Shown here in pieces: positions 1 through 64,000 of a stretch of 64,000 nucleotides of DNA (the stretch's first letter is position 1; the number at the start of each line of letters is the position of its first letter). The notes under the pieces were generated by a model that saw only the letters and a program-made list of their open reading frames with translations, did not search any database and was not told where the DNA came from. Source of the DNA: Asanoa hainanensis. GTDB taxonomy: Bacteria > Actinomycetota > Actinomycetes > Mycobacteriales > Micromonosporaceae. The stretch spans positions 62,001 through 126,000 of the forward strand of contig NZ_FZPH01000018.1 in the NCBI RefSeq assembly GCF_900188485.1. Direction: 5' to 3'. The position numbers and the translations under genes were made by a program.

Positions 1-1
1 C

Positions 2-1459
2 AAGGCGAACGTGGTCGAGGGCGAGGCCGGTGGCATCACCCAGCACATCGGTGCCTACCAGGTGCACGTCGAGCACGACGGCGTCGAGCGGGCGATCACG
101 CTCCTCGACACCCCGGGTCACGAGGCGTTCACCGCCATGCGTGCCCGTGGTGCCCAGGTCACCGACATCGTCATCCTCGTGGTGGCGGCTGACGACGGCG
201 TGATGCCGCAGACCATCGAGGCGCTCAACCACGCCAAGGCGGCCGACGTGCCGATCGTGGTCGCGGTCAACAAGATCGACAAGCCGGAAGCCAACCCCGA
301 CAAGGTCCGCCAGCAGCTGACCGAATACGGGCTGGTCGCCGAGGAGTACGGCGGCGAGACGATCTTCGTCAACGTCGCGGCCAAGCCCGGCATCGGCATC
401 GACGAGCTCCTCCAGGCCGTCCTGCTGACCGCCGACGCGTCGCTGGAGCTCACCGCTCCGATCGACGGGCCGGCGCAGGGTGTCGCGATCGAGGCCCACC
501 TCGACAAGGGTCGCGGCGCGGTGGCGACCGTCCTCGTGCAGAAGGGCACGCTGCGGGCGGGTGACTCCATCGTCGCCGGTGGGGCACACGGTCGCGTGCG
601 GGCGCTCTTCGACGAGAACGGCGCTTCGGTCACCGAGGCGGGTCCGGCGCGTCCGGTCCTGGTGCTCGGTCTGACCGCGGTGCCGGGCGCGGGCGACACG
701 TTCCTGGCGGCGGAAGACGACCGCACTGTCCGGCAGATCGCCGAGCAGCGGCAGGCACGGCGGCGGGCGGCGAGCTTCGCCAACTCGCGCGGCCGGGCCA
801 CGCTCGAGACGCTCATGGAGCAGCTCAAGGAGGGCGAGAAGACCTCGCTCAACCTGGTGCTCAAGGGCGATGTCTCGGGTTCGGTCGAGGCTCTCGAAGA
901 CGCGCTGTTCAAGCTCGACATCCCGGAGGAGGTCCAGCTTCGGATCATCCACCGTGGCGTCGGCGCTATCACCGAAAGCGACGTCATGCTGGCCAGCGCC
1001 TCCTCCGAGGCGGTCACGATCATCGGCTTCAACGTGCGGGCCTCCAACAAGGTCCGCGAGACGGCCGACCGCGAGGGCGTGGAGATCCGGTACTACACGG
1101 TCATCTACCAGGCCATCGAGGAGATCGACGCAGCGCTCAAGGGCCTGCTCAAGCCGGAATACGAGGAGGTCGACCTCGGTTCGGCGGAGGTCCGCGAGGT
1201 CTTCCGCTCGTCGAAGGTCGGCATGATCGCCGGTTGTATCGTGCGGTCCGGCCTCATCCGCCGGAACGCCAAGGCGCGGGTGCTCCGCGACGGCGCGGTC
1301 GTGGCGGAGAACGTCACGATCAGCTCGCTCAAGCGGTTCAAGGACGACGCGACCGAGGTCCGCGAGGGCTTCGAGTGTGGTCTGACCCTGGCCGGCTACG
1401 GCAACCTGCAGATCGGCGACCTCATCGAGACGTTCGAGATGCGCGAGAAGCCGCGCTGA
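2..1459 (+). CDS. infB: Translation initiation factor IF-2, C-terminal part (5' truncated by window edge)
   Basis: IF-2 is the GTPase that delivers initiator fMet-tRNA to the 30S subunit and promotes 50S joining. The visible 485 residues begin inside the G domain: switch I region ([15 protein letters not shown]), G3 motif DTPGHE near visible residue 36, G4 motif NKID near 90, then domain II, a helical linker, domain III and the C-terminal fMet-tRNA-binding domain ending in EMREKPR. The frame is open to the first base, so the gene starts upstream. A strong hairpin follows the stop. The G domain and the downstream YlxP/rbfA order make the identification secure. Confidence 0.98.
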
Positions 1460-1471
1460 TCACGGCTTGAT

Positions 1472-1505
1472 CAACGGGCGGGTGGCTTCGGCCACCCGCC
1501 CGTTG
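1472..1505 (+). terminator. Perfect 15-bp hairpin with TTCG loop after infB
   Basis: A 15-bp perfect inverted repeat (1472-1486 with 1491-1505) closes on a TTCG tetraloop 12 bases after the infB stop. It is G+C rich and followed by a weakly T-rich stretch (GTTGTTC). This is the form of many actinobacterial intrinsic terminators and would separate infB from the next gene, which has its own -10-like element. Confidence 0.8.
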
Positions 1506-1528
1506 CCGTTGTTCTACGCTGTGCGGCG

Positions 1529-1822
1529 ATGTTCACAGGAACCGCGGTATTCGATGTGCTTCTGCCGGGCGACTCGCGATCGCTGAAGGCCAAGCGCTCC
1601 TACGTCCGGCCGATCGTCGCGGCGCTGCGGCGCTTCGAGGTCTCGGTCGCCGAGGTGGGCTCGCTCGACCTGGTCGGGCGGGCCGAGATCGGCGTGGCGG
1701 TGGTCGCGTCAGAGCACGGCCACGTGACCGAGGTGCTCGACTCGTGCGAGCGCCTCGTGGCCGGCCGACCCGAGATCGAGTTGCTCTCGGCGAAGCGTCG
1801 CCTGCACGGCGAGGATGACTGA
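1529..1822 (+). CDS. DUF503 (YlxP-like) protein
   Basis: A 97-residue protein with the DUF503 pattern: FTGTAVFDVLLPGDSRSLKAKRS at the N-terminus, then a ferredoxin-like alternation of strands and helices. The family lies beside infB and rbfA in many bacteria (YlxP of Bacillus) and is thought to be linked to ribosome or translation work, but its reaction is unknown. TACGCT lies at 1515-1520, eight bases before the ATG, so the mRNA may be leaderless. The stop is about 100 bases before rbfA. Confidence 0.88.
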   Translation: MFTGTAVFDVLLPGDSRSLKAKRSYVRPIVAALRRFEVSVAEVGSLDLVGRAEIGVAVVASEHGHVTEVLDSCERLVAGRPEIELLSAKRRLHGEDD

Positions 1823-1925
1823 CAGTAGTGGGCCGTGGTGCCCGGGTGACGGGCCACGGCGGTCCGATCGCCGAACCGGCACGCGGGTAATGTCTGAGCG
1901 TAGGCAAGACGGCGGAGGTGACGAG

Positions 1926-2402
1926 ATGACGGACCCGGCCAAGGTGCGCCGGCACGCCGAGCGCGTGCGGGAGCTGGTGGCTTCGGTGGTACGCACCCAG
2001 ATCAAGGACCCTCGGCTAGGCATGATCACGATCACCGACTCGCGGATCACGGCCGACCTGCGCGACGCGACCGTCTACTACACGGTGCTCGGCGACGTCG
2101 CCGAGCAGGAGGCCACGGCGGCCGCGCTGGAGAGCGCCAAGGGCGTCCTGCGCAGCACTGTCGGTAAGGCCCTGGGGCTGCGGCACTCGCCGACCCTGAC
2201 CTTCGTGCACGACAACGTGCAGGACCAGGCCAAGCACATCGACGAGCTGCTCGCCAAGGCGCGCACCTCCGACGCCGAGGTGCAGCGGCTGGCCGCCGGT
2301 GCCACCTACGCGGGCGAGGCGCAGCCCTACAAGCTCGACGAGGACGACGACGAAGACGACGACGAGGTCGCCAACGACGCCCCGATGGAGGATCGCCGGT
2401 GA
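1926..2402 (+). CDS. rbfA: 30S ribosome-binding factor RbfA
   Basis: RbfA binds the 30S subunit near the 5' end of 16S rRNA and helps late maturation. The 158-residue product has the KH-like fold pattern (RHAERVRELVASVV, IKDPRLGMITITDSRIT, DLRDATVYYTVLGD) and the usual R-H-SPTLTFVHD segment. The C-terminus is a very acidic tail (DEDDDEDDDE). I chose the ATG at 1926 because GGAGGTG stands at 1914-1920; an in-frame ATG at 1890 would add 12 residues without such a site. The stop overlaps the GTG of nrnA, so the two are probably translationally coupled. Confidence 0.95.
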   Translation: MTDPAKVRRHAERVRELVASVVRTQIKDPRLGMITITDSRITADLRDATVYYTVLGDVAEQEATAAALESAKGVLRSTVGKALGLRHSPTLTFVHDNVQDQAKHIDELLAKARTSDAEVQRLAAGATYAGEAQPYKLDEDDDEDDDEVANDAPMEDRR

Positions 2403-3433
2403 CCGACCTCTCGGCCACGGCGGTGGCTGCCGGCGCACCCGCAGGACCGGGTGAAGCCGACTGGGCCGCCGCCGTCGCCGCCGTGCGGGGGCTGCGCCCC
2501 ACCGACACGGTGCTGCTCATCTGCCACGTCAACCCCGACGGTGACGCGCTGGGCAGCATGCTCGCGTTCGGCCTCGGGCTGCGCCGCCTCGGTGTCGTCA
2601 ACCTCCAGTGCACGTTCCCCGGGCCGCTGGACGTACCCGAGCCGTTCGTCGCCCTGCCGGGTCTCGACCTGCTGGTGCCCGAGTCGGACGCGGCGCCCGC
2701 GCCCGACCTGGTCCTCTGCTTCGACGCCGCGGCCACGTCGCGGCTCGGCGGCCTGGTCGACCGGTTGACGACCGCGAAGACCGCCGTGGTGCTCGACCAC
2801 CACGCCTCCAACCCCGGCTTCGGCACGATCAACATCGTCGATCCGGACGCGGCGGCGACCTCGGTGGTCGCCGACGAGCTGCTGCGGCGCCTCGACGTGC
2901 CGCTCGACGCCGAGATCGCCGAGTGCCTCTACGTCGCGCTGGCCACCGACACCGGCTCGTTCCGGTTCGCGATGACCACGCCGTCGGTGCACGAGATGGC
3001 CGCGCGGCTGCTCGCGACCGGGATCAAGCCGGGCGACATCTCCCGCCGGGTCTTCGACACGCGACCCTTCGGTGCGGTCCGGCTCTACGGCGACGTGCTC
3101 GGCCGGGCCACGCTGGAGCCCGCCGCCGCCGGCGGCCGCGGTCTGGTGTGGACCTACGCGACCCTCGACGACCTGGCCCGCCACCAGCAGAAGCCCTACG
3201 TGCTGGAGCCGCTGATCGACTCGGTGCGGTGTGCGGCCGAGGCCGACGTGAGCCTGGTGGTCAAGCAGGTCGGTGCGGCCGAGTGGGCGGTCTCCATGCG
3301 CAGCAAGGGCGCGATCGACGTGAGTCGGGTCGCGGTCGCGTTGGGCGGCGGTGGCCACAAGCTCGCCGCCGGCTTCACCGGCCGGGGCACCGTCGACGAG
3401 GTCGTCGAGGCCATCCGCACCCAGCTGGGGTAG
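2399..3433 (+). CDS. DHH-DHHA1 phosphoesterase, NrnA-type nanoRNase / pAp phosphatase
   Basis: Actinobacterial NrnA-type enzymes degrade 2-5-mers of RNA, may hydrolyse pApA from c-di-AMP, and convert pAp to AMP. The 344-residue protein shows the DHH-family metal motifs HVNPDGDALGS (43-53) and DHH (133-135), and the DHHA1 substrate motif GGGGHK (316-321). Length is normal. The GTG start overlaps the rbfA stop (GTGA). Together with pnp and RNase J in this window it completes an RNA-decay set. Exact substrate preference cannot be told from sequence. Confidence 0.9.
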   Translation: MTDLSATAVAAGAPAGPGEADWAAAVAAVRGLRPTDTVLLICHVNPDGDALGSMLAFGLGLRRLGVVNLQCTFPGPLDVPEPFVALPGLDLLVPESDAAPAPDLVLCFDAAATSRLGGLVDRLTTAKTAVVLDHHASNPGFGTINIVDPDAAATSVVADELLRRLDVPLDAEIAECLYVALATDTGSFRFAMTTPSVHEMAARLLATGIKPGDISRRVFDTRPFGAVRLYGDVLGRATLEPAAAGGRGLVWTYATLDDLARHQQKPYVLEPLIDSVRCAAEADVSLVVKQVGAAEWAVSMRSKGAIDVSRVAVALGGGGHKLAAGFTGRGTVDEVVEAIRTQLG

Positions 3434-3465
3434 CCGCCCCGGGCCAGGTTGGCCACAATCGATGG

Positions 3466-3870
3466 ATGGAGGAGCTGGAGCTCGCCACCACCGACGCACC
3501 GCCGCGCTGGGACCGGGTCGAGGTCACGCTGCCGGTCCTCGGGTTCCTCTCGCTGATCGGTGGCCAGCTTCCGTCCTATACGACCCGGGCCGACGTCTAC
3601 ACGATCTGTGTCGGCGGTGCGATGCTCTGGCTCGGCCTCACCGGCAAGGTCCGCCGCCCGCTGCCCGGCCGGCTCGGCCCTGGCACCACCTGGTGGCTGC
3701 TGCCGATCGGGATCTTCGGGGTCTTCGAGGGCAGCACGTTCCTGCTCGGCTCCACACCGGACTTCCCGACGTTCTCGCGGCTGGCCGACCCGTTGCTGGA
3801 AGACGAGCTGCTCCGCTCCGCCGGCTATTTCGTGTGGCTGACGAGCTTCTGGGCGCTGGTGCGGCGATGA
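3466..3870 (+). CDS. Small membrane protein, unknown function
   Basis: A 134-residue protein with about three hydrophobic segments (VEVTLPVLGFLSLIGG, VYTICVGGAMLWLGL, TTWWLLPIGIFGVFEGSTFLL), then a helical C-terminus. I do not recognise a named family. CACAAT at 3454-3459, six bases before the ATG, suggests a leaderless promoter. Its stop overlaps the next gene's start (ATGA), so the two small membrane proteins are very likely co-translated and may form one complex. Confidence 0.7.
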   Translation: MEELELATTDAPPRWDRVEVTLPVLGFLSLIGGQLPSYTTRADVYTICVGGAMLWLGLTGKVRRPLPGRLGPGTTWWLLPIGIFGVFEGSTFLLGSTPDFPTFSRLADPLLEDELLRSAGYFVWLTSFWALVRR

Positions 3871-4085
3871 GCCTGACCAGGGCCATCGCGATCGCCGGCT
3901 TCCTCGTGGCCATTGTGGCCTGTGCGGTGGTCGAGGTGCTGGCCCGCCGGCGGGACTCGACCATCCCGACGCTGGGCGAGGTCTGCGCGCACGCGATCGC
4001 GTACGAGGTGGGCAGGGTGCCCGTGGGGCGGATCGGTTTCTTCGGTTTCTGGTGGTGGCTGGGCTGGCACCTGTTCGCGCGCTGA
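3867..4085 (+). CDS. DUF6186-like small membrane protein
   Basis: A 72-residue protein with one N-terminal transmembrane helix (IAIAGFLVAIVACAVVEVLA), a middle segment STIPTLGEV, and a second hydrophobic C-terminus FFGFWWWLGWHLFAR. The WWWLGWH ending is what I associate with the actinobacterial DUF6186 family. Function unknown. ATG overlaps the stop of the preceding membrane-protein gene by four bases. Confidence 0.7.
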   Translation: MSLTRAIAIAGFLVAIVACAVVEVLARRRDSTIPTLGEVCAHAIAYEVGRVPVGRIGFFGFWWWLGWHLFAR

Positions 4086-4287
4086 ACGATCGTTCCGCCT
4101 ATTGGGAACGTCGCGCGAAATCTGGGACCTGAACGTTAGCTTGGTTGGTGACACGGTGGTAACCCGCCGTGCTGCCTCCAGGGTCACACCAGACCCGGGC
4201 TCGACGCAGCGACGCGTTCCGCGCCGGTGATCCCGGCGCCGCCGTCGGGCGACCACCCGCCAGCACCGCCCTGGAAGGACGCTGTTC
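4086..4287. other. 202-bp gene-free stretch upstream of the microprotein
   Basis: No convincing gene. It holds TAGCTT (4136-4141), possibly a -10 element, followed by a small inverted repeat (cacgg/ccgtg around 4151-4172) and a long G+C-rich leader before the 30-codon frame. A short non-coding RNA or a structured leader is possible but not shown. Confidence 0.35.
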
Positions 4288-4380
4288 ATGAGCACGAAGC
4301 GCAAGCACGAAAAGCAGAGTGACGAAGAGCGCGAGGCCGCCCGGCGCGCGCTGCAGACGTCGATGGACACCCGTCAGTAG
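4288..4380 (+). CDS. Putative 30-residue charged microprotein
   Basis: A 30-codon frame starting at ATG 4288 after GGAAGGA (4273-4279). The product is highly charged (MSTKRKHEKQSDEEREAARR, then ALQTSMDTRQ) with one predicted helix and no membrane segment. It is followed 19 bases later by a long hairpin and stands alone between two transcription units, which argues for a real short transcript. I know no function. The call rests on start context only. Confidence 0.4.
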   Translation: MSTKRKHEKQSDEEREAARRALQTSMDTRQ

Positions 4381-4399
4381 GGGTTCCACTCGCTAGTCC

Positions 4400-4453
4400 A
4401 AGGACCTGCTGTCGCGGTTCGCCGTCGAGGCCGAACCACGACAACAGGTCCTT
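4400..4453 (+). terminator. 22-bp near-perfect hairpin, probable terminator
   Basis: Arms 4400-4421 and 4432-4453 pair over 22 bp with two C-A mismatches around a 10-base loop. It begins 19 bases after the microprotein stop and is followed by GTGCTTTC. Length and position fit a terminator that insulates the MATE gene; an RNA-processing or regulatory hairpin is possible. Confidence 0.65.
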
Positions 4454-4492
4454 GTGCTTTCCGGGGTGGCGCGCGTAAGGCACGTGTCGCGG

Positions 4493-4522
4493 TTGCATCC
4501 CTTACAACTGGCGTGTCAGGAT
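4493..4522 (+). promoter_or_regulatory. Probable promoter of the MATE transporter gene
   Basis: TTGCAT (4493-4498) and CAGGAT (4517-4522) are separated by 18 bases. The predicted transcription start falls at or next to the ATG at 4531, so the mRNA would be leaderless. Confidence 0.45.
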
Positions 4523-4530
4523 GCGTCCCG

Positions 4531-5832
4531 ATGGACACCGCGACCACCTCCCGACGCATCGCCGGCCTGGCCCTGCCGGCCCTGGTCGTGCTGGCCGCCG
4601 AGCCGCTCTACGTGCTGGTCGACACGGCCGTCGTGGGCCACCTCGGCAGCGTCCCGCTGGCCGCCGTCGCGGTCGGCGGCACCGTCCTGACGATGGCCGC
4701 GTGGCTGGGCACGATCCTGGCCTACGGCACGACGGGGCGGGCGGCCCGGCGCTTCGGGGCCGGCGACCGCGCCGCCGCCGTGCAGGAGGGACTCCAGGCG
4801 TCCTGGCTGGCGTTCAGCGCCGGCCTCGTGATCGCGATCGGCATGCAGGTCGCGGCCGGCCCGCTGGCCCGCGCACTGGCCGGCAACCCGGAGATCGCCG
4901 GCGCGGCCGCGCAGTGGATGCGGGTCGCGGCGATCGGCGCGCCCGGCCTGCTGCTGGCCGCCGCCGGCAACGGCTGGATGCGCGGCGTCCAGGACACCCG
5001 GCGGCCGCTGCGCTTCGTACTCGGCGCCAACCTGCTCTCCGCCGCCCTCTGCCCGATCCTCGTGTACCCGGCCGGCCTCGGCCTGGTCGGTTCCGCGATC
5101 GCCAACGTGGTCGCGCAGACGGTGTCCGGTGTCCTGTTCGCGGTCGCCCTGCTCCGCGAGGACATCTCCTGGCGCCCGCACCTCCGGGTGATCGGCGAGC
5201 AGTTGCGGATGGGCCGCGACCTGCTGATCCGGGGTGGCGCGTTCCAGCTCAGCTTCCTGTCGGCGACCACCGTGGCGGCGCGGTTCGGCACCGCGACGGT
5301 GGCCGGACACCAGATCGCGATGCAGCTCTTCTTCTTCACCGCCCTGGTGCTCGACGCGGTGGCGATCGCGGCGCAGTCCCTGGTCGGCGCCGCACTCGGA
5401 GCCGGCGACGCGGCGGGCGCACGGGTGCTGGCCCGACGGACCGGCTTCATCGGCGTCGTGTGCGGTGTGGCGTTCGCGGTGGTCATCGCCGCCGGCTCCG
5501 GGGTCGTGCCGCGGCTGTTCAGCTCCGACGGCGCCGTGCTCGACCAGGCCGGCGTGGCCTGGCCGTGGTTCGTGGCGATGCAGCCCGTCGCGGGGCTGGT
5601 GTTCGCGCTCGACGGGGTGCTGATCGGGGCGGGCGACGTGCGCTACCTGCGCGACCTGACGGTGGTGGCGGCGTTGGGGTTCTTCCTGCCGGCCATCTGG
5701 ACCGCGTACGTCCTGGACTGGGGCCTGGCCGGCATCTGGGCGGGGCTGACCCTGTTCGTGGTGGTCCGCTGCGTGGCCCTGCTGATGCGCCTGCGCACCG
5801 GCGCCTGGGCCGTGGTGGGAGCGGTTCGCTGA
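4531..5832 (+). CDS. MATE-family (DinF-like) multidrug/sodium antiporter
   Basis: A 433-residue integral membrane protein with about 12 hydrophobic segments in two six-helix halves, matching MATE transporters: N-terminal IAGLALPALVVLAAEPLYVL, VDTAVVGHLG after helix 1, and the matching GGAFQLSFLS/TTVAARFGTATVAGHQIA in the second half. Such proteins export cationic compounds using Na+ or H+. A DinF-type gene between nrnA and truB is a common actinobacterial order. A GTG at 4513 is in frame, but the promoter-like bases place the start at ATG 4531. Substrate unknown. Confidence 0.88.
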   Translation: MDTATTSRRIAGLALPALVVLAAEPLYVLVDTAVVGHLGSVPLAAVAVGGTVLTMAAWLGTILAYGTTGRAARRFGAGDRAAAVQEGLQASWLAFSAGLVIAIGMQVAAGPLARALAGNPEIAGAAAQWMRVAAIGAPGLLLAAAGNGWMRGVQDTRRPLRFVLGANLLSAALCPILVYPAGLGLVGSAIANVVAQTVSGVLFAVALLREDISWRPHLRVIGEQLRMGRDLLIRGGAFQLSFLSATTVAARFGTATVAGHQIAMQLFFFTALVLDAVAIAAQSLVGAALGAGDAAGARVLARRTGFIGVVCGVAFAVVIAAGSGVVPRLFSSDGAVLDQAGVAWPWFVAMQPVAGLVFALDGVLIGAGDVRYLRDLTVVAALGFFLPAIWTAYVLDWGLAGIWAGLTLFVVVRCVALLMRLRTGAWAVVGAVR

Positions 5833-5835
5833 GCG

Positions 5836-5897
5836 GCTTTGCTCTGCCTACCTGTTGCCTGGCTACAGGTGATGCGTGGGTGGATGCAGAGCAGAGC
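5836..5897. repeat. Palindromic dispersed repeat, copy 1 (degenerate)
   Basis: Twelve-base arms 5836-5847 (GCTTTGCTCTGC) and 5886-5897 pair with one G-U, enclosing a loop with its own small hairpin (ACCTG 5850-5854 / CAGGT 5866-5870). The same outer arms and a GTGATGCG..GGA.GCAGAGCA right half occur at 55749-55824. It fills the gap between the MATE gene and truB and could also end transcription. Confidence 0.7.
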
Positions 5898-5919
5898 GGG
5901 TCTGGCAGGCTTGACCGCC

Positions 5920-6804
5920 GTGACGGTTGACGGGCTGATCGTGGTGGACAAGCCGGGTGGGATGACTTCGCATGACGTGGTCTCCCGCTTGCGGCGGTTG
6001 GCGCGCACGCGGCGGGTCGGGCACGGCGGCACGCTGGACCCGATGGCGACCGGCGTGCTGGTGATCGGGGTCAACAAGGCGACCCGGCTGCTGACGTACG
6101 TGATCGGCGCCGACAAGTCGTACGCGGCGACGGTCCGGCTCGGGCAGTCGACCGTCACCGACGACGCCGAGGGCGAGGTCGTCGCGACCGCCTCCGCCGC
6201 CGCGGTGATCGACGAGGCGATCCGCGCGGCCCTGGAGGCACAGCGCGGGGAGATCGACCAGGTGCCCAGCGCGGTCAGCGCGATCAAGATCGACGGGCAG
6301 CGGGCGTACAAGCGGGTCCGCGGTGGTGAAGAGGTGGCCATCCCGCCGCGGCGCGTGACGATCTCGCGGTTGGAGATCCTCGACATCCGCCGGGCCGGCG
6401 ACGTGGTCGACGTGGATATCGACGTGACCTGCTCGTCCGGGACCTACATCCGGGCCATCGCCCGCGACGCGGGCGCGACGCTCGGAGTCGGCGGGCATCT
6501 CACGGCGTTGCGCCGGACGGCGGTCGGCGGCTTCACGCTGGCCGAGGCGCGGACGCTGGAGCAGCTCGAAGCGGTCTCGCCGGACGTGGTCGACCTGCCG
6601 ATGGCGGACGCGGCGCGGCGCTTCATGCCGACCCGCGAGGCCTCGGACGAGGAGGCCCGGACCCTCTCGCACGGCGGCCCGTTGACGGCGGCCGGGATCG
6701 CCGGGCCTTACGCGGTCGTCGGACCGGCCGGCGACCTGCTGGCCGTGGTCAGCGAGCACGGCACGAAGGCGAAGCCGGAGATCGTCCTCGCCGCGGCGGG
6801 CTGA
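5920..6804 (+). CDS. truB: tRNA pseudouridine-55 synthase TruB
   Basis: TruB makes pseudouridine 55 in the T-loop of tRNAs. The 294-residue protein shows motif I (VVDKPGGMTSHDVV), the catalytic motif GGTLDPMATGVLVIGV with the nucleophilic Asp, and DVTCSSGTYIRAIARDAG later, followed by a C-terminal domain. The frame is open upstream through the palindromic repeat, so a longer start is possible, but homology begins at GTG 5920. CAGGCT (5906-5911) eight bases upstream suggests a leaderless start. ribF follows after 27 bases. Confidence 0.95.
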   Translation: MTVDGLIVVDKPGGMTSHDVVSRLRRLARTRRVGHGGTLDPMATGVLVIGVNKATRLLTYVIGADKSYAATVRLGQSTVTDDAEGEVVATASAAAVIDEAIRAALEAQRGEIDQVPSAVSAIKIDGQRAYKRVRGGEEVAIPPRRVTISRLEILDIRRAGDVVDVDIDVTCSSGTYIRAIARDAGATLGVGGHLTALRRTAVGGFTLAEARTLEQLEAVSPDVVDLPMADAARRFMPTREASDEEARTLSHGGPLTAAGIAGPYAVVGPAGDLLAVVSEHGTKAKPEIVLAAAG

Positions 6805-6819
6805 TACCAGCCCCTGATC

Positions 6820-6825
6820 TAGGCT
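6820..6825 (+). promoter_or_regulatory. -10-like TAGGCT before ribF
   Basis: TAGGCT ends six bases before the ribF ATG (6832) and there is no ribosome-binding site, pointing to a leaderless transcript. Confidence 0.5.
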
Positions 6826-6831
6826 TCCCGT

Positions 6832-7758
6832 ATGGAGCGGTGGCGGGGATATCAGGCTGCGCCGGGCGGGTGGGGGCGGTCGGCCCTGACCATCGGCGTG
6901 TTCGACGGGGTGCACCGCGGGCACCAGGCGATCATCGGGCACCTGGTGAAACGGGCCAAGGACCTGGGCGTGAAGTCGGTGGTGGTCACCTTCGACCCGC
7001 ACCCGGCCGAGGTCGTGCGGCCCGGGTCGCACCCGGCCATCCTGACCGAGCCGATCCGCAAGGCCGAGCTGATCGAGGCGCTCGGGGTCGACGTGCTCTG
7101 CGTCGTGCCGTTCACGCAGGACTTCTCCCGGTTGCCGGCCGAGGAGTTCGTACACGATGCCCTGGTCCAGAGCCTGCACGCCGCCCTCGTGGTGGTGGGG
7201 GAGAACTTCCGGTTCGGGCACAAGGCCGCCGGGGACGTCCCGCTGCTCGAGCGGCTCGGGCGGACCTTCGGGTTCGGTGTCGAGGGCGCGCCGCTGGTGT
7301 CCGCCGGTGACACGGTCTTCAGCTCCACCTACATCCGCAGCTGCATCGACGCCGGTGACGTGACCACGGCGGCCGCGGCGCTCGGGCGGCCCCACCGGCT
7401 GGAGGGGATCGTCGTGCGCGGCGACCAGCGGGGGACCGAGATCGGCTTTCCGACAGCGAACCTGAGCGTCCACCGGTACGCGGCGATCCCGGCCGACGGG
7501 ATCTACGCGGGCTGGCTGTTGCGCCGGGGCGAACGGCTCCCGGCCGCCATCTCGATCGGGACGAACCCCACCTTTTCGGGTCGTGAACGGCGCGTCGAGG
7601 CGTATATCCTCGATTTCGACGGTGACCTCTACGGCGAGCGGGTGGCCCTCGACTTCGAGGTCCGGCTGCGTGACATGCTCAAGTTCGACGGTGTCGAGCC
7701 CCTCGTGGCCCAGATGGCCGTCGACGTCGAGCAGACCCGGCAGGCCCTGGCCAGGTGA
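6832..7758 (+). CDS. ribF: Bifunctional riboflavin kinase / FAD synthetase
   Basis: RibF phosphorylates riboflavin to FMN and adenylates FMN to FAD. The 308-residue protein has the N-terminal nucleotidyltransferase domain ([16 protein letters not shown] near residue 20; [36 protein letters not shown]) and the C-terminal kinase domain ([40 protein letters not shown]). Both are complete. It follows truB as in many bacteria, though it seems to have its own promoter. Confidence 0.97.
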
Positions 7759-7788
7759 CGTCCCGGCGGCTGATCGATGCCGGGCTGG

Positions 7789-7794
7789 TAGCCT
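7789..7794 (+). promoter_or_regulatory. -10-like TAGCCT for rpsO
   Basis: TAGCCT would start transcription near 7801, giving rpsO a leader of about 88 bases, unlike the leaderless genes around it. Confidence 0.4.
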
Positions 7795-7800
7795 GGTAAA

Positions 7801-7888
7801 GACGTCGGCTTACCGACGCCCGGCCTCGCGTGCCTGCACGACGCCGCGGGTGCGAGGTTCGTCACCAACACAACGAACGCAGGAGATC
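7801..7888 (+). promoter_or_regulatory. Structured rpsO leader, candidate S15 autoregulatory site
   Basis: The leader can fold into one hairpin (7803-7808 with 7813-7818, loop CTTA) and a second element closed by CCTCGC (7824-7829) and GCGAGG (7852-7857), with an inner CGTG/CACG stem (7829-7840). In several bacteria S15 binds its own leader to repress translation. The structure is seen; the S15 role is inferred. Confidence 0.4.
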
Positions 7889-8158
7889 ATGGCGCTCGAT
7901 CAGGAGCAGAAGAGCAAGATCCGCGCGGAGTACGCGACCGCCGAGGGTGACACCGGTTCGCCGGAGGTCCAGGTGGCCGTGCTGACCAAGCGCATCGCCG
8001 ACCTCACGGAGCACCTCAAGGTGCACAAGCACGACCACCACAGCCGGCGCGGCCTGCTGCTGCTGGTCGGCCGCCGGCGGCGGCTGCTCAACTACCTGCA
8101 GAAGACGGACATCAGCCGCTACCGTGCGCTCATCGAGCGCCTCGGCCTGCGGCGTTGA
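7889..8158 (+). CDS. rpsO: 30S ribosomal protein S15
   Basis: S15 is a primary 16S rRNA-binding protein that nucleates the platform of the 30S subunit. The 89-residue product has the full family pattern: [36 protein letters not shown], and the C-terminal [12 protein letters not shown]. The ATG at 7889 is preceded by AGGAG (7881-7885). It lies upstream of pnp, the classic rpsO-pnp order, with a hairpin between them. Confidence 0.98.
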
Positions 8159-8164
8159 CGCAGC

Positions 8165-8197
8165 GCGGGGGAGTGACCGACCTGGTCGCTCCCCCGC
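8165..8197 (+). terminator. 14-bp hairpin between rpsO and pnp
   Basis: Arms 8165-8178 and 8184-8197 pair over 14 bp with one G-U around a five-base loop, seven bases after the rpsO stop. It probably ends or attenuates rpsO transcription, or marks an rpsO-pnp processing site. Confidence 0.65.
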
Positions 8198-8403
8198 TCC
8201 ACAACTTGGACAAAGACGGGCCAGCTTGACCGTCGGCGAGCGGAAGTTGTCGACGCACCGGTCCTCGGTAGTGGCCCCCGGGCCGGCCGGCACACAGATG
8301 ATGCTGGCTCCCCCGGGCGCTTCGATCGAAGACCGGACGTCAGAGCAGCTCCCCCTCGCACCGGGGTCGAGCCGTGCCATGACCGAAGGAGCACAACGCA
8401 CTC
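8198..8403 (+). promoter_or_regulatory. Long pnp leader region
   Basis: Some 205 bases without a gene. It holds TTGGAC and TTGACC hexamers near 8206 and 8226, a CTTCGATCGAAG palindrome (8320-8331), several G+C-rich inverted segments and GAAGGAG (8383-8389) about 14 bases before the pnp start. pnp leaders are autoregulated through RNase-cut hairpins in other bacteria; here that is only a possibility. Confidence 0.35.
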
Positions 8404-10770
8404 ATGACCGAGACCAAACTCGGCGACAAGCAGAGCACCGCGGTGATCGACAACGGGGCCTTCGGCACCCGTGAGATCACCTTCACCACCGGCAAGCTCG
8501 CCAAGCAGGCGCCCGGCTCCTGCATCGCGCAGCTTGGCGACACCACCGTCCTGTCGACGACCGCGGCCAGCAAGTCGCCGCGCGAGTCGTTCGACTTCTT
8601 CCCGCTGACAGTCGACGTCGAGGAGCGGATGTACGCGGCCGGGCGGATCCCGGGCTCGTTCTTCCGCCGCGAAGGCCGCCCCAGCGAGGACGCGATCCTC
8701 ACCTGCCGGCTGATCGACCGGCCGCTGCGCCCCTCGTTCGTCAAGGGCCTGCGCAACGAGGTCCAGGTCATCGAGACCGTCCTGGCGCTCGACCCGGCCC
8801 ACCCGTACGACGTGGTCGCGATCAACGCCGCCTCGCTCTCGACCAAGCTGTCCGGCCTGCCGTTCTCGGGCCCGATCGGCGCGACCCGCATGGCGCACAT
8901 CGACGGCACCTGGGTCGCCTTCCCGACCCACGAGGAGCTGGCCCGGGCCACCTTCGACATGGTCGTGGCCGGCCGGGTCCTGCCCGACGGTGACGTCGCG
9001 ATCATGATGGTCGAGGCCGAGGCCACCGAGCACACCGTCAAGCTGGTCGCCGACGGCGCCACCGCGCCGACCGAAGAGGTCGTCGCCGGTGGTCTGGAGG
9101 CCGCCAAGCCGGCCATCCGCGAGCTGTGCCGCGCGCAGAGCGAGCTCGCCGCCGTCGCCGCCAAGCCGGTCACCGAGTTCCCGGTCTTCCTGGACTACCA
9201 GGACGACGCGTACGAGGCCGTCTCGGCCGCCGTCCGCGGCGACGTGGCCGAGGCGCTGAAGATCGCTCCGAAGGCGGAGCGCGAAGAGGCCCTCGACCGC
9301 ATCAAGGACCAGGTCCACGAGCGGCTCGACGCCCAGTTCGAGGGGCGCGAGAAGGAGCTCTCGGCCGCGCTGCGCTCGGTGACCAAGAGCGAGGTGCGCG
9401 CCCGCGTGCTGCGCGAGCAGGTCCGCATCGACGGCCGTGGCCCGCGCGACATCCGGCCGCTGTCGGCCCAGATCGAGGTGCTGCCCCGGGTGCACGGCTC
9501 GGCGCTGTTCGAGCGCGGCGAGACGCAGATCCTCGGCGTCACCACGCTCAACATGCTTCGGATGGAGCAGCAGCTCGACACGCTGTCGCCGGAGAAGCAC
9601 AAGCGCTACATGCACAACTACAACTTCCCGCCGTACTCGACCGGTGAGACCGGCCGCGTCGGTTCGCCGAAGCGTCGCGAGATCGGCCACGGCGCGCTGG
9701 CCGAGCGGGCGCTGATCCCGGTGCTGCCGGCCCGCGAGGAGTTCCCCTACGCGATCCGCCAGGTCTCCGAGGCCCTCAGCTCCAACGGCTCCACCTCGAT
9801 GGGCTCGGTCTGCGCCTCGACGCTGGCCCTGCTCTCGGCCGGTGTGCCGCTGAAGGCGCCGGTCGCCGGCATCGCGATGGGCCTCATCTCCGACGAGGTC
9901 GACGGCAAGACGCAGTACGTCACGCTGACCGACATCCTCGGCGCCGAGGACGCGTACGGCGACATGGACTTCAAGGTCGCCGGCACGCCGGAGTTCGTCA
10001 CCGCGCTGCAGCTCGACACCAAGCTCGACGGCATCCCGTCCGACGTGCTGGCCGGCGCGCTGCAGCAGGCGCACGAGGCCCGCACGACGATCCTCGGTGT
10101 CATGCACGACGCGATCGAGGCCCCGGCCTCGATGTCCGACCACGCGCCGCGGGTGACCACGGTGAAGATCCCGGTCGACAAGATCGGCATGGTGATCGGG
10201 CCCAAGGGTCAGACGATCAACGCGATCCAGGACGAGACCGGCGCCGAGATCTCCATCGAGGACGACGGCACGATCTACGTCGGCGCGACCAACGGCCCGT
10301 CGGCCGAGGCCGCCGTCGAGCGGATCAACGCGATCGCCAACCCGACGCTGCCGAAGGTCGGCGACAAGTTCCTCGGCACCGTGGTGAAGACGGCCGCGTT
10401 CGGCGCGTTCGTCTCGCTGCTGCCGGGCCGCGACGGCCTGCTGCACATCTCCAAGGTGGGCAACGGCAAGCGGGTCGAGCGGGTTGAGGACTTCCTCAAC
10501 GTCGGCGACAAGGTCGAGGTCCAGATCGCGGACATCGACCAGCGCGGCAAGATCTACCTCGACAAGGTGCGGGCCGAGGGCGAAGAGGCCCCCGCCGCCG
10601 AGGAGGGCTCCGAGCGTCCGCCGGCGCGTTCCGGTGACCGTGGCCCGCGCGACCGGGGTGACCGCGACCGCGGTGACCGCGGTCCGAGCGGTGACCGTCC
10701 GGCCCGCAGCGACGACGGTGGTGGCGAGGGCGGCGGCGAGCCGCGTCGGCGGCGCAACCGCCACAGCTGA
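8404..10770 (+). CDS. pnp: Polynucleotide phosphorylase (guanosine pentaphosphate synthetase type)
   Basis: PNPase is a trimeric 3'-5' phosphorolytic exoribonuclease; the actinobacterial enzyme has also been described as GPSI. The 788-residue protein has two RNase PH domains flanking a helical domain ([20 protein letters not shown] early; [28 protein letters not shown] later), a KH domain (about 590-650, [15 protein letters not shown]) and an S1 domain (about 652-722). A charged tail (725-788) rich in Gly, Asp and Arg with repeated GDR/RGD blocks follows. The next gene starts two bases after the stop. Confidence 0.97.
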
Positions 10771-10771
10771 G

Positions 10772-12118
10772 ATGACAACCCGTGAGCGGGCCGGCGCTTC
10801 GGCGTCGGCCCGCGCCGTCACCCGCACCCTGATCACCGACCCGCTCGGCGGCACGATCCGGCGCACGGTGCTCCCCTCGGGGTTGCGGATCATCACCGAG
10901 GCCGTGCCGGCGATGCGCAGCGTCTCGTTCGGTGTGTGGGTGTCGATCGGCTCCCGGGACGAGACGCCGGCGCAGTCCGGCTGCTCGCACTTCCTGGAGC
11001 ACCTGCTCTTCAAGGGCACCAAGAAGCGCTCCGCCCTCGACATCTCGGCGCAGATCGAGGCGGTCGGCGGCGAGACCAACGCCTTCACCACGAAGGAATA
11101 CACCTGCTACTACGCGCGGGTGCTGGACGCCGACCTGCCGATGGCGGTCGACGTCATGTGCGACCTGATCTCCGACTCGGTGCTCGCCCCGGCCGACGTC
11201 GAGACCGAGCGCGGCGTGATCCTCGAAGAGATCGCGATGCACGAGGACGAGCCGGGCGACGAGGTGCACGACCTGTTCGCCACGGCGGTCTACGGCAAGC
11301 ACCCGCTGGGCCGGCTGATCTCGGGCACCGAGGAGACCATCTCCCCGATGACCCGGCGCCAGATCGACACGTTCTACCGCCGCAACTACGTGGCGCCGTC
11401 GATCGTCATCGCCGCGGCGGGCAACCTCGACCACAACACCGTCGTCCGGCGGGTCCGGGCCGCGCTGGCCGGCACCGTGCTGGACAGCCCGTCGGCATCC
11501 CCAGCCGGGCACCGGCCCTCCGCGCCGACCGTCAAGCTGCGCAGCGGCCAGGTCTCCGTGTCCAACAAGGACAGCGAGCAGGCACACGTCGTGCTCGGCG
11601 GCGCCGGCATCTCCCGGCTCGACGACCGGCGGTTCGCGCTCAGCGTGCTCAACAACGTGCTCGGCGGCGGCATGTCGAGCCGGCTGTTCCAGGAGATCCG
11701 GGAGCAGCGCGGGTTGGCGTACTCCGTCTACTCGTACGCCAGCCAGTTCGCCGACAGCGGCCTGTTCGCGGTCTACGCGGGCTGCGCGCCCGGCAAGGTC
11801 GAGGAAGTGCTCGACCTGACCCGCACCTCGCTCGCCACGGTGGCCCGCGACGGCGTGACCGCCACCGAGGTCGCCCGGGGCAAGGGCATGGCCAAGGGCT
11901 CGTACGTGCTCGGCCTGGAAGACACCGGTTCGCGGATGAGCCGGCTGGCCAAGGGCGAGTTCCTGTACGACGACCCGCTGTCGGTCGACGACCTGCTGGC
12001 CAAGGTCGACGCGGTGACGGTCGACGAGGTCAACACGCTGGCCGCCGAGCTCTGCGGGCAGGAGATGTCCCTCGCCGTCATCGGCCCCTTCGAAGACGGC
12101 GACGTCCGCTTCTCCTAA
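10772..12118 (+). CDS. M16-family zinc metallopeptidase
   Basis: A 448-residue pitrilysin/processing-peptidase-like protein. It has the inverted zinc motif HFLEH (73-77) with the third ligand in LEEI (about 152), spacing as in the family, and the later region NVLGGGMSSRLFQEIREQRG of the second M16 domain. The gene directly follows pnp and precedes dapB, a conserved order in actinobacteria. Its natural substrate is not known. ATG 10772 is chosen because it follows the pnp stop and lies shortly before the conserved domain. Confidence 0.92.
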   Translation: MTTRERAGASASARAVTRTLITDPLGGTIRRTVLPSGLRIITEAVPAMRSVSFGVWVSIGSRDETPAQSGCSHFLEHLLFKGTKKRSALDISAQIEAVGGETNAFTTKEYTCYYARVLDADLPMAVDVMCDLISDSVLAPADVETERGVILEEIAMHEDEPGDEVHDLFATAVYGKHPLGRLISGTEETISPMTRRQIDTFYRRNYVAPSIVIAAAGNLDHNTVVRRVRAALAGTVLDSPSASPAGHRPSAPTVKLRSGQVSVSNKDSEQAHVVLGGAGISRLDDRRFALSVLNNVLGGGMSSRLFQEIREQRGLAYSVYSYASQFADSGLFAVYAGCAPGKVEEVLDLTRTSLATVARDGVTATEVARGKGMAKGSYVLGLEDTGSRMSRLAKGEFLYDDPLSVDDLLAKVDAVTVDEVNTLAAELCGQEMSLAVIGPFEDGDVRFS

Positions 12119-12121
12119 AGT
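12116..12121 (+). promoter_or_regulatory. -10-like TAAAGT before dapB
   Basis: TAAAGT overlaps the M16 stop codon and ends six bases before the dapB GTG, so dapB may be transcribed as a leaderless mRNA besides read-through from pnp. Confidence 0.45.
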
Positions 12122-12124
12122 TGA

Positions 12125-12883
<759 letters not shown>

Positions 12884-12886
12884 ACC

Positions 12887-14911
12887 TCAGGACTGGGCCA
12901 GCTTCAGTGTGTCGGGCAGGCCCGTGACGGTGGCCGAGCCGTCCGCGCCGACGACCACGTCGACCGAAGCACCGCCGATGCGCAGGCCGCGGGCGGTTAC
13001 CGCGCCCAGTGGCGCGCCCTCCAGCGGTGTCAGGGCGACCTTGCCGGCTGGCACGTCGGGGCGGAGGCCGACGGCCGCGTGCAGGAGGGTGATGCCGGCT
13101 GCTGCGGCCCAGGCCTGGGGGCGGCAGGCGGCGGGGTAGGGGACCGGGCGGCCCAGGGCGCCTCGGTCGTCGCCGCCGAAGAGTTCTGGGAGTTGGTAGT
13201 CGAAGGACTCCGCTGCGGCCAGCAGGCCTTCCGTGAGCGTCGCGGCCGCGGCCGGGTGGCCCGCGCGGGCCAGGCGGTCGATGACGATTGCCGTGTCGTG
13301 GGCCCAGACCGAGCCGCAGTGGTACGAGAGTGGGCTGAAGGCCGCGTCGTGGGTCGACATCGTGCGCAGGCCGAAGCCGCCGGCCAGGGCGTTCGATGCC
13401 AACAGGTCCGCGACCTGGGCTGATTCCTTCGGCGTCAGCAGGCCCGTGCCCAGCAGATGGCCGATGTTGCTGGTCAGGGAGTCGACCGGGCGCTTCGAGC
13501 CGTCCAGCGCCAGAGCGGGGTGCGCGCCCGCCGGGCCGTCGACCCAGAACGTGTCGCGGAACCGGGTCGCCATCTGCTCGGCGTACTCCCGCCAGCGCGG
13601 GCCACCAGGGCGGCCGAACGCGTCCAGCAGGGCGGCCCCGTGCAGGGCGGCCTCGTACGCGTAACCCTGCACCTCGACCAGCGCGATCGGTGCCGTGGCC
13701 AACGCGCCGGACCGGAAGCGGATCGAGTCGCCGGAGTCCTTCCAACCCTGGTTGGCCAGCCCGCGCCCGCTCTCGTCGATGTACTCGAGGAAACCGTCGC
13801 CGTCCGCGTCCCCGTAGGCCGACAGCCAGCCGAGCGCCGCCTCCAGCGCGGGCAGCAGCGACTCGACGGCCGCCGGCGACATGCCCCAGCGCCAGGCGTC
13901 GTGCAGCAGCGAGATCCACAGCAGGGTCGAGTCGACGGAGCCGAAGTACGCGGCCGGCAGTTGCGCCTGCGTGTCGGCCCGCCGCAGCTCGTGCAGGATC
14001 TTGCCCGGCGCCTGGCCGGTGTCGCCGTCGACGACGGTGCCCTGGTGCGCGGCCAGCACCCGCAGCGTGCCCTCGGCGATGTCGGTGCCGAGCGGCAGCA
14101 GCATCCGTGCGGCCCACAGGCTGTCGCGGCCGAACAGGGTCAGGTACCACGGCACGCCCGCGCCGAGGAACGTGTCGGTGGCGCCGGCGGACAGCCGCAG
14201 CCGCAGCGACTCCAGGTCGTCCAGGGAGCGCGCGGCCAACCGGGCGAGCCGGCGGTCGTCGGCGGCCACCGTGGGGCGGGCCCACTCGACCGGCGCGGCG
14301 GGCTCGCGGACCAGGGCCGCCGGGTCGGTGACCCGAAGCTGCCAGGAGACGGTCACGGAGTCGCGGGGGGCGACGGTCACGGGCCAGTGCAGCGTGCCGT
14401 CGTCGCCGGCCGTCGCGCCGGGCGCCGTCACGGTCACCGACACGTCACCTGCGGTCCACGACAGCCCGGCGCGGACCGCGCCACCCGAAACGGTCCGACC
14501 GGACTTGACCGGCGAGATCGGCGCGAGGTCAGCGTCGAGCGCCAGCGACAGCTCCGTGGACACCGCGTCAGCGGCGGTCGACGTGACGGTGATGGTCTCG
14601 TCGAGACCGGTCGGCACCAGCCGCCGTTCCCGCGTGACCCGCACCGTCGGGTCTGGACCCGGGTCGCCGAGCCAGCGGGCAAGTCCCACGAAAGCCGTCG
14701 CGCCCGGGCCAAGCGGAGAATTCGCCACAGGCTCGACAGATCGCCCATCGAGCAGGAGCTCCGCGCGGCTCAGCACCCGTACGTCGGCATGGAACATCCC
14801 CTGCACCCCGACCGCCCGGATCTGGCCTGACGGTTCGCCCAGGACGCTGGCCGGCGCCCGTACCGTCGAGATCAGATCGTGGAGCAGCGGTTGAAGGTTG
14901 CGGTCTGGCAC
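12887..14911 (-). CDS. Amylo-alpha-1,6-glucosidase (glycogen-debranching-like) protein
   Basis: A 674-residue protein with an N-terminal beta-sandwich (glycogen-debranching N-terminal type) and a C-terminal (alpha/alpha)6 catalytic domain. Family features include YLTLFGRDSLWAARMLLPLG, GQAPGKILHELRR, and SGRGLANQGWKDSGDSIRF, which carry acidic active-site candidates. It should act on oligosaccharides in the cytoplasm, since no signal peptide is seen. GTG 14911 is chosen because AGGAG precedes it by six bases; an ATG at 14938 would add nine residues. It is divergent from the LacI gene with shared operators. Exact sugar unknown. Confidence 0.85.
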   Translation of the reverse strand: MPDRNLQPLLHDLISTVRAPASVLGEPSGQIRAVGVQGMFHADVRVLSRAELLLDGRSVEPVANSPLGPGATAFVGLARWLGDPGPDPTVRVTRERRLVPTGLDETITVTSTAADAVSTELSLALDADLAPISPVKSGRTVSGGAVRAGLSWTAGDVSVTVTAPGATAGDDGTLHWPVTVAPRDSVTVSWQLRVTDPAALVREPAAPVEWARPTVAADDRRLARLAARSLDDLESLRLRLSAGATDTFLGAGVPWYLTLFGRDSLWAARMLLPLGTDIAEGTLRVLAAHQGTVVDGDTGQAPGKILHELRRADTQAQLPAAYFGSVDSTLLWISLLHDAWRWGMSPAAVESLLPALEAALGWLSAYGDADGDGFLEYIDESGRGLANQGWKDSGDSIRFRSGALATAPIALVEVQGYAYEAALHGAALLDAFGRPGGPRWREYAEQMATRFRDTFWVDGPAGAHPALALDGSKRPVDSLTSNIGHLLGTGLLTPKESAQVADLLASNALAGGFGLRTMSTHDAAFSPLSYHCGSVWAHDTAIVIDRLARAGHPAAAATLTEGLLAAAESFDYQLPELFGGDDRGALGRPVPYPAACRPQAWAAAAGITLLHAAVGLRPDVPAGKVALTPLEGAPLGAVTARGLRIGGASVDVVVGADGSATVTGLPDTLKLAQS

Positions 14912-14920
14912 GAAATCTCC

Positions 14921-14932
14921 TGTGAACGTTGG
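14921..14932. promoter_or_regulatory. Degenerate LacI-type operator half
   Basis: TGTGAACGTTGG shares GAACGTT with the palindrome at 15017-15028 and lies just upstream of the glycosidase start, where a repressor would block transcription. Confidence 0.4.
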
Positions 14933-14987
14933 CGCCATCTTGACAGAGCCGGGATGGCAGCGGCAGAGTGCGAAACAACCCTGCAAC

Positions 14988-14999
14988 TTGAACGATCCA
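14988..14999. promoter_or_regulatory. Second degenerate LacI-type operator
   Basis: TTGAACGATCCA matches the perfect box downstream in its left half. Its position between the divergent genes fits joint control. Confidence 0.5.
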
Positions 15000-15016
15000 A
15001 TAATGCACTTTCGACT

Positions 15017-15028
15017 TTGAACGTTCAA
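15017..15028. promoter_or_regulatory. Perfect palindromic LacI-type operator
   Basis: TTGAACGTTCAA is a perfect 12-base palindrome with the central CG typical of LacI-family operators. It lies 18 bases before the LacI start codon and shares the 135-bp intergenic region with two related boxes, so the regulator probably represses itself and the glycosidase gene. Confidence 0.7.
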
Positions 15029-15046
15029 GCCCCGTGGAAGGTACGA

Positions 15047-16030
15047 ATGCCGGAGAAGGTCACCATCGCCACCGTGGCGGCGCATGCCCAGGTATCCCGG
15101 CAAACGGTGTCCAATGTGCTCAACAGCCCGCACCTGGTGCGGGAGGAGACGCGCGTCCGCGTGCAGGAGGCGATCGCCACTCTCGGTTACCGGATCAACC
15201 AGGCCGCGCGCCAGATGCGCACCGGGCGTTCCCGACTGCTCGCCGTGCGTATCGAACCCACCCGCGACGGCATCAACGGCTCGGTGCTCGACCGGTTCCT
15301 GCACGGTCTGACGTTCGCGGCCGCCGCGGCCGGCTACCGGGTGATGCTCTACACGGCCGACGACGACGGCGACGAGATCAAGACCTTCGAGGACCTGCTG
15401 GCCTCGCACGAGCTCGACGGCTTCGTGCTGACCGGCACCGACCACGGCGACGTCCGCACGTTCTGGCTCGCCGAGCGCGGCGTCCAGTTCGTGACGTTCG
15501 GCCGCCCGTGGGACGAGCCCGAGCGCCACTCGTGGGTCGACGTCGACAACGCCGACGGCACGGCCCAGGCCACCCGGCGGCTCATCGAGACCGGGCACCG
15601 GCGCATCGGGTTCATCGGCTGGCCGGCCGGCTCCGGTGTCGGCGACGACCGGCGCGACGGCTGGCAGCGCACGATGAAGGCCTACGACCTCGACCCGGCC
15701 GGCCTCGACCGCGGCGCGCCCGACGGCATCGCCCAGGGCGCGGAGTGCGCGCGCGACCTGCTCACCACGCCGGAGCCGCCGACCGCGTTCGTCTGCGCCA
15801 GTGACTCATTGGCGCTGGGCGCCCTCCAGGCCGCCGGTGGCCGCAGCGCGGTCATCGGCTTCGACGACACCCCGGTCGCCGAGGCGATCGGGCTGACCAG
15901 TGTCAGCCAGCCGCTGCCGGACGCGGCGGCCCGCTGCATCGACCTGCTCATCGACCACCTCGACGGCAACCCCGTCGGCACCAGCCAGGTGCTGCTCAAA
16001 CCGTCCCTCGTAGTCCGTACCACCGCTTAA
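15047..16030 (+). CDS. LacI-family transcriptional regulator
   Basis: A 327-residue regulator with the N-terminal LacI helix-turn-helix (VTIATVAAHAQVSRQTVSNVLN), hinge region around LGYRINQAARQM, and a periplasmic-binding-protein-like effector domain (LEDLLASHELDGFVLTGTD, GHRRIGFIGWPAG, ASDSLALGALQAAG, VIGFDDTPVAEAIGLTSV). It should bind a sugar or sugar phosphate. ATG 15047 has GGAAGG (15036-15041) in front and begins right before the HTH. It stands between the glycosidase (divergent) and the ABC sugar genes (same strand, 26 bases downstream), so local control is likely. Confidence 0.93.
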   Translation: MPEKVTIATVAAHAQVSRQTVSNVLNSPHLVREETRVRVQEAIATLGYRINQAARQMRTGRSRLLAVRIEPTRDGINGSVLDRFLHGLTFAAAAAGYRVMLYTADDDGDEIKTFEDLLASHELDGFVLTGTDHGDVRTFWLAERGVQFVTFGRPWDEPERHSWVDVDNADGTAQATRRLIETGHRRIGFIGWPAGSGVGDDRRDGWQRTMKAYDLDPAGLDRGAPDGIAQGAECARDLLTTPEPPTAFVCASDSLALGALQAAGGRSAVIGFDDTPVAEAIGLTSVSQPLPDAAARCIDLLIDHLDGNPVGTSQVLLKPSLVVRTTA

Positions 16031-16056
16031 ACCCCCCTCAACCCAGGAGTTACGAC

Positions 16057-17304
16057 ATGAGACGCAACCGGTTCCGCAGTGGCGCGGTAGCGGTCTTCGC
16101 CGCCGGCACGCTCCTCGCCTCCGCGGCGTGTGGCGACAGCTTCGACGACGGCGGCGAGGCCGCTCAGCAGACGTCGGGCCCCGCCGCACTGCAGATCCTG
16201 ATCGGTTCCTCGGGCGACGCGGAGACCGCCGCCGTGAAGGACGCCGCGGCGGCCTGGGCGACCAAGAGCGGCAACACCGCCACGGTCACCCCCGCCCAGG
16301 ACCTGACCCAGCAGCTCGGCCAGTCGCTGGCCGGTGACAACCCGCCGGACGTGTTCTACGTCGACGCCGGCCGGTTCACCGACTACGCGAGCGTCGGCGC
16401 GCTGGAGCCCTACGGGGACAAGGTCGACAACCCGGACGACTTCTACCAGAGCCTCAAGGACACGTTCACCTTCGACGGCAAGTTCTACTGCGCGCCGAAG
16501 GACTTCTCCACGCTGGCGCTGGAGATCAACACGGACCTGTGGACCAAGGCCGGGCTGACCGACGCCGACATCCCGACCACCTGGGACCAGCTCACCGCCG
16601 CCGCGCAGAAGCTGAAGGCCAAGGGCACCATGCCGCTGGCGGTGGCGGACACCCGTGACCGGGTCGGCGCGTTCATGGTCCAGTCCGGTGGCTGGATCGT
16701 CAGCAAGGACGGCAAGCAGGCGACGGCCGACAGTGCGGAGAACGTCGCCGCGCTGACCTACGTGCAGACGCTGCTCAAGCAGGGTCTAGCTTCCTACCCG
16801 AAGGCGCTGGACGCCGGCTGGGGCGGCGAGGCGTTCGGCAAGGGCAAGGCCGCCATGACGATCGAGGGCAACTGGATCAAGGGCGCCATGACCAACGACT
16901 TCCCGAACGTGAAGTACACGGTGCACGAGCTTCCGGCCGGCCCCAAGGGCAAGGGCACGCTGTCGTTCACGAACTGCTGGGGCATCGCCGCCAAGAGCAA
17001 GTTCAAGGAGCAGGCGATCGACTTCGTCAAGGCGATGACCTCGGTCGACCAGCAGATGACGTACGCCAAGGCGTTCGGTGTGATGCCGTCCCGTGAGTCG
17101 GCCCGTGACCAGTACACGGCCGCCTTCCCGGCGGACAAGGCGTTCATCGACGGTGCCGAGTACGCGCAGGGCCCGGTCAACGCGCCGAAGATGGACAGCG
17201 TCCTGGCCGACTTCGACGCCTCGCTGAACACGCTGGCCAAGGCCGACCCGAAGACGCTGCTCGGGACGCTGCAGAAGAACACTCAGGCGACGCTGGGCGG
17301 CTGA
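16057..17304 (+). CDS. Extracellular sugar-binding lipoprotein (ABC type)
   Basis: A 415-residue solute-binding protein of the carbohydrate uptake type. The N-terminus has a basic start, a hydrophobic core (AVAVFAAGTLLASAA) and a cysteine (ASAAC-GD) fit for lipid attachment, although Ser at -3 is not the usual Leu. The body shows LAGDNPPDVFYVDAGRF, IPTTWDQLTAAAQKLKAKGT, AAMTIEGNWIKGAM and NCWGIAAKSKFKEQAIDFVK, typical of the family. AGGAG (16048-16052) precedes the ATG. It is followed by two permease genes. Ligand probably a glucoside or maltodextrin, judged from the linked glycosidase. Confidence 0.92.
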   Translation: MRRNRFRSGAVAVFAAGTLLASAACGDSFDDGGEAAQQTSGPAALQILIGSSGDAETAAVKDAAAAWATKSGNTATVTPAQDLTQQLGQSLAGDNPPDVFYVDAGRFTDYASVGALEPYGDKVDNPDDFYQSLKDTFTFDGKFYCAPKDFSTLALEINTDLWTKAGLTDADIPTTWDQLTAAAQKLKAKGTMPLAVADTRDRVGAFMVQSGGWIVSKDGKQATADSAENVAALTYVQTLLKQGLASYPKALDAGWGGEAFGKGKAAMTIEGNWIKGAMTNDFPNVKYTVHELPAGPKGKGTLSFTNCWGIAAKSKFKEQAIDFVKAMTSVDQQMTYAKAFGVMPSRESARDQYTAAFPADKAFIDGAEYAQGPVNAPKMDSVLADFDASLNTLAKADPKTLLGTLQKNTQATLGG

Positions 17305-17308
17305 GTAC

Positions 17309-18475
17309 ATGTCGACCGTTACGACCGCCTCCGCGGACCGGGATGACCGGTCCGCGGGTGGCGGCCGGCCGGCCACCGGCGGTCGCGGACCGCGGCAGCG
17401 GTTCGGCAGGTGGCTTCGCTGGCCGGGGCCTTTCCGCGGCGGGATCAGGGGCAACGAGCGGATCGCGGGCTGGCTCTTCGTGGCGCCGGTCATCGTCCTG
17501 CTCGGCATCTTCTTCCTCGCGCCGATCATCATGGCGTTCTGGGTGAGCCTGACCGACTGGCAGGGCCAGGGCAGCCCGTTCAAGTCGGGCGTGCCGTTCG
17601 TCGGCGGTGACAACTACACGCGGCTGTTCACCGAGGACGGGCTCGCCCGCCGGGACTTCATGACGAGCATCCGCAACAACATCTACTACGTGGCGATCGT
17701 GGTGCCGGTGCAGACCGTCCTGGCGCTCGGCCTCGCCCTGCTGGTCAACAACCGGATGCTCAAGGGCAAGGGCTTCTTCCGTACGGCGTTCTACTTCCCG
17801 TCCGTGACGAGCTCGGTCGCCATCAGCGTCGTGTTCCTGTTCATGTTCGCCAACTCGGGCGCCATCAACGGGATCCTGTCGTTCTTCGGCATCGACGGAC
17901 CGGCCTGGTTCTCCGACGCGCGCGGCCTGATCCACCTGATCCTCGGCGTCTTCGGCGTGGACAACCCGCCGAGCGCGTTGGCCAACGGCGGACCCCTCGG
18001 CCTGACCTGGTGGGACTGGCTGTCGGGCCCGAGCGTCGCGATGTGCGCGATCATGGCGCTGGTCATCTGGACCACGTCGGGCACGTTCATGCTGATGTTC
18101 CTGGCCGCCCTGCAGAGCGTGCCGGTCTCGCTCGACGAGGCCAGCGAGCTCGACGGCGCGACCCGCTGGCAGCGGCTGCGCTACGTCACCCTGCCGCTGC
18201 TCAAGCCGACGATGTTCCTCGTGCTCACCCTCGGGCTGATCGGCACCTGGCAGGTGTTCGACCAGATCTACGTGATGAGCCAGGGCAACCCGGCCAAGAC
18301 CACGCTGACCCCGGCGTTCCTGTCCTACCGCACCGCGTTCAAGGACTTCGACTACGGGCGGGGCGCGGCGATCTCGTTCGTGCTGTTCCTGATCATCGTC
18401 GTGCTGACCCTGGCCCAGCGCTGGGTGATGCGCGACCGCGACGAGCCCCGCCGGAGGTTCCGATGGCTACGCTGA
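17309..18475 (+). CDS. Carbohydrate ABC transporter permease (MalF type)
   Basis: A 388-residue permease with six or more membrane helices (WLFVAPVIVLLGIFFLAPIIMAF first) and the cytoplasmic EAA loop EASELDGATRWQRLRYVTLPLLKP that docks the ATPase. The N-terminal 45 residues are Arg/Gly-rich and cytoplasmic. A roughly 60-residue insert between helices (FFGIDGPAWFSDARGLIHL...) is longer than in many MalF-type permeases of this group. The gene starts four bases after the binding-protein stop and overlaps the next permease. Confidence 0.93.
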   Translation: MSTVTTASADRDDRSAGGGRPATGGRGPRQRFGRWLRWPGPFRGGIRGNERIAGWLFVAPVIVLLGIFFLAPIIMAFWVSLTDWQGQGSPFKSGVPFVGGDNYTRLFTEDGLARRDFMTSIRNNIYYVAIVVPVQTVLALGLALLVNNRMLKGKGFFRTAFYFPSVTSSVAISVVFLFMFANSGAINGILSFFGIDGPAWFSDARGLIHLILGVFGVDNPPSALANGGPLGLTWWDWLSGPSVAMCAIMALVIWTTSGTFMLMFLAALQSVPVSLDEASELDGATRWQRLRYVTLPLLKPTMFLVLTLGLIGTWQVFDQIYVMSQGNPAKTTLTPAFLSYRTAFKDFDYGRGAAISFVLFLIIVVLTLAQRWVMRDRDEPRRRFRWLR

Positions 18476-19323
18476 CTCCCGCCAGGCGGCGCCGCCACGG
18501 GGGCATGGTCAACACCGTCGTCGGGTACGCCGTGCTCGTCTTCTTCGCGCTTGTCTTCATCTACCCGTTCGTCATCCAGCTCGCGAACTCCTTCAAGACC
18601 GAACCGGACGCGGCCGCCAACCCGTTGTCGCCGGTGCCGCAACCCTTCACCACGGACTCGTTCTCCAGCCTGCTCGGCGGCGACTTCCCGCTCTGGCTGG
18701 GCAACTCGGTCCTGGTCACGGTCGTCGTCACGGTCGGCCGGGTGTTCCTGGACTCGCTGGCCGGCTACGCACTTGCCCGACTCCGCTTCGGCGGCCGAAA
18801 GGCGATCTTCGCGACCATCGTGGCCATCATGGCCGTACCCGGCGTCGTGCTCTTCATCCCGAAGTTCCTGGTGCTGAACCAGCTCGGCATCTACGACACG
18901 TACACGGCGCTGATCCTGCCGTTGCTCGTCGACGCGGCCGGCGTCTTCATCATGAAGCAGTTCTTCGAGTCGATCCCGCTGAGCCTGGAGGAGGCCGCCC
19001 GGATCGACGGTGCCGGGGTGTTCCGGACGTTCTGGTCGGTGGTGCTGCCGTCGGCCCGGCCGGCGCTGATCACCCTGACCATCCTGTCGTTCCAGGGCAC
19101 GTGGAACGAGTTCCCGCACACCCTGGTGGCGGTCCAGGATCCGAGCCTGTTCACCCTGCCCCGCGGCGTCGCCAACCTGGTCTCGGGCTCGCTGGGCTCG
19201 GGCACGCAGTACCCGCTGAAGCTCGGCGCGGCCCTGCTGGCCACGATCCCGGTGGCGATCATCTTCGCGGTCTTCCAGCGCTACTTCGTGCGCGGTGCCA
19301 CGGAGGGCGCCGAAAAGGGATAG
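18463..19323 (+). CDS. Carbohydrate ABC transporter permease (MalG type)
   Basis: A 286-residue permease with about six helices (VVGYAVLVFFALVFIYPFVI first) and EAA loop EEAARIDGAGVFRTFWSVVL. ATG 18463 overlaps the MalF-type stop by 13 bases and has GGAGG at 18453-18457, so translation is coupled. No ATP-binding-subunit gene follows; in actinobacteria such importers commonly share one MsiK-type ATPase encoded elsewhere. Confidence 0.93.
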   Translation: MATLTPARRRRHGGMVNTVVGYAVLVFFALVFIYPFVIQLANSFKTEPDAAANPLSPVPQPFTTDSFSSLLGGDFPLWLGNSVLVTVVVTVGRVFLDSLAGYALARLRFGGRKAIFATIVAIMAVPGVVLFIPKFLVLNQLGIYDTYTALILPLLVDAAGVFIMKQFFESIPLSLEEAARIDGAGVFRTFWSVVLPSARPALITLTILSFQGTWNEFPHTLVAVQDPSLFTLPRGVANLVSGSLGSGTQYPLKLGAALLATIPVAIIFAVFQRYFVRGATEGAEKG

Positions 19324-19422
19324 TTCGATGATTGTCGCTTTTCGCGGGTCCGCCACCACGGGGCCTCGCGGAGCGTGAGGCGGCCGATACCGTGTTCACC
19401 GACTTCGATGCGGGGGCATGGG

Positions 19423-22400
19423 ATGCGCGGTCGATGGTGGCGTCATGGTGCTCTGGCGGCGGTGACCACGGTGTCGATCCTGGCCGTGCCGGGGCCCGCG
19501 TTGGCGGTCGACCCCGTGTCGGTCGACACCGTCACGCCGGCCGTGGTCGAGGCCGGCGCGGTCGTCGAGCTGCGCGGGCACGGCTTCACCGGTGCGTCGG
19601 CGGTCACGATCAACGGCGTGCTGGCCGCCACGACCGCGGTCGCCGACGACCGGATCACCGCCACCGTCCCCGCGGCCGCCACCTCCGGGCCGGTGCGGGT
19701 CACCGCTCCGGCGGGCACCGGAGCCTGGAGCAGCGACCTCTTCGTCGCCCGCTCCCCGTGGCGCGCCACCGACGTCGAGACGACGGCCCGGCTCACCCTC
19801 GACGCCCCGGCCACCGTGGCCGTGGCCACGGCCAGCAAGGTCGCCCTGCTCACCGTCACCACGGCGCCCGGCCGGCGGGTCGCGCTCGCCCTGCGCGACA
19901 GCACCTTCGGCTCGTCGACCAGCAACGCGCGGGTCTCGGTCTTCCGTCCGGACGGCACGACGGCGGTGTCGGCCACGGGATTCGGCACCAGCGGCGTCTT
20001 CCTCGAGCCGTTGCCGGCCGCCGACCTCGCGTACACGGTGCTGGTCGACCCGCAGGGCACTGCGACCGGCCAGGTCGTCGTCACGGCCCACGACGTGCCG
20101 GCCGACGCGCTCGTGCCGGGCAGCGCCGACGGGTCGACCGTCACCGTCGCCACCACGGTGCCGGGCCAGAACGGCGGGGTGACCTTCGCCGGCAAGGCCG
20201 GGCAGCGGGTCAGCATTGCGGTGAGCGGTTCGACCTACGGCTCGTCCGGCGTGACGGTCGGCGTGCGCCGGCCCGACGGCACAAGCCTGGTCTCCGCGGT
20301 CACGGTCAGCACGAGCGCGTTCCTCGACCTGTTCGTCCTGCCGGCCGCCGGCACCTACACGGTCGCGGTCGACCCGGTGCGGGCGGCCACCGGGCAGGTC
20401 GCGATCCGCCTCTTCGACGTGCCGGCCGACGCCACGGTGGCGGGCGCCACCGACGGGGCGGCGCGCACCGTGACCACCACGACGCCCGGCCAGAACGGCG
20501 GCGTCGAGTTCACCGCGACCGCCGGGCAGCGGGTCGGCATCCGGGTGCCGAGCCACACGTACGGGTCCGGATCGGTGTCGCTGTCGGTGCGCCGGCCCGA
20601 CGGCACCAACCTGGTCGGCGCCACGACCGTGTTCGCGTCGCTGTTCGTCGAGCCGGTCACCATCCCGTCCGCCGGCCTTTATTCGGTCGTGGTCAACCCC
20701 GCCGGCGACCGGGTCGGCGCCGCTGTCGTCCACCTCTACGACACCCCCGCCGACGCGGTCTTCACCGCGACACCCGGTGGTGCGGCGGTGAGCGCGACCG
20801 TCGGCACGCCGGGCCAGAACGCGCGGGTGGAGTTCGCCGGCGCGGCCGGGCAGCGGGTCAGCTTCCGCGTGCCGTCCCACTCGTTCGGCTCGGGCAACGT
20901 CTCGATCGGGGTACGCCGGCCCGACGGCACGGTGCTCGTCGCGGCGCAGACCGTCTTCAGCTCGCTGTTCACCGAGCCGGTGACCCTGCCCGTCGGCGGC
21001 ACCTACGCGGTCGTCGTCGACCCGGCGGGCGCGAGCACCGGCGCGGCCACGGTCGAGGTGCACGACGTGCCGACGGGCTCGCCGGTCGAGGCCGTCGTGG
21101 GCGGGCCCGCGGTCACCCTGGCGACCACGGTGCCCGGGCAGAACGGCAGCGTGACGTTCGCGGCGGTCGCCGGGCAACGGGTGAGCGTGCGGCTGTCCGC
21201 GAGCACCTACGGCACGTCCGGCGCCCGCGCCACGCTGCTCGCACCCGACGGCAGCGTCGCGGTCGCCGCGACGACGTTCTCCGCCGCGGGGGTGCTGCTC
21301 GGCCCGCTCGACGCGGTGGCCGGGGTCTACACCGTCGCCGTCGACCCGCAGGGCTCGGCCGTGGGGCAGGTGACGGTGCTGGTCAGCGACGCGGGCCAGG
21401 TGGTGTTCACGGCGACGGTCGACGGCGGCCCGGTCGTCGCCGCCACCACCGCGCCCGGGCAGGACGCCGTGGTGCGGTTCCCGCTCGCGGCCGGGCAGCG
21501 CTACATCGTCACCGCGCTGGAGAGCACGTACGGCGGCTCGTCCAACGTGCGGGTCTCGCTGCGGGCGCCTGACGGCACCGTGCTGGTCGCGCCGACCGGC
21601 GTCGCCTCCAACGGCATCTATTTCGACACGCGGGTGTCGACCGTCGCCGGCGACCACTCCGTGCTCGTCGACCCGCAGGGCAGCGCCGTCGGCCAGATCG
21701 CGATCGAGGTGCGGCTCGTCCCGGCCGACCTCACCGCGGTCGCCGCCGTGGGCGGCGAGCCGGTCACGCTGCCGGCCACCGTGATGGGGCAGGGCGCGGT
21801 CGTCACCTTCGCGGGCACCGCCGGCCAGCGGGTCGCGCTGCTGGCCTCCGGCAGCACCTACAGCGGCTCCAACGTGCGCGTCGGTGCCACGTCCCCCGAC
21901 GGTTCGGTGCTGTTCGGCACGTCGAGCGTCGCGTCCAACGGCATCTTCTGGAACCCGGTCGCGCTCCCGGCCGACGGGACCTACCAGATCCTGGTCGACC
22001 CGCAGTCCACCGTGGTCGGTCAGCTGACCCTGCGGCTCTACCTGGTGCCGGCCGATGTCACCGGGGTGGCGACCGTCGGTGCGCCGGCGTCCACGGTGGT
22101 CACCTCGACGCCCGGCCAGAACGCCACGGTGACCTTCGTGGGCACGGCCGCGCAGCGGGTCTTCGTGCGCGTCGGGCGCACCTCCAGCACGGGCAGCGCC
22201 GCGGTCGAGCTCCGCGCGCCCGACGGCACCGTGCTGCGGTCGGCGACCACCTCGGGCACGACGCTCGACCTCGCGGCGATGGCGCTGCCGGCGACGGGCG
22301 GCTTCACGGTCGCCATCGACCCGCAGTCGACCGCCGTCGACACGTTCACCGTCCAAGTCTTCGCCGTGCCCGACGACACCACGGTCGCCGCGACGCTCGA

Positions 22401-25400
22401 CGGCCCCGCCGTGATCGCCCGCACCACCCAGCCGGGCCAGGTCGCCACGGTGACGTTCCCGGCACCGGCCGGTCGGCGCGCGTTGCTGACCGTCACCCCC
22501 GGCACGGTGGCCGACGGCACGACGATCGAGGGCTCGGTCGCGCTCACCCTGCGCGACCCGGCCGGCACCGTGCTGACCTCCGGCACCATCACCGCCACCG
22601 ACGAGCGCGTCCTCGGCCCGGTCGACCTCGGGTCCGGCGGCACCTACAGCCTGACGCTCGACCCCACCGGCACCCGCTTCGGCCGCTTCACCGTGCAGGT
22701 CTTCGAGGTCCCGGCCGCCGTGCCGGTCCCGTTGACGGTCGGTGGGCCGGCCGTCGAGGTCGCCGTGCGCACGCCCGGCGCGGTCGGCGCGGCCACGTTC
22801 ACGGCGGCCGCCGGCGACCGGGTGTGCGTGTCCGTGCCGACCTCCGGCTTCAGCCGGGCCGGCGTCGCCGGCAGCGCGGCGGTGTCGCTGGTCGACGCCG
22901 CCGGTGGCGTGCTGGCCAACGCCACCGCGAGCGGCTCGGCCGTCTTCCTGGAGCCGCTGACGCTGGCCGCGGCGGGCACCTACCGGGTGCTCGTCGACCC
23001 GGCCGGGGCGGCGGTCGGCGCGGCGTCCGTGGCCGTCTGCGAGGTGCCCGCCGACGTCACCGTCGCCGGTGCCCTGGGCGCGGCCGTGCGCAGCGTCGAC
23101 CTGGCCGTCGGGCAGCGGGCCGACCTCGCCTTCAGCGGCACGGCCGGGCAGGCGATTCGCGCCGGTCTCCCGGTCGCCGCGGGCTTGGCTCGGCTGTCGA
23201 TCCTGCGCGCCGACGGCACGCAGGTCTGCACGCGCACCAACGCCTCCGCCGGCAGCGTGCTCGCCTGCGCGCTGCCGGCCGCCGGCGACTACCTCGTGCG
23301 GGTCGACCCCAACGGCAGCATCGCCGGAGCGTTCGGCGTCGAGGTCTACGAGGGCACCGGCTCGCCCCGGATCAGCGGCGGCACGACGGCCTGGTCGGCC
23401 ATCGCGACGCCGGGCGTGAGCTGGTCCACCGACAGCGCCACGGCGATCGACGGCTACGCGGTGGTCGTCGACTCCGTCGCCGACACGGTGCCGCCACCCG
23501 CGATCAGCCAGCCGGGCGCCTCGCTCAGCCGCACCTACCCTGACGGCGTGAGCTGGGTCCACGTCCGCGCCCACGGCACCGACGGGTCGTGGGGCGCCAC
23601 CGCGCACCGGGCCGTCCGCGTCGACACCGTGACACCAGTGGTCAACGCGCTCACCTCACCCAGCCACCCCGATCCGGCCGCGCCGACCGGCTCGCTCGAC
23701 CTGCGCCTGGCACTCGGTGCCACCACCGGGCCGTCCGGCGTCGCCGGCTACTCGATCAAGGTGTCGCGCACCGACGGCGAGGTGCCCGGCACCGCGATCA
23801 CCACCACGGGAAACGCGTACGAGACCCGGCTGGCGGGCGAGGGCGAGTGGTTCGTCGCCGTGGTCGCCCGCAGCGGGGCCGGCAAGGCCAGCGCGCCGGT
23901 GCGGCTGCGGGTGGTGGCCGACCTGGCGGCCGACGCGCCCACGGTGACCAGCGCGACCCATCCGGTCCCGGGCACGGGCTATCCCGCCGGCCCGTTCGTC
24001 GCGACGTGGCGGCTCGGCCCGACGGCGACCGCGCCCGTGGGCGAGTCGGTCGGGCTGGTCGACGGTTGGTCGGTCGTGCTCGACACCGCGGCGGCGACCG
24101 TGCCCGCCGCGACCGTGACGACCACCGAGGCCCGCTTCTCCGCCGAGCTCGCGCCCGGCACGTGGTGGCTGCACGTCCGCGGGCACGAGGTGTCGGGCGC
24201 GTGGAGCGCCACGGCGCACTTCCGCGTCGTCGTCGTGGCCGCCGACGAGTTCCGCTTCACCGCGCCCGCCGCCGGCACGACGCTGTGGGACGACGTCTCC
24301 GTCGCGCTCGACTGTGCCGGTGCCGGTGGTCCCGTCCGGGTGGAGGCCGCCCGCGACGGCGGCGCCTGGCACGTGATCGGCCAGGACGCCTGCACGGTTC
24401 TCTGGGAGACCGACGTGACCGTGGCGGGCGTGCCGTCCTGGCCGGACGGGCGCTATACGGTGCGGGCGCTGGTCGGCACCTCGGTGCGGGCCAGCACCAC
24501 GGTCACGGTCGACAACGCGGCCGACAGCATCGGGCGGCTCGCGGCCGACTACGCGGCGGGCCTGCTCGACCTCGAGCAATATGTGGGCCACCTGTTCGAC
24601 CTCGCCACCGGTGGCGCCGGGTTGCCGGCGCGCTACGTGGACGGCGCGCCCGGGCTGGGCGACCCCGAGGCGGCGCTGGCGGCGGCGCTGGCGCTCTGGG
24701 AGTCGTTGAGCGCCGACCAGCGCGCCCGCCTCGGTGACCCGAACACGCCGGTCGTGCTGTCCTCGCCGCCGGCCGGTGCCCGGCTCGCGCCCAACGAGTG
24801 CGGCTGGCTGGTGCGGCTCCGCGCGAAGCTCTACGACTGCCGGGCCGAGTCGACCAACTTCGTCGTCTACTACGACTCCGGGCACGTCGGGCCGACCTCG
24901 CCGGGTGCCTCGCGTCCCGACTGGGTCGAGAAGATGATCGGGTCTTTGGAGCTCAGCCGCGGCATCTACGGCTCGATGGGTTACCGATTGCCCGGCTATC
25001 GCCTCACGGTCGCGCTCGACCCCACGTTCGCGCTGGGTGACAACAAGTCCGGCGTCGCCTTTCCGTCGCTGCCCAAGTGCCCGTTCCTCTGCGGGGAGAC
25101 GAGCCCGCTGCTCCTGATGTCCTCCGACCCGACGATCTCGAAGTACCTGCCGCACCACGAGTTCTTCCACTTCGTCGAGTACGAGTACATCGACCACCGC
25201 CGGTTCGCGGAGTTCGGCATGAACTGGTGGATGGAGGCGTCGGCCGAGTGGGCGGCGCACCAGGTGCACGAGCGGTCCGGGGCGTCCGACGTCCCCGACG
25301 ACGAATATCGGGGCTACTGGTCCAACTTGGACGACTTCCTCGACGCGTCCGACGAGCGCTTCGACGAGGGCAACTCCGTCGTCCTGCCCGGCGGTCCGGA

Positions 25401-26898
25401 GTACGGCGCGTTCATCGTCGCCGAGTTCCTCGAAGAGCGGTTCGGTGACGACGCGATCCGCCAGACGTGGGGTGACCTCGGCGGGCTGTGGTCGACTCCG
25501 CGCGGTGCGATCCGCGAGGCGATAGAGGCGGGCGGCTCCTCGTTCGGCACCGAGATCGACGTGTTCCGGCAGTGGGCGTACGTGTTCGAACGCGGCGGAT
25601 CGTCCGTCGGCTTCACCGACTCGCACGCGCAGCGGTGGCGAGCCAGCCTCGGCTCGGCGTTGCAGCCGCCGCGTCAACAGGTGACGATCTCGCAGAACAA
25701 CGGCGCTGGTCCCGAGGCGTTCCCCGGCACCTACTACGTGCAGCAGAGCGGCGCCAAGTACGTCCAGATCGTCAACCCCAACCAGGCCGAGGGCGACCTC
25801 ACGGTGACCTGGGACCCGAAGACCGATCACGACGTACGGTTCAGCGTGCTGCGCCTGGACGACTTCGACCGGCCCACCGCGGGCTGCGGCGCGGCGCAGC
25901 GCCTGCTCGCCCGCGTGCCGCTGACGGTCGCGTTGACCGACGCGTGCCCCAAGGCGGTGCTCGTCATCGTCAACGCCGACGATCCGGGCTTCTACGGCAC
26001 CTGGGCGATCGGCGACTGGAGCGTGCGGTTCCAGCGCACCGCCCAGGTGCTCTCCAACAGCACGATCGAGATCGGAGTCGGGCCGTACGGCAGCCTGATC
26101 TCCAACGCGATCGGCATCCGGCTGGCCGGCAACGCCGACAGCGAGGTCATCCGGCGCGGCTGCTTCTGCGAGGGCTGGGGCGTCGCGCACGGTCCCTTCG
26201 GCGGCTCGGTCACCGACGCGACCGGCGTCGACGGCCTGACCCTGTCGTCGTTCGTGGCGTCGGGCGACACCGCGACGTCGATGGTCGACCTGACCGGACC
26301 GACGGGCATCACGGTCGCCACTTATGTTTCGCCCTCGATCGACCCCAACCTGTTCCAGCTCAAGGTCACTGTCCGGAACGTCAGCTCCCCGATCCACCAC
26401 TCGGTCCACTACCGCCGGGCGGTCGACTGGGATCTGCTACCGGACGTGAGTGGCTTCTACACGACGTTCGTGCACCGCACCGGCGACATCGGATATGTCA
26501 CCGGTGTGACCAACGACGGCTTCGCCGACCCGAACCCGCACAACGCGTTCACCGACCTCGGCGCCTCCGGCTTCTTCACCGACTTCGGGCCGGCCAACAC
26601 CGGCGCGTTGATCGACCTGGACCTGGGCACGTTCGCCACCGGCGAGGCGAAGACCTTCGACCTCTACTACGGCATCGCACCCACCGAGGCCAGGGCGACG
26701 GCTGCCGTGGCGGCGGTCGGTGCCCAGTTGTACGCGCTCGGCCAACCCGGCACCGCCGACGGGAAGACGCTCGGCACTCCGTACACGGGGATCTTCGCGA
26801 TCGACGGCAGCGGCCTGCCGGCCCCGTCGCCGCGGTTGGTCGCGCCGCAGGACAACCGGGCGCCCTCCGTGCCCGGAGTGCGGCGGGAGGCTTCGTGA
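19423..26898 (+). CDS. Giant secreted repeat protein with putative zinc metallopeptidase domain
   Basis: About 2,491 residues. Residues 1-28 form a signal peptide (basic start, LAAVTTVSILAVPGPALA). Then: an IPT/TIG-like domain (about 32-105); eleven tandem repeats of about 97-113 residues (about 118-1310) with cores like PGQNGGVTFAGKAGQRV, RPDGT, GTYTVAVDP and DVPAD; fibronectin-type segments (1310-1600); an Ig-like module (1605-1700); a peptidase-like region (1810-2060) with HEFFH at 1912-1916 and NWWMEASAEW (E1938 or E1942 as third ligand); and beta-rich C-terminal domains with GCFCEGWG (2247 on) and HYRRAVDWD (about 2329). ATG 19423 follows GGGGG; ATG 19408 and 19375 are alternatives. Likely a gluzincin acting outside the cell; substrate unknown. 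Confidence 0.8.
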   Translation: MRGRWWRHGALAAVTTVSILAVPGPALAVDPVSVDTVTPAVVEAGAVVELRGHGFTGASAVTINGVLAATTAVADDRITATVPAAATSGPVRVTAPAGTGAWSSDLFVARSPWRATDVETTARLTLDAPATVAVATASKVALLTVTTAPGRRVALALRDSTFGSSTSNARVSVFRPDGTTAVSATGFGTSGVFLEPLPAADLAYTVLVDPQGTATGQVVVTAHDVPADALVPGSADGSTVTVATTVPGQNGGVTFAGKAGQRVSIAVSGSTYGSSGVTVGVRRPDGTSLVSAVTVSTSAFLDLFVLPAAGTYTVAVDPVRAATGQVAIRLFDVPADATVAGATDGAARTVTTTTPGQNGGVEFTATAGQRVGIRVPSHTYGSGSVSLSVRRPDGTNLVGATTVFASLFVEPVTIPSAGLYSVVVNPAGDRVGAAVVHLYDTPADAVFTATPGGAAVSATVGTPGQNARVEFAGAAGQRVSFRVPSHSFGSGNVSIGVRRPDGTVLVAAQTVFSSLFTEPVTLPVGGTYAVVVDPAGASTGAATVEVHDVPTGSPVEAVVGGPAVTLATTVPGQNGSVTFAAVAGQRVSVRLSASTYGTSGARATLLAPDGSVAVAATTFSAAGVLLGPLDAVAGVYTVAVDPQGSAVGQVTVLVSDAGQVVFTATVDGGPVVAATTAPGQDAVVRFPLAAGQRYIVTALESTYGGSSNVRVSLRAPDGTVLVAPTGVASNGIYFDTRVSTVAGDHSVLVDPQGSAVGQIAIEVRLVPADLTAVAAVGGEPVTLPATVMGQGAVVTFAGTAGQRVALLASGSTYSGSNVRVGATSPDGSVLFGTSSVASNGIFWNPVALPADGTYQILVDPQSTVVGQLTLRLYLVPADVTGVATVGAPASTVVTSTPGQNATVTFVGTAAQRVFVRVGRTSSTGSAAVELRAPDGTVLRSATTSGTTLDLAAMALPATGGFTVAIDPQSTAVDTFTVQVFAVPDDTTVAATLDGPAVIARTTQPGQVATVTFPAPAGRRALLTVTPGTVADGTTIEGSVALTLRDPAGTVLTSGTITATDERVLGPVDLGSGGTYSLTLDPTGTRFGRFTVQVFEVPAAVPVPLTVGGPAVEVAVRTPGAVGAATFTAAAGDRVCVSVPTSGFSRAGVAGSAAVSLVDAAGGVLANATASGSAVFLEPLTLAAAGTYRVLVDPAGAAVGAASVAVCEVPADVTVAGALGAAVRSVDLAVGQRADLAFSGTAGQAIRAGLPVAAGLARLSILRADGTQVCTRTNASAGSVLACALPAAGDYLVRVDPNGSIAGAFGVEVYEGTGSPRISGGTTAWSAIATPGVSWSTDSATAIDGYAVVVDSVADTVPPPAISQPGASLSRTYPDGVSWVHVRAHGTDGSWGATAHRAVRVDTVTPVVNALTSPSHPDPAAPTGSLDLRLALGATTGPSGVAGYSIKVSRTDGEVPGTAITTTGNAYETRLAGEGEWFVAVVARSGAGKASAPVRLRVVADLAADAPTVTSATHPVPGTGYPAGPFVATWRLGPTATAPVGESVGLVDGWSVVLDTAAATVPAATVTTTEARFSAELAPGTWWLHVRGHEVSGAWSATAHFRVVVVAADEFRFTAPAAGTTLWDDVSVALDCAGAGGPVRVEAARDGGAWHVIGQDACTVLWETDVTVAGVPSWPDGRYTVRALVGTSVRASTTVTVDNAADSIGRLAADYAAGLLDLEQYVGHLFDLATGGAGLPARYVDGAPGLGDPEAALAAALALWESLSADQRARLGDPNTPVVLSSPPAGARLAPNECGWLVRLRAKLYDCRAESTNFVVYYDSGHVGPTSPGASRPDWVEKMIGSLELSRGIYGSMGYRLPGYRLTVALDPTFALGDNKSGVAFPSLPKCPFLCGETSPLLLMSSDPTISKYLPHHEFFHFVEYEYIDHRRFAEFGMNWWMEASAEWAAHQVHERSGASDVPDDEYRGYWSNLDDFLDASDERFDEGNSVVLPGGPEYGAFIVAEFLEERFGDDAIRQTWGDLGGLWSTPRGAIREAIEAGGSSFGTEIDVFRQWAYVFERGGSSVGFTDSHAQRWRASLGSALQPPRQQVTISQNNGAGPEAFPGTYYVQQSGAKYVQIVNPNQAEGDLTVTWDPKTDHDVRFSVLRLDDFDRPTAGCGAAQRLLARVPLTVALTDACPKAVLVIVNADDPGFYGTWAIGDWSVRFQRTAQVLSNSTIEIGVGPYGSLISNAIGIRLAGNADSEVIRRGCFCEGWGVAHGPFGGSVTDATGVDGLTLSSFVASGDTATSMVDLTGPTGITVATYVSPSIDPNLFQLKVTVRNVSSPIHHSVHYRRAVDWDLLPDVSGFYTTFVHRTGDIGYVTGVTNDGFADPNPHNAFTDLGASGFFTDFGPANTGALIDLDLGTFATGEAKTFDLYYGIAPTEARATAAVAAVGAQLYALGQPGTADGKTLGTPYTGIFAIDGSGLPAPSPRLVAPQDNRAPSVPGVRREAS

Positions 26899-27254
26899 CC
26901 AGGCGGTGGGTGCTCGGGCTGGCCGCGGCGGTGGTGGTGCTGGTGGCCGCGTGCGGGCTGTGGCTGTGGGCGGTCGGGCCGCCGTTCAGCAAGGGCGAGC
27001 CCGACCCGGAGCTGGAGGTCCGCAACGAGCAGGCGACCCCGCTGACGGTCGTGGTGTCGACCGGCGGCGACAAGCGCCAGTTCGTGGTGCCCGCCGGCGG
27101 CGACCTCGGCATCCGGGTCAACGAGGAGTGCGGCACCGGCGAGGTGACGGCCCTCTCCGCCGACCGGGTGGTGGCCCGCCTCGACGACCCGTTCTGCACG
27201 GCGAAGACCTGGACCATCCACCCCGACGGCACCACCGAGCTGGTGGGCGGCTAA
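26895..27254 (+). CDS. Small membrane-anchored extracellular protein
   Basis: A 119-residue protein: basic start (VTRRW), hydrophobic helix (VLGLAAAVVVLVAACGLWLWAV), then an outside domain beginning PPFSKGEPDPELEVRNEQ with two cysteines (EECGTGEV and DPFCTAKTW) that could form a disulphide. The Cys in the helix (VAAC-GL) could alternatively be a lipobox. GTG 26895 overlaps the giant gene's stop (GTGA) and GGGAGG precedes it, so the pair is coupled. A decayed piece of a similar sequence lies at 31227-31290. I do not know the function. Confidence 0.75.
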   Translation: MTRRWVLGLAAAVVVLVAACGLWLWAVGPPFSKGEPDPELEVRNEQATPLTVVVSTGGDKRQFVVPAGGDLGIRVNEECGTGEVTALSADRVVARLDDPFCTAKTWTIHPDGTTELVGG

Positions 27255-27847
27255 CCCCACACGAACCCGTCGGGGTCCGTGAAGGGTCCGGCCTCGCTGC
27301 CGAACGCGATGCGGTGTGAGCCAGTGCCTTCCTCGGGGATGCCGGCGGTCTTGGCCAGGGAGCGGCGCTTGTTGAGCGTCAGTTTGATCGCGCCCGAGTC
27401 GAACTCGACGTACTTGCTGCCGAAGCTCTTGGCGACCGTGAGGCCGCGCTCGACGTAGAACTTCTTGCTCGCGGCCACGTCCGCGCAGCCCAGTTGGAGG
27501 ACCAGGTCGTCGATCTGCTTGGCGGCCGGGCCGGTGTCCTTCTTCGACGAGGACGCGACTGTCACGATCGTCCCGTCCGGCGCCTGCACGACTCCGCCGT
27601 AGCCCCACAGCGACTTCGCGGCCGGCTTCAACACCGTGGCGCCGGCGTCGACGGCGGCGCCGATGAGCGCGTCGGCGTTGGCCGGCTGGGACACGATGAG
27701 CGACAGGGTGTAGCCGCGGAAGCCGGTGGTCGGCGCCTCCGAGGCCCGGGTGCGCACCTGCTTCCCCAGGCCGAGGGCCTCGGTGTAGAAGCGATCGGCG
27801 GTCGTGGGGTCGGCGACTTCGAGGGTGATGTACTCGACGGTGGTCAC
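27251..27847 (-). CDS. VOC-superfamily (glyoxalase/dioxygenase-like) protein
   Basis: A 198-residue protein with two paired beta-alpha-beta-beta-beta modules of the vicinal oxygen chelate fold: VEYITLEVADPTTADRFYTEALGLG, GVVQAPDGTIVTVAS, then LVLQLGCADVAASKKFYVERGL and GPFTDPDGFVW. Such proteins include glyoxalases, extradiol dioxygenases and antibiotic-binding proteins; the metal ligands are not all clear here. GTG 27847 has GGGAG upstream. Its stop overlaps that of the small anchored gene on the other strand by four bases. Confidence 0.85.
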   Translation of the reverse strand: MTTVEYITLEVADPTTADRFYTEALGLGKQVRTRASEAPTTGFRGYTLSLIVSQPANADALIGAAVDAGATVLKPAAKSLWGYGGVVQAPDGTIVTVASSSKKDTGPAAKQIDDLVLQLGCADVAASKKFYVERGLTVAKSFGSKYVEFDSGAIKLTLNKRRSLAKTAGIPEEGTGSHRIAFGSEAGPFTDPDGFVWG

Positions 27848-27890
27848 GGTTGGCTCCCTATGGGTGTGTTGTCGCAGGTCAATGATCTGG

Positions 27891-28232
27891 TCAGCGCTGC
27901 AGGAACCCGAGCACGTTGCCGTCCGGGTCCTCGACGACGGCGGCCAGTTGGCCCCCGCCGACGTCCTTGACGTCCTGGCGGGTCCGCCAGCCCGCAGCGA
28001 CCGCCTGGCTCAGGGCCGCGGCGACGTCCCCGACGTGGCAGTAGCTGACCGGACCGGTCATGCCGTGGTTGTGGCCGTTCGGGTCGAGGCCGATCTCCTG
28101 GTCCCCGATCCGGAAGCCGACGTAGTAGGGCTCGTCGGCGTACGGCTCCACGGCGAGGACGGTGCCGTACAGCGTGGTGGCGGTGGCCCGGTCCCGGACG
28201 GGGATGATGATGGTCCTTATTCCGTGGCTCAT
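27891..28232 (-). CDS. VOC-superfamily protein, short
   Basis: A 113-residue single-module VOC protein: MSHGIRTIIIPVRDRATATTLY at the start, EPYYVGFRIGDQEIGLDPN in the middle, and VVEDPDGNVLGFLQ at the end. It could dimerise to form an active site. ATG 28232 follows GGGGGAG. It lies 43 bases upstream of the longer VOC gene on the same strand, so the two are probably one operon, divergent from a large LuxR/ATPase regulator that may control them. Confidence 0.85.
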   Translation of the reverse strand: MSHGIRTIIIPVRDRATATTLYGTVLAVEPYADEPYYVGFRIGDQEIGLDPNGHNHGMTGPVSYCHVGDVAAALSQAVAAGWRTRQDVKDVGGGQLAAVVEDPDGNVLGFLQR

Positions 28233-28363
28233 GGCTCCCCCTCGTCGGCGTCGACTTACCGGCATCAGCCTCGCTCCGCGCCGGGTGTGCCCACATCCGT
28301 GCTCACCACGTAGGGCACCACGGATCGCCGCACGCAGCGGCACGGTGCGGCAGAATGCCTCGG

Positions 28364-31129
28364 GTGTCGGAGCAGGCAGCTACCGCGGGGATCTCGGCTC
28401 GGGAGGCCGAGATCCTGACGCTGGTCGGGGAGCACCGCAGCAACGCCGAGATCGCCGCGCAGCTGTTCATCTCGGTGCGCACGGTCGAGACCCACGTGTC
28501 GTCCCTGCTGCGCAAGCTCGGAGCCCCGGATCGCCGTGCGCTCGCCGGTGTCGCGCGGGCGGAGCGGACCAGCCAGGCGCGGGCCGGGCTCCCGGCGCCG
28601 TTGAGCCCGTTCATCGGCCGGGCAGAGGAGCGCGGCGCGTTGCGGGACGCTCTCCGCGCGCGCCGCGCGGTCACGGCCGTCGGCCCCGGCGGCGTGGGAA
28701 AGACCCGCCTCGCCCTGGCCGTCGCCGCTGACCTGGCCGGCGATTTCGCCGACGGCGTCTGGTTCGTCGACCTCGTGCCGGTCACCGATCCGGCCATGGT
28801 CGGCGCCGCGGTGGCGGCCGCGATCGGCGTGGGCGAGCAGCAGGGTCGCGGCATCGACGACTCGGTGCTGGGCGCCCTGGCCGATCGGCGCACCCTGCTG
28901 GTTCTGGACAACTGTGAGCATCTGTCCGACGGGGTCGCACCGTTCGTCGAGCGCCTGCTGACGCGCTGCCCGTCGGTGACCGTGCTGATCACGAGCCGGG
29001 CCCGGCTCATGGTGCCCTTCGAATGGGTCTACCTGGTGCCGCCGCTCTCGTTGGAGGGACGGTCGGATGCGGTGGCCCTGTTCGTCGACCGGGCCGCCGC
29101 TGTGGGCTGGACCGCCCGGCCCGAACAGCTGGACCAGGTCGCCGACGTGTGCCGCAAGCTCGACGGCGTGGCGTTGGCGATCGAGCTCGCCGCGGCCCGC
29201 CTGCCCGCTCTCGGGCTCGACGGGCTGGTCGCGGGGCTCACCGACCACCTGCGGCTCCTGGTGGGCGGCTACCGGGCCGACGACCGGCACCGCTCGGTGC
29301 GCGCCATGCTCGACTGGAGCGAGGCGCTGCTGGACGGTCCCGACCTGACCCTGCTGAGCCGGATCTCGGTGTTCGTCTCGCCGTTCACCGCCTCGGCGGC
29401 CGCCGAGGTGGCCGGGTTCGGCCCGCTGGCGCCTGGTCAGGTGGTCGACGGGCTGGGCCGACTGGCGGACCAGAGCCTGCTGAGCGTCACGGCGTCGGCC
29501 GGCGGCACCCGCTACCGGGCGCTCGAGACCATCCGCCAGTACGGGACCGAACAGCTCGCCGCGGCCGGTGAGGCCGACACCACCTCGGTCGCGCATCTCC
29601 GCTGGTGCCTGGCCACCGTCGCCGAGCTGGCCGAGCAACCGTCCGGCACCGGCGACTGGCGGGCCGGCTTCGACGCGGCCGTCGACGACCTTCGGGCCGC
29701 GCTGAGCTGGGCGGTCGAGCGGTCGGACCAGCGGGCCGACGCGCACCGGCTCGCCCTTTCGCTGGCGGGCCTGGCCTTCTCCCGCAACCTGGTCGGCGAG
29801 TCCCAGCAGCGCTACGAGCAGGCGGCGGCCCTCGCCGACGATCCGGCCGGTGCGGCGGCCGCCCTGCGGTCCGCCGCGAACGTGGCCGCGTGCCGGATGC
29901 GCGGCGACGACGCCTATCGGCTCTGGCAGGCCGCCGCGGAACGCGCCGGAGACACCGCCGCCGCGGCCCGGGACCTCGCGACGGCGACCACCACGTACTT
30001 CCGGAAGTCCGGGGCCTTCGCCGAGTTGCCGCCGCGGGCCGAGGCGACCGCGCTGCTGGCCCGGGCGCACGAGCTGGCCGGTGACGATCCCGCCGCCCGG
30101 GCCTCGGTGGCCCTCGCCGACTGCGCCGCGCTGGGCTACGCGTTCTTCGCCGAGCGAGCCGAGGCCACCGCGGCGAAGATGACCTCGCTCGCGGAGCGGG
30201 CGGTGGAACTGGCCCGCGGCCTCGACGACCCGCTCGCGGAGTGCGCGGCTCTCTTCGCGCTGGCCGGCGCCCAACGCCGGGCCGGCGACACCTTCGCCGC
30301 CGCCGCGACCGCAGGTCGCCGGGTCGAGCTGCTCGACTCCGTCCCGCTCACCCCGGGCGTCGCCGACGAATTGATCGACGCGCTCCTGATCGCCACCGCG
30401 ACCAGCATCGGCGTCGGCGACCTGCCGGCGGCGCGACGATGGGGGCGCCAACTGCGCGACCTGCCGGTGCTGGCCGAGGTCGGGCACGTCGCCACGTCCC
30501 GTGCCATCATGGCTGACGCCATCGCAGGCCAGGCCACCGACGTGATCGCCGCCAGCGGCCGGTTCCTCGACGGCTGGACCCAGGCCGGGCGGCCGGCGGC
30601 CCGCCAATTCGGCCCGGTGGCCGCCTCGGTCGCGATGATCCATGGCCTGCGCGGTGACCTGGCCGCCCAGGCCGAATGGGACGCGGTCCTCGACCAGCTG
30701 GGCGTCACGCCCGCGGACCGGGCCGGTTACAGCCCGACCTTCGACGCGATCATGTTGCTCCACCGCGGCGAGGCCACGCCCGCCCTGGAGCGGCTGAACC
30801 CCCGGACCGGCGAGCCCGACGCCTGGCGCAACGGGATTCTGCTCCACTGGCACGTCGCGCTGCGCGCCGAAGCCGCCGTGCTGGCGGGCAGCACGGACGC
30901 CACTGCCCTGCTGGCGGAGGCGCGCCCGATCGTCGCCGGAAACCCCGCAGTCGGTGCGATCTTGGACCGGGCGGCCGCGCTGCTCGACGACGACCAGGAA
31001 CGCCTCCTGGAGACGGCCGCAGCGTTCGAGACCGCCGGCTGCCCGTACCAGCGAGCCCGGACACTCATCCTGGCCGGCGGCGACCACGCCTCGACCGGCC
31101 GGGCCACCCTCGCCGACCTGGGCATCTGA
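28364..31129 (+). CDS. LuxR-HTH / NB-ARC-type ATPase regulator
   Basis: A protein of about 921 residues. An N-terminal LuxR-type helix-turn-helix (ISAREAEILTLVGEHRSNAEIA, RTVETHVSSLLRKLG) is joined to an ATPase domain with Walker A GPGGVGKTRLALA and Walker B LLVLDNCEHL, a winged-helix segment (LVGGYRADDRHRSVRAMLDWSEALL), then a long Ala-rich helical TPR-like region. The HTH is at the N-terminus, the reverse of classical LAL/MalT regulators. I chose GTG 28364 because CAGAAT (28351-28356) lies seven bases upstream; ATG 28355 is an alternative. Ligand and targets unknown; the adjacent VOC genes are the likeliest targets. Confidence 0.88.
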   Translation: MSEQAATAGISAREAEILTLVGEHRSNAEIAAQLFISVRTVETHVSSLLRKLGAPDRRALAGVARAERTSQARAGLPAPLSPFIGRAEERGALRDALRARRAVTAVGPGGVGKTRLALAVAADLAGDFADGVWFVDLVPVTDPAMVGAAVAAAIGVGEQQGRGIDDSVLGALADRRTLLVLDNCEHLSDGVAPFVERLLTRCPSVTVLITSRARLMVPFEWVYLVPPLSLEGRSDAVALFVDRAAAVGWTARPEQLDQVADVCRKLDGVALAIELAAARLPALGLDGLVAGLTDHLRLLVGGYRADDRHRSVRAMLDWSEALLDGPDLTLLSRISVFVSPFTASAAAEVAGFGPLAPGQVVDGLGRLADQSLLSVTASAGGTRYRALETIRQYGTEQLAAAGEADTTSVAHLRWCLATVAELAEQPSGTGDWRAGFDAAVDDLRAALSWAVERSDQRADAHRLALSLAGLAFSRNLVGESQQRYEQAAALADDPAGAAAALRSAANVAACRMRGDDAYRLWQAAAERAGDTAAAARDLATATTTYFRKSGAFAELPPRAEATALLARAHELAGDDPAARASVALADCAALGYAFFAERAEATAAKMTSLAERAVELARGLDDPLAECAALFALAGAQRRAGDTFAAAATAGRRVELLDSVPLTPGVADELIDALLIATATSIGVGDLPAARRWGRQLRDLPVLAEVGHVATSRAIMADAIAGQATDVIAASGRFLDGWTQAGRPAARQFGPVAASVAMIHGLRGDLAAQAEWDAVLDQLGVTPADRAGYSPTFDAIMLLHRGEATPALERLNPRTGEPDAWRNGILLHWHVALRAEAAVLAGSTDATALLAEARPIVAGNPAVGAILDRAAALLDDDQERLLETAAAFETAGCPYQRARTLILAGGDHASTGRATLADLGI

Positions 31130-31389
31130 CCGGCCGCCGGATCAGCGGATTGGGGCCTCGGACGAGCGGTCGACGGTGGCGTGGCCGTGCCGGGCGGTGG
31201 CGGCCTCGTACGGGTTCTGCGTGTGGGCCGTCGGCCGCCGTTCGGCAAGGGCGAGCCCGATCCCGAGCTGGTCGTGGGGTTTGGGGTGAGCGTTACCCGG
31301 CGCGGAGGTGACAGCGCAGCGAAGCGGAGCGGTGTCTGGCGGGAGCGACGGTCGCGCCCCAGGCGGACCCGAGTCAGGACGACCTTGGT
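31130..31389. pseudogene. Gene-free stretch with a remnant of the small anchored protein family
   Basis: Around 31227-31290 a plus-strand frame reads RRPPFGKGEPDPELVVGF, closely matching GPPFSKGEPDPELEV of the 119-residue protein at 26895, and the DNA is also similar. There is no intact start, membrane helix or domain here, so it is a decayed fragment. The second half (31316-31375) resembles an intergenic repeat at 59188-59247. Confidence 0.55.
31316..31375. repeat. Degenerate intergenic repeat, copy A
   Basis: Shares GCAGCGA, AGCGGTG, GCGGGAGCGA and CGGTCG.GCC blocks in the same order with 59188-59247. Both copies sit in gene-free DNA. Confidence 0.45.
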
Positions 31390-31962
31390 TTATTCGGGTT
31401 CGGGTTTGGCTGTGAGGTCGACATGCAGCCTCAGCTGGTAGACCAGCATGTCCTCGACGTCGAGGGCCCGACCGGCGCCATCGGGTGCCCAGCCGGCCGC
31501 GGTGAGGAACTTGCGGGTGGCCGCGTCGCCGTCGTAGGCCCAGGCGACTGCGAACGCGAACTCGTCCTCGCGCCACAGGTCGACGCTCGCCGCGAGTAGG
31601 CGGCTGCCGTGGCCGCGGCGGCCGAAGCGGGGCTCGACCAGCAGGTCCGTGATGGCCGCCACATCGTCCGGCAACGCCGGCTCCTCCGGGGCCAGCGCCT
31701 GCTCGTCGGCGGGGCCGGAGGCGGCAAAACCCACCAGATACGATTGTTCGGCCTGCTCGACGGCCACCAGCACCCGGTGCCGCGGCGACGGCGGCTGCTC
31801 GACCGCGGCGCTCCAGCGCTCGGCGATCCACGCCTCGTCGAGGTTGTCGAGCACGTGTCGGGGGAGCATCCGGCGATATGCGACCCGCCAGGTCGCGACC
31901 TGGATGCGGGCGATCTCGGCGACGTCCTCGGGACGCGCCGGGCGGACGTACCCGAGTGCCAT
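31390..31962 (-). CDS. GNAT-family N-acetyltransferase
   Basis: A 190-residue GNAT protein: VRPARPEDVAEIARIQVATWRVAY at the start, the acetyl-CoA loop FGRRGHGSRLLAASVDLW, and the C-terminal AATRKFLTAAGWAPDGAGRAL. Acceptor unknown. The start ATG (31960-31962) overlaps the plus-strand ATG of the next gene within one CATG. TAGGCT on the minus strand (31976-31971) lies eight bases upstream, so this mRNA is probably leaderless. Confidence 0.85.
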   Translation of the reverse strand: MALGYVRPARPEDVAEIARIQVATWRVAYRRMLPRHVLDNLDEAWIAERWSAAVEQPPSPRHRVLVAVEQAEQSYLVGFAASGPADEQALAPEEPALPDDVAAITDLLVEPRFGRRGHGSRLLAASVDLWREDEFAFAVAWAYDGDAATRKFLTAAGWAPDGAGRALDVEDMLVYQLRLHVDLTAKPEPE

Positions 31963-33199
31963 GAGTGGTGAGCCTACGGACTGGGAGCAGCGGGTGATCG
32001 AGCGGGCCGCGCGGCGCGAGGTCGTGATCGTCGCTGGCCTGGCGGTCGCCGTCGGGGCGTTCGTGGCCGTCTTCGCGGTGCGGCACGGGTTCTTCGACCT
32101 CAAGGTCTACTACGGCGCGGTCAACTACTGGATCCACGACCACGGCATGCTGTACGACTTCCTCAAGCCGAACAGCAAGTACGGCTTCACCTATCCGCCG
32201 TTCGCCGCGATCGCGATGGTGCCGATGGCGGTGGTGCCCTGGGTGCTGGCCATCCTCGTCAGCATCGGGCTGTCGCTGGGTGCCACCTACGCGCTGCTGC
32301 GCTGGCTCGTGCTGCCGATCGCCCGCCGCGAGGGCTGGACGCCGTGGTTCGCCGGCGCCGTCGCATTTCTGCTGATGGTGGCGTTCGAGCCCTACCGGGA
32401 GACGATCACCTTCGGGCAGGTCAACCTGCTGCTGCTGTTCCTGGTCGCGCTGGACCTGCTGGTCGGCGTGGCCGGCGGGCGGCGCTGGGCCGGCGTGGGC
32501 ATCGGCCTGGCCACCGCGATCAAGCTGACCCCGGGTGTGTTCATCGTCTACCTGCTGGTCACCCGGCGCTGGCGGGCCGCGTTCGTCGCCAGTCTGACCG
32601 CCGGGCTGGCGACCCTCGCCGCCGCCGCTGTCGACCCCGGCGCCTCGCGGGAGTTCTGGACCAGCGCGCTCTGGGACACCGATCGGGTCGGCTCGCTGGC
32701 CTTCGTCTCCAACCAGTCGCTGCAGGGGATGGTCGCGCGGCTCTCTCCGGAGCATCCGTCGTCGCTGGCCTGGGGATTGTTGGTGGTCGCGGTGCTGGGC
32801 CTGTGGGCCTGGCGGGTGCGGTCCGCGTCGTTGGCCGAGGGGTTGGCGCTGACCGGGGTGGTCGGCTGTCTGATCAGCCCGGTGACCTGGGTGCACCACC
32901 TGGTCTGGCTGCTGCCGGCGCTGATCTTGTGGTTCGCTGCCGGGGTGCGTGCTCCGTCCTCGCACCGTCGGCGCGTGCTGTTGGGCGTCGCGGTCGTCTT
33001 TTACGCCGTGCTGTGCAGCCGGCTCGTCTGGGCCTGGGAGCACGGGTTCGGGGGAGTGGGCGGGTTCCTGGGCAGCAACGCGTACGTGTGGATCAGCCTG
33101 GCCTTGTTGATCTTCCTGCCGCTGCGGTCGTCTTCCCCTTCCTCAGCCGAGGGCGCGGGCGTAGCGGAGCTCCGGGAGCGGGACGCGGTCGCCGCTTGA
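31961..33199 (+). CDS. GT87-family (DUF2029) polyprenol-mannose-type mannosyltransferase
   Basis: A 412-residue membrane glycosyltransferase with about ten helices. Family features: FFDLKVYYGAVNYWIHDHGMLYDF with the Asp of the GT-C first loop, FTYPPFAAIAMVP, TFGQVNLLLLFLVALDLL, ATAIKLTPGVFIVYLL, SNQSLQGMVARL, and SPVTWVHHLVWLLPAL. In mycobacteria relatives (PimE and others) add alpha-1,2-mannose to lipoglycans from polyprenyl-phosphate mannose. ATG 31961 overlaps head-to-head with the GNAT start; GTG 31994, with GGGAG at 31983-31987, is a serious alternative. Its 3' end overlaps the convergent GNAT gene by 57 bases. Confidence 0.88.
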   Translation: MSGEPTDWEQRVIERAARREVVIVAGLAVAVGAFVAVFAVRHGFFDLKVYYGAVNYWIHDHGMLYDFLKPNSKYGFTYPPFAAIAMVPMAVVPWVLAILVSIGLSLGATYALLRWLVLPIARREGWTPWFAGAVAFLLMVAFEPYRETITFGQVNLLLLFLVALDLLVGVAGGRRWAGVGIGLATAIKLTPGVFIVYLLVTRRWRAAFVASLTAGLATLAAAAVDPGASREFWTSALWDTDRVGSLAFVSNQSLQGMVARLSPEHPSSLAWGLLVVAVLGLWAWRVRSASLAEGLALTGVVGCLISPVTWVHHLVWLLPALILWFAAGVRAPSSHRRRVLLGVAVVFYAVLCSRLVWAWEHGFGGVGGFLGSNAYVWISLALLIFLPLRSSSPSSAEGAGVAELRERDAVAA

Positions 33200-33733
33200 C
33201 GGCACGACGACGTCGTACGTGGCGCGCTCGCCGTCCGGGGTGAAGCCGGCCCGCTCGTAGAAGCGGCGGGTGCGGTGGTTGGCCTCGAGCACCCAGAGTC
33301 TCGCTTCTTTGTAACCTCGCCTGGTCAGCTCGGTCAGGGCCGCGCCCATGAGCTCTCGTCCGATGCCGGTGCCGATGTGGGTCGGCTCCAGGTAGATGGC
33401 CAGCACCTCGCCGATCGTCGGGTCGAGGTTGGTGCGGTCCTGCTGGTTGCGGTACGGGCCGATGGTGACGAAGCCGAGCACTTCCTGGTCGTCGGTGGCC
33501 GACGTCGGCCTCCCGTCGGTCGACCCGGATGTGGCGACCCCGGATGTGGCGACCAGGGTCTGGAAGCCGTCGGTGCCGTGGCGTTGCCTGCGCTGGGCCG
33601 CTCGTTGTCTCGGGTCGAGGGCGTCCAGCACTTCTTTTGGGATGATTCCGGCATATCCGGATTGCCAGGCGCGCACGTGTACGGCGGCGACGTCGTCGAT
33701 GTCGTCGGGCGTCTCCGGGCGGATGGTGAGCAT
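33143..33733 (-). CDS. GNAT-family N-acetyltransferase
   Basis: A 196-residue GNAT protein: LTIRPETPDDIDDVAAVHVRAWQSGYAGIIP, a central segment with a short duplication (ATSGVATSG, from a 15-base tandem repeat near 33525-33555), the CoA loop EPTHIGTGIGRELMGAAL, and RRFYERAGFTPDGE. The overlap with the GT87 gene 3' end is convergent. Acceptor unknown. ATG 33733 is the last start before the conserved domain. Confidence 0.87.
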   Translation of the reverse strand: MLTIRPETPDDIDDVAAVHVRAWQSGYAGIIPKEVLDALDPRQRAAQRRQRHGTDGFQTLVATSGVATSGSTDGRPTSATDDQEVLGFVTIGPYRNQQDRTNLDPTIGEVLAIYLEPTHIGTGIGRELMGAALTELTRRGYKEARLWVLEANHRTRRFYERAGFTPDGERATYDVVVPSSGDRVPLPELRYARALG

Positions 33734-33794
33734 GCCGGGATGTCTATCGCACGGGCCGGCTCGTCGGCTCGGCATTTTTGTCGGAGGGTTCCGA

Positions 33795-33800
33795 TAGCGT
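33795..33800 (+). promoter_or_regulatory. -10-like TAGCGT before the YcaQ-like gene
   Basis: TAGCGT ends seven bases before GTG 33808 and no ribosome-binding site is present. It decides the start in favour of GTG 33808 over the TTG at 33778. Confidence 0.5.
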
Positions 33801-33807
33801 CCCGGGC

Positions 33808-35028
33808 GTGGCAGTCGAATCGTTGTCGTTGGCCCAGGCCCGCCGCATCGCGCTGGCGGCGCAGGGGTTCACCGACCCCGCGCCGACCGGGGTCCCGACC
33901 GCCCGCCACCTGCGCCGGGTGGTGGGCCGCACCGGGCTGCTCCAGATGGACTCGGTCAACGTGCTGCAACGCGCGCACTACCTACCTCTCTACAGCCGGC
34001 TCGGTCCCTATCCGACGGCATTGCTCGACCGGGCGGCCTACCGGCGGCCGCGCACGCTCTTCGAATACTGGGGTCACGAGGCGTCGCTGATCCCGGTCGA
34101 GCTCCAGCCCGCCTTCCGCTGGCGGATGGCCCGCGAGCACCAGTGGGGCGGCCTGCGCCGGTTCGCCGAGGAGCAGCCCGACCTGATCAAGTGGGTGCTC
34201 GACGAGGTACGCGAGTCCGGCCCGCTGACCGCCGCCGAGATCGAGCGCGACGAGCCGCGCGACAAGTCCAACTGGGGATGGAACTGGTCGTCGGTCAAGA
34301 CGGCCCTCGAATACCTGTTCTGGTCGGGCGAGGTGATGGCGGCGTCGCGCAACACGTCGTTCGCGCGGGTCTACGACCTACCGGAGCGGGTCCTGCCCGC
34401 CGCGGTGTTGGCCGCGCCGACGCCTTCGGAGGCCGAGGCGCACCGCACGCTGGTCTCGGTCGCGGCGCGGTCGCTGGGTGTGGCCGCGGAGTTCGAGCTA
34501 CGCGACTACTTCCGACTACCCGTGGCCGGCGCCCGGGCGGCGATCGCGTCCCTGGTCGCGTCGGGCGAGCTGCTGCCGGTCAAGGTGGAGACCTGGAAGC
34601 AGCCGGCCTACCTCGACCCGTCGGCCAAACTCCCGCGCTGGGTGCGTGGTGATCGGTTGATCAGCCCGTTCGACCCGCTGGTCTGGGAGCGGGCGCGCAC
34701 CGAGCGGCTGTTCCACTTCACCTACCGCATCGAGATCTACGTGCCGGCGCCGCAGCGGGTCTACGGCTACTACGTGCTGCCGTTCCTCCAAGGTGACCGG
34801 TTCACGGCCCGCGTCGACCTCAAGGCCGACCGCAAGGCCGGCGTGCTGCGGGTGCCGGCAGCCTGGGCCGAGCCGGGCGTCGACCGGTCCGCGACTGCGC
34901 GGGCGCTCGCCGTCGAGCTGTCGCGGTTGGCGGGTTGGCTGGGCCTGTCGTCGGTCGCGGCACCGGAGGGCGGCGACCTGGGCGGGCCGGTCGCAGCCGC
35001 GCTGGCAAGCAACGCCGGTGTACCGTGA
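33808..35028 (+). CDS. YcaQ-like winged-helix DNA glycosylase (interstrand-crosslink repair family)
   Basis: A 406-residue protein of the YcaQ/AlkX family, which unhooks DNA interstrand crosslinks. It shows LSLAQARRIALAAQGF, the catalytic-region motif GLLQMDSVNVLQRAHYLPLYSRLG, EYWGHEASLIP, winged-helix segments, SPFDPLVWERARTERLFHFTYRIEIYVP and VYGYYVLPFLQGDRFTARVDLKADRKAGVL. Streptomyces homologues protect producers of DNA-crosslinking compounds (such as azinomycin), but no such pathway is visible here, so general repair is more likely. Confidence 0.88.
   Translation: MAVESLSLAQARRIALAAQGFTDPAPTGVPTARHLRRVVGRTGLLQMDSVNVLQRAHYLPLYSRLGPYPTALLDRAAYRRPRTLFEYWGHEASLIPVELQPAFRWRMAREHQWGGLRRFAEEQPDLIKWVLDEVRESGPLTAAEIERDEPRDKSNWGWNWSSVKTALEYLFWSGEVMAASRNTSFARVYDLPERVLPAAVLAAPTPSEAEAHRTLVSVAARSLGVAAEFELRDYFRLPVAGARAAIASLVASGELLPVKVETWKQPAYLDPSAKLPRWVRGDRLISPFDPLVWERARTERLFHFTYRIEIYVPAPQRVYGYYVLPFLQGDRFTARVDLKADRKAGVLRVPAAWAEPGVDRSATARALAVELSRLAGWLGLSSVAAPEGGDLGGPVAAALASNAGVP
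35021..35026 (+). promoter_or_regulatory. -10-like TACCGT before the DUF2752 gene
   Basis: TACCGT overlaps the end of the YcaQ-like gene and ends six bases before ATG 35033. Confidence 0.45.
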
Positions 35029-35032
35029 CGCC

Positions 35033-36055
35033 ATGACGCCCGCACCCGGCCCAACCGCCCCGGAGGCGTCACCGGGCACGGAAACCGCGCCCCCGAAGGC
35101 CGCCGACGACGGCCAGACAGCCGGCGTTTCCGAGGGCGGCCACGGTCCGTCGGCGGTAGCCGGCAGTGCGTCCGCGACGCCTGTCGGTGCGGTCGGCACC
35201 GCGTCCGCGACGCCTGTCGGTGCGGTCGGCACCGCGTCCGCGGTGGCCGGCGGTGCGTCCGCGACGCCTGTCGGTGCGGTCGGCACCGCGTCCGCGGTGG
35301 CCGGCGGAGTCGGTGGCGGTGAGCCGATGTCGGCTTTGGGTGGCAGCGGCGCCGCGGCGGCGGTGGTTGCCGGAGTCGGTGGCGGTGAGCCGATGTCGGC
35401 TGTGGCCGCCAGCGGCGCGGCCGCGACGGCGGTGGTTACCGAAGCCGGTGGTGGTGCGCCGTCCGCAGAGATTTCCGGCGCCGCGCACGGTGTGTTGGTG
35501 GCCGGTCCCGGCGGCGGTCCTGAATATCCGGCCGGTTATGCCGCCTACGGCGGTCCCGACGGCGTTGTGCCGCCGACGTTTCTGCCGCCGTCCTACGCGC
35601 CGCCGCGGCGGGGGCGGGTCGGCCGGGCCTATCTGCGGATGCTCGAACGGGTGCCGACGTGGTTGGCGCCGCTCGCGGTGCTGGGGTGCATCGGGGGAGC
35701 GGTCGGCTACACGCTGATCAGCAACCCGACCGACAGTGCACCGGACGCGCCGCCGACCTGCATCCTGAAGCTGACCACGGGCCTCGACTGTCCGGGGTGC
35801 GGCGGCACGCGCGCGGCCTGGTACCTGCTGCACGGCGACGTCGCCGCCGCCGCCCGGCACCACCTGGTGTTCGTGTTCGCGGTGCCGTTCATCATCTACC
35901 TCTACATCGCCTGGGCGGCCCAGCGCGCCTTCGGCCGCAAACTGCCGCAGCTGAAGATCCCACCGGTAGCGATCGCCATCTTCATGGGCGCCTGGCTCGC
36001 CTTCTCGATCCTGCGCAACCTGCCCTGGGCACCCTTCAACTGGTTCTACGTCTAG
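35033..36055 (+). CDS. DUF2752 membrane protein with low-complexity N-terminal repeats
   Basis: A 340-residue protein. Residues 1-190 are a disordered Ala/Gly/Val/Pro region with tandem units (SATPVGAVGTA, VAGGVGGGEPMSA). The C-terminal part is the DUF2752 domain: a helix (WLAPLAVLGCIGGAVGYTLI), the cysteine motif LDCPGCGGTRAAWYLLHGD, then two helices (HLVFVFAVPFIIYLYIAW, VAIAIFMGAWLAFSILR). Family function unknown. The repeated region is a minisatellite in the DNA, so length may vary between strains. Confidence 0.85.
   Translation: MTPAPGPTAPEASPGTETAPPKAADDGQTAGVSEGGHGPSAVAGSASATPVGAVGTASATPVGAVGTASAVAGGASATPVGAVGTASAVAGGVGGGEPMSALGGSGAAAAVVAGVGGGEPMSAVAASGAAATAVVTEAGGGAPSAEISGAAHGVLVAGPGGGPEYPAGYAAYGGPDGVVPPTFLPPSYAPPRRGRVGRAYLRMLERVPTWLAPLAVLGCIGGAVGYTLISNPTDSAPDAPPTCILKLTTGLDCPGCGGTRAAWYLLHGDVAAAARHHLVFVFAVPFIIYLYIAWAAQRAFGRKLPQLKIPPVAIAIFMGAWLAFSILRNLPWAPFNWFYV
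35168..35308 (+). repeat. In-frame minisatellite, 33- and 21-base units
   Basis: Three copies of one 33-base unit (35168-35200, 35201-35233, 35255-35287) alternate with 21-base units (35234-35254, 35288-35308). All are multiples of three, so the frame is kept. A further pair of about 63-base units follows (from about 35309 to 35440). Confidence 0.9.
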
Positions 36056-36083
36056 GCCGGGCATGGCGTTGGTCGATAGGCAT

Positions 36084-36132
36084 CGAGGTCTCCGGCAGAA
36101 CGCTTAGCGACAGGGCAAGACCGGAGACCTCG
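36084..36132. repeat. 12-bp inverted repeat at the edge of the transposase remnant
   Basis: CGAGGTCTCCGG (36084-36095) and its perfect complement (36121-36132) flank 25 bases. It sits 28 bases after the DUF2752 stop and before the transposase remnant, so it may be that gene's terminator or part of the old element. Confidence 0.55.
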
Positions 36133-36147
36133 TGACCACCCCTGGCG

Positions 36148-36468
36148 GTGGCGAGGCGCATGACCGTGGTGACGCGCGGTGGACACCATTGGAGTCAGAG
36201 TTGCCCACGCGGCGTCGGCCGGGTAAGTCCGACCAGGACGCCGAGCAGGCGCACGCTCGGGTCGGAGAGCGGCCGACCATGGGCCTTCGTTCCGCAGATC
36301 CGCAAGCATCGCCACTCAGTGGGACGCGGCGTCAACCGCCTCAACCCCGGCCATGCCGTCGTCGCTCGGTTCGACGAAATCGCCGTCCGCTGTGAAGCCA
36401 CGGTGACCGTCGCCGCGATCAACGAGCACCTACGACGTCGATACACGGCCGAGCCGAGCACTTCCTGA
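36148..36468 (+). pseudogene. Remnant of a transposase C-terminus (IS5-like)
   Basis: The frame ends with VVARFDEIAVRCEATVTVAAINEHLRR, resembling the C-terminal RYD..AVRYEATV.IAAINEWL of IS5-group transposases. No DDE residues or N-terminal region are present, and the upstream part is not recognisable, so this is a decayed fragment. No target-site duplication can be defined. Confidence 0.5.
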
Positions 36469-36477
36469 CCCGGTCAT

Positions 36478-36622
36478 GATCGGGTGTGGCTCGGCGAGGC
36501 GGCGACAGCGCGACCGCGTGATCGGGTGCGTCTGGTCTGGTTCGGGCACGGCGTGTCGACCAGACCAGGCGCACCCGATCATCCACCTGGTGCCGGATCT
36601 ACCAGACCAGGCACACCCGATC
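36478..36622. repeat. Cluster of inverted and direct 21-base repeats
   Basis: A 21-base word at 36520-36540 is followed, after 19 bases, by its inverted copy at 36560-36580 (one mismatch, a G-U in RNA) and by a third copy at 36602-36622 (one further change). A partial copy (GATCGGGTGTG) lies at 36478-36488. The cluster is in gene-free DNA and could be a MITE-like relic or protein-binding array. Confidence 0.75.
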
Positions 36623-36708
36623 TGGAACCGGCCAACCCGATCTACCCACTGCCCACACCCCGGCCATCCGACCCGGGCCGCCGCGGCCGCTCGCGGCCGC
36701 ACGCACCG

Positions 36709-36738
36709 AAGGACCCGCCGGCTTGGCCGGGGGTCCTT
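36709..36738. terminator. 13-bp hairpin, probable terminator of the minus-strand operon
   Basis: AAGGACCC (36709-36716) pairs with 36731-36738, and CCGGC with GCCGG inside, with one G-G mismatch and loop TTG. It lies 15 bases beyond the minus-strand stop at 36753 and would end the RHH-DUF4097-microprotein operon. Confidence 0.65.
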
Positions 36739-36752
36739 GGTGGACGGCGCGG

Positions 36753-36899
36753 TCAGCGCCGGGTCGCTCCGCCGTCGTCTCGGTCGCCGCGCATCGCTCG
36801 GGCGACTCGTAGCGCGAGGTGGCGACGGTTGGCGGTGCGGCGCATCTCGCGGTGGCGTTCGCCGGCGAGGGCTAGCAGGACGTTCGGGTTCTCGTACAT
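36753..36899 (-). CDS. 48-residue basic microprotein
   Basis: A short frame: MYENPNVLLALAGERHREMRR followed by a mostly helical, Arg-rich stretch and the end GDRDDGGATRR. The ATG is preceded by AAAGGA (36915-36910 on the minus strand). It lies 30 bases after the DUF4097 gene on the same strand and before a hairpin, so it is probably the last gene of that operon. The sequence suggests an amphipathic, nucleic-acid- or membrane-binding helix; function unknown. Confidence 0.6.
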   Translation of the reverse strand: MYENPNVLLALAGERHREMRRTANRRHLALRVARAMRGDRDDGGATRR

Positions 36900-36929
36900 G
36901 TCAGGGGTCCTTTCGGGTCAGGGTCAGGG

Positions 36930-37727
36930 TCAGGCGCGGTGGATGTCGATGTCGCCGCTCATGGTGCGCAGCTGGAGGGTGATCTGGCCGCCGGCGGATT
37001 CCGGGGTGTCGGCTGCGGGCTGGCTCATGTCGAGGCCGTTGCGGGTGTCGCCGGAGAGGGTCTTGACGTCGAACCAGACCCCCGTGCCGGCCAGGACGCC
37101 GATGCTGACGTCGCCCGACGCCGTGCTGATTCGGGCCGTGCCCCGCGACGCCTTGCGGATCGTCACGTCGCCGGACGCCGTGTCCACGCTGATGTCGCTG
37201 CCGGCCTCGTCGACCTGGACGTCGCCGCTCGCGTACTTGCCCGTGAACGTGCCGCCCACGAGCTGAACCCGCAGGTCGCCCGAGGCGCCCCTGGTGCGCA
37301 GGTGCCCGTCGACGCGGCCCAGTCGGACGTCGCCGCTGGCCGTGCCGACCGTCGCGTCGCCGCTGATGTGTTCCGCCCGGATGTCGCCGGAGGCCGACTC
37401 GACCTCCAGGCCGCCGACGCGGCCCTGGCAGGTGACGTCGGCCGAGGCCGACTTGCCGGTGAGCGCGCTGTCCAGCGGCACCAGCACCCGGATCGCCACC
37501 GAGCCGCTGCGCAGCCGGAAGCCGCTCTGGTCGGGGGTGGTGATGAGCAGCCGGCCGTTCTGGAACTCGACGGTCGTCTCGTCGGCGAGCCGGCGGGACT
37601 CGCCGCTGCGGCTGCCGGGCTCGACCGTGGCCACCGCAGTGGCGCGCTCCTCGGCGACCACGTCGACCGAGCCGGATGCGATCTTGAAGGCGACGGTGAT
37701 CGGACCGTCGACGGGGAACTCGGGCAT
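36930..37727 (-). CDS. DUF4097 beta-strand repeat protein
   Basis: A 265-residue protein with repeated short beta-strand units of the form SASGDI/TASGDV (for example AEHISGDATVGTASGDVRLG), giving a right-handed beta-helix-like solenoid as in DUF4097/DUF4098. No signal peptide or membrane helix is seen, so it is cytoplasmic. ATG 37727 has AAGGAG upstream. It follows the RHH regulator by 31 bases in the same orientation, suggesting regulated co-expression. Function unknown. Confidence 0.85.
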   Translation of the reverse strand: MPEFPVDGPITVAFKIASGSVDVVAEERATAVATVEPGSRSGESRRLADETTVEFQNGRLLITTPDQSGFRLRSGSVAIRVLVPLDSALTGKSASADVTCQGRVGGLEVESASGDIRAEHISGDATVGTASGDVRLGRVDGHLRTRGASGDLRVQLVGGTFTGKYASGDVQVDEAGSDISVDTASGDVTIRKASRGTARISTASGDVSIGVLAGTGVWFDVKTLSGDTRNGLDMSQPAADTPESAGGQITLQLRTMSGDIDIHRA

Positions 37728-37758
37728 CGTGCTGCTCCTTCGAAGAGAGATGGACGAG

Positions 37759-38289
37759 TCAGGCGCGGCCGTAGCCGCTGATGTGCCGGCGACCACGGCC
37801 CGGCGGGGTGGTCCAGCCGCCGGGAGGCGACGGCGGTGCGCCGGCCACGGCCGAGGCGATCGCCCGCACGAGCCAGGCGTTGACCGAGATGCCCTCGCCG
37901 GCCGCGGACCGCTCGACGGCGTCCTTGAGCCCCTCGGGCAGGCGCAGGGTGATCCGGGTGACGTCACCGCCGGCGTCAGGTGACGTCGCAGTGGCGCCGG
38001 GTGGCGCCGGGGGGACCGGCGGGGTCGGCGGCGCGGGCGGCTGGGGCAGGTGCTCGGTGACGACGAGCTCCGGCTCCCGGCCGCGTAGCCGCAGCTCGAC
38101 GCTGGCCGCGCTGAGCTTGGTGGTGACCTCGTCGGCGGCTTGGGCGAGCGCGTCGAGCAGGGCCAGCCGGGCGGCTGCGTCGATCGAGCCGCTCAGCAGC
38201 TCGGCCGCGCGAGCCACCTCGGGCCCGCCCGGCGCCGCTGCCGCGTTGAGGTCGCGGCGGAGGCTTTCGACGTACGGTGCGATGTCCAT
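37759..38289 (-). CDS. HicB-like ribbon-helix-helix transcriptional regulator
   Basis: A 176-residue protein. The N-terminal half is helical (MDIAPYVESLRRDLNAAA, LLDALAQAADEVTTKLSAA), then a Pro-rich linker, then a ribbon-helix-helix domain ITLRLPEGLKDAVERSAAGEGISVNAWLVRAI. The C-terminus is Pro/Gly/Arg-rich. The RHH domain resembles HicB/Arc DNA-binding antitoxins, but no HicA toxin lies next to it, so it is probably a regulator of its own operon with DUF4097. The start is set by CATAGT six bases before the ATG (minus strand). Confidence 0.8.
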   Translation of the reverse strand: MDIAPYVESLRRDLNAAAAPGGPEVARAAELLSGSIDAAARLALLDALAQAADEVTTKLSAASVELRLRGREPELVVTEHLPQPPAPPTPPVPPAPPGATATSPDAGGDVTRITLRLPEGLKDAVERSAAGEGISVNAWLVRAIASAVAGAPPSPPGGWTTPPGRGRRHISGYGRA

Positions 38290-38325
38290 GACGTCACTAT
38301 GCCACCGAAGTGACGTCACCGCAAG
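38289..38325 (-). promoter_or_regulatory. RHH operon promoter with two TGACGTCA operators
   Basis: On the minus strand TTGCGG (38324-38319) and CATAGT (38301-38296) are 17 bases apart. One TGACGTCA palindrome (38289-38296) covers the predicted start site; another, GTGACGTCAC (38310-38319), fills the spacer. Their centres are 22 bases apart, two helical turns, as expected for cooperative RHH dimers repressing their own promoter. Confidence 0.7.
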
Positions 38326-38412
38326 ACACAATGACGGCGTCGTGGTGTCGTGAACGCGAAGTCGCGAGGCAGGGTTAGAGTCTGGCGAGTCGCGCGAGGC
38401 AGAGGGGGCGCC

Positions 38413-39165
38413 GTGCCTGAGATCGTTCCGCCGCAGGTCAGGATCATCGCCTGGACCCATTTCGAGGCCCCGGACGATGTGCCGTGGAGCACTGACGCCG
38501 ACGGCGGCCAGGCGCTCGCGGAGTTCGCCGGGCGGGCCTGCTACCAGTCGTGGAAGAAGCCGAACCCGGCCACCGCGACCAACGCGGGTTACCTCGCCCA
38601 CATCCTCGACGTCGCACACCTCTCGGTGCTCGAGCACGGGACGGTGACCTTCTACCTCAGCGGCGTCTCCCGCTCGTTCACCCACGAGCTGATCCGTCAC
38701 CGGCACTTCAGCTACAGCCAGCTCTCCCAGCGCTACGTCCCCGGCCGGGACGCCGCGATGGTCGAGCCCGAGGTGATCGCCTCCGACCCGGACCTGCACA
38801 AGACCTTCGTCGAGGCGGCCGAGGCCAGCGTGCGGGCCTACAACGAGCTGCTGGAGGGCCTGGAGCAGAAGTTCGCCGACGAGCCCAACGGCACGCTGCG
38901 TCGCAAGCAGGCCCGCCAGGCGGCCCGGGCGGTGCTGCCCAACGCGGCGGAGACCCGGATCGTGGTCACGGGCAACTACCGTGCGTGGCGACACTTCATC
39001 AACCTGCGCGCCACCGAGGCCGCCGACGTGGAGATCCGCGAGGTCGCCGTCGAGTGCCTCCGCCAGCTCAAGGGCGTCGCGCCGAACGTGTTCGCCGACT
39101 ACGAGATCACCACGCTGCCCGACGGCTCGGAGGTCGCGTCGAGCCCGTACGCCGACCGTTCTTAG
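38413..39165 (+). CDS. thyX: FAD-dependent thymidylate synthase ThyX
   Basis: ThyX methylates dUMP to dTMP with methylene-tetrahydrofolate, FAD and NADPH. The 250-residue protein has the signature RHR-x7-S (R95-H-R97 ... S105; [17 protein letters not shown]), [19 protein letters not shown], and [23 protein letters not shown] 38413 follows GAGGGGG (38402-38408). TAGAGT at 38376-38381 is a possible -10. thyX-dapA-RNase J is a conserved actinobacterial order. Confidence 0.97.
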
Positions 39166-39169
39166 CAGG

Positions 39170-39195
39170 CCGGTCCCGGGAGCAAACCCGACCGG
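39170..39195 (+). terminator. Possible weak terminator after thyX
   Basis: CCGGTC (39170-39175) pairs with GACCGG (39190-39195), and GGG with CCC inside, with a two-base bulge. It starts five bases after the thyX stop. Confidence 0.35.
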
Positions 39196-39223
39196 ACGAG
39201 ACCGGGGCCGACCAGGCTTCCGC

Positions 39224-39229
39224 TAGGTT
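39224..39229 (+). promoter_or_regulatory. -10-like TAGGTT before dapA
   Basis: TAGGTT ends seven bases before ATG 39237. There is no ribosome-binding site, so dapA is probably translated from a leaderless mRNA. Confidence 0.5.
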
Positions 39230-39236
39230 TGTCAGC

Positions 39237-40145
39237 ATGACGCACGAGCACACTGTCGCGCGCCCGTTCGGTGAGCTGATCACGGCCATGGTGTCGCCGT
39301 TCACCCCGGACGGCGCCCTCGACCTCGACGGCGTCCAGCGCCTGGCGGCCCACCTCGTCGACGAGCAGGGCAACGACGCGCTGGTGATCAACGGCACGGC
39401 CGGCGAGTCGCCGACCACGACCGACGCCGAGAAGGAGGCCCTCGTCCGGGCCGTGGTCGAGGCGGTCGGCGACCGGGCCAAGGTGCTCGCCGGTGTCGGC
39501 ACCAACGACACCCGGCACACGATCGAGCTCGCCCTGAGCGCCGAGAAGGCGGGGGCGCACGGCCTGCTGGTCGTGACGCCCTACTACAACAAGCCTCCGC
39601 AGGCCGGCCTGCTCCGCCACTTCACGGCGGTCGCCGACGCCAGCGGCCTGCCGATCCTGCTCTACGACATCCCGCACCGCAGCGGCGTGCCGATCGAGAC
39701 CGAGACGCTGGTCCGGCTGGCCGAGCACCAGCGCATCGTGGGTGTCAAGGACGCCAAGGGCGACCTGGTCGCGACCTCGTGGGTGCTGGCCCGCACCGAC
39801 CTCGCCTACTACTCGGGCGACGACGCCGGCACGCTGCCCGCCCTGGCCGTGGGCGCGGTCGGCATCGTCGGCACCTCGACCCACTTCACCGGGCCCCAGA
39901 CCAAGGCGATGATCCAGGCGTACGCGCGCGGCGACGTCGCCGAGGCCCTCGCCCTGCACCGCCGCGTGCTGCCCCTGTTCACCGGCATCTTCCGTACCCA
40001 GGGCACGATCCTGGTCAAGGCCGGCCTCGCCCTGCAGGGCCTGCCGTCCGGCCCGGTCCGTTCGCCCCTGGTCGACGCGACCCCGGAGCAGGTCGAGCAG
40101 CTACGCGCCGACGCCGCCGCGTGCGGACTGGAGCTTGCTGCATGA
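39237..40145 (+). CDS. dapA: 4-hydroxy-tetrahydrodipicolinate synthase
   Basis: DapA condenses pyruvate with aspartate semialdehyde, the first step of the diaminopimelate/lysine branch. The 302-residue TIM barrel shows VINGTAGESPTTTDAEK, GTNDTRHTIELA, VVTPYYNKPPQAGL (Tyr of the catalytic triad), ILLYDIPHRSG, and the Schiff-base Lys in RIVGVKDAKGD. Length is normal. The stop overlaps the RNase J start (ATGA). Confidence 0.97.
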   Translation: MTHEHTVARPFGELITAMVSPFTPDGALDLDGVQRLAAHLVDEQGNDALVINGTAGESPTTTDAEKEALVRAVVEAVGDRAKVLAGVGTNDTRHTIELALSAEKAGAHGLLVVTPYYNKPPQAGLLRHFTAVADASGLPILLYDIPHRSGVPIETETLVRLAEHQRIVGVKDAKGDLVATSWVLARTDLAYYSGDDAGTLPALAVGAVGIVGTSTHFTGPQTKAMIQAYARGDVAEALALHRRVLPLFTGIFRTQGTILVKAGLALQGLPSGPVRSPLVDATPEQVEQLRADAAACGLELAA

Positions 40146-41830
40146 CACTCGCGCACCTCGAGCTCGAACCCCCGCCGCCGTTGCCGGCCGGTGGCCTGCG
40201 GGTCACCCCACTGGGCGGCCTCGGCGCGATCGGTCGCAACATGACCGTCTTCGAGTACGACGGCAAGCTGTTGATCGTCGACTGTGGAGTGCTGTTTCCC
40301 GACGTGGAGCAGCCCGGCGTCGACCTGATCCTGCCGGACTTCGCGCCGATCCTCGACCGGCTCGACGACGTCCAGGCGATCGTGCTCACGCACGGCCACG
40401 AGGACCACATCGGCGCCGTGCCCTACCTGCTGGCGCACAAGTCCGACATTCCGCTGGTCGGCTCGCAGTTCACGCTTTCGCTCGTCGAGGCCAAGCTGCA
40501 GGAGCGGCGGATCGAGCCGTACACGCTGACCGTCACCGAGGGGCAGCACGAGCGGCTCGGCCCGTTCGACGTCGAGTTCTTCGCGGTCAACCACTCGATC
40601 CCGGACGCGATGGCGGTGGCCATCCGCACGCCGGCCGGGCTCGTGCTGCACACCGGCGACTTCAAGATGGACCAGTTGCCGCTCGACGGCCGGATCACCG
40701 ACCTCGCCGGCTTCGCCCGGCTCGGTGCCGAGGGCGTCGACCTGCTGCTCTCCGATTCGACCAACGCCGAGATCCCGGGCTTCGTTACACCGGAGCGGGA
40801 GATCGGCCCGGTGCTCGACGCCATCTTCGCGAAGGCCCGCGGCCGGGTCATCGTCGCGTCGTTCGCCTCGCACGTGCACCGCGTGCAGCAGGTGCTCGAC
40901 GCCGCCGCGCTGCACGGCCGGCAGGTGGCGTTCATCGGCCGCTCGATGGTCCGCAACATGGGCATCGCTCGCGACCTCGGCCTGCTGCGGATCGAGCCGG
41001 GCCTCGTCGTCGGCATGGACGAGGCCATGCAGGCGCCGCCGGAGCGGATCGTGCTGATGTCGACCGGTTCGCAGGGCGAGCCGATGAGCGCGCTGGGCCG
41101 CATGGCCAACGGCGACCACCGGCACATCACGATCGCGCAGGGCGACACCGTCGTGCTGGCCAGCTCGCTCGTGCCCGGCAACGAGACCTCGGTCTACCGG
41201 GTGATCAACCGGCTCTCCCGGGCCGGCGCCAACGTCATCCACAAGGACGTCGCCAAGGTCCACGTCTCCGGCCACGCGCCCGCCGGTGAGCTGCTCTACC
41301 TGCTCAACGTGGTGCGGCCGAGCAACCTGCTGCCGGTGCATGGCGAGTGGCGGCACCTGCGCGCGCACGCCCGCATCGGCGTCGAGTCCGGCATCGCGCC
41401 GGAGAACGTCGTGCTCTGCGAAGACGGCGACGTGGTCGACCTGGTCGACGGCCAGGCCCGGCTGGTGGGGCACGTGCCGAGCCGCTACATCTACGTCGAC
41501 GGTCTGGCCGTCGGCGACATCGGCGAGTCGCTGCTGACCGAGCGCCGGATGCTGGGCGACGGTGGCTTCATCGCCGCCACCGTGGTGATCGACTCGGTGA
41601 CCGGCAAGGTCGTCGGCGGCCCGGCCGTGTCGGCCAAGGGCTTCTCGGAGAACCCCGAGGCCTTCGACCAGGTCATCCCGCTGATCACCGAGGCGTTGTT
41701 GCGGGCCGCGGCGGACAACATCACGGACCCACACCAGCTTCAGCAGCTGGTACGCCGGACGGTGGGCCGCTGGGTCAACGACACGTACCGCCGGCGCCCG
41801 ATGATCGTCCCGACCGTGGTCGAGGTCTGA
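40142..41830 (+). CDS. rnj: Ribonuclease J
   Basis: RNase J is a metallo-beta-lactamase/beta-CASP ribonuclease with endo- and 5'-3' exonuclease activity. The 562-residue protein has HGHEDHIG (84-91), HTGDFKMD, LLLSDSTNAEIPG, SMVRNMGIARDLG, STGSQGEPMSAL, VHVSGHAPAGEL and PVHGEWRHLRAHA, all typical. It is coupled to dapA by a four-base overlap, as in mycobacteria. It belongs with PNPase and NrnA to the RNA-decay machinery. Confidence 0.96.
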   Translation: MTLAHLELEPPPPLPAGGLRVTPLGGLGAIGRNMTVFEYDGKLLIVDCGVLFPDVEQPGVDLILPDFAPILDRLDDVQAIVLTHGHEDHIGAVPYLLAHKSDIPLVGSQFTLSLVEAKLQERRIEPYTLTVTEGQHERLGPFDVEFFAVNHSIPDAMAVAIRTPAGLVLHTGDFKMDQLPLDGRITDLAGFARLGAEGVDLLLSDSTNAEIPGFVTPEREIGPVLDAIFAKARGRVIVASFASHVHRVQQVLDAAALHGRQVAFIGRSMVRNMGIARDLGLLRIEPGLVVGMDEAMQAPPERIVLMSTGSQGEPMSALGRMANGDHRHITIAQGDTVVLASSLVPGNETSVYRVINRLSRAGANVIHKDVAKVHVSGHAPAGELLYLLNVVRPSNLLPVHGEWRHLRAHARIGVESGIAPENVVLCEDGDVVDLVDGQARLVGHVPSRYIYVDGLAVGDIGESLLTERRMLGDGGFIAATVVIDSVTGKVVGGPAVSAKGFSENPEAFDQVIPLITEALLRAAADNITDPHQLQQLVRRTVGRWVNDTYRRRPMIVPTVVEV

Positions 41831-41838
41831 GCGCGCGG

Positions 41839-42741
41839 ATGCACGCGGGCGAGTTCCCGATCGACGCCGAGCTCGTCGCGAAGCTGCTCGCCGCCCAGTT
41901 CCCGCAGTGGGCCGGGCGCCCGCTGACCCGGGTCGCGTCGTCGGGCACGGTCAACGCCCTGTTCCGCCTCGGCGACGACCTGGTCGTGCGGCTGCCCCGG
42001 GTGGACTGGTCGCTGGGCGACATCGAGACCGAGGCCACGTGGTTGCCGTGGCTCGCGCCCCGGCTCCCGGTAGCCATCCCGGAACCGGTCGCGGCCGGCC
42101 GGGCGGCTGACGGCTATCCCTGGCCGTGGGCGGTCTACCGGTGGCTGCCCGGCACGGTCCCGGTCGAGGGCCGGCTGGCCGACCCGCTCGGCCTGGCCGC
42201 CGATCTGGCGAACTTCGTCAAAGCCATGCGCGCGGTCGACGGTTCGGGATCGGCACCGCCGGCGGCTTATCGGGGTGGCGGGCATTCGTTGCTCGACGAG
42301 ACCGCGCGCAATGCGCTCGACGGGCTTGGTGGGCAGCTCGACCCGGAGACGTTGGCGGCGGCGCGGGAGGCCTGGGACGCGGATCTTGCCGTGCCGGACT
42401 ACGCCGGGCCGCCGGTGTGGCTGCACGCCGATCTCATGCCGGGCAACCTGTTGGTCGACTCACGCGGGCGGCTGAGCGCCGTGATCGACTTTGGAACCCT
42501 CGGGGTCGGTGACCCGTCCTGCGACCTGATCGTCGCCTGGAACCTGCTCACGGTTGAGGCCCGCGCCGCCTTCCGGGCCGCGCTCGACGTCGACGAGCAG
42601 ACCTGGCGGCGCGGCCGGGGGCGCTCGCTGGCGATGGCGCTGGGTTCGCTGGTCTACTACCACGAGACCAATCGGCCGTTCGCGGACAACGCCCGCTACG
42701 TGATCCGTGAGGTGCTGTGCGACCTGTCGAAGAGCCGCTGA
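41839..42741 (+). CDS. Aminoglycoside-phosphotransferase-fold kinase
   Basis: A 300-residue APH/choline-kinase-fold protein: LTRVASSGTVNALFRLGDDLVVRLPR (P-loop and nucleotide Lys/Arg region), YRWLPGTVP hinge, catalytic HADLMPGNLL (H196, D198, N203) and metal-binding VIDFGTLGVGDPSCDL. The chromosomal, non-resistance setting makes the substrate uncertain; many such proteins phosphorylate sugars, amino acids or antibiotics. It starts nine bases after RNase J. Confidence 0.85.
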   Translation: MHAGEFPIDAELVAKLLAAQFPQWAGRPLTRVASSGTVNALFRLGDDLVVRLPRVDWSLGDIETEATWLPWLAPRLPVAIPEPVAAGRAADGYPWPWAVYRWLPGTVPVEGRLADPLGLAADLANFVKAMRAVDGSGSAPPAAYRGGGHSLLDETARNALDGLGGQLDPETLAAAREAWDADLAVPDYAGPPVWLHADLMPGNLLVDSRGRLSAVIDFGTLGVGDPSCDLIVAWNLLTVEARAAFRAALDVDEQTWRRGRGRSLAMALGSLVYYHETNRPFADNARYVIREVLCDLSKSR

Positions 42742-43478
42742 CCGGCAACGTCACCGCGGGCATCGTGCGGGTGGGTGACACCGTCAGAAGGCCGGTCGGA
42801 CCCTACACCCATGCCGTCGACGCGCTGCTGCACCATCTGCACGAGGTGGGGTTCACCGGCGCTCCCCGGCCGTTCGGGCGCGACGAGCAGGGCCGGCAGG
42901 TGCTGGAGTACGTGCCCGGCGAGTCGACGATGGACATCGACCCGCGCGACCTGCCGGACCTCGGCCGGCTGCTGCGCGACCTGCACACCGCCACGGCGGA
43001 GTTCACGCCGCCGGCCGACGCGGGCTGGCACACGGAGATTCCACCGGTGGGCGTCCCGGGCTCGCCGGTCGGCGAGGTGTTCTGCCACCACGACGCCGCG
43101 CCGTGGAACCTGGTCCGTGCCGAGCGCGGCTGGGTCCTGATCGACTGGGACAACGCGGGTCCGGGCGCCCGGGCCTGGGAGCTCGCTTACTCGGCACTGA
43201 CCTGCTGCGGAATGCGCCCGGACCGCCCGGTCGAGGAGTCGGCGGCCCGGCTGCGGTCCTTCGTGGACGGCTACGGCCTAGAGCCCGGATTGCGGCCGGC
43301 CCTGGCCGGGCTGCTCGGCGTCAACGCGGGCGCCATGTACGACCTGCTGGCAACCGGCGCCCGCGAAGGCCGCCAACCCTGGGCCCGGATCTACACCGAG
43401 GACGGCCCGTTCTGGCGCGGCGTCGCCGCCTACCTCGCCGACCACCGCGCCGCATGGGCCTCAGCCCTGGCTGAGTAA
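42717..43478 (+). CDS. Phosphotransferase-fold kinase, second copy
   Basis: A 253-residue protein with the APH-type C-lobe: VLEYVPGESTMD hinge, catalytic FCHHDAAPWNLV and LIDWDNAGPGARAWELAY. The N-lobe is short (it starts TAGIVRVGDTVRRPVGPYTHAVDALLHHL), as in a subgroup of actinobacterial APH-like proteins. GTG 42717 overlaps the preceding APH gene by 25 bases, so the two are co-expressed. Substrate unknown. Confidence 0.82.
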   Translation: MRPVEEPLTGNVTAGIVRVGDTVRRPVGPYTHAVDALLHHLHEVGFTGAPRPFGRDEQGRQVLEYVPGESTMDIDPRDLPDLGRLLRDLHTATAEFTPPADAGWHTEIPPVGVPGSPVGEVFCHHDAAPWNLVRAERGWVLIDWDNAGPGARAWELAYSALTCCGMRPDRPVEESAARLRSFVDGYGLEPGLRPALAGLLGVNAGAMYDLLATGAREGRQPWARIYTEDGPFWRGVAAYLADHRAAWASALAE

Positions 43479-44246
43479 CAAGCCGACCTCCTTGGCACGG
43501 TCGCCGAGCACGACGCGGAGCAGTTTGGCCTGCTCTTCGGGGGTGGCCACCGCGCCGAGGCGTTCGATGACCTCTTCGTCGACGTTGTCCACGGCCGCTC
43601 GGGTTTCCTGCAGGCCCGCGTCTATTCGGTCGAACTGGCCGCGTAGTTGGGTGGCCACGGCCTCGTCGACCCCCGCCAGCGCGGTCAGGACCGCGGACAT
43701 CTTCTGTTCCAGGGCGACCCGGGCGGCCTTGGCCAGGTTGGCCTCGACGCGCGTCGCGCCGCTGCTGATCTTGAAGGTGATCTTGTCCAGGTCCTGGTAG
43801 AGACCCAGCGAACGGTAGTTGGCGCTGGTCAGAGCGTCGCGGTCGCGAGCCTCGAACATGTCGTCCTCCTCGGTGAACCAGGGCTTGTTGCTGCGCTCGT
43901 GCGACGTACGCGTGTTGAAGTGCACGTGCTCGGTGTGCGGCGAGGTCCCGGTGTACGGGCGCCAGGTGCCCAACCCCCAGGACCGACTGGTGATCCGGCG
44001 GTTGTAGATCACGTACTGGATGGACTCGTGCCTGATGGCGGCGTTGATGACCTTCGGCACGTCCACCCCGTCGACGTCCATGTCCCAGGCGTCCACGGAG
44101 CCGTCCGCGTCCGGGTTGTGGTCGGAGTTGGTCTCCTGATGGGCCGCGTCGCCGATGGTGCCGTCGGAGGTCTTGTCTCGCCGGGGCCAGCGGGCATTGA
44201 CCTCGTTGCGGAAGCGGGTCAGGGCGGGGTTCAAGAACCAGGCCAT
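43461..44246 (-). CDS. Phage-type zinc peptidase (endolysin-like) with helical tail
   Basis: A 261-residue protein. Residues 1-120 resemble actinophage lysin peptidases: FRNEVNARWPRRDKTSDGTIGDAAH, zinc ligands in SDHNPD, DMDVDGVDV and HTEHVHF, plus GTWRPYTG. The rest is helical (VEANLAKAARVALEQKMSAV; GQFDRIDAGLQETRAAVDNV), perhaps cell-wall or self-interaction. No signal peptide and no phage neighbours. TAACTT lies seven bases before the ATG (minus strand). Peptidoglycan cleavage is inferred. Its stop overlaps the kinase gene's end by 18 bases. Confidence 0.75.
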   Translation of the reverse strand: MAWFLNPALTRFRNEVNARWPRRDKTSDGTIGDAAHQETNSDHNPDADGSVDAWDMDVDGVDVPKVINAAIRHESIQYVIYNRRITSRSWGLGTWRPYTGTSPHTEHVHFNTRTSHERSNKPWFTEEDDMFEARDRDALTSANYRSLGLYQDLDKITFKISSGATRVEANLAKAARVALEQKMSAVLTALAGVDEAVATQLRGQFDRIDAGLQETRAAVDNVDEEVIERLGAVATPEEQAKLLRVVLGDRAKEVGLLLSQG

Positions 44247-44328
44247 ATGCCCGAAGTTACCGGTCTGTACGGACGCGACCTATCCCCCGCGAGCGGGACA
44301 GGGAGTAGGACAAAGAGCGGAACAAGGG

Positions 44329-44919
44329 TCAGCCGTCGAACTCTGACGCCAGCAACCCGAAGATCGCCTCGTCCAGGAATGAGCCGTCCACCCAGGCGTT
44401 CCCCCGCAGCGTGCCCTCGCGGCGGAAACCGACCCGCGAAGCCGCACTGATCATCGCGGCGTTGTCCGCCAGCGTCTCGAGGCCCAGCCGGTGCAGCCCC
44501 CGCGTCCGGAAGGCGTAGCGGCACAACACCCGGACCGTGTCGGTGCCCAGCCCGCTGCCCCGCATCGCCGGCCGCAACGAGATGCCGACGTGGGCCACCC
44601 GGTTGTGCGGGTCGATGCCCCACAGCAACCCCTCGCCGGCCAGAGCCTCGTCGGCCAGGCGCACCACGCTGAAGATGGCCGCGTCGTCGGTGGGCGGGCC
44701 GGGCGCGAACGGCGAGGCGGCGGCGGACCCGAGCGGGATCGGCCGCCAGGGTCGCCCGTCGGCGCGGGACCGCATGGCGACGTCGTCGTAGAGGTCGGCG
44801 TGCAGAACCGGCACGTCGTCCTCGTGCCGGGCCCGCAACAGCACCTTCTCGCCACGCAACATGCCGCGTTCGTACCGGACGAGGATGCCCGTGATCAAGC
44901 GAGAAACCGGATCCGACAT
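44329..44919 (-). CDS. GNAT-family N-acetyltransferase (RimJ-like)
   Basis: A protein of up to 196 residues of the RimI/RimJ class: LRGEKVLLRARHEDDVPVL, WGIDPHNRVAHVGISLRPAMRGSGLGTDTVRVLCRYAF (acetyl-CoA loop), LGLETLADNAAMISAASRVGF and REGTLRGNAWVDG. I give ATG 44919, but ATG 44862 (MLRGEKV) matches the usual family start. Divergent from the glutamate decarboxylase gene across 56 bases. Acceptor unknown. Confidence 0.83.
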   Translation of the reverse strand: MSDPVSRLITGILVRYERGMLRGEKVLLRARHEDDVPVLHADLYDDVAMRSRADGRPWRPIPLGSAAASPFAPGPPTDDAAIFSVVRLADEALAGEGLLWGIDPHNRVAHVGISLRPAMRGSGLGTDTVRVLCRYAFRTRGLHRLGLETLADNAAMISAASRVGFRREGTLRGNAWVDGSFLDEAIFGLLASEFDG

Positions 44920-44975
44920 CCTGCGCGAGTCCGGCGCAATAGCCTGAACGGGTCGGATCGCCCCAGGGAGGCCGG

Positions 44976-46367
44976 ATGCCGCTGCACGCCGGGAAGCAGC
45001 CGGAGCCCCGGCCGCGCCACCGCGCCGGCAACATCGTCGCCACGGCCGCGAACCCCGACTTCGGCCGGGAGCTGACGCTGCCGGTCGCGGCGCTCGGCCC
45101 CGATCCGGTGCCGGCCGCCGTCGCGTACCAGTTGATCCATGACGAGCTTCTGCTCGACGGCAACGCGGCGCTGAACCTGGCGACGTTCGTGACCACCTGG
45201 ATGGAGCCGCAGGCCGGCGTCCTGATGGCCGAGTGCGCCGACAAGAACATGATCGACAAGGACGAGTACCCACTGACCGCCGAGATCGAGCGGCGCTGCG
45301 TGGCGATCCTGGCCGACCTGTGGCACGCGCCCGACGCCATGGAAACCGTCGGCTGCTCGACCACCGGGTCGAGCGAGGCGGGCATGCTCGCCGGCCTCGC
45401 GCTCAAGCGCCGCTGGGCCAAGAGCTCGATGGGCGGGAAGCCCAACCTGGTGATGGGCGGCAACGTCCAGGTGTGCTGGGAGAAGTTCTGCAACTACTGG
45501 GAGGTCGAGCCGCGGCTGGTCCCGATGGCGGGGGACCGGTTCCACCTGTCGGCGCAGGAGGCGGTGGCCCGCTGCGACGAGAACACCATCGGCGTGGTCG
45601 CGGTGCTGGGCTCCACGTTCGACGGATCGTACGAGCCGGTCGCCGAGATCGCCAAAGCGCTCGACGACCTCCAGCAGAACCGCGGCTGGGACATCCCGAT
45701 CCACGTCGACGGCGCGTCCGGCGGCATGATCGCCCCGTTCCTCGATCCCGACCTGGTCTGGGACTTCCGCCTGCCGCGGGTCGCCTCGATCAACACCAGC
45801 GGCCACAAGTACGGCCTGGTCTACCCCGGCGTCGGCTGGGTGCTCTGGCGGGAGAAGCACCTGCTCCCGGAGGACCTGGTCTTCAACGTGAACTACCTCG
45901 GCGGCAGCATGCCGACCTTCGCGCTCAACTTCTCCCGGCCCGGCGCCGAGGTGATCGCGCAGTACTACATGTTCCTGCGGCTCGGCCGCGAAGGCTTCCG
46001 CGCGGTGCAGCAGGCGTCCCGGGACGTGGCCACCTACCTCTCCGGGAAGATCGCCGACACGGGGGAGTTCCAGCTGGTCAGCCGGGGCGACGAGCTGCCC
46101 GTGTTCGCGTTCACCACGGCGCCCGACGTCACCGCGTACAACGTCTTCGACGTCTCCCGGGCGCTGCGCGAACGCGGCTGGCTCGTGCCGGCGTACACGT
46201 TCCCGAAGAACCGCACCGACCTCGCGGTCCTGCGCATCGTCGTCCGCAACGGCTTCTCGCACGACATGGCCGACCTGCTGCTGGCCGACCTCGCAAGAGC
46301 GCTGCCGGAACTCCGGAAGCAGCCGAAGCCGGTCCACGGCACCGCCGACGAGTCGTTCCACCACTGA
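44976..46367 (+). CDS. gad: Glutamate decarboxylase (PLP-dependent)
   Basis: GadB-type enzyme converting glutamate and H+ to GABA and CO2. The 463-residue protein has the group II decarboxylase order: NLATFVTTWMEPQAG, MDE/CADKNMIDKDEYP, TTGSSEAGMLAGLALKRRW, HVDGASGGMIAPF, and PLP lysine K278 in SGHKYGLVYPG. It is full length and close to GadA/B of other bacteria. GGGAGG (44965-44970) precedes the ATG. It is followed after 11 bases by a class II amidotransferase gene. Confidence 0.95.
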   Translation: MPLHAGKQPEPRPRHRAGNIVATAANPDFGRELTLPVAALGPDPVPAAVAYQLIHDELLLDGNAALNLATFVTTWMEPQAGVLMAECADKNMIDKDEYPLTAEIERRCVAILADLWHAPDAMETVGCSTTGSSEAGMLAGLALKRRWAKSSMGGKPNLVMGGNVQVCWEKFCNYWEVEPRLVPMAGDRFHLSAQEAVARCDENTIGVVAVLGSTFDGSYEPVAEIAKALDDLQQNRGWDIPIHVDGASGGMIAPFLDPDLVWDFRLPRVASINTSGHKYGLVYPGVGWVLWREKHLLPEDLVFNVNYLGGSMPTFALNFSRPGAEVIAQYYMFLRLGREGFRAVQQASRDVATYLSGKIADTGEFQLVSRGDELPVFAFTTAPDVTAYNVFDVSRALRERGWLVPAYTFPKNRTDLAVLRIVVRNGFSHDMADLLLADLARALPELRKQPKPVHGTADESFHH

Positions 46368-46378
46368 AAGGAACACCT

Positions 46379-47215
46379 GTGTGCCGCTGGCTCGCCTTCT
46401 CCGGTACGCCGCTGCTGCTCGACGCGCTGCTCTACCGGCCCAAGCACTCGCTGATCGACCAGAGCCAGCACGCCGAGCTCGGCGCCGAGACCACCAACGG
46501 GGACGGCTTCGGCATCGGCTGGTATCCGACCGACCCGGTGGCCAAGCAGACCCCCGGCACGTTCCACGGCGTCGGGCCGGCCTGGAGCAACCGCAACCTG
46601 CGTGACCTCGCCGAACACCTCCGGTCACCGCTGTTCTTCGCGCACGTGCGCGCCTCGTCCGGCTCGCCGGTGCAGGAGACCAACTGCCACCCGTTCCGGC
46701 ACGAGCGCTGGCTCTGGATGCACAACGGCTCCATCCGCGACTTCGCCCGGCTCAAGCGCGACCTGCTGCTGGAGGTGGATCCCGAGCTCTTTCCGTTGAT
46801 CGAGGGCAGCACGGACTCGGAGGCGATGTTCTACCTGGCCCTGACGTACGGTCTCCAGGACGATCCGGTCGCGGCGGTCGAGCGGATGGTCGGGTTCGTC
46901 GAGTCGACCGCCGCCCGGCACGGCATCACCGACCCCGTGCAGATGACCGTGGCCACGACCGAGGGCGAGCGGATCTGGGCCTTCCGCTACTCGACCGCGC
47001 ACCAGTCGCGCACGCTGTTCTATTCGCAGACCGTCGATGCCCTGCGCGCGGTGCATCCCGACGTCGAAGAGCTGCGGCTCCTCTCGGACGACGACCGCCT
47101 GGTGGTTTCGGAGCCGCTGGGCGTAATGCCGGATGCGTTCAAAGAGGTGCCCGAGTCGACCTACAGCATCATCTACGACGGTCAGGATCAGATGTCGGCT
47201 TTCAATCCCCGCTGA
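46379..47215 (+). CDS. Class II glutamine amidotransferase (YafJ/EgtC-like)
   Basis: A 278-residue N-terminal-nucleophile amidotransferase. The chain starts M-CRWLAFSG, so Cys2 becomes the nucleophile. Other features: NGDGFGIGWY, FFAHVRASSGSPVQETNCHPF and HNGSI. The family releases ammonia from Gln or acts on gamma-glutamyl bonds (EgtC). GTG 46379 follows AAAGGA and lies 11 bases after glutamate decarboxylase, so the pair probably shares a glutamine/glutamate/GABA task. The true substrate is unknown. Confidence 0.88.
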   Translation: MCRWLAFSGTPLLLDALLYRPKHSLIDQSQHAELGAETTNGDGFGIGWYPTDPVAKQTPGTFHGVGPAWSNRNLRDLAEHLRSPLFFAHVRASSGSPVQETNCHPFRHERWLWMHNGSIRDFARLKRDLLLEVDPELFPLIEGSTDSEAMFYLALTYGLQDDPVAAVERMVGFVESTAARHGITDPVQMTVATTEGERIWAFRYSTAHQSRTLFYSQTVDALRAVHPDVEELRLLSDDDRLVVSEPLGVMPDAFKEVPESTYSIIYDGQDQMSAFNPR

Positions 47216-47256
47216 GCGGGCTTCGCGTACGCGAGAAATGGTCGGCGGATCCGTCA

Positions 47257-47262
47257 TACGCT
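47257..47262 (+). promoter_or_regulatory. -10-like TACGCT before the DUF2784 gene
   Basis: TACGCT ends seven bases before GTG 47270, supporting a leaderless mRNA. Confidence 0.45.
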
Positions 47263-47269
47263 CGCGATC

Positions 47270-47665
47270 GTGGGGTGGAAAGAGCTCGCCTTCGTCTTCC
47301 TGGCTCTGCACTTCGCCTTCATGGCCTACGTGCTGCTCGGCGGCTTCCTCGCGTGGAAGTGGCCGAAGGCGATCTGGTTCCACCTGCCCGCGATCGGCTG
47401 GGGCATCGCGCTGATCGGCTTCGGGCTCAACTGCCCGCTGACGTACGCGCAGAACTGGGCACTCGGGCACGCCGGCGAGCCGCCGCTGACCAGGGGGTTC
47501 GTCGACACATACATCGAGGGAATCCTCTATCCCGAGCGGTACGTGCACGTCGCCCAAGCGATCTTGGCACTGATCGTGCTGGTCTCGTACGTCGGATTCT
47601 TCGTGCTGCGGCGCCGCCGGAAGTCCCGCGCGGCCGCCGTCGAGATGCGCAGCGAACGCGTTTAG
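47270..47665 (+). CDS. DUF2784 membrane protein
   Basis: A 131-residue membrane protein with about three helices: LAFVFLALHFAFMAYVLLGGFLAW, FHLPAIGWGIALIGFGLNCPLTY and VHVAQAILALIVLVSYVGFFVL. The CPLTYAQNWA and FVDTYIEGILYP blocks are typical of DUF2784. Function unknown. Its stop overlaps the end of the convergent gene at 47662 by four bases. Confidence 0.85.
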   Translation: MGWKELAFVFLALHFAFMAYVLLGGFLAWKWPKAIWFHLPAIGWGIALIGFGLNCPLTYAQNWALGHAGEPPLTRGFVDTYIEGILYPERYVHVAQAILALIVLVSYVGFFVLRRRRKSRAAAVEMRSERV

Positions 47666-49218
47666 GGCAGGTCCGCCACGGCCGCCGCGAACGTCGTGCC
47701 GGTGGCGATCGCCGCGTTGACCAGGCTGGCCAGTTGGCCCGTCGTCGCGCCGTGCTCCAGGTCGGTGGTCACCTCGCCGGCCAGCAGCAGGAGGCCCTCG
47801 CCGCCGTCGTGCACGTACACCTTGGGCATCAGCTTGTCGTGGTTCCAGGCGTTGCAGAACTCGTACGCCTCGACCAGCCGGGTGGCCGGCAGCCGGCGCT
47901 CGGCCACCACCCGCACCTGGAGGATCTCCCGCCGCTCGCCCAACCGCTCGAACTGGATGTACGCGCCCGGCCAGCGCCCGCCGACCAGTCCGTCCTCGTC
48001 GACCGAGTAGTGGTCGCCCCGCGCGTCGAGCACCTCGATGATCGCCTCGAGGGTCAGCGGGCCCAGCGGCGTGTCATCGAGCTCGTCGAGCCGGATCGGG
48101 CCGCCGGCGACCACGGGCAGCTCGGCCAGCCAGTCGCCGACCAGCCGCGACTGGTGGTCGGTGCCGTTGCGGGCGTCGAACCGGGTCGCCAGCGTCGCCG
48201 CCACCGCCGCGAGCACCGTGCCGAGCTCGCGCACCGTCAGGTCGGCGGCCGGCCGCTCGCCGTGCGCGGGCCGGTGCACCCGCCGGTCGCCCAGTCCCTC
48301 CGCGGTGGCCCGGCGGCAGACCAGCGTGCCGGCCGCCGCGAAGCGCATCGCGGACAGCTCGTCGTACGGGTCGTCCAGGTCACCCAGGTGGGTGGCGAGC
48401 AGGTCGACGCCGCGGCCGGCCAGCCCGGCCAGCGCGCAGAACCGCAGGTGGTCGGCGAGCAGCGGGAACGACGACCGGTCGAGCCGGTGCCCCCGGTAGG
48501 AGCGCAGGTGGGCCGTCACCGCCTCGTCGACCCGGCCCAGGTGCAGGTAGGGGATCATCACCGCGGCCAGCGCCCGTTCGGGCTGCTCCGGGCAGGAGGC
48601 GCCGGCCCGCAGCACCGGCTCGGCCGCGTCGACCGCTGCCTGCCAGTCACCCCAGGCGGAGTGCAGGAACGCCTGGTCGGCGGGGTAGCAGGACGGGCAG
48701 AAGCCCGCGTCGCCCGGCTGGCCGTCGGAGAACCACTCGCTGTCGCCGGCCTCCGGCAGCTCGGCCGTGCAGCGCGCCAGCCACGCCCGGGCGGCGGGCA
48801 GGTCGCCCAGGTGGTCCGCGATCTCCGCCCGCATCCGGTGGATCGCGAACAGCGGGCGCTGGTCCTCGCGGAACCGGCGTTCCAGGTCGTCGAGCAGCGC
48901 CTCGGCCTCGGCCCGCCCGACGCCGGGCGACGCGCGGAACGTGCCGACCGCCCAGAGGTGGTAGTAGCGCAGAAGGGCCAGCTCGGTGTCCGAGAACAGC
49001 AACGGCTCGCGGTCGGCGGCGGCCCGGCACCAGGCGAACAGCCCGAGCACCCGGGCGGGCTCGGCGGCGTCGAGGCAGGCGTCGACCAGGTCGAGCCGCG
49101 CCTCGAAGCCCAGCCGGACGTCGCCGGCCCGGTCGGCGGCGGCCACCACGGCGTCGAGCTCGGCCACCTTGGCGGGGCCGGGTGGCAGGTCGCGGGCGTC
49201 GGAGAGGGCGTCGCTCAC
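47662..49218 (-). CDS. Helical-repeat protein with C-terminal YbjN domain
   Basis: A 518-residue protein. The N-terminal two thirds are helical (LDLVDACLDAAEPARVLGLF, AWLARCTAELPEAGDSEWFS), tetratricopeptide-like, with a CPSCYPADQAF segment. The C-terminal 130 residues are a YbjN domain (LEAIIEVLDARGDHYSVDEDG, EAYEFCNAWNHDKLMPKVYV, GEVTTDLEHGATTGQL). GTG 49218 overlaps the stop of the preceding YbjN gene (GTGA). YbjN proteins have a chaperone-like fold; function here unknown. Confidence 0.8.
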   Translation of the reverse strand: MSDALSDARDLPPGPAKVAELDAVVAAADRAGDVRLGFEARLDLVDACLDAAEPARVLGLFAWCRAAADREPLLFSDTELALLRYYHLWAVGTFRASPGVGRAEAEALLDDLERRFREDQRPLFAIHRMRAEIADHLGDLPAARAWLARCTAELPEAGDSEWFSDGQPGDAGFCPSCYPADQAFLHSAWGDWQAAVDAAEPVLRAGASCPEQPERALAAVMIPYLHLGRVDEAVTAHLRSYRGHRLDRSSFPLLADHLRFCALAGLAGRGVDLLATHLGDLDDPYDELSAMRFAAAGTLVCRRATAEGLGDRRVHRPAHGERPAADLTVRELGTVLAAVAATLATRFDARNGTDHQSRLVGDWLAELPVVAGGPIRLDELDDTPLGPLTLEAIIEVLDARGDHYSVDEDGLVGGRWPGAYIQFERLGERREILQVRVVAERRLPATRLVEAYEFCNAWNHDKLMPKVYVHDGGEGLLLLAGEVTTDLEHGATTGQLASLVNAAIATGTTFAAAVADLP

Positions 49219-49643
49219 CAGGTCAGCCCTTCGAGCGAGTCGGCGAGCTGGCACCCGCTGCTGATCCCGCAGGCCAGGAGCTGGTCGAGCTGGTAGCTGG
49301 TGACGCCGTGCTCGAGGTCGGCCACCACCTCGCCCAGGACGCGTACGGTGCCGTCGTCGTTGACGTGCACGAACGCCTTCGGCCACAGCTTGTCCTGGTT
49401 CCAGCCGTTGCAGAAGTCGTAGAGCGGCAGCACGTCGTCGATGCCGAAGACCCGGCTGGCCAGCGTGCGGATCTGGAGGATCTCGCCGGAGCGGCCGAGG
49501 CGGAAGAAATAGATCAGGTTGTCGTCCCAGCGGCCCACGAGGTCGCCGTCGGCATCCTGGGTGAACGCGTAACCGTGCCCGTCGAGGATGCCCGCGATCA
49601 GCTCGTTGGACAGCGGCAGCAACGTTCCGCCCGGCGACTCCAC
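49215..49643 (-). CDS. YbjN-domain protein
   Basis: A 142-residue single-domain YbjN protein: ELIAGILDGHGYAFTQDADGD, EILQIRTLASRVF, LPLYDFCNGWNQDKLWPKAFV and GEVVADLEHGVTSYQLDQLL. It matches the YbjN domain of the next gene, so the pair arose by duplication. TACTAT (49656-49651, minus) lies seven bases before GTG 49643. Divergent from ftsK across 129 bases. Function unknown. Confidence 0.82.
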   Translation of the reverse strand: MESPGGTLLPLSNELIAGILDGHGYAFTQDADGDLVGRWDDNLIYFFRLGRSGEILQIRTLASRVFGIDDVLPLYDFCNGWNQDKLWPKAFVHVNDDGTVRVLGEVVADLEHGVTSYQLDQLLACGISSGCQLADSLEGLTW

Positions 49644-49760
49644 GCAGGCGATAGTAGGCGGGTTGGGCGACCGGCAACCAGTGCCTCGTTCCGGGCGCCG
49701 GACGCGAAAGCCGAGGGATTGTCGCGGCGTGGCGCGCGTGGCGCGTGACGTGCGGCCCCT

Positions 49761-49766
49761 TACCGT
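49761..49766 (+). promoter_or_regulatory. -10-like TACCGT before ftsK
   Basis: TACCGT ends six bases before ATG 49773. Confidence 0.45.
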
Positions 49767-49772
49767 GAGACC

Positions 49773-52268
49773 ATGCCGGGCCGCGCGACGCAGACCAACC
49801 GGCGTCGCACCGCGACGTCGACTCGGGCCAGCACGACCACCCGCGGCCGCACCACCAACACCACGGCCACCCGGGCGCGTCCCACCTATCGGCGTGGGCG
49901 CCAGCCCAGCGGCGTGGGTGTGCTGGTCGGCCGGGCCGGCGGCGCGCTCTGGATGGGGCTGGCGCACGGCGTCGGCTGGATGGTTCGCGGTCTCGGCCGG
50001 CAGGCCGCCACGGCCCGTGAGCTCGACCCTGAGCACCGCCGCGACGGAGCCGGCCTGCTGCTGCTCGGCCTCGCGATCCTGACCAGCGTCGCGGTGTGGT
50101 TCTCCTCCGCCGGCCCCGTCGGCCAGCGGATCGAAGACGGCATGCGGCTGTTCATCGGCGCGATCGCCGTCGCGTTGCCGGTGCTGCTGCTGTTCTGGGC
50201 GGTCCGGCTGATGCGGCCGCTGGTCGAGCCCGAGCACCGCGGCCGGGGCCTGGTCGGCTGGGGCTCGGTGCTGATCGCCGCGGCGGCCATCCTGCACATC
50301 AGCCAGTCGCCCATCGACACCGCGCAGCGCGACCACGCCGGCGGCCTGATCGGTGCCGCCGTCGGCTCCGCGCTCGAGCGCGCGTTCACCCAGTGGGTGG
50401 CCGTGCCCCTCCTGGTCCTCCTGCTGTTCTTCGGCGTGCTGGTGGTCACCGCGACCCCGATCAGCAAGGTGCCGGAGCGGCTCGGCCTGCTGGTCGCGGT
50501 GTTGCTCGGCCGCCCGCTGCCGGCGGAGCAGCTGCCCGCGGAGCCGTTCGACGACGATGACGAGGAAGACGAGCTGCCGGTCGCCCGGCGCAAGCCCGCC
50601 CGCCGCCGGCAGAGCACCAAGGTGCTGGGCCTCGGCGACGACGACGAGCCGTTCGGCGACGACGACGAGGTCGTGCACGACACCGTCGCGCTGCCCCGCA
50701 CCAAGTCGAGCAAGCCGAAAGTGCGCACGAAGGCCCCGGAGCCGCCCGCGCACTCACCGCTGCCCACCCGGGCCGAGCAGCTCGCGATCGACGCGGTCGA
50801 GGGCGCCTACCTGCTGCCGCCGTCGAACCTGCTGCGCGGCGGCAGTGCGCCGAAGACCCGCAGCAAGGCCAACGACGAGGTGATCGCGGCGCTGACCGGC
50901 GTCTTCGAGCAGTTCGACGTCGACGCGGCGGTGACCGGCTACACCCGTGGGCCGACGGTCACCCGCTACGAGGTGGAGCTCGGCCACGGCGTCAAGGTCG
51001 AGCGGATCACCCAGCTCTCGCGCAACATCGCGTACGCGGTGAAGTCGCCTGACGTGCGGATCCTGAGCCCGATCCCGGGCAAGAGCGCGGTCGGCGTGGA
51101 GATCCCCAACTCCGACCGGGAAGACGTCGCGCTCGGCGACGTGCTGCGCTCGCACGCGGCGACCTCCGACAACCACCCGATGCTGGTCGCGCTGGGCAAG
51201 GACATCGAGGGCGGCTACGTGGTGGCCAACCTCGCCAAGATGCCGCACATCCTGATCGCCGGCGCGACCGGGGCGGGCAAGTCGTCCTGCCTCAACTCGC
51301 TGCTGGTCTCGATCCTCAGCCGGGCCACCCCCGACGAGGTGCGGCTCGTGCTGATCGACCCGAAGCGCGTCGAGATGACGTCGTACGAAGGCATCCCGCA
51401 CCTGGTCACGCCGATCATCACCAATCCCAAGAAGGCGGCGGACTCCCTCGACTGGGTCGTGCGCGAGATGGACATGCGCTACGACGACCTGGCCGCCGCC
51501 GGGGTACGCCACATCGACGACTACAACCGCAAGGTGCGGGCCGGGCAGATCAAGCCGCCGCCGGGCAGCGAGCGGGAGATCCGGCCTTATCCCTACCTGC
51601 TGGTCGTCGTCGACGAGCTCGCCGACCTGATGATGGTCGCGCCGCGCGACGTCGAGGACTCGGTCGTCCGGATCACCCAGCTCGCCCGGGCCGCCGGCAT
51701 CCACCTCGTGCTGGCCACCCAGCGCCCGTCCGTCGACGTGGTCACCGGCCTGATCAAGGCCAACGTGCCGTCGCGGCTGGCGTTCGCCACGTCGTCGCTG
51801 GCCGACTCACGGGTCATCCTCGACCAGCCCGGCGCCGAGAAGCTGATCGGCCGGGGTGACGGGCTGTTCCTGCCGATGGGCGCGTCGAAGCCCGTGCGGA
51901 TCCAGGGCGCCTGGGTCAACGAGTCCGAGATCACCGACGTCGTCAACTTCTGCAAGAAGCAGCGTGAGCCCGAGTTCCGGCCCGACGTGCTGACCAAGGT
52001 CGAAGACCCGAAGAAGAAGATCGACGAGGACATCGGCGACGACCTCGACCTGCTGGTCCAGGCGATCGAGCTGGTGGTCACCTCGCAGTTCGGCTCGACC
52101 TCGATGCTGCAGCGCAAGCTCCGGGTCGGCTTCGCCAAGGCCGGCCGGCTGATGGACCTGATGGAGACGCGCGGCATCGTCGGGCCGTCCGAGGGCTCGA
52201 AGGCGCGTGACGTGCTGGTCAAGCCTGACGAGCTGGAGGAGGCGCTGGCCGGTCTCCGCGTCGAGTGA
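49773..52268 (+). CDS. ftsK: DNA translocase FtsK/SpoIIIE
   Basis: A septal DNA pump that clears chromosome termini at division or sporulation septation. The 831-residue protein has a Thr/Arg-rich N-terminus, about four membrane helices (LLLLGLAILTSVAVWF first), an acidic linker (DDDDEEDE), then the motor: alpha/beta domains with Walker A GATGAGKSS (497-505), Walker B LLVVVDELADLMM (about 610), LATQRPSVDVVTG, and a C-terminal gamma domain (VTSQFGSTSMLQRKLRVGFAKAGRLMDLME) that reads polar DNA signals. Complete. Confidence 0.96.
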   Translation: MPGRATQTNRRRTATSTRASTTTRGRTTNTTATRARPTYRRGRQPSGVGVLVGRAGGALWMGLAHGVGWMVRGLGRQAATARELDPEHRRDGAGLLLLGLAILTSVAVWFSSAGPVGQRIEDGMRLFIGAIAVALPVLLLFWAVRLMRPLVEPEHRGRGLVGWGSVLIAAAAILHISQSPIDTAQRDHAGGLIGAAVGSALERAFTQWVAVPLLVLLLFFGVLVVTATPISKVPERLGLLVAVLLGRPLPAEQLPAEPFDDDDEEDELPVARRKPARRRQSTKVLGLGDDDEPFGDDDEVVHDTVALPRTKSSKPKVRTKAPEPPAHSPLPTRAEQLAIDAVEGAYLLPPSNLLRGGSAPKTRSKANDEVIAALTGVFEQFDVDAAVTGYTRGPTVTRYEVELGHGVKVERITQLSRNIAYAVKSPDVRILSPIPGKSAVGVEIPNSDREDVALGDVLRSHAATSDNHPMLVALGKDIEGGYVVANLAKMPHILIAGATGAGKSSCLNSLLVSILSRATPDEVRLVLIDPKRVEMTSYEGIPHLVTPIITNPKKAADSLDWVVREMDMRYDDLAAAGVRHIDDYNRKVRAGQIKPPPGSEREIRPYPYLLVVVDELADLMMVAPRDVEDSVVRITQLARAAGIHLVLATQRPSVDVVTGLIKANVPSRLAFATSSLADSRVILDQPGAEKLIGRGDGLFLPMGASKPVRIQGAWVNESEITDVVNFCKKQREPEFRPDVLTKVEDPKKKIDEDIGDDLDLLVQAIELVVTSQFGSTSMLQRKLRVGFAKAGRLMDLMETRGIVGPSEGSKARDVLVKPDELEEALAGLRVE

Positions 52269-52494
52269 GCCGGGCGACCAGGCTGACCGCCGACACGATG
52301 GTCCAGGTGCCCTCCAGGAGGAGGAAGCCCCAGGACTGTTGGCCAGCGGCGATCACCGCGAGGATGCCGGCGCCGACGATGTTCAGCACGAGGTACGGCA
52401 CGGAGTGGGCGTCCAGCTTGTTGAGCTGGGATGCGGCGAAGCCGGCGAGGATGAGCAGCGAGCCGAGGATCTCGACCAGGTCCAAAATATGCAT
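52219..52494 (-). CDS. Small membrane protein, CBU_0592-like
   Basis: A 91-residue protein with three hydrophobic segments (LVEILGSLLILAGFAASQL, VPYLVLNIVGAGILAVIAA, WGFLLLEGTWTIVSAVSLV), as in the CBU_0592 small membrane family. ATG 52494 is chosen because upstream residues are not conserved-looking. Its 3' end overlaps the ftsK 3' end by 50 bases on the other strand. Function unknown. Confidence 0.75.
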   Translation of the reverse strand: MHILDLVEILGSLLILAGFAASQLNKLDAHSVPYLVLNIVGAGILAVIAAGQQSWGFLLLEGTWTIVSAVSLVARLTRRGDRPAPPPARQA

Positions 52495-52671
52495 GATGTG
52501 GTGCGCTGCCGTCTTTGCTCGACCGGGTACGGAGCGCCACTCGTCCGGGGTCGGCGCGGGGTGGCGCCGCCAATCCCAGACCCTAGCGGGGTTTGTCCAC
52601 CCCGGTCGGTGGGATTGGTCACCGCGTGGTTGTTTGACCTCAACCAAGGTTCAACATCGAGGATTGATCCT

Positions 52672-53580
52672 GTGCCATTGCTGTTGACCGATGCCGACGT
52701 CGCCGCCCGGCTGGACGCGGCCGCCGCAGTCGCCGCGATGCGCGACGCGCTGGTCGCCGCGCACGAGGGCCGGCTCATCGCGCCGCCCCGGGCCAGCGCC
52801 GTCCTCGAGGGCGGCCGCCTGGTGATGACCGCCGGCCACCTCGCCGACGAGTGGTACGGGTTCCGGTCCTACGACACCTTCGGGCACGCCGACGGCGAGC
52901 AGCTCGTGGTGCTGCACGACGCCCGCGACGGGCGGATCCGGGCCATCGCGGTCGGCGAGGAGATCGGGTCCCGGCGCACGGGCGCCCTCGGCGGCGCGGC
53001 CGTCGACCTGCTGGCCCGGCCCGACGCCACCACGATCGGGGTGATCGGCTCCGGGCGGCAGGCGTGGACCCAGCTCTGGGCCGCCGCGGCGGTGCGGCCG
53101 GTGCGCGGGGTGCGGGTGTTCAGCCGTTCGGCTGCCCGCCGATCGGCGTTCGCCACGCGGGTGTCCGCCGAGCTGGGAATTCCCGCGACTGCTGTCGACT
53201 CGGCCGCCGAGGCGGTGCGCGGGCAGGACGTGGTGATCGTGGCCACGACCAGCGAGCGGCCGGTGCTGGCGGCGGCCGATCTGGCGCCCGGCGCGCACGT
53301 CAACCTGGTCGGGTTCAAGCAGCGTGGGCGGGCGGAGTTCGGCCTCGACCTGCTCGATCGGGCCGCTTTGATCGCCACCGACTCACCGGCGCAGGCCGGC
53401 GCGTACGAGCCGCCGCTGATCTGCCCGACCCGGGACCTGCGCTCGCTGGGCGCGGTCGCGGCCGGTGTGGCTCCCGGGCGGGGCTCGGTCGAGGAGCTCA
53501 CCGTGTTCCTGTCCGTGGGACTGGCGGGCACCGAGGTGTTTCTGCTCGACCGGGTCGCCGCGCTGCAGAACGTCGCCTGA
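52672..53580 (+). CDS. Ornithine cyclodeaminase / mu-crystallin family protein
   Basis: A 302-residue NAD(P)-dependent enzyme: LLLTDADVAARLDAAAAVAAMRDAL, GGRLVMTAG, GFRSYDTFGH, Rossmann segment TIGVIGSGRQAWTQL, and ERPVLAAADLAPGAHVNLVGF. The family includes ornithine cyclodeaminase, alanine dehydrogenase and imine reductases. Without a linked pathway the substrate stays open. GTG 52672 is preceded by GAGGAT six bases upstream. Confidence 0.88.
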   Translation: MPLLLTDADVAARLDAAAAVAAMRDALVAAHEGRLIAPPRASAVLEGGRLVMTAGHLADEWYGFRSYDTFGHADGEQLVVLHDARDGRIRAIAVGEEIGSRRTGALGGAAVDLLARPDATTIGVIGSGRQAWTQLWAAAAVRPVRGVRVFSRSAARRSAFATRVSAELGIPATAVDSAAEAVRGQDVVIVATTSERPVLAAADLAPGAHVNLVGFKQRGRAEFGLDLLDRAALIATDSPAQAGAYEPPLICPTRDLRSLGAVAAGVAPGRGSVEELTVFLSVGLAGTEVFLLDRVAALQNVA

Positions 53581-53600
53581 GGCCCGCGAAAACGGCCCGG

Positions 53601-53606
53601 TACCCT
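53601..53606 (+). promoter_or_regulatory. -10-like TACCCT before rimO
   Basis: TACCCT ends six bases before GTG 53613. Confidence 0.45.
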
Positions 53607-53612
53607 CGTTAG

Positions 53613-55097
53613 GTGTCCGCTTCCTCCTCGACCGACAGCGCCCGTCGCCGGGTCGCGCTGCTGACCCTGGGCTGCGCCCGCAACGAGGTCGACTCCGAGG
53701 AGCTGGCCGCCCGGTTGCACGGCGGCGGCTGGGACGTGACCACCGATGGCGAGGGTGCCGACGTGGTCCTGGTCAACACGTGCGGTTTCGTCGAGAAGGC
53801 CAAGCACGACTCGATCCAGACGCTGCTCGCCGCCGCCGACACCGGCGCCAAGGTGGTCGCCGCCGGGTGCATGGCCGAGCGCTACGGCAAGGAGCTGGCC
53901 GACAGCCTGCCCGAGGCCGAGGCGATCCTGAGCTTCGACGACTACCCCGACATCGCCGCCCGGCTCGACGCGGTGCTGGCCGGCGAGACGATCAGCCCGC
54001 ACGTCCCCCGTGACCGCCGCGAGCTGCTGCCGCTGACCCCGGTCGAGCGCCGGGCCGCGGCCGTGGTGCAGCCCGGGCACGCGGTCGTCGACGAGCACAC
54101 CCCGGCCCACCTGCGCACCGTGCTGCGCCGCCGGCTCGACACCGGGCCGGTCGCGTCGCTGAAGCTGGCCAGCGGGTGTGACCGGCGGTGCACGTTCTGC
54201 GCGATCCCCGCGTTCCGGGGTGCGTTCGTCTCGCGTACCCCCGACGAGCTGTTGGCCGAGGCCGAGTGGCTGGCCGGCACGGGGGTCCGCGAGCTGGTCC
54301 TGGTCAGCGAGAACTCGACGTCCTACGGCAAGGACCTGGGCGACCAGCGGGCGCTGGAGAAGCTCCTGCCGCAGCTCGCCGCCGTGTCCGGCATCGTCCG
54401 GGTGCGGGTGAGCTACCTGCAGCCCGCCGAGACGCGGCCGGGCCTGGTCGAGGCGATCGCCACCACGCCCGGCGTCGCGCCCTACTTCGACCTGTCGTTC
54501 CAGCACTCCAGCGAGCCGGTGCTGCGGCGCATGCGGCGGTTCGGCTCGACGGAGCGGTTCCTGGAGCTGCTCGCGTCGGCCCGGTCGCTTTCTCCCTCGC
54601 TCGGGGCGCGGTCGAACTTCATCGTCGGCTTCCCGGGCGAGACCCGCGCCGACTTCGACGAGCTGGTCCGGTTCCTGACTGAGGCGCGGCTCGACGCGAT
54701 CGGCGTCTTCGACTACAGCGACGAGGACGGCACCGAGGCGGCCGGCTTCACCGACAAGGTCAAGAGCGCCACGATCAAGCGGCGGTACGACAAGCTGGCC
54801 GCGCTGGCCGACGAGCTCTGCTCGCAGCGGGCCGAGGACCGCGTCGGTGGCACGGTCGACGTGCTGGTCGACACCGTCGACGACGGCGTGGTCGAGGGCC
54901 GCGGCGAGCACCAGGCGCCCGAGGTCGACGGCTCGACCACCCTGGTCGCCCCCGACGACGGCTCGGTCGACCTGGCCGCGCTCCGGCCCGGCGACCTGGT
55001 CCGGGCCCGCGTGGTGTCGTCCGAGGGCGTCGACCTCGTGGCGGTCCCCGTCGAGATGCTGAGCGCGGCCCCGTTGTCGCCGGGGGTCCGCGGGTGA
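53613..55097 (+). CDS. rimO: Ribosomal protein S12 methylthiotransferase RimO
   Basis: RimO is a radical SAM enzyme that beta-methylthiolates an Asp of S12. The 494-residue protein has the N-terminal MTTase domain ([43 protein letters not shown]), the radical SAM motif CDRRCTFC (C189, C193, C196), and a C-terminal TRAM domain. The central insert ([15 protein letters not shown]...) is longer than in E. coli RimO but common in actinobacteria. The stop overlaps the pgsA start. Confidence 0.95.
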
Positions 55098-55741
55098 CCG
55101 GGGCCTCCGACCCCGCACCGACGACCGTCGCACCCATCCTCAATGCCGCCAACGGCCTCACTCTGCTGCGCCTCCTGCTGGTGCCCGTCTTCGTGGCGCT
55201 GGTGGTCACGTCTCAGCTCGAGCACGCCGGCTGGCGGATCGCGGCCTGCCTGACCTTCGCCTTCGCCTCGGCGACCGACCTGGTCGACGGCTGGATCGCC
55301 CGCCGCTACGGCCTGGTCACCCCGTTCGGCAAGGTCGCCGACCCGATCGCCGACAAGGCCCTGACCGGGGCGGCCCTGGTCCTGCTCTCGTTCTACGACG
55401 CGCTGCCCTGGTGGGTGACGGCGCTGATCCTGGTCCGCGAGTGGGGCATCACGCTGATGCGCTTCTGGGTGATCCGCTACGGCGTGATCGCGGCAAGCCG
55501 GGGCGGCAAGCTCAAGACGGCCCTGCAGATCTTGGCGATCGCCTGGTACCTGTGGCCCGTGCCTTCGGTCGTGCAGCCCGTCGGCCCCTGGATCATGGGC
55601 GCGGCCGTGGTGGTCACGGTCGTGACGGGCCTCGACTACATCCTCCAGGCGATCCGCCTGCGCCGGTCGGCCCGCCGAGCGGACCGCGTCGCGGCCAAGG
55701 ATGGCGCCGGTTCCACGGATTCGGCAGGCTCGAAAGCCTGA
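55094..55741 (+). CDS. pgsA: CDP-diacylglycerol-glycerol-3-phosphate 3-phosphatidyltransferase
   Basis: PgsA makes phosphatidylglycerol phosphate from CDP-diacylglycerol. The 215-residue membrane protein has the exact CDP-alcohol phosphotransferase motif D62-x2-D65-G-x2-A-R-x8-G79-x3-D83-x3-D87 and about six helices. In actinobacteria the same fold also makes phosphatidylinositol phosphate, so the alcohol is inferred from this position (rimO-pgsA-cinA-clgR). GTG 55094 overlaps the rimO stop (GTGA). Confidence 0.92.
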
Positions 55742-55748
55742 CCACGCC

Positions 55749-55824
55749 GCTTTGCTCTGCTTCCATATACGCATCGCCACTGGCGTCGGGCCGCGTGATG
55801 CGCATATGGAAGCAGAGCAAAAGC
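55749..55824. repeat. Palindromic dispersed repeat, copy 2 (76 bp)
   Basis: Arms 55749-55775 and 55797-55824 pair over 26 of 27 positions plus one bulge, with a 21-base loop. The outer part (GCTTTGCTCTGC...GCAGAGCAAAAGC) and GATGCG motif also occur at 5836-5897. It fills the pgsA-cinA gap and could form a terminator hairpin or cruciform. Confidence 0.85.
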
Positions 55825-55846
55825 GCGGGGAAGGTCGGTCCGCGGG

Positions 55847-55852
55847 CACAAT
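55847..55852 (+). promoter_or_regulatory. -10-like CACAAT before cinA
   Basis: CACAAT ends six bases before GTG 55859, just past the palindromic repeat. Confidence 0.4.
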
Positions 55853-55858
55853 CACGGG

Positions 55859-56365
55859 GTGACCGAGTCTGCGCCGAGTCAGGCGGCGCCTGCCGTACAA
55901 CTGCTGGTTGATCGGGGTGAGACCCTCGCCGTCGCCGAGTCGCTGACCGGCGGGCTCCTGGCCGCCACGATCGTCGAGGTGGCCGGGGTGAGCGCGGTGT
56001 TCCGGGGCGGGCTCGTGGTCTACGCGACCGACCTCAAGGCCAGCCTCGCCGGGGTGCCGGCGCCGCTGCTGGCCGCCCAGGGCGCGGTCGACCCCGACGT
56101 GGCCGTGGCGCTCGCTCGCGGGGCCCGTCGGGTCTGTGGCGCCGACTGGGGTGTGTCCACCACGGGGGTCGCGGGGCCGGACCCGCAGGACGGCAAGCCG
56201 GTGGGCCTCGTCTTTGTGGCGGTGGACGGGCCTGGCGGCCGTCGGGTCGACGAGTTGCGGCTTTCCGGTGGGCGGGCGGCGATCCGGGCGGGTGCCGTTT
56301 CCCACGCGCTGGAATCGCTGGTCGCGTTGCTGCGTTCGCCTATGGCGAACAGTGCCGGCTCCTGA
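55859..56365 (+). CDS. CinA C-terminal-domain protein (nicotinamide-nucleotide amidase type)
   Basis: A 168-residue stand-alone CinA C-terminal domain: AVAESLTGGLLAATIVEVAGVSAVFRGGLVVYATDLK, VALARGARRVCGADWGVSTTGVAGPDPQDGKPVGLVFVA. The motif ESLTGG and TGVAGPD are diagnostic. PncC-type enzymes deamidate NMN in pyridine recycling. It lacks the N-terminal MoaB-like domain of full CinA. A ClgR-type box lies inside its 3' end (56334-56350). Confidence 0.92.
   Translation: MTESAPSQAAPAVQLLVDRGETLAVAESLTGGLLAATIVEVAGVSAVFRGGLVVYATDLKASLAGVPAPLLAAQGAVDPDVAVALARGARRVCGADWGVSTTGVAGPDPQDGKPVGLVFVAVDGPGGRRVDELRLSGGRAAIRAGAVSHALESLVALLRSPMANSAGS
56334..56350. promoter_or_regulatory. Candidate ClgR operator inside cinA
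   Basis: GTTCGCCTATGGCGAAC is a perfect inverted repeat (seven-base arms, three-base centre). It fits the ClgR box as I recall it from Streptomyces (GTTCGC-N5-GCG) and Corynebacterium, and lies 174 bases upstream of clgR. It overlaps coding sequence near the cinA stop. Confidence 0.65.
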
Positions 56366-56523
56366 CGGGTCCGCGTCCCGGCGAGTCGCGGACAAAAGGG
56401 ATTTCTGACACTTGGGGGTCCTCCCCTCACCCGGCGGGGCAGGATGTCGGGGAAGCGGAGAACGGGTACGGTTGCGGGAAGCCTTCGGCGTAGGTCGGGG
56501 CGACGACGGAGGGGGAGGTGCGA

Positions 56524-57057
56524 ATGGTCCTGCTACGTCGGGTGATCGGCGACGCATTGCGCGCACGCCGGCAGGGGCAGCATCGAACCCTGCGCGAAGT
56601 CTCCACGGCTGCCAACGTGAGCCTGGGCTACCTCTCCGAGATCGAGCGGGGGCAGAAAGAGGCCTCCAGCGAGCTCCTCTCGTCGATCTGTGACGCCCTC
56701 GACACCCAGCTCTCTCAGGTGCTCCGCGAGGCCAGCGACACGCTGGCACTGGCCGAGCAGATGGAGGGCGTGCTGGTCGGTGTCGGCGGCGGCTCCGAAG
56801 AGAAGCCTCCGGAGCTCCAGCCGGCCCGCGTCGAGCCGCCCACGCCGGTGCTCGACCCGGCCAACGCGGCGACTCCCGAGCCCGCGGCCCCGGCCGCGCT
56901 GGCTGGTGCCGCCCGGGCCAAGGCTCCGGTCCAGCAGGTAGCCACCGACGGCAAGGTGTCCGTTTCCGTGCACCAGACCTCGCCGCTCAAGGCCACCCTG
57001 CGGGCCACCCGCAACACGCGTGGTCCCCGCGACCGCGACCGCGTCTTCGCCGCGTGA
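56524..57057 (+). CDS. clgR: Transcriptional activator ClgR (XRE/Cro-type HTH)
   Basis: ClgR activates clp protease and other stress genes in actinobacteria and is itself degraded by ClpP. The 177-residue protein starts [43 protein letters not shown], a nearly perfect match to known ClgR, with HTH near residues 20-65. The linker is Ala/Pro-rich and the end [12 protein letters not shown]... VFAA fits the Ala-ending degron of ClgR. ATG 56524 is chosen after GGAGGGGGAGG. The order clgR-pspA-pspM equals Mycobacterium tuberculosis Rv2745c-Rv2744c-Rv2743c. Confidence 0.95.
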
Positions 57058-57228
57058 GCCCCATAGCAACCGGTTCTTACCGCGCGTACTGTGATCAATA
57101 GCTGCCAAGGCAGTGACCGGCTGGCGTGCGCCTGAGACGATGGAGCGAGCGCTGTGCTGCCGCACTGGTGTCACGGCGCAGGACCCAAGCCTGCCGGCTA
57201 GGCACGGACACGAGGGGATAACGCGGAC

Positions 57229-58140
57229 ATGGCGAACCCGTTCGTCAAGGGGTGGCGCTACCTGATGGCGCTCTTCGGCGCCAAGATCGACGAGTACGCC
57301 GACCCGAAGGTGCAGATCCAGCAGGCGGTCGAAGACGCGCAGCGCCAGCACCAGGCCCTGGTGCAGCAGGCCGCCGCCGTCATCGGCAACCAGCGCCAGC
57401 TGGAGATGAAGCTGTCCCGCCAGATGTCCGAGGTCGAGAAGCTCGGCTCGATGGCCCGCCAGTCGCTGGTGCTGGCCGACAAGGCCCGGGCGGAGGGCAA
57501 CGAGCCCGAGGCGGGCAAATACGAGCAGACCGCGCAGCAGCTCGCGTCGCAGCTCGTCTCCGCCGAGCAGGGCATGGAAGACCTCAAGAGCCTGCACGAC
57601 CAGGCGATCAACGCCGCCGGTCAGGCCCGCAAGGCCGTCGAGAACAACCAGATGATCCTCCAGCAGAAGCTCGCCGAGCGCACCAAGCTGCTCAGCCAGC
57701 TCGAGCAGGCGCGCATGCAGGAGACGGTCGCCCGCTCGCTGGAGTCGATGTCGTCGCTGACCGCGGCGCCGGGCAACACACCGTCGTTCGACGAGGTACG
57801 CGAGCGGATCGAGCGTCGCTACGCCAACGCCATGGGCCGGGCCGAGCTGGCTTCCAACTCGGTCGAGGGCCGGATGCTCGAGGTGCAGCGCTCGACGCTC
57901 GACATGGCCGGTGCCGACCGGCTCGAGCAGATCCGCGCCAGTATGGCTGGCGAGAAGCTCGGCAGCGCGTCCGAACGCCCGGCGGTGGCCGGCGCCGAAG
58001 CTGCCGGCGCACAGCAGGGCAACGGTGACCAGGCCGCCACCGAGGAGAAGGCCGACGTCGCCGGGATAGCGCGCCTCGACGAGCTGCGCGCGAGCATGTC
58101 CAAGGACAAGAACCCCGGCGGATCGAGCGCCGCCGGCTAA
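57229..58140 (+). CDS. pspA: Phage shock protein A (PspA/IM30 family)
   Basis: PspA is an ESCRT-III-like membrane-stabilising protein. The 303-residue product has the family coiled-coil (about 25-165: [40 protein letters not shown]) and helices to about 225, then a disordered Ala/Gly/Glu-rich tail ending [10 protein letters not shown]. The start is ATG 57229 ([16 protein letters not shown]) with an amphipathic N-terminal helix. The 171-base gap from clgR holds TACTGT (57089-57094) as a possible -10. It is the envelope-stress effector of the ClgR set. Confidence 0.95.
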
Positions 58141-58156
58141 GACCTGGGGGACAGAA

Positions 58157-58942
58157 GTGGCCGACGCGCGGACCCGTTATTTCCGGCGACTCCGCCGGTT
58201 GCGTCGCTCCGCGCGCCGCTGGAGCGTGGCCGGCGCCGGCTTGGCGGGCGCGGCTGCTGTCCTGACTCCCTACGCCGGCCTGGGCCTGCCCGACGCCGCC
58301 TGGGCGGCCGCCGCGGGCGGCTCGCTGGTGCTGGCCGGCTGGCGCTGGGCCGACCTGCGCCGGCTGTCGGCCGAGCCGGCCCCACCGGCGCCGGACCCGG
58401 CCCTGGCCGCCGAGCGCACCCGCGCCCGCCTGATCGCCGCCGTCGAGTCGGCCCCCGGTGGCCGCTCGGCGTTGGCGGAGGTACGCCGCCAGAAGGGCCG
58501 CTTCGCGTTGCGCGGCAGCACGGCAGCGACCGGCTGGGACCGCCTGGACCGGGCTTCGTCAACCTTGACCAACCTCGCACCGCGACTGACCGGGATGGGC
58601 AGCGGCGCGGTCCTGGAGGCGGCGGTAGCGGAGGACTCACTGCGCGACCTGGCCCACCGGGTCTCCGGCATCGAGAAGGCAGTGCAGTTGGCCCCGCCGG
58701 ACGCCAAACCAGGCCTGACCGAGGCCCACCGCGACCTGACGCAACAACTCGACGAAGGCGTAGCGGCCTACGAACGGCTCGTCGCAGCAGCGGCGGCCTA
58801 CGTGGCCGAAGATGGCCGTCTCGGCACCACCCACCCGTCGGTCTCCCGCCTGACGGAAGCCAGCGACCTCCTACGCGGCGTCGCCTCAGGCCTATCCGAA
58901 CTGCGCCAAACCACCCCGGACCCAATGCGCGCCGCTTCCTAG
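58157..58942 (+). CDS. pspM: PspA-associated membrane protein PspM
   Basis: A 261-residue protein with two adjacent hydrophobic segments (SVAGAGLAGAAAVLTPYAGLGL, AAWAAAAGGSLVLAGWRWADL), then a long helical soluble region. Position after pspA and pattern match M. tuberculosis PspM (Rv2743c), which binds PspA. GTG 58157 follows GGGGGA. The fourth mycobacterial partner, PspN (Rv2742c), is not present here: the next 380 bases hold no gene. Confidence 0.85.
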   Translation: MADARTRYFRRLRRLRRSARRWSVAGAGLAGAAAVLTPYAGLGLPDAAWAAAAGGSLVLAGWRWADLRRLSAEPAPPAPDPALAAERTRARLIAAVESAPGGRSALAEVRRQKGRFALRGSTAATGWDRLDRASSTLTNLAPRLTGMGSGAVLEAAVAEDSLRDLAHRVSGIEKAVQLAPPDAKPGLTEAHRDLTQQLDEGVAAYERLVAAAAAYVAEDGRLGTTHPSVSRLTEASDLLRGVASGLSELRQTTPDPMRAAS

Positions 58943-59187
58943 CCCACGCACCGCCCCGCCTTTGCCCGAAGCAGGGCGCTGCCCCGCGCTCGCGGTGCCC
59001 CTTTACTCAGGCTGAGGTCGCGCGGTTGGCCTTGCCGACACCGAGGTCCGACTGCATTGGCCTCTGTCCGCGCCTGGGCTCCGCGGTGCGCTGCGGCTCG
59101 CGTTCGGCTCCGGCTCGCGGTGCGCCCCGGCTCGCGGCGCGGGTGGTCCCTCGTTCCGCCACTCAGAGAAAAACCCCCGCGAGCCTG

Positions 59188-59247
59188 GCAGCGACGCAAA
59201 GCGAGCGGTGCGCGCGGGAGCGAGCGGTCGTGCCGACCGCGGACGCG
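59188..59247. repeat. Degenerate intergenic repeat, copy B
   Basis: Shares ordered blocks with 31316-31375 (GCAGCGA, AGCGGTG, GCGGGAGCGA, CGGTCG.GCC). Both copies are in gene-free DNA. Confidence 0.45.
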
Positions 59248-59322
59248 CGTAAATGAATGAGCGTTCGTTCATTGTGGGTTGGCGATGAAAGCATGGGCGG
59301 TCGTGCCCACTGCGGACGCGCG
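59222..59322. repeat. 26-base direct repeat flanking a palindrome
   Basis: Copies at 59222-59247 and 59297-59322 agree at 24 of 26 bases and start 75 bases apart. The palindrome at 59250-59271 lies between them. Confidence 0.75.
59250..59271. promoter_or_regulatory. Orphan TetR-operator-like palindrome
   Basis: AATGAA...TTCATT arms (six bases, perfect) enclose TGAGCGTTCG, giving an imperfect 22-base palindrome of the TGAACG/CGTTCA type bound by TetR/AcrR regulators. No TetR gene is adjacent within the window. Confidence 0.45.
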
Positions 59323-59325
59323 AAA

Positions 59326-60123
59326 TCAAAGATCGCTTGGTTTGGGTTGGCACCTCGGGCACCAATAGGTGACGCGTTCTCCCTGCTCGGCTTTTTGGAT
59401 CGCGGTGGCGCAGCGGCGGCAGGGTTGCGCGCGGCGGCCGTAGACGTAGTTGGCGTCGCCCTTGCGCAGGGAGCCCGTGGTGGTTTGCAGCCAGCGTCCC
59501 CGGTTGCTGGCCAGCAGGCGTTGGGCGAGTGCGACCATGGCCGGCAGGTCCGGCACCGCGCGCACCGGGGTCCAGGGCCAGACGCCGCGCAGGAACAGCG
59601 TTTCCGCCTTGTAGAGGTTGCCGATGCCGGCCAGGTTGCGTTGGTCCAGCAGTGCCTCGGCGATCGCGGTGTCGGGGTGCGCGGACAGCCGCTCCACCGC
59701 CTCGGCCGGGTTCCAGTCGGCGCCGAGCAGGTCCGGGCCGAGGTGGCCGACCAGGTCCGACTCGCGGGCGGTGGGCACGAGGGTCAGGTCGTGCAGGTGG
59801 TAGCCGACCGCCACCGCGTCCGCCGTGCGGAGCACCACCCGGATCAGGTGTGCGGGCTTGGCCGCCCAGCGCTCGCCCGGTGCGTACGCCCGCCAGGCCC
59901 CGTCCATCCGCAGGTGCGAGTGCAGGGTGCGGTCGGCGCCCGCCGGGTCGCGCAGGCGCAGCAGCAGGTGCTTGCCGCGCGCGGTGGACTCCAGGACCCG
60001 CCAGCCGGTGAGCTTGGTGGTCGCGAGGCGCGGGATCCGGAAGTCGGACGCGGTCAGCTCGCCGCCGCCGATCGCGCGCTGGAGGGTGCGGGCCGTGTTC
60101 CAGACTGTGTCGCCTTCGGGCAC
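59326..60123 (-). CDS. nei: Fpg/Nei-family DNA glycosylase (endonuclease VIII type)
   Basis: Removes oxidised pyrimidines and has AP-lyase activity. The 265-residue protein starts PEGDTVW after the initiator, with catalytic Pro2 and Glu3; it has SRGKHLLL-like STARGKHLLLRL, HSHLRMDGAW, LDQRNLAGIGNLYKAETLF (helix-two-turn-helix) and a zinc finger with C235, C238, C255, C258. It resembles mycobacterial Nei2. CACGAT lies six bases before GTG 60123 (minus strand), suggesting a leaderless mRNA. Confidence 0.93.
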   Translation of the reverse strand: MPEGDTVWNTARTLQRAIGGGELTASDFRIPRLATTKLTGWRVLESTARGKHLLLRLRDPAGADRTLHSHLRMDGAWRAYAPGERWAAKPAHLIRVVLRTADAVAVGYHLHDLTLVPTARESDLVGHLGPDLLGADWNPAEAVERLSAHPDTAIAEALLDQRNLAGIGNLYKAETLFLRGVWPWTPVRAVPDLPAMVALAQRLLASNRGRWLQTTTGSLRKGDANYVYGRRAQPCRRCATAIQKAEQGERVTYWCPRCQPKPSDL

Positions 60124-60150
60124 GCTTCCATCGTGCCGCAAAGGCCGCCG

Positions 60151-60924
60151 TCAGCGCTCGACAGTGATCCGCAGCACGTCGCCGGGGCGTACGCCCAGGG
60201 CCGCGTCGGCGGGTGCGCCGTTGGCCGCGACCGCGACCATCCCGGCCGAGTCGACGAGCACCACGAGCGCTCCGGGTGCCGCGTCCGCGAACGTCTCGCC
60301 GATCACCGCCGGCTGGTCCGCGACCCGTGACGTGGAGCCGGCCGGCAGCAGGTCCGCCTGGGCGGCGAGTTGGACGTTGCCGAAGCGGTCGACGGAGAGC
60401 ACCGTCGCCTCCAGCCAGCCGTCGCCCTGGCTCACCACGGGTTCCGGGAGGCGCACCAGGCCGGCCGGCTCGACCGCGGGGCCGGCATCGGCCAGCGGTG
60501 CTCCGCCGGCGAGCCGCGCGGCGACCGGGGCGAAGATGTCGCGGCCGTGGAAGGTGCGGGTCACGATCGGGGCGAGCCAGGCGGGGTTGCGCAGCTCGAC
60601 CGCTTCGGTGACTCCGCCTAGCGCGTCCGCCGCCCGGATCAGCAGGCCGTTGTCGGGGCCCACGAGCAGGCCGCCGGGGGCGCGCAACGCGACTGGGCGC
60701 CGGGCAGTGCCCACGCCAGGGTCCACGACCGCCAGGTGTACGGCCGCGGGCAGGTCGTTCACGGTCTGCGCGAGGACCACCGAGCCCCGGGCGACGTCGC
60801 CGGGCGGCACGTCGTGGGTGATGTCGATGATCCGGGCCGCCGGGGTGATCTTCGCGATCGTTCCGTGGCATGCGGCGACGAAGCCGTCGAGCCGGCCGTA
60901 GTCAGTCGTGAAGCTGATCCACAT
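60151..60924 (-). CDS. SAM hydrolase (hydroxide adenosyltransferase, DUF62)
   Basis: A 257-residue member of the SAM-dependent halogenase/hydroxide adenosyltransferase family that splits S-adenosylmethionine to adenosine and methionine. Motifs: FTTDYGRLDGFVAACHG, IDITHDVPPGD, AVVDPGVGT, GPDNGLL, RTFHGRDIFAPVAA, and VLSVDRFGNVQL. A halogenase would need specific halide-loop residues, which I do not see, so hydrolysis is likelier. It starts three bases after the GNAT gene on the same strand, so the two form an operon. Confidence 0.9.
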   Translation of the reverse strand: MWISFTTDYGRLDGFVAACHGTIAKITPAARIIDITHDVPPGDVARGSVVLAQTVNDLPAAVHLAVVDPGVGTARRPVALRAPGGLLVGPDNGLLIRAADALGGVTEAVELRNPAWLAPIVTRTFHGRDIFAPVAARLAGGAPLADAGPAVEPAGLVRLPEPVVSQGDGWLEATVLSVDRFGNVQLAAQADLLPAGSTSRVADQPAVIGETFADAAPGALVVLVDSAGMVAVAANGAPADAALGVRPGDVLRITVER

Positions 60925-60927
60925 TGG

Positions 60928-61434
60928 TCATTGACCTTCGATCGGCAGCTCGAGGCGGAGCTCGTCGCGGATGGGGATGCCGTTGCCGGCGACCGTCGGG
61001 ATGCTCGGCTTCATCAGCCGGGCCCGGTCGACGGCGCCCGGGTCCACACCGACGATGCGCAGCCCGCGGCGCTGGTAGAAGTGCACGGCGCGGAGGTTGT
61101 CGTTGGTGGTGACGAGCCAGACCCGCTTGGACCCGGCGGCTCGGGCCTCGGCCACCACCGCGGCGAGCAGCGCCGTGCCCACGCCTTGGCCACTGGTGGC
61201 GGCCGCGAGGCTGACCACCTCGAGCGCGTCGCCGTCGACCCGCCACGACAGCGCGCCGGCGAACTTGCCGTCGGAGCCGACGGCGACCAGGGCCGGCAGC
61301 GTACGCAGGTCGATCGCCTCGTCGTGCGCGACCACGATGGGGCCGCCCCAGGTGCGCTGGTGGAACTCGTCCAGCGCCTCCCGGTCGTCGCCGTCGAAGG
61401 ATTGGCGGATCTGCCAGCCGGTCGAGGGAAGCAT
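60928..61434 (-). CDS. GNAT-family N-acetyltransferase
   Basis: A 168-residue GNAT protein: GPIVVAHDEAIDL, LPALVAVGSDGKFAGALSWRV, ALEVVSLAAATSGQGVGTALLAAVVAEARAAG (acetyl-CoA loop), WLVTTNDNLRAVHFYQRRGLRIVGV. ATG 61434 is only 18 bases from the divergent oxidoreductase start. Downstream is the SAM hydrolase gene (three-base gap). Acceptor unknown. Confidence 0.86.
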   Translation of the reverse strand: MLPSTGWQIRQSFDGDDREALDEFHQRTWGGPIVVAHDEAIDLRTLPALVAVGSDGKFAGALSWRVDGDALEVVSLAAATSGQGVGTALLAAVVAEARAAGSKRVWLVTTNDNLRAVHFYQRRGLRIVGVDPGAVDRARLMKPSIPTVAGNGIPIRDELRLELPIEGQ

Positions 61435-61439
61435 CGGGC

Positions 61440-61445
61440 TAGGTT
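61440..61445 (+). promoter_or_regulatory. -10-like TAGGTT before the LLM oxidoreductase gene
   Basis: TAGGTT ends seven bases before ATG 61453 within an 18-base divergent gap, so the two promoters must overlap the opposite gene's 5' end. Confidence 0.5.
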
Positions 61446-61452
61446 GGCACAC

Positions 61453-62379
61453 ATGCGCTTGTGCATCTTCACCGAACCGCAGTTCGGTGCCAGTTTTGCC
61501 GATCAGGTCAGGGCCGTTCGTACGACGGAGGACGCCGGTTTCGACGGCTATTTTCGCTCGGACCACTATGTGCACACGGACGGCGGCGAAGGTCTGCCCG
61601 GGCCGACCGACTCGTGGGTCACGCTGGGCGGCCTGGCACTGGAGACCTCGACGATCCGCCTCGGCACCCTGGTCACCTCGGCCACCTTCCGCCACCCGGG
61701 TCCGCTGGCGATCAGCGTCGCCCAGGTCGACGAGATGAGCGGTGGCCGGATCGAGCTCGGACTCGGTGCCGGGTGGCACGAGGCCGAGCACCAGGCGTAC
61801 GCGATCCCGTTCCCGTCGATCGGCGAGCGCTTCGACCGGCTGACGGAGCAGCTGGAGATCCTCACGTCGATGTGGGCGACGCCGGTCGGGGAGCGGATGA
61901 ACTACGCGGGCAAGTACTACAGCATCGTGGACTCGCCAGCCCTGCCGAAGCCGACCCAGTCGCCTCGCCCGCCGATCATCATCGGTGGCGCGGGCCCGAA
62001 GCGCACCCCGGCGCTGGCCGCGCGCTTCGCGGACGAGTTCAACGTGCCGTTCCGCTCGGCGGCCGAGGTGGCGCGGGTCTACCGGCTGGTCGACGACGCC
62101 TGCGTCTTCGCGGGGCGGGCCGACCTGCCGGTCAAGTCGGCCGCGGTGACGGTCGTGAGCGGACGCACGGACGCCGAGGTCCGGGCCCGCTGGGGCACGG
62201 ACATCCTGGACACCGACTCAGGCGACGGCACGGTCATCGGCACGCCGAACAAGATCGTGAACGACCTCGGCGCGTACGTGGAGGCGGGCGCGACCCGGTT
62301 GTTCCTGCAGATGCGCGACCTGCGCGACCTGGACCTGATCGAGCTGATCGCCGCGGAGATCGCGCCGCAGCTCCCCTGA
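61453..62379 (+). CDS. LLM-class F420-dependent oxidoreductase
   Basis: A 308-residue luciferase-like (beta/alpha)8 protein: RLCIFTEPQFGASFADQVRAVRTTEDAGFDGYFRSDHY, LGTLVTSATFRHPGPLAISVAQVDEMSGGRIELGLGAGW, IIIGGAGPKRTPALAARFADEFN. This subgroup in actinobacteria binds F420 rather than FMN. Substrate unknown. It is divergent from the GNAT gene and convergent with the membrane-protein gene (three-base gap). Confidence 0.88.
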   Translation: MRLCIFTEPQFGASFADQVRAVRTTEDAGFDGYFRSDHYVHTDGGEGLPGPTDSWVTLGGLALETSTIRLGTLVTSATFRHPGPLAISVAQVDEMSGGRIELGLGAGWHEAEHQAYAIPFPSIGERFDRLTEQLEILTSMWATPVGERMNYAGKYYSIVDSPALPKPTQSPRPPIIIGGAGPKRTPALAARFADEFNVPFRSAAEVARVYRLVDDACVFAGRADLPVKSAAVTVVSGRTDAEVRARWGTDILDTDSGDGTVIGTPNKIVNDLGAYVEAGATRLFLQMRDLRDLDLIELIAAEIAPQLP

Positions 62380-62382
62380 CCG

Positions 62383-63645
62383 TCACTCGCCGGCGTCGCC
62401 TTGGGGGGAGGCGGTGCCGGCTGGCGCCGGGGTGGCCGGCGGCGTCGCGACCGGGTCCGGTTGGCGCGGGGCGGTGGTGGTCGGGGCGTTGGGCAGGACG
62501 ATGCCGCGGATCGTCAGGTAGACCGCGTGCACGGCCAGGACGCGCTCGACCTCGTCGAGGATCGGGGCGAAGAACTGGTGCCGCTGTTCCGCGTCGATCA
62601 TCGAGGTGACGGCGAAGTACATGCTCCCGAACCCGGCCAGCACCGCGGCGTTCTTCAGCAGCGCGACCGGGATCGAGCCCAGCATGGCCGGCTCCTCGCC
62701 GATCCACTGCTTGGCCGTCTCCCTGGTCACCATCAGGAAACCCAGCAGCACGAAGAAGCCGAACAGGCCGAGCCCGACCACGGCCGCCTGTACGAGCTGG
62801 CGCGTGGCCAGGATGACCAGCAGGTTCGTGACCTGGCCGTTGGCCAGCCGCACCGGCGCGAGCGGCTTCCCGTCCGGTGCCACGTCGGCCATGTCCACCA
62901 TGGACAGCGGCGTGCGCTTGCAGGCGTGGCTGAGCCGGTCCGGACGCAGGTCGCGCTCGACCCGGCCGATCTCGTCGCGCAGCCGGCCGGCGCTGGCCAG
63001 GATGGTCACCGCCGCGAACAGCGCCAGCACCCAGCCGACCCGGTCCCAGCCGAGCCGGTGCATCGCCTGCCACAGCTCACCGGTGAAGAAGAAGAACAAC
63101 GTCACGAACAGCAGCATCGGCAGCGCCCGCCCCTGCAGCCGCAGGCTGTTGCGCATGTCGTCGATGGCGTGCCGGACGGCACTGCGCAGCAGGGGCAGCA
63201 GGCCGTAGGTGACCACCAGGTAGCCGCCGGCGGTGGTCGCCACGGCGGCCAGCAGGTATTTGGTCACTCCCTCGCCGGACCATCCGTCTGTGAGCGCCGT
63301 CAGCGGCACGGCGGCCAGCAGGAGGGCGTACCCGGCCAGCAAGGTCCACGCGGTGAATAGCGAGAACCTGGGCATCCGCCGGCTCAGGGCGGCCAGCGCG
63401 GGCCAGGCGGCGAGGGCGGCGACGACGGCCGCGAGCCCGATCAGGTCGTGGGTCCGCCCTTCGGCGCCGGCGGCCAGCGAGCCGAACCAGGCGAGATCGA
63501 CGACCGCGATCATGCCCAGGTACGGCGCCATGCGGGGGAGCACGTGCCGGCGGAAGTCGTACCCGGCGATCATCTGTGGCACGCCGCGCCGGACGAACCA
63601 GCGCTCGGTCTGCCGGACGAGGGCGCGGGATGCGGTGAGCGGCAC
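62383..63645 (-). CDS. Multi-pass membrane protein, unknown function
   Basis: A 420-residue protein with about nine hydrophobic segments (MIAVVDLAWFGSLAAG, LIGLAAVVAALAAWPALAAL, LLAGYALLLAAVPLTAL, TTAGGYLVVTYGLLPLL, LPMLLFVTLFFFFTGEL, WVLALFAAVTILASAG, VVGLGLFGFFVLLGFLMV and others), a soluble loop with RVERDLRPDRL, and a Pro/Thr-rich C-terminal tail (PTTTAPRQPDPVATPPATPA). I do not recognise the family. GTG 63645 is the start. Confidence 0.8.
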   Translation of the reverse strand: MPLTASRALVRQTERWFVRRGVPQMIAGYDFRRHVLPRMAPYLGMIAVVDLAWFGSLAAGAEGRTHDLIGLAAVVAALAAWPALAALSRRMPRFSLFTAWTLLAGYALLLAAVPLTALTDGWSGEGVTKYLLAAVATTAGGYLVVTYGLLPLLRSAVRHAIDDMRNSLRLQGRALPMLLFVTLFFFFTGELWQAMHRLGWDRVGWVLALFAAVTILASAGRLRDEIGRVERDLRPDRLSHACKRTPLSMVDMADVAPDGKPLAPVRLANGQVTNLLVILATRQLVQAAVVGLGLFGFFVLLGFLMVTRETAKQWIGEEPAMLGSIPVALLKNAAVLAGFGSMYFAVTSMIDAEQRHQFFAPILDEVERVLAVHAVYLTIRGIVLPNAPTTTAPRQPDPVATPPATPAPAGTASPQGDAGE

Positions 63646-63723
63646 GCACTGATGGTGCCAGGCGTGGGTCCGCGGCGCCCGCCCCGCACGTTCGTGTGAT
63701 GGAGTCTCCGGGGCGAAGTGGGG

Positions 63724-63729
63724 TAGCTT
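63724..63729 (+). promoter_or_regulatory. -10-like TAGCTT before hpt
   Basis: TAGCTT ends seven bases before GTG 63737. Confidence 0.45.
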
Positions 63730-63736
63730 GTGCCGC

Positions 63737-64000
63737 GTGGAACACGCGCACGTGATCGACGACGTGGCCGAGGTCCTCGCGACCGAAGACGAGATCGCCG
63801 CCCGGGTTTCCGAGTTGGCCGCGCGGATCGAGGCCGACTACGCGGGGCGTGACCTGCTCCTGGTAGGGGTGCTCAACGGGGCGGCCACCGTGACGGTGGA
63901 CCTGGCCCGCGCCCTGCACCGGCACGTGGAGATCACCTGGATGGGGATCACCTCGTACGGGGCCGGCCAGGGCGGTTCCGGAGCGGTCCGGCTCCGCAAG
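63737..64000 (+). CDS. hpt: Hypoxanthine phosphoribosyltransferase, N-terminal part (cut by window edge)
   Basis: The 88 visible residues match HPRT N-termini: VLATEDEIAARVSELAARIEADYAGRDLLLVGVLNGAATVTVDLARAL, then ITWMGITSYGAG. HPRT adds phosphoribosyl to hypoxanthine and guanine. The pyrophosphate-loop residue after VGVL is Asn where Lys is usual (VGVLKGA), and the segment after SYG is Gly-rich (AGQGGSGAV). It might be a second, divergent paralogue. The catalytic domain lies beyond the window. Confidence 0.8.
   Translation, partial: MEHAHVIDDVAEVLATEDEIAARVSELAARIEADYAGRDLLLVGVLNGAATVTVDLARALHRHVEITWMGITSYGAGQGGSGAVRLRK

Follow-up and report, generated by a model that had tools for sequence, protein, structure and literature searches.

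A giant, probably secreted actinobacterial protein with a predicted M30-like peptidase fold behind a TIG domain and eleven PPC-type repeats

The giant reading frame and its surroundings

A reading frame of 2,491 residues without an internal stop occupies positions 19423..26898 (+) of the window, the 64,000-nucleotide stretch of DNA that was analysed. The G+C content at its three codon positions (0.69/0.58/0.95, in a window of 72% G+C) has the bias of a coding frame, as is typical of real genes here. The length is that of about 2,491 residues assigned in the first-pass annotation. The product is a giant multidomain protein that is probably secreted: residues 1-28 (MRGRWWRHGALAAVTTVSILAVPGPALA; 19423..19506, +), read by eye, form a plausible signal peptide. 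An IPT/TIG domain follows at residues 34-104 (19522..19734, +), for which Pfam PF01833 gives 22.4 bits against a cut-off of 20.9, in agreement with the earlier assignment.

Eleven tandem repeats then extend over residues 119-1296 (19777..23310, +). Pfam places one stretch of this row, residues 254-317, in the PPC family (PF04151; 42.5 bits, gathering score 25.9 bits). A repeat HMM was built from ten motif-found units, which re-match by construction, and it detects an eleventh, partial copy at the start of the row (residues 119-210, E 1.4e-15). Because this HMM ties the remaining copies to the stretch named by Pfam, all are taken to be PPC-type beta-sandwich repeats; the first-pass count of eleven holds, and the repeats now have a type. 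In one relative (L025), this HMM detects 12 copies. In structure comparison, a PPC-like fold is common to GOLD domains and PliG at tied Z, so that the fold alone is no proof of binding. The next segment, at residues ~1310-1689 (23350..24489, +), probably consists of Ig-like or OmpL47-like modules, as suggested by below-cut-off NCBIfam matches to the OmpL47-type beta domain in two relatives (E 0.0036 in L025 and 0.00088 in L024). The "fibronectin-like modules" previously proposed for ~1310-1690 were not recovered, the window protein having no Pfam fn3 match at E <= 1.

The remainder of the protein comprises a helical segment at residues ~1700-1789 (24520..24789, +), seen as helices in the model and alignable in relatives that lack the repeat row; a peptidase domain at ~1790-2084 (24790..25674, +), placed by alignments, model and structural matches; a beta-sandwich at ~2084-2205 (25672..26037, +), drawn from model strands and the alignment to lugdulysin; and an unnamed C-terminal domain at ~2211-2470 (26053..26832, +). 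Directly downstream, a small gene (26895..27254, +) begins with a GTG at 26895 that overlaps the giant's TGA stop. It encodes 119 residues with a hydrophobic N-terminal stretch, and nothing in Pfam matches it over cut-off.

Upstream, on the same strand, lie genes for a LacI-type regulator, a solute-binding protein and two permeases, with a debranching-type glycoside hydrolase farther upstream on the other strand; two glyoxalase-type genes and a LuxR regulator lie downstream. The glycoside hydrolase, the LacI-type regulator and the ABC transport genes (12887-19323) are likely a glycan-uptake locus. When eleven neighbour proteins of the window were compared with stretches of ~4 to 8 kb per side around three other giants, only a 48-aa LuxR piece was matched (L023), so that the neighbours give little functional evidence.

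Active site and predicted fold of the peptidase domain

The sequence reads HEFFH at residues 1912-1916 (25156..25170, +) and NWWMEASAEW from residue 1934, with 21 residues between H1916 and E1938, exactly as first described. The conservation of these motifs was assessed in two alignments that share some organisms. One (A2) holds the window and 19 loci from a scan of the bacterial family, weaker matches (E above 5.4e-19) being left out, at 28-45% identity to the window. The other (A4) holds the window and 18 of the 19 loci from a named genome collection, L055 being left out because its ORF is a 186-aa fragment, at 22-45% identity; thirteen of its rows were trimmed behind the peptidase, since their C-terminal domains differ. 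H1912, E1913, H1916, W1936, E1938 and Y1994 are invariant in both (20/20 and 19/19 rows), which at such identities is more than chance. Of the two glutamates offered earlier as a ligand, E1938 (25234..25236, +) is the likely one, because E1942, although E in 19/20 and 19/19 rows, is replaced by N in the giant L006. H1912 and H1916 are putative zinc ligands, with E1938 the putative third, E1913 is a putative general base, and Y1994 (25402..25404, +) is a candidate transition-state tyrosine. Conservation is less strict at W1935 (20/20 and 15/19) and H1946 (16/20 and 17/19). C1793 is present in 18/20 rows (two gaps) and 19/19 rows, and C1806 in every row of both alignments, which suggests that the two cysteines form a disulphide.

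An HExxH motif with a downstream glutamate, here in every row, is the sequence hallmark of the gluzincin clan, and in the predicted fold (802 residues, mean pLDDT 68.5) the HExxH and E1938 sit in two successive helices. Among the matches listed, the best solved structures are two lugdulysin (M30) entries, followed by M1 aminopeptidases and M9 collagenases, as expected for a gluzincin fold and, more narrowly, for that of M30 (hyicolysin/lugdulysin). The alignment to lugdulysin reaches model residue 455, which is residue 2144 of the protein. These results support the gluzincin reading of the first-pass annotation. From the M1, M4 and M48 folds named there for comparison, M1 is among the best matches and M4 and M48 are absent among the 50 listed, an absence that rules nothing out; M30 was not named, yet it is the fold to which the prediction is nearest. 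In plain Foldseek the small beta protein PliG came first, only six matches had an E of 0.001 or better, and lugdulysin was absent among the 50 matches listed. No meaningful match came from sequence searches of the PDB with the giant (five telomere-protein chains at E 2.3 to 3, otherwise none).

Among named families, the one that best matches the peptidase domain by sequence is NCBIfam NF045524, "MXAN_6640 family putative metalloprotease", which covers residues 1912-2057 at 45.9-46.8 bits, under its curated cut-off of 140, and which matched below cut-off in all six relatives scanned. DUF6055 (PF19527, gathering score 27 bits) is not listed for the window protein at E <= 1, nor does it match the window's own genome at E <= 0.001; its cut-off is passed by two relatives, L029 (31.1 bits) and L051 (32.3 bits). 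By sequence, the window protein is homologous to both groups but is a formal member of neither. The earlier remark that no named family fits therefore needs amending for the catalytic domain and its relatives, which are touched by two families that are named but uncharacterised. Among 5.39 million PubMed Central papers, one mentions DUF6055 and none MXAN_6640, and no functional data were found for either family; where PMC11241649 treats DUF6055, it places one fungal protein in MEROPS M106 and terms the domain functionally uncharacterised.

Lugdulysin (M30; PDB 7bb8), the best match to the peptidase domain of the predicted model, is only 11% identical to it. The window protein carries a TIG domain, a PPC row and the unnamed C-terminal domain, and it has no Pfam Peptidase_M30 listing at E <= 1; this Pfam model has no match in the window's own genome at E <= 10 and is silent in all 14 control genomes as well. 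The giant is M30-like by predicted fold and residues, on which grounds it would work as an M30-type gluzincin. The bacterial M9 collagenases ColG and ColH differ from the giant in the order and number of their domains. The predicted peptidase fold is nearer M30 than M9, and no collagenase appears among the PDB sequence matches.

Relatives, exchanged modules and apparent loss

The peptidase domain is matched at E <= 0.001 in 31 of 354 genomes of the bacterial family, the window's own included; four of these matches are weak or fragmentary (among them G210 and G211), and none of the five other genus members has one. In the phylum sample, 8/396 genomes match the peptidase profile, again counting the window's own, five of them weakly or as fragments (G370, G389, G426, G449 and G537). 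The collection scan adds 19 loci from Hamadaea, Micromonospora, Streptomyces, Nonomuraea, Actinoplanes, Phytomonospora, Nocardiopsis and one unclassified bacterium, the Hamadaea locus L037 and L024 being treated as one. A tblastn search of a plasmid collection gave no match.

Three of the family matches lie in giants (L004-L006; 43-46% identity), and the search for the full architecture in other genomes, proposed in the first-pass annotation, found it three times. In L025 it is a single ORF of 2,609 aa, 40% identical over 124-2487, with TIG and PPC by Pfam; in L024 most lies in one 2,374-aa ORF, whereas the N-terminal portion is in a different frame; and L023 has it split over frames. The frame splits are either assembly errors or decay. 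A tree of 27 rows, with long branches for the window, L051 and L054, unites the four giants in a single clade with 100/99 support. Adjoining the giant in L025 is a gene (L025:13430-14470) whose product, past its signal, opens in the manner of a chitin-type LPMO (HGAVSDPATR).

The core of helical segment, peptidase and beta part is joined to various partners. It is followed by the unnamed C-terminal domain in the window, L037, L040, L046, L047 and L052, which include Streptomyces and Nonomuraea proteins; the motif CxCEGWG is invariant in these 6/6 rows. The domain has no Pfam match and no PDB sequence match at E <= 1, and model confidence is low in parts of it. In 296 phylum genomes only the window's own matched, though Streptomyces and Nonomuraea carriers are known from the collection scan. 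In L040, L046 and L047 the alignment to the window runs from the core onward (from 1703-1706 to 2444-2458), and Pfam lists neither TIG nor PPC, which suggests that the giants acquired the TIG-PPC row as an addition. The ~1,000-aa actinobacterial proteins L026, L029, L032, L034 and L041 have the helical segment, core and active-site residues of the giant and, unlike it, no TIG or PPC listed; their C-terminal part is DUF5005/DUF4185-like, with DUF5005 over cut-off in four of the five (L026, L029, L034 and L041) and DUF4185 matched below cut-off in all five. DUF4185 is described in PMC10115798 as the endo-D-arabinanase family GH183; with matches below cut-off, an arabinan link of these relatives is only a hint. 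In Nocardiopsis (L051:9554-12853) the core is joined to a GDSL lipase and fn3, and in L054 it occurs with RTX repeats and CBM_4_9 (Pfam).

The small gene adjoins the giant in three of the four giants, the window included. Its homologues in L023 and L024/L037 (33-36% pairwise identity) likewise begin across the stop codon of the giant; no homologue turned up downstream of the L025 giant. Counting the window's own, 12/354 family genomes have a match to the small gene, which in three is weak or fragmentary (G045, G290 and G332). Four loci (L095, L096, L098 and L099) hold a homologue with no giant in the analysed stretch, the giant there having been either lost or never gained.

The solute-binding protein encoded upstream of the giant is kept in all five genus mates (91-95% identity). 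In the four with a stretch across the site, there is no DNA match to the giant of >150 columns; in the fifth, the contig ends ~300 bases behind the permease. The closest genus mate (L072) retains the first nine codons of the giant and the region upstream of them: positions 5275-5395 align to 19331-19450 of the window with a score of 120, the best of 200 shuffles scoring 35. Within L072:5275-5455, 30 bases past this 5' remnant, sequence matching 26902 onward is found, and the small gene is 82% identical to that of the window. On these alignments, the scar is best read as one near-complete deletion sparing the small gene. The L072 neighbourhood is rearranged, with the glyoxalase-type stretch now ahead of the scar. 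Giant-type fragments corresponding to residues 1995-2064 (L100), 1680-1770 with a stop (L101) and 2421-2485 with a small-gene homologue (L097) lie in three genomes, all of one other genus of the family, and are apparent signs of repeated decay. Mobile-element ends were also sought: 19300-19430 shares with 26880-27000 and 31360-31440 only two overlapping inverted 9-mers, which were taken as chance.

Proposed function and alternatives

The reading that we favour, with a probability of roughly 0.75, is that the giant is a secreted zinc endopeptidase with an M30-like (lugdulysin) fold placed behind a TIG domain and eleven PPC-type domains. H1912, H1916 and E1938 would hold a zinc ion, E1913 would activate a water molecule, and Y1994 would steady the transition state, leading to cleavage of a peptide bond. 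Through many weak contacts, the PPC row would hold on to a large extracellular protein or polymer, thereby raising the local affinity. Judged from the model, the helical segment that precedes the peptidase may be a prosegment, and the CxCEGWG domain would serve as an accessory module.

About half of the protein consists of TIG and PPC domains, and the gene directly 3' of the giant's encodes a small protein whose N-terminus is hydrophobic; both would suit a surface or matrix adhesin in which the PPC row is the functional part and the peptidase acts only in self-processing, for release or maturation. This is unlikely, however, as the peptidase core also occurs in proteins without detected PPC or TIG, and by eye the sequence has no cell-wall sorting signal or C-terminal anchor. 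That the protein is an inactive homologue retained as a binding scaffold would agree with there being no known activity for the giant or its close relatives, for any of which no biochemical data were found. None of the five putative catalytic residues varies in the alignments, however, and such conservation, unusual in a dead enzyme, makes this reading most improbable. The adjacent LacI-type regulator, solute-binding protein and two permeases, with the debranching-type glycoside hydrolase beyond, raise the idea that the peptidase strips protein from glycoproteins and that the ABC system imports the glycan. We consider such a role very unlikely, and a link between giant and sugar locus was put low, because the analysed stretches around other giants share no neighbours beyond the LuxR piece, because the scar in L072 lies behind a glyoxalase-type gene and not directly behind a permease, and because the binding protein persists in every genus mate while the giant is absent from the four that span the site.

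The favoured reading, a secreted M30-like endopeptidase, ties a group of uncharacterised metallopeptidases near MXAN_6640/DUF6055 to a fold that has been solved and names its candidate catalytic residues. It also presents one peptidase core with varied partners: a PPC row plus CxCEGWG domain, DUF5005/DUF4185-like parts, a GDSL lipase, carbohydrate-binding modules and RTX repeats. What is new is the combination, since a zinc peptidase and a long row of binding-type domains are parts of known kinds; the least expected parts are the small gene that overlaps the giant and the giant's apparent loss on repeated occasions. It is conceivable, though doubtful, that the two genes work as a pair in soil actinobacteria, the giant as a secreted weapon and the small protein, probably anchored in the membrane, as its self-protection (or inhibitor). 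Such a pair would have been gained and lost repeatedly, and some genomes that lost the giant would keep the small gene in the manner of orphan protection genes. The overlap and the apparent loss raise the question of the pair's role and target.
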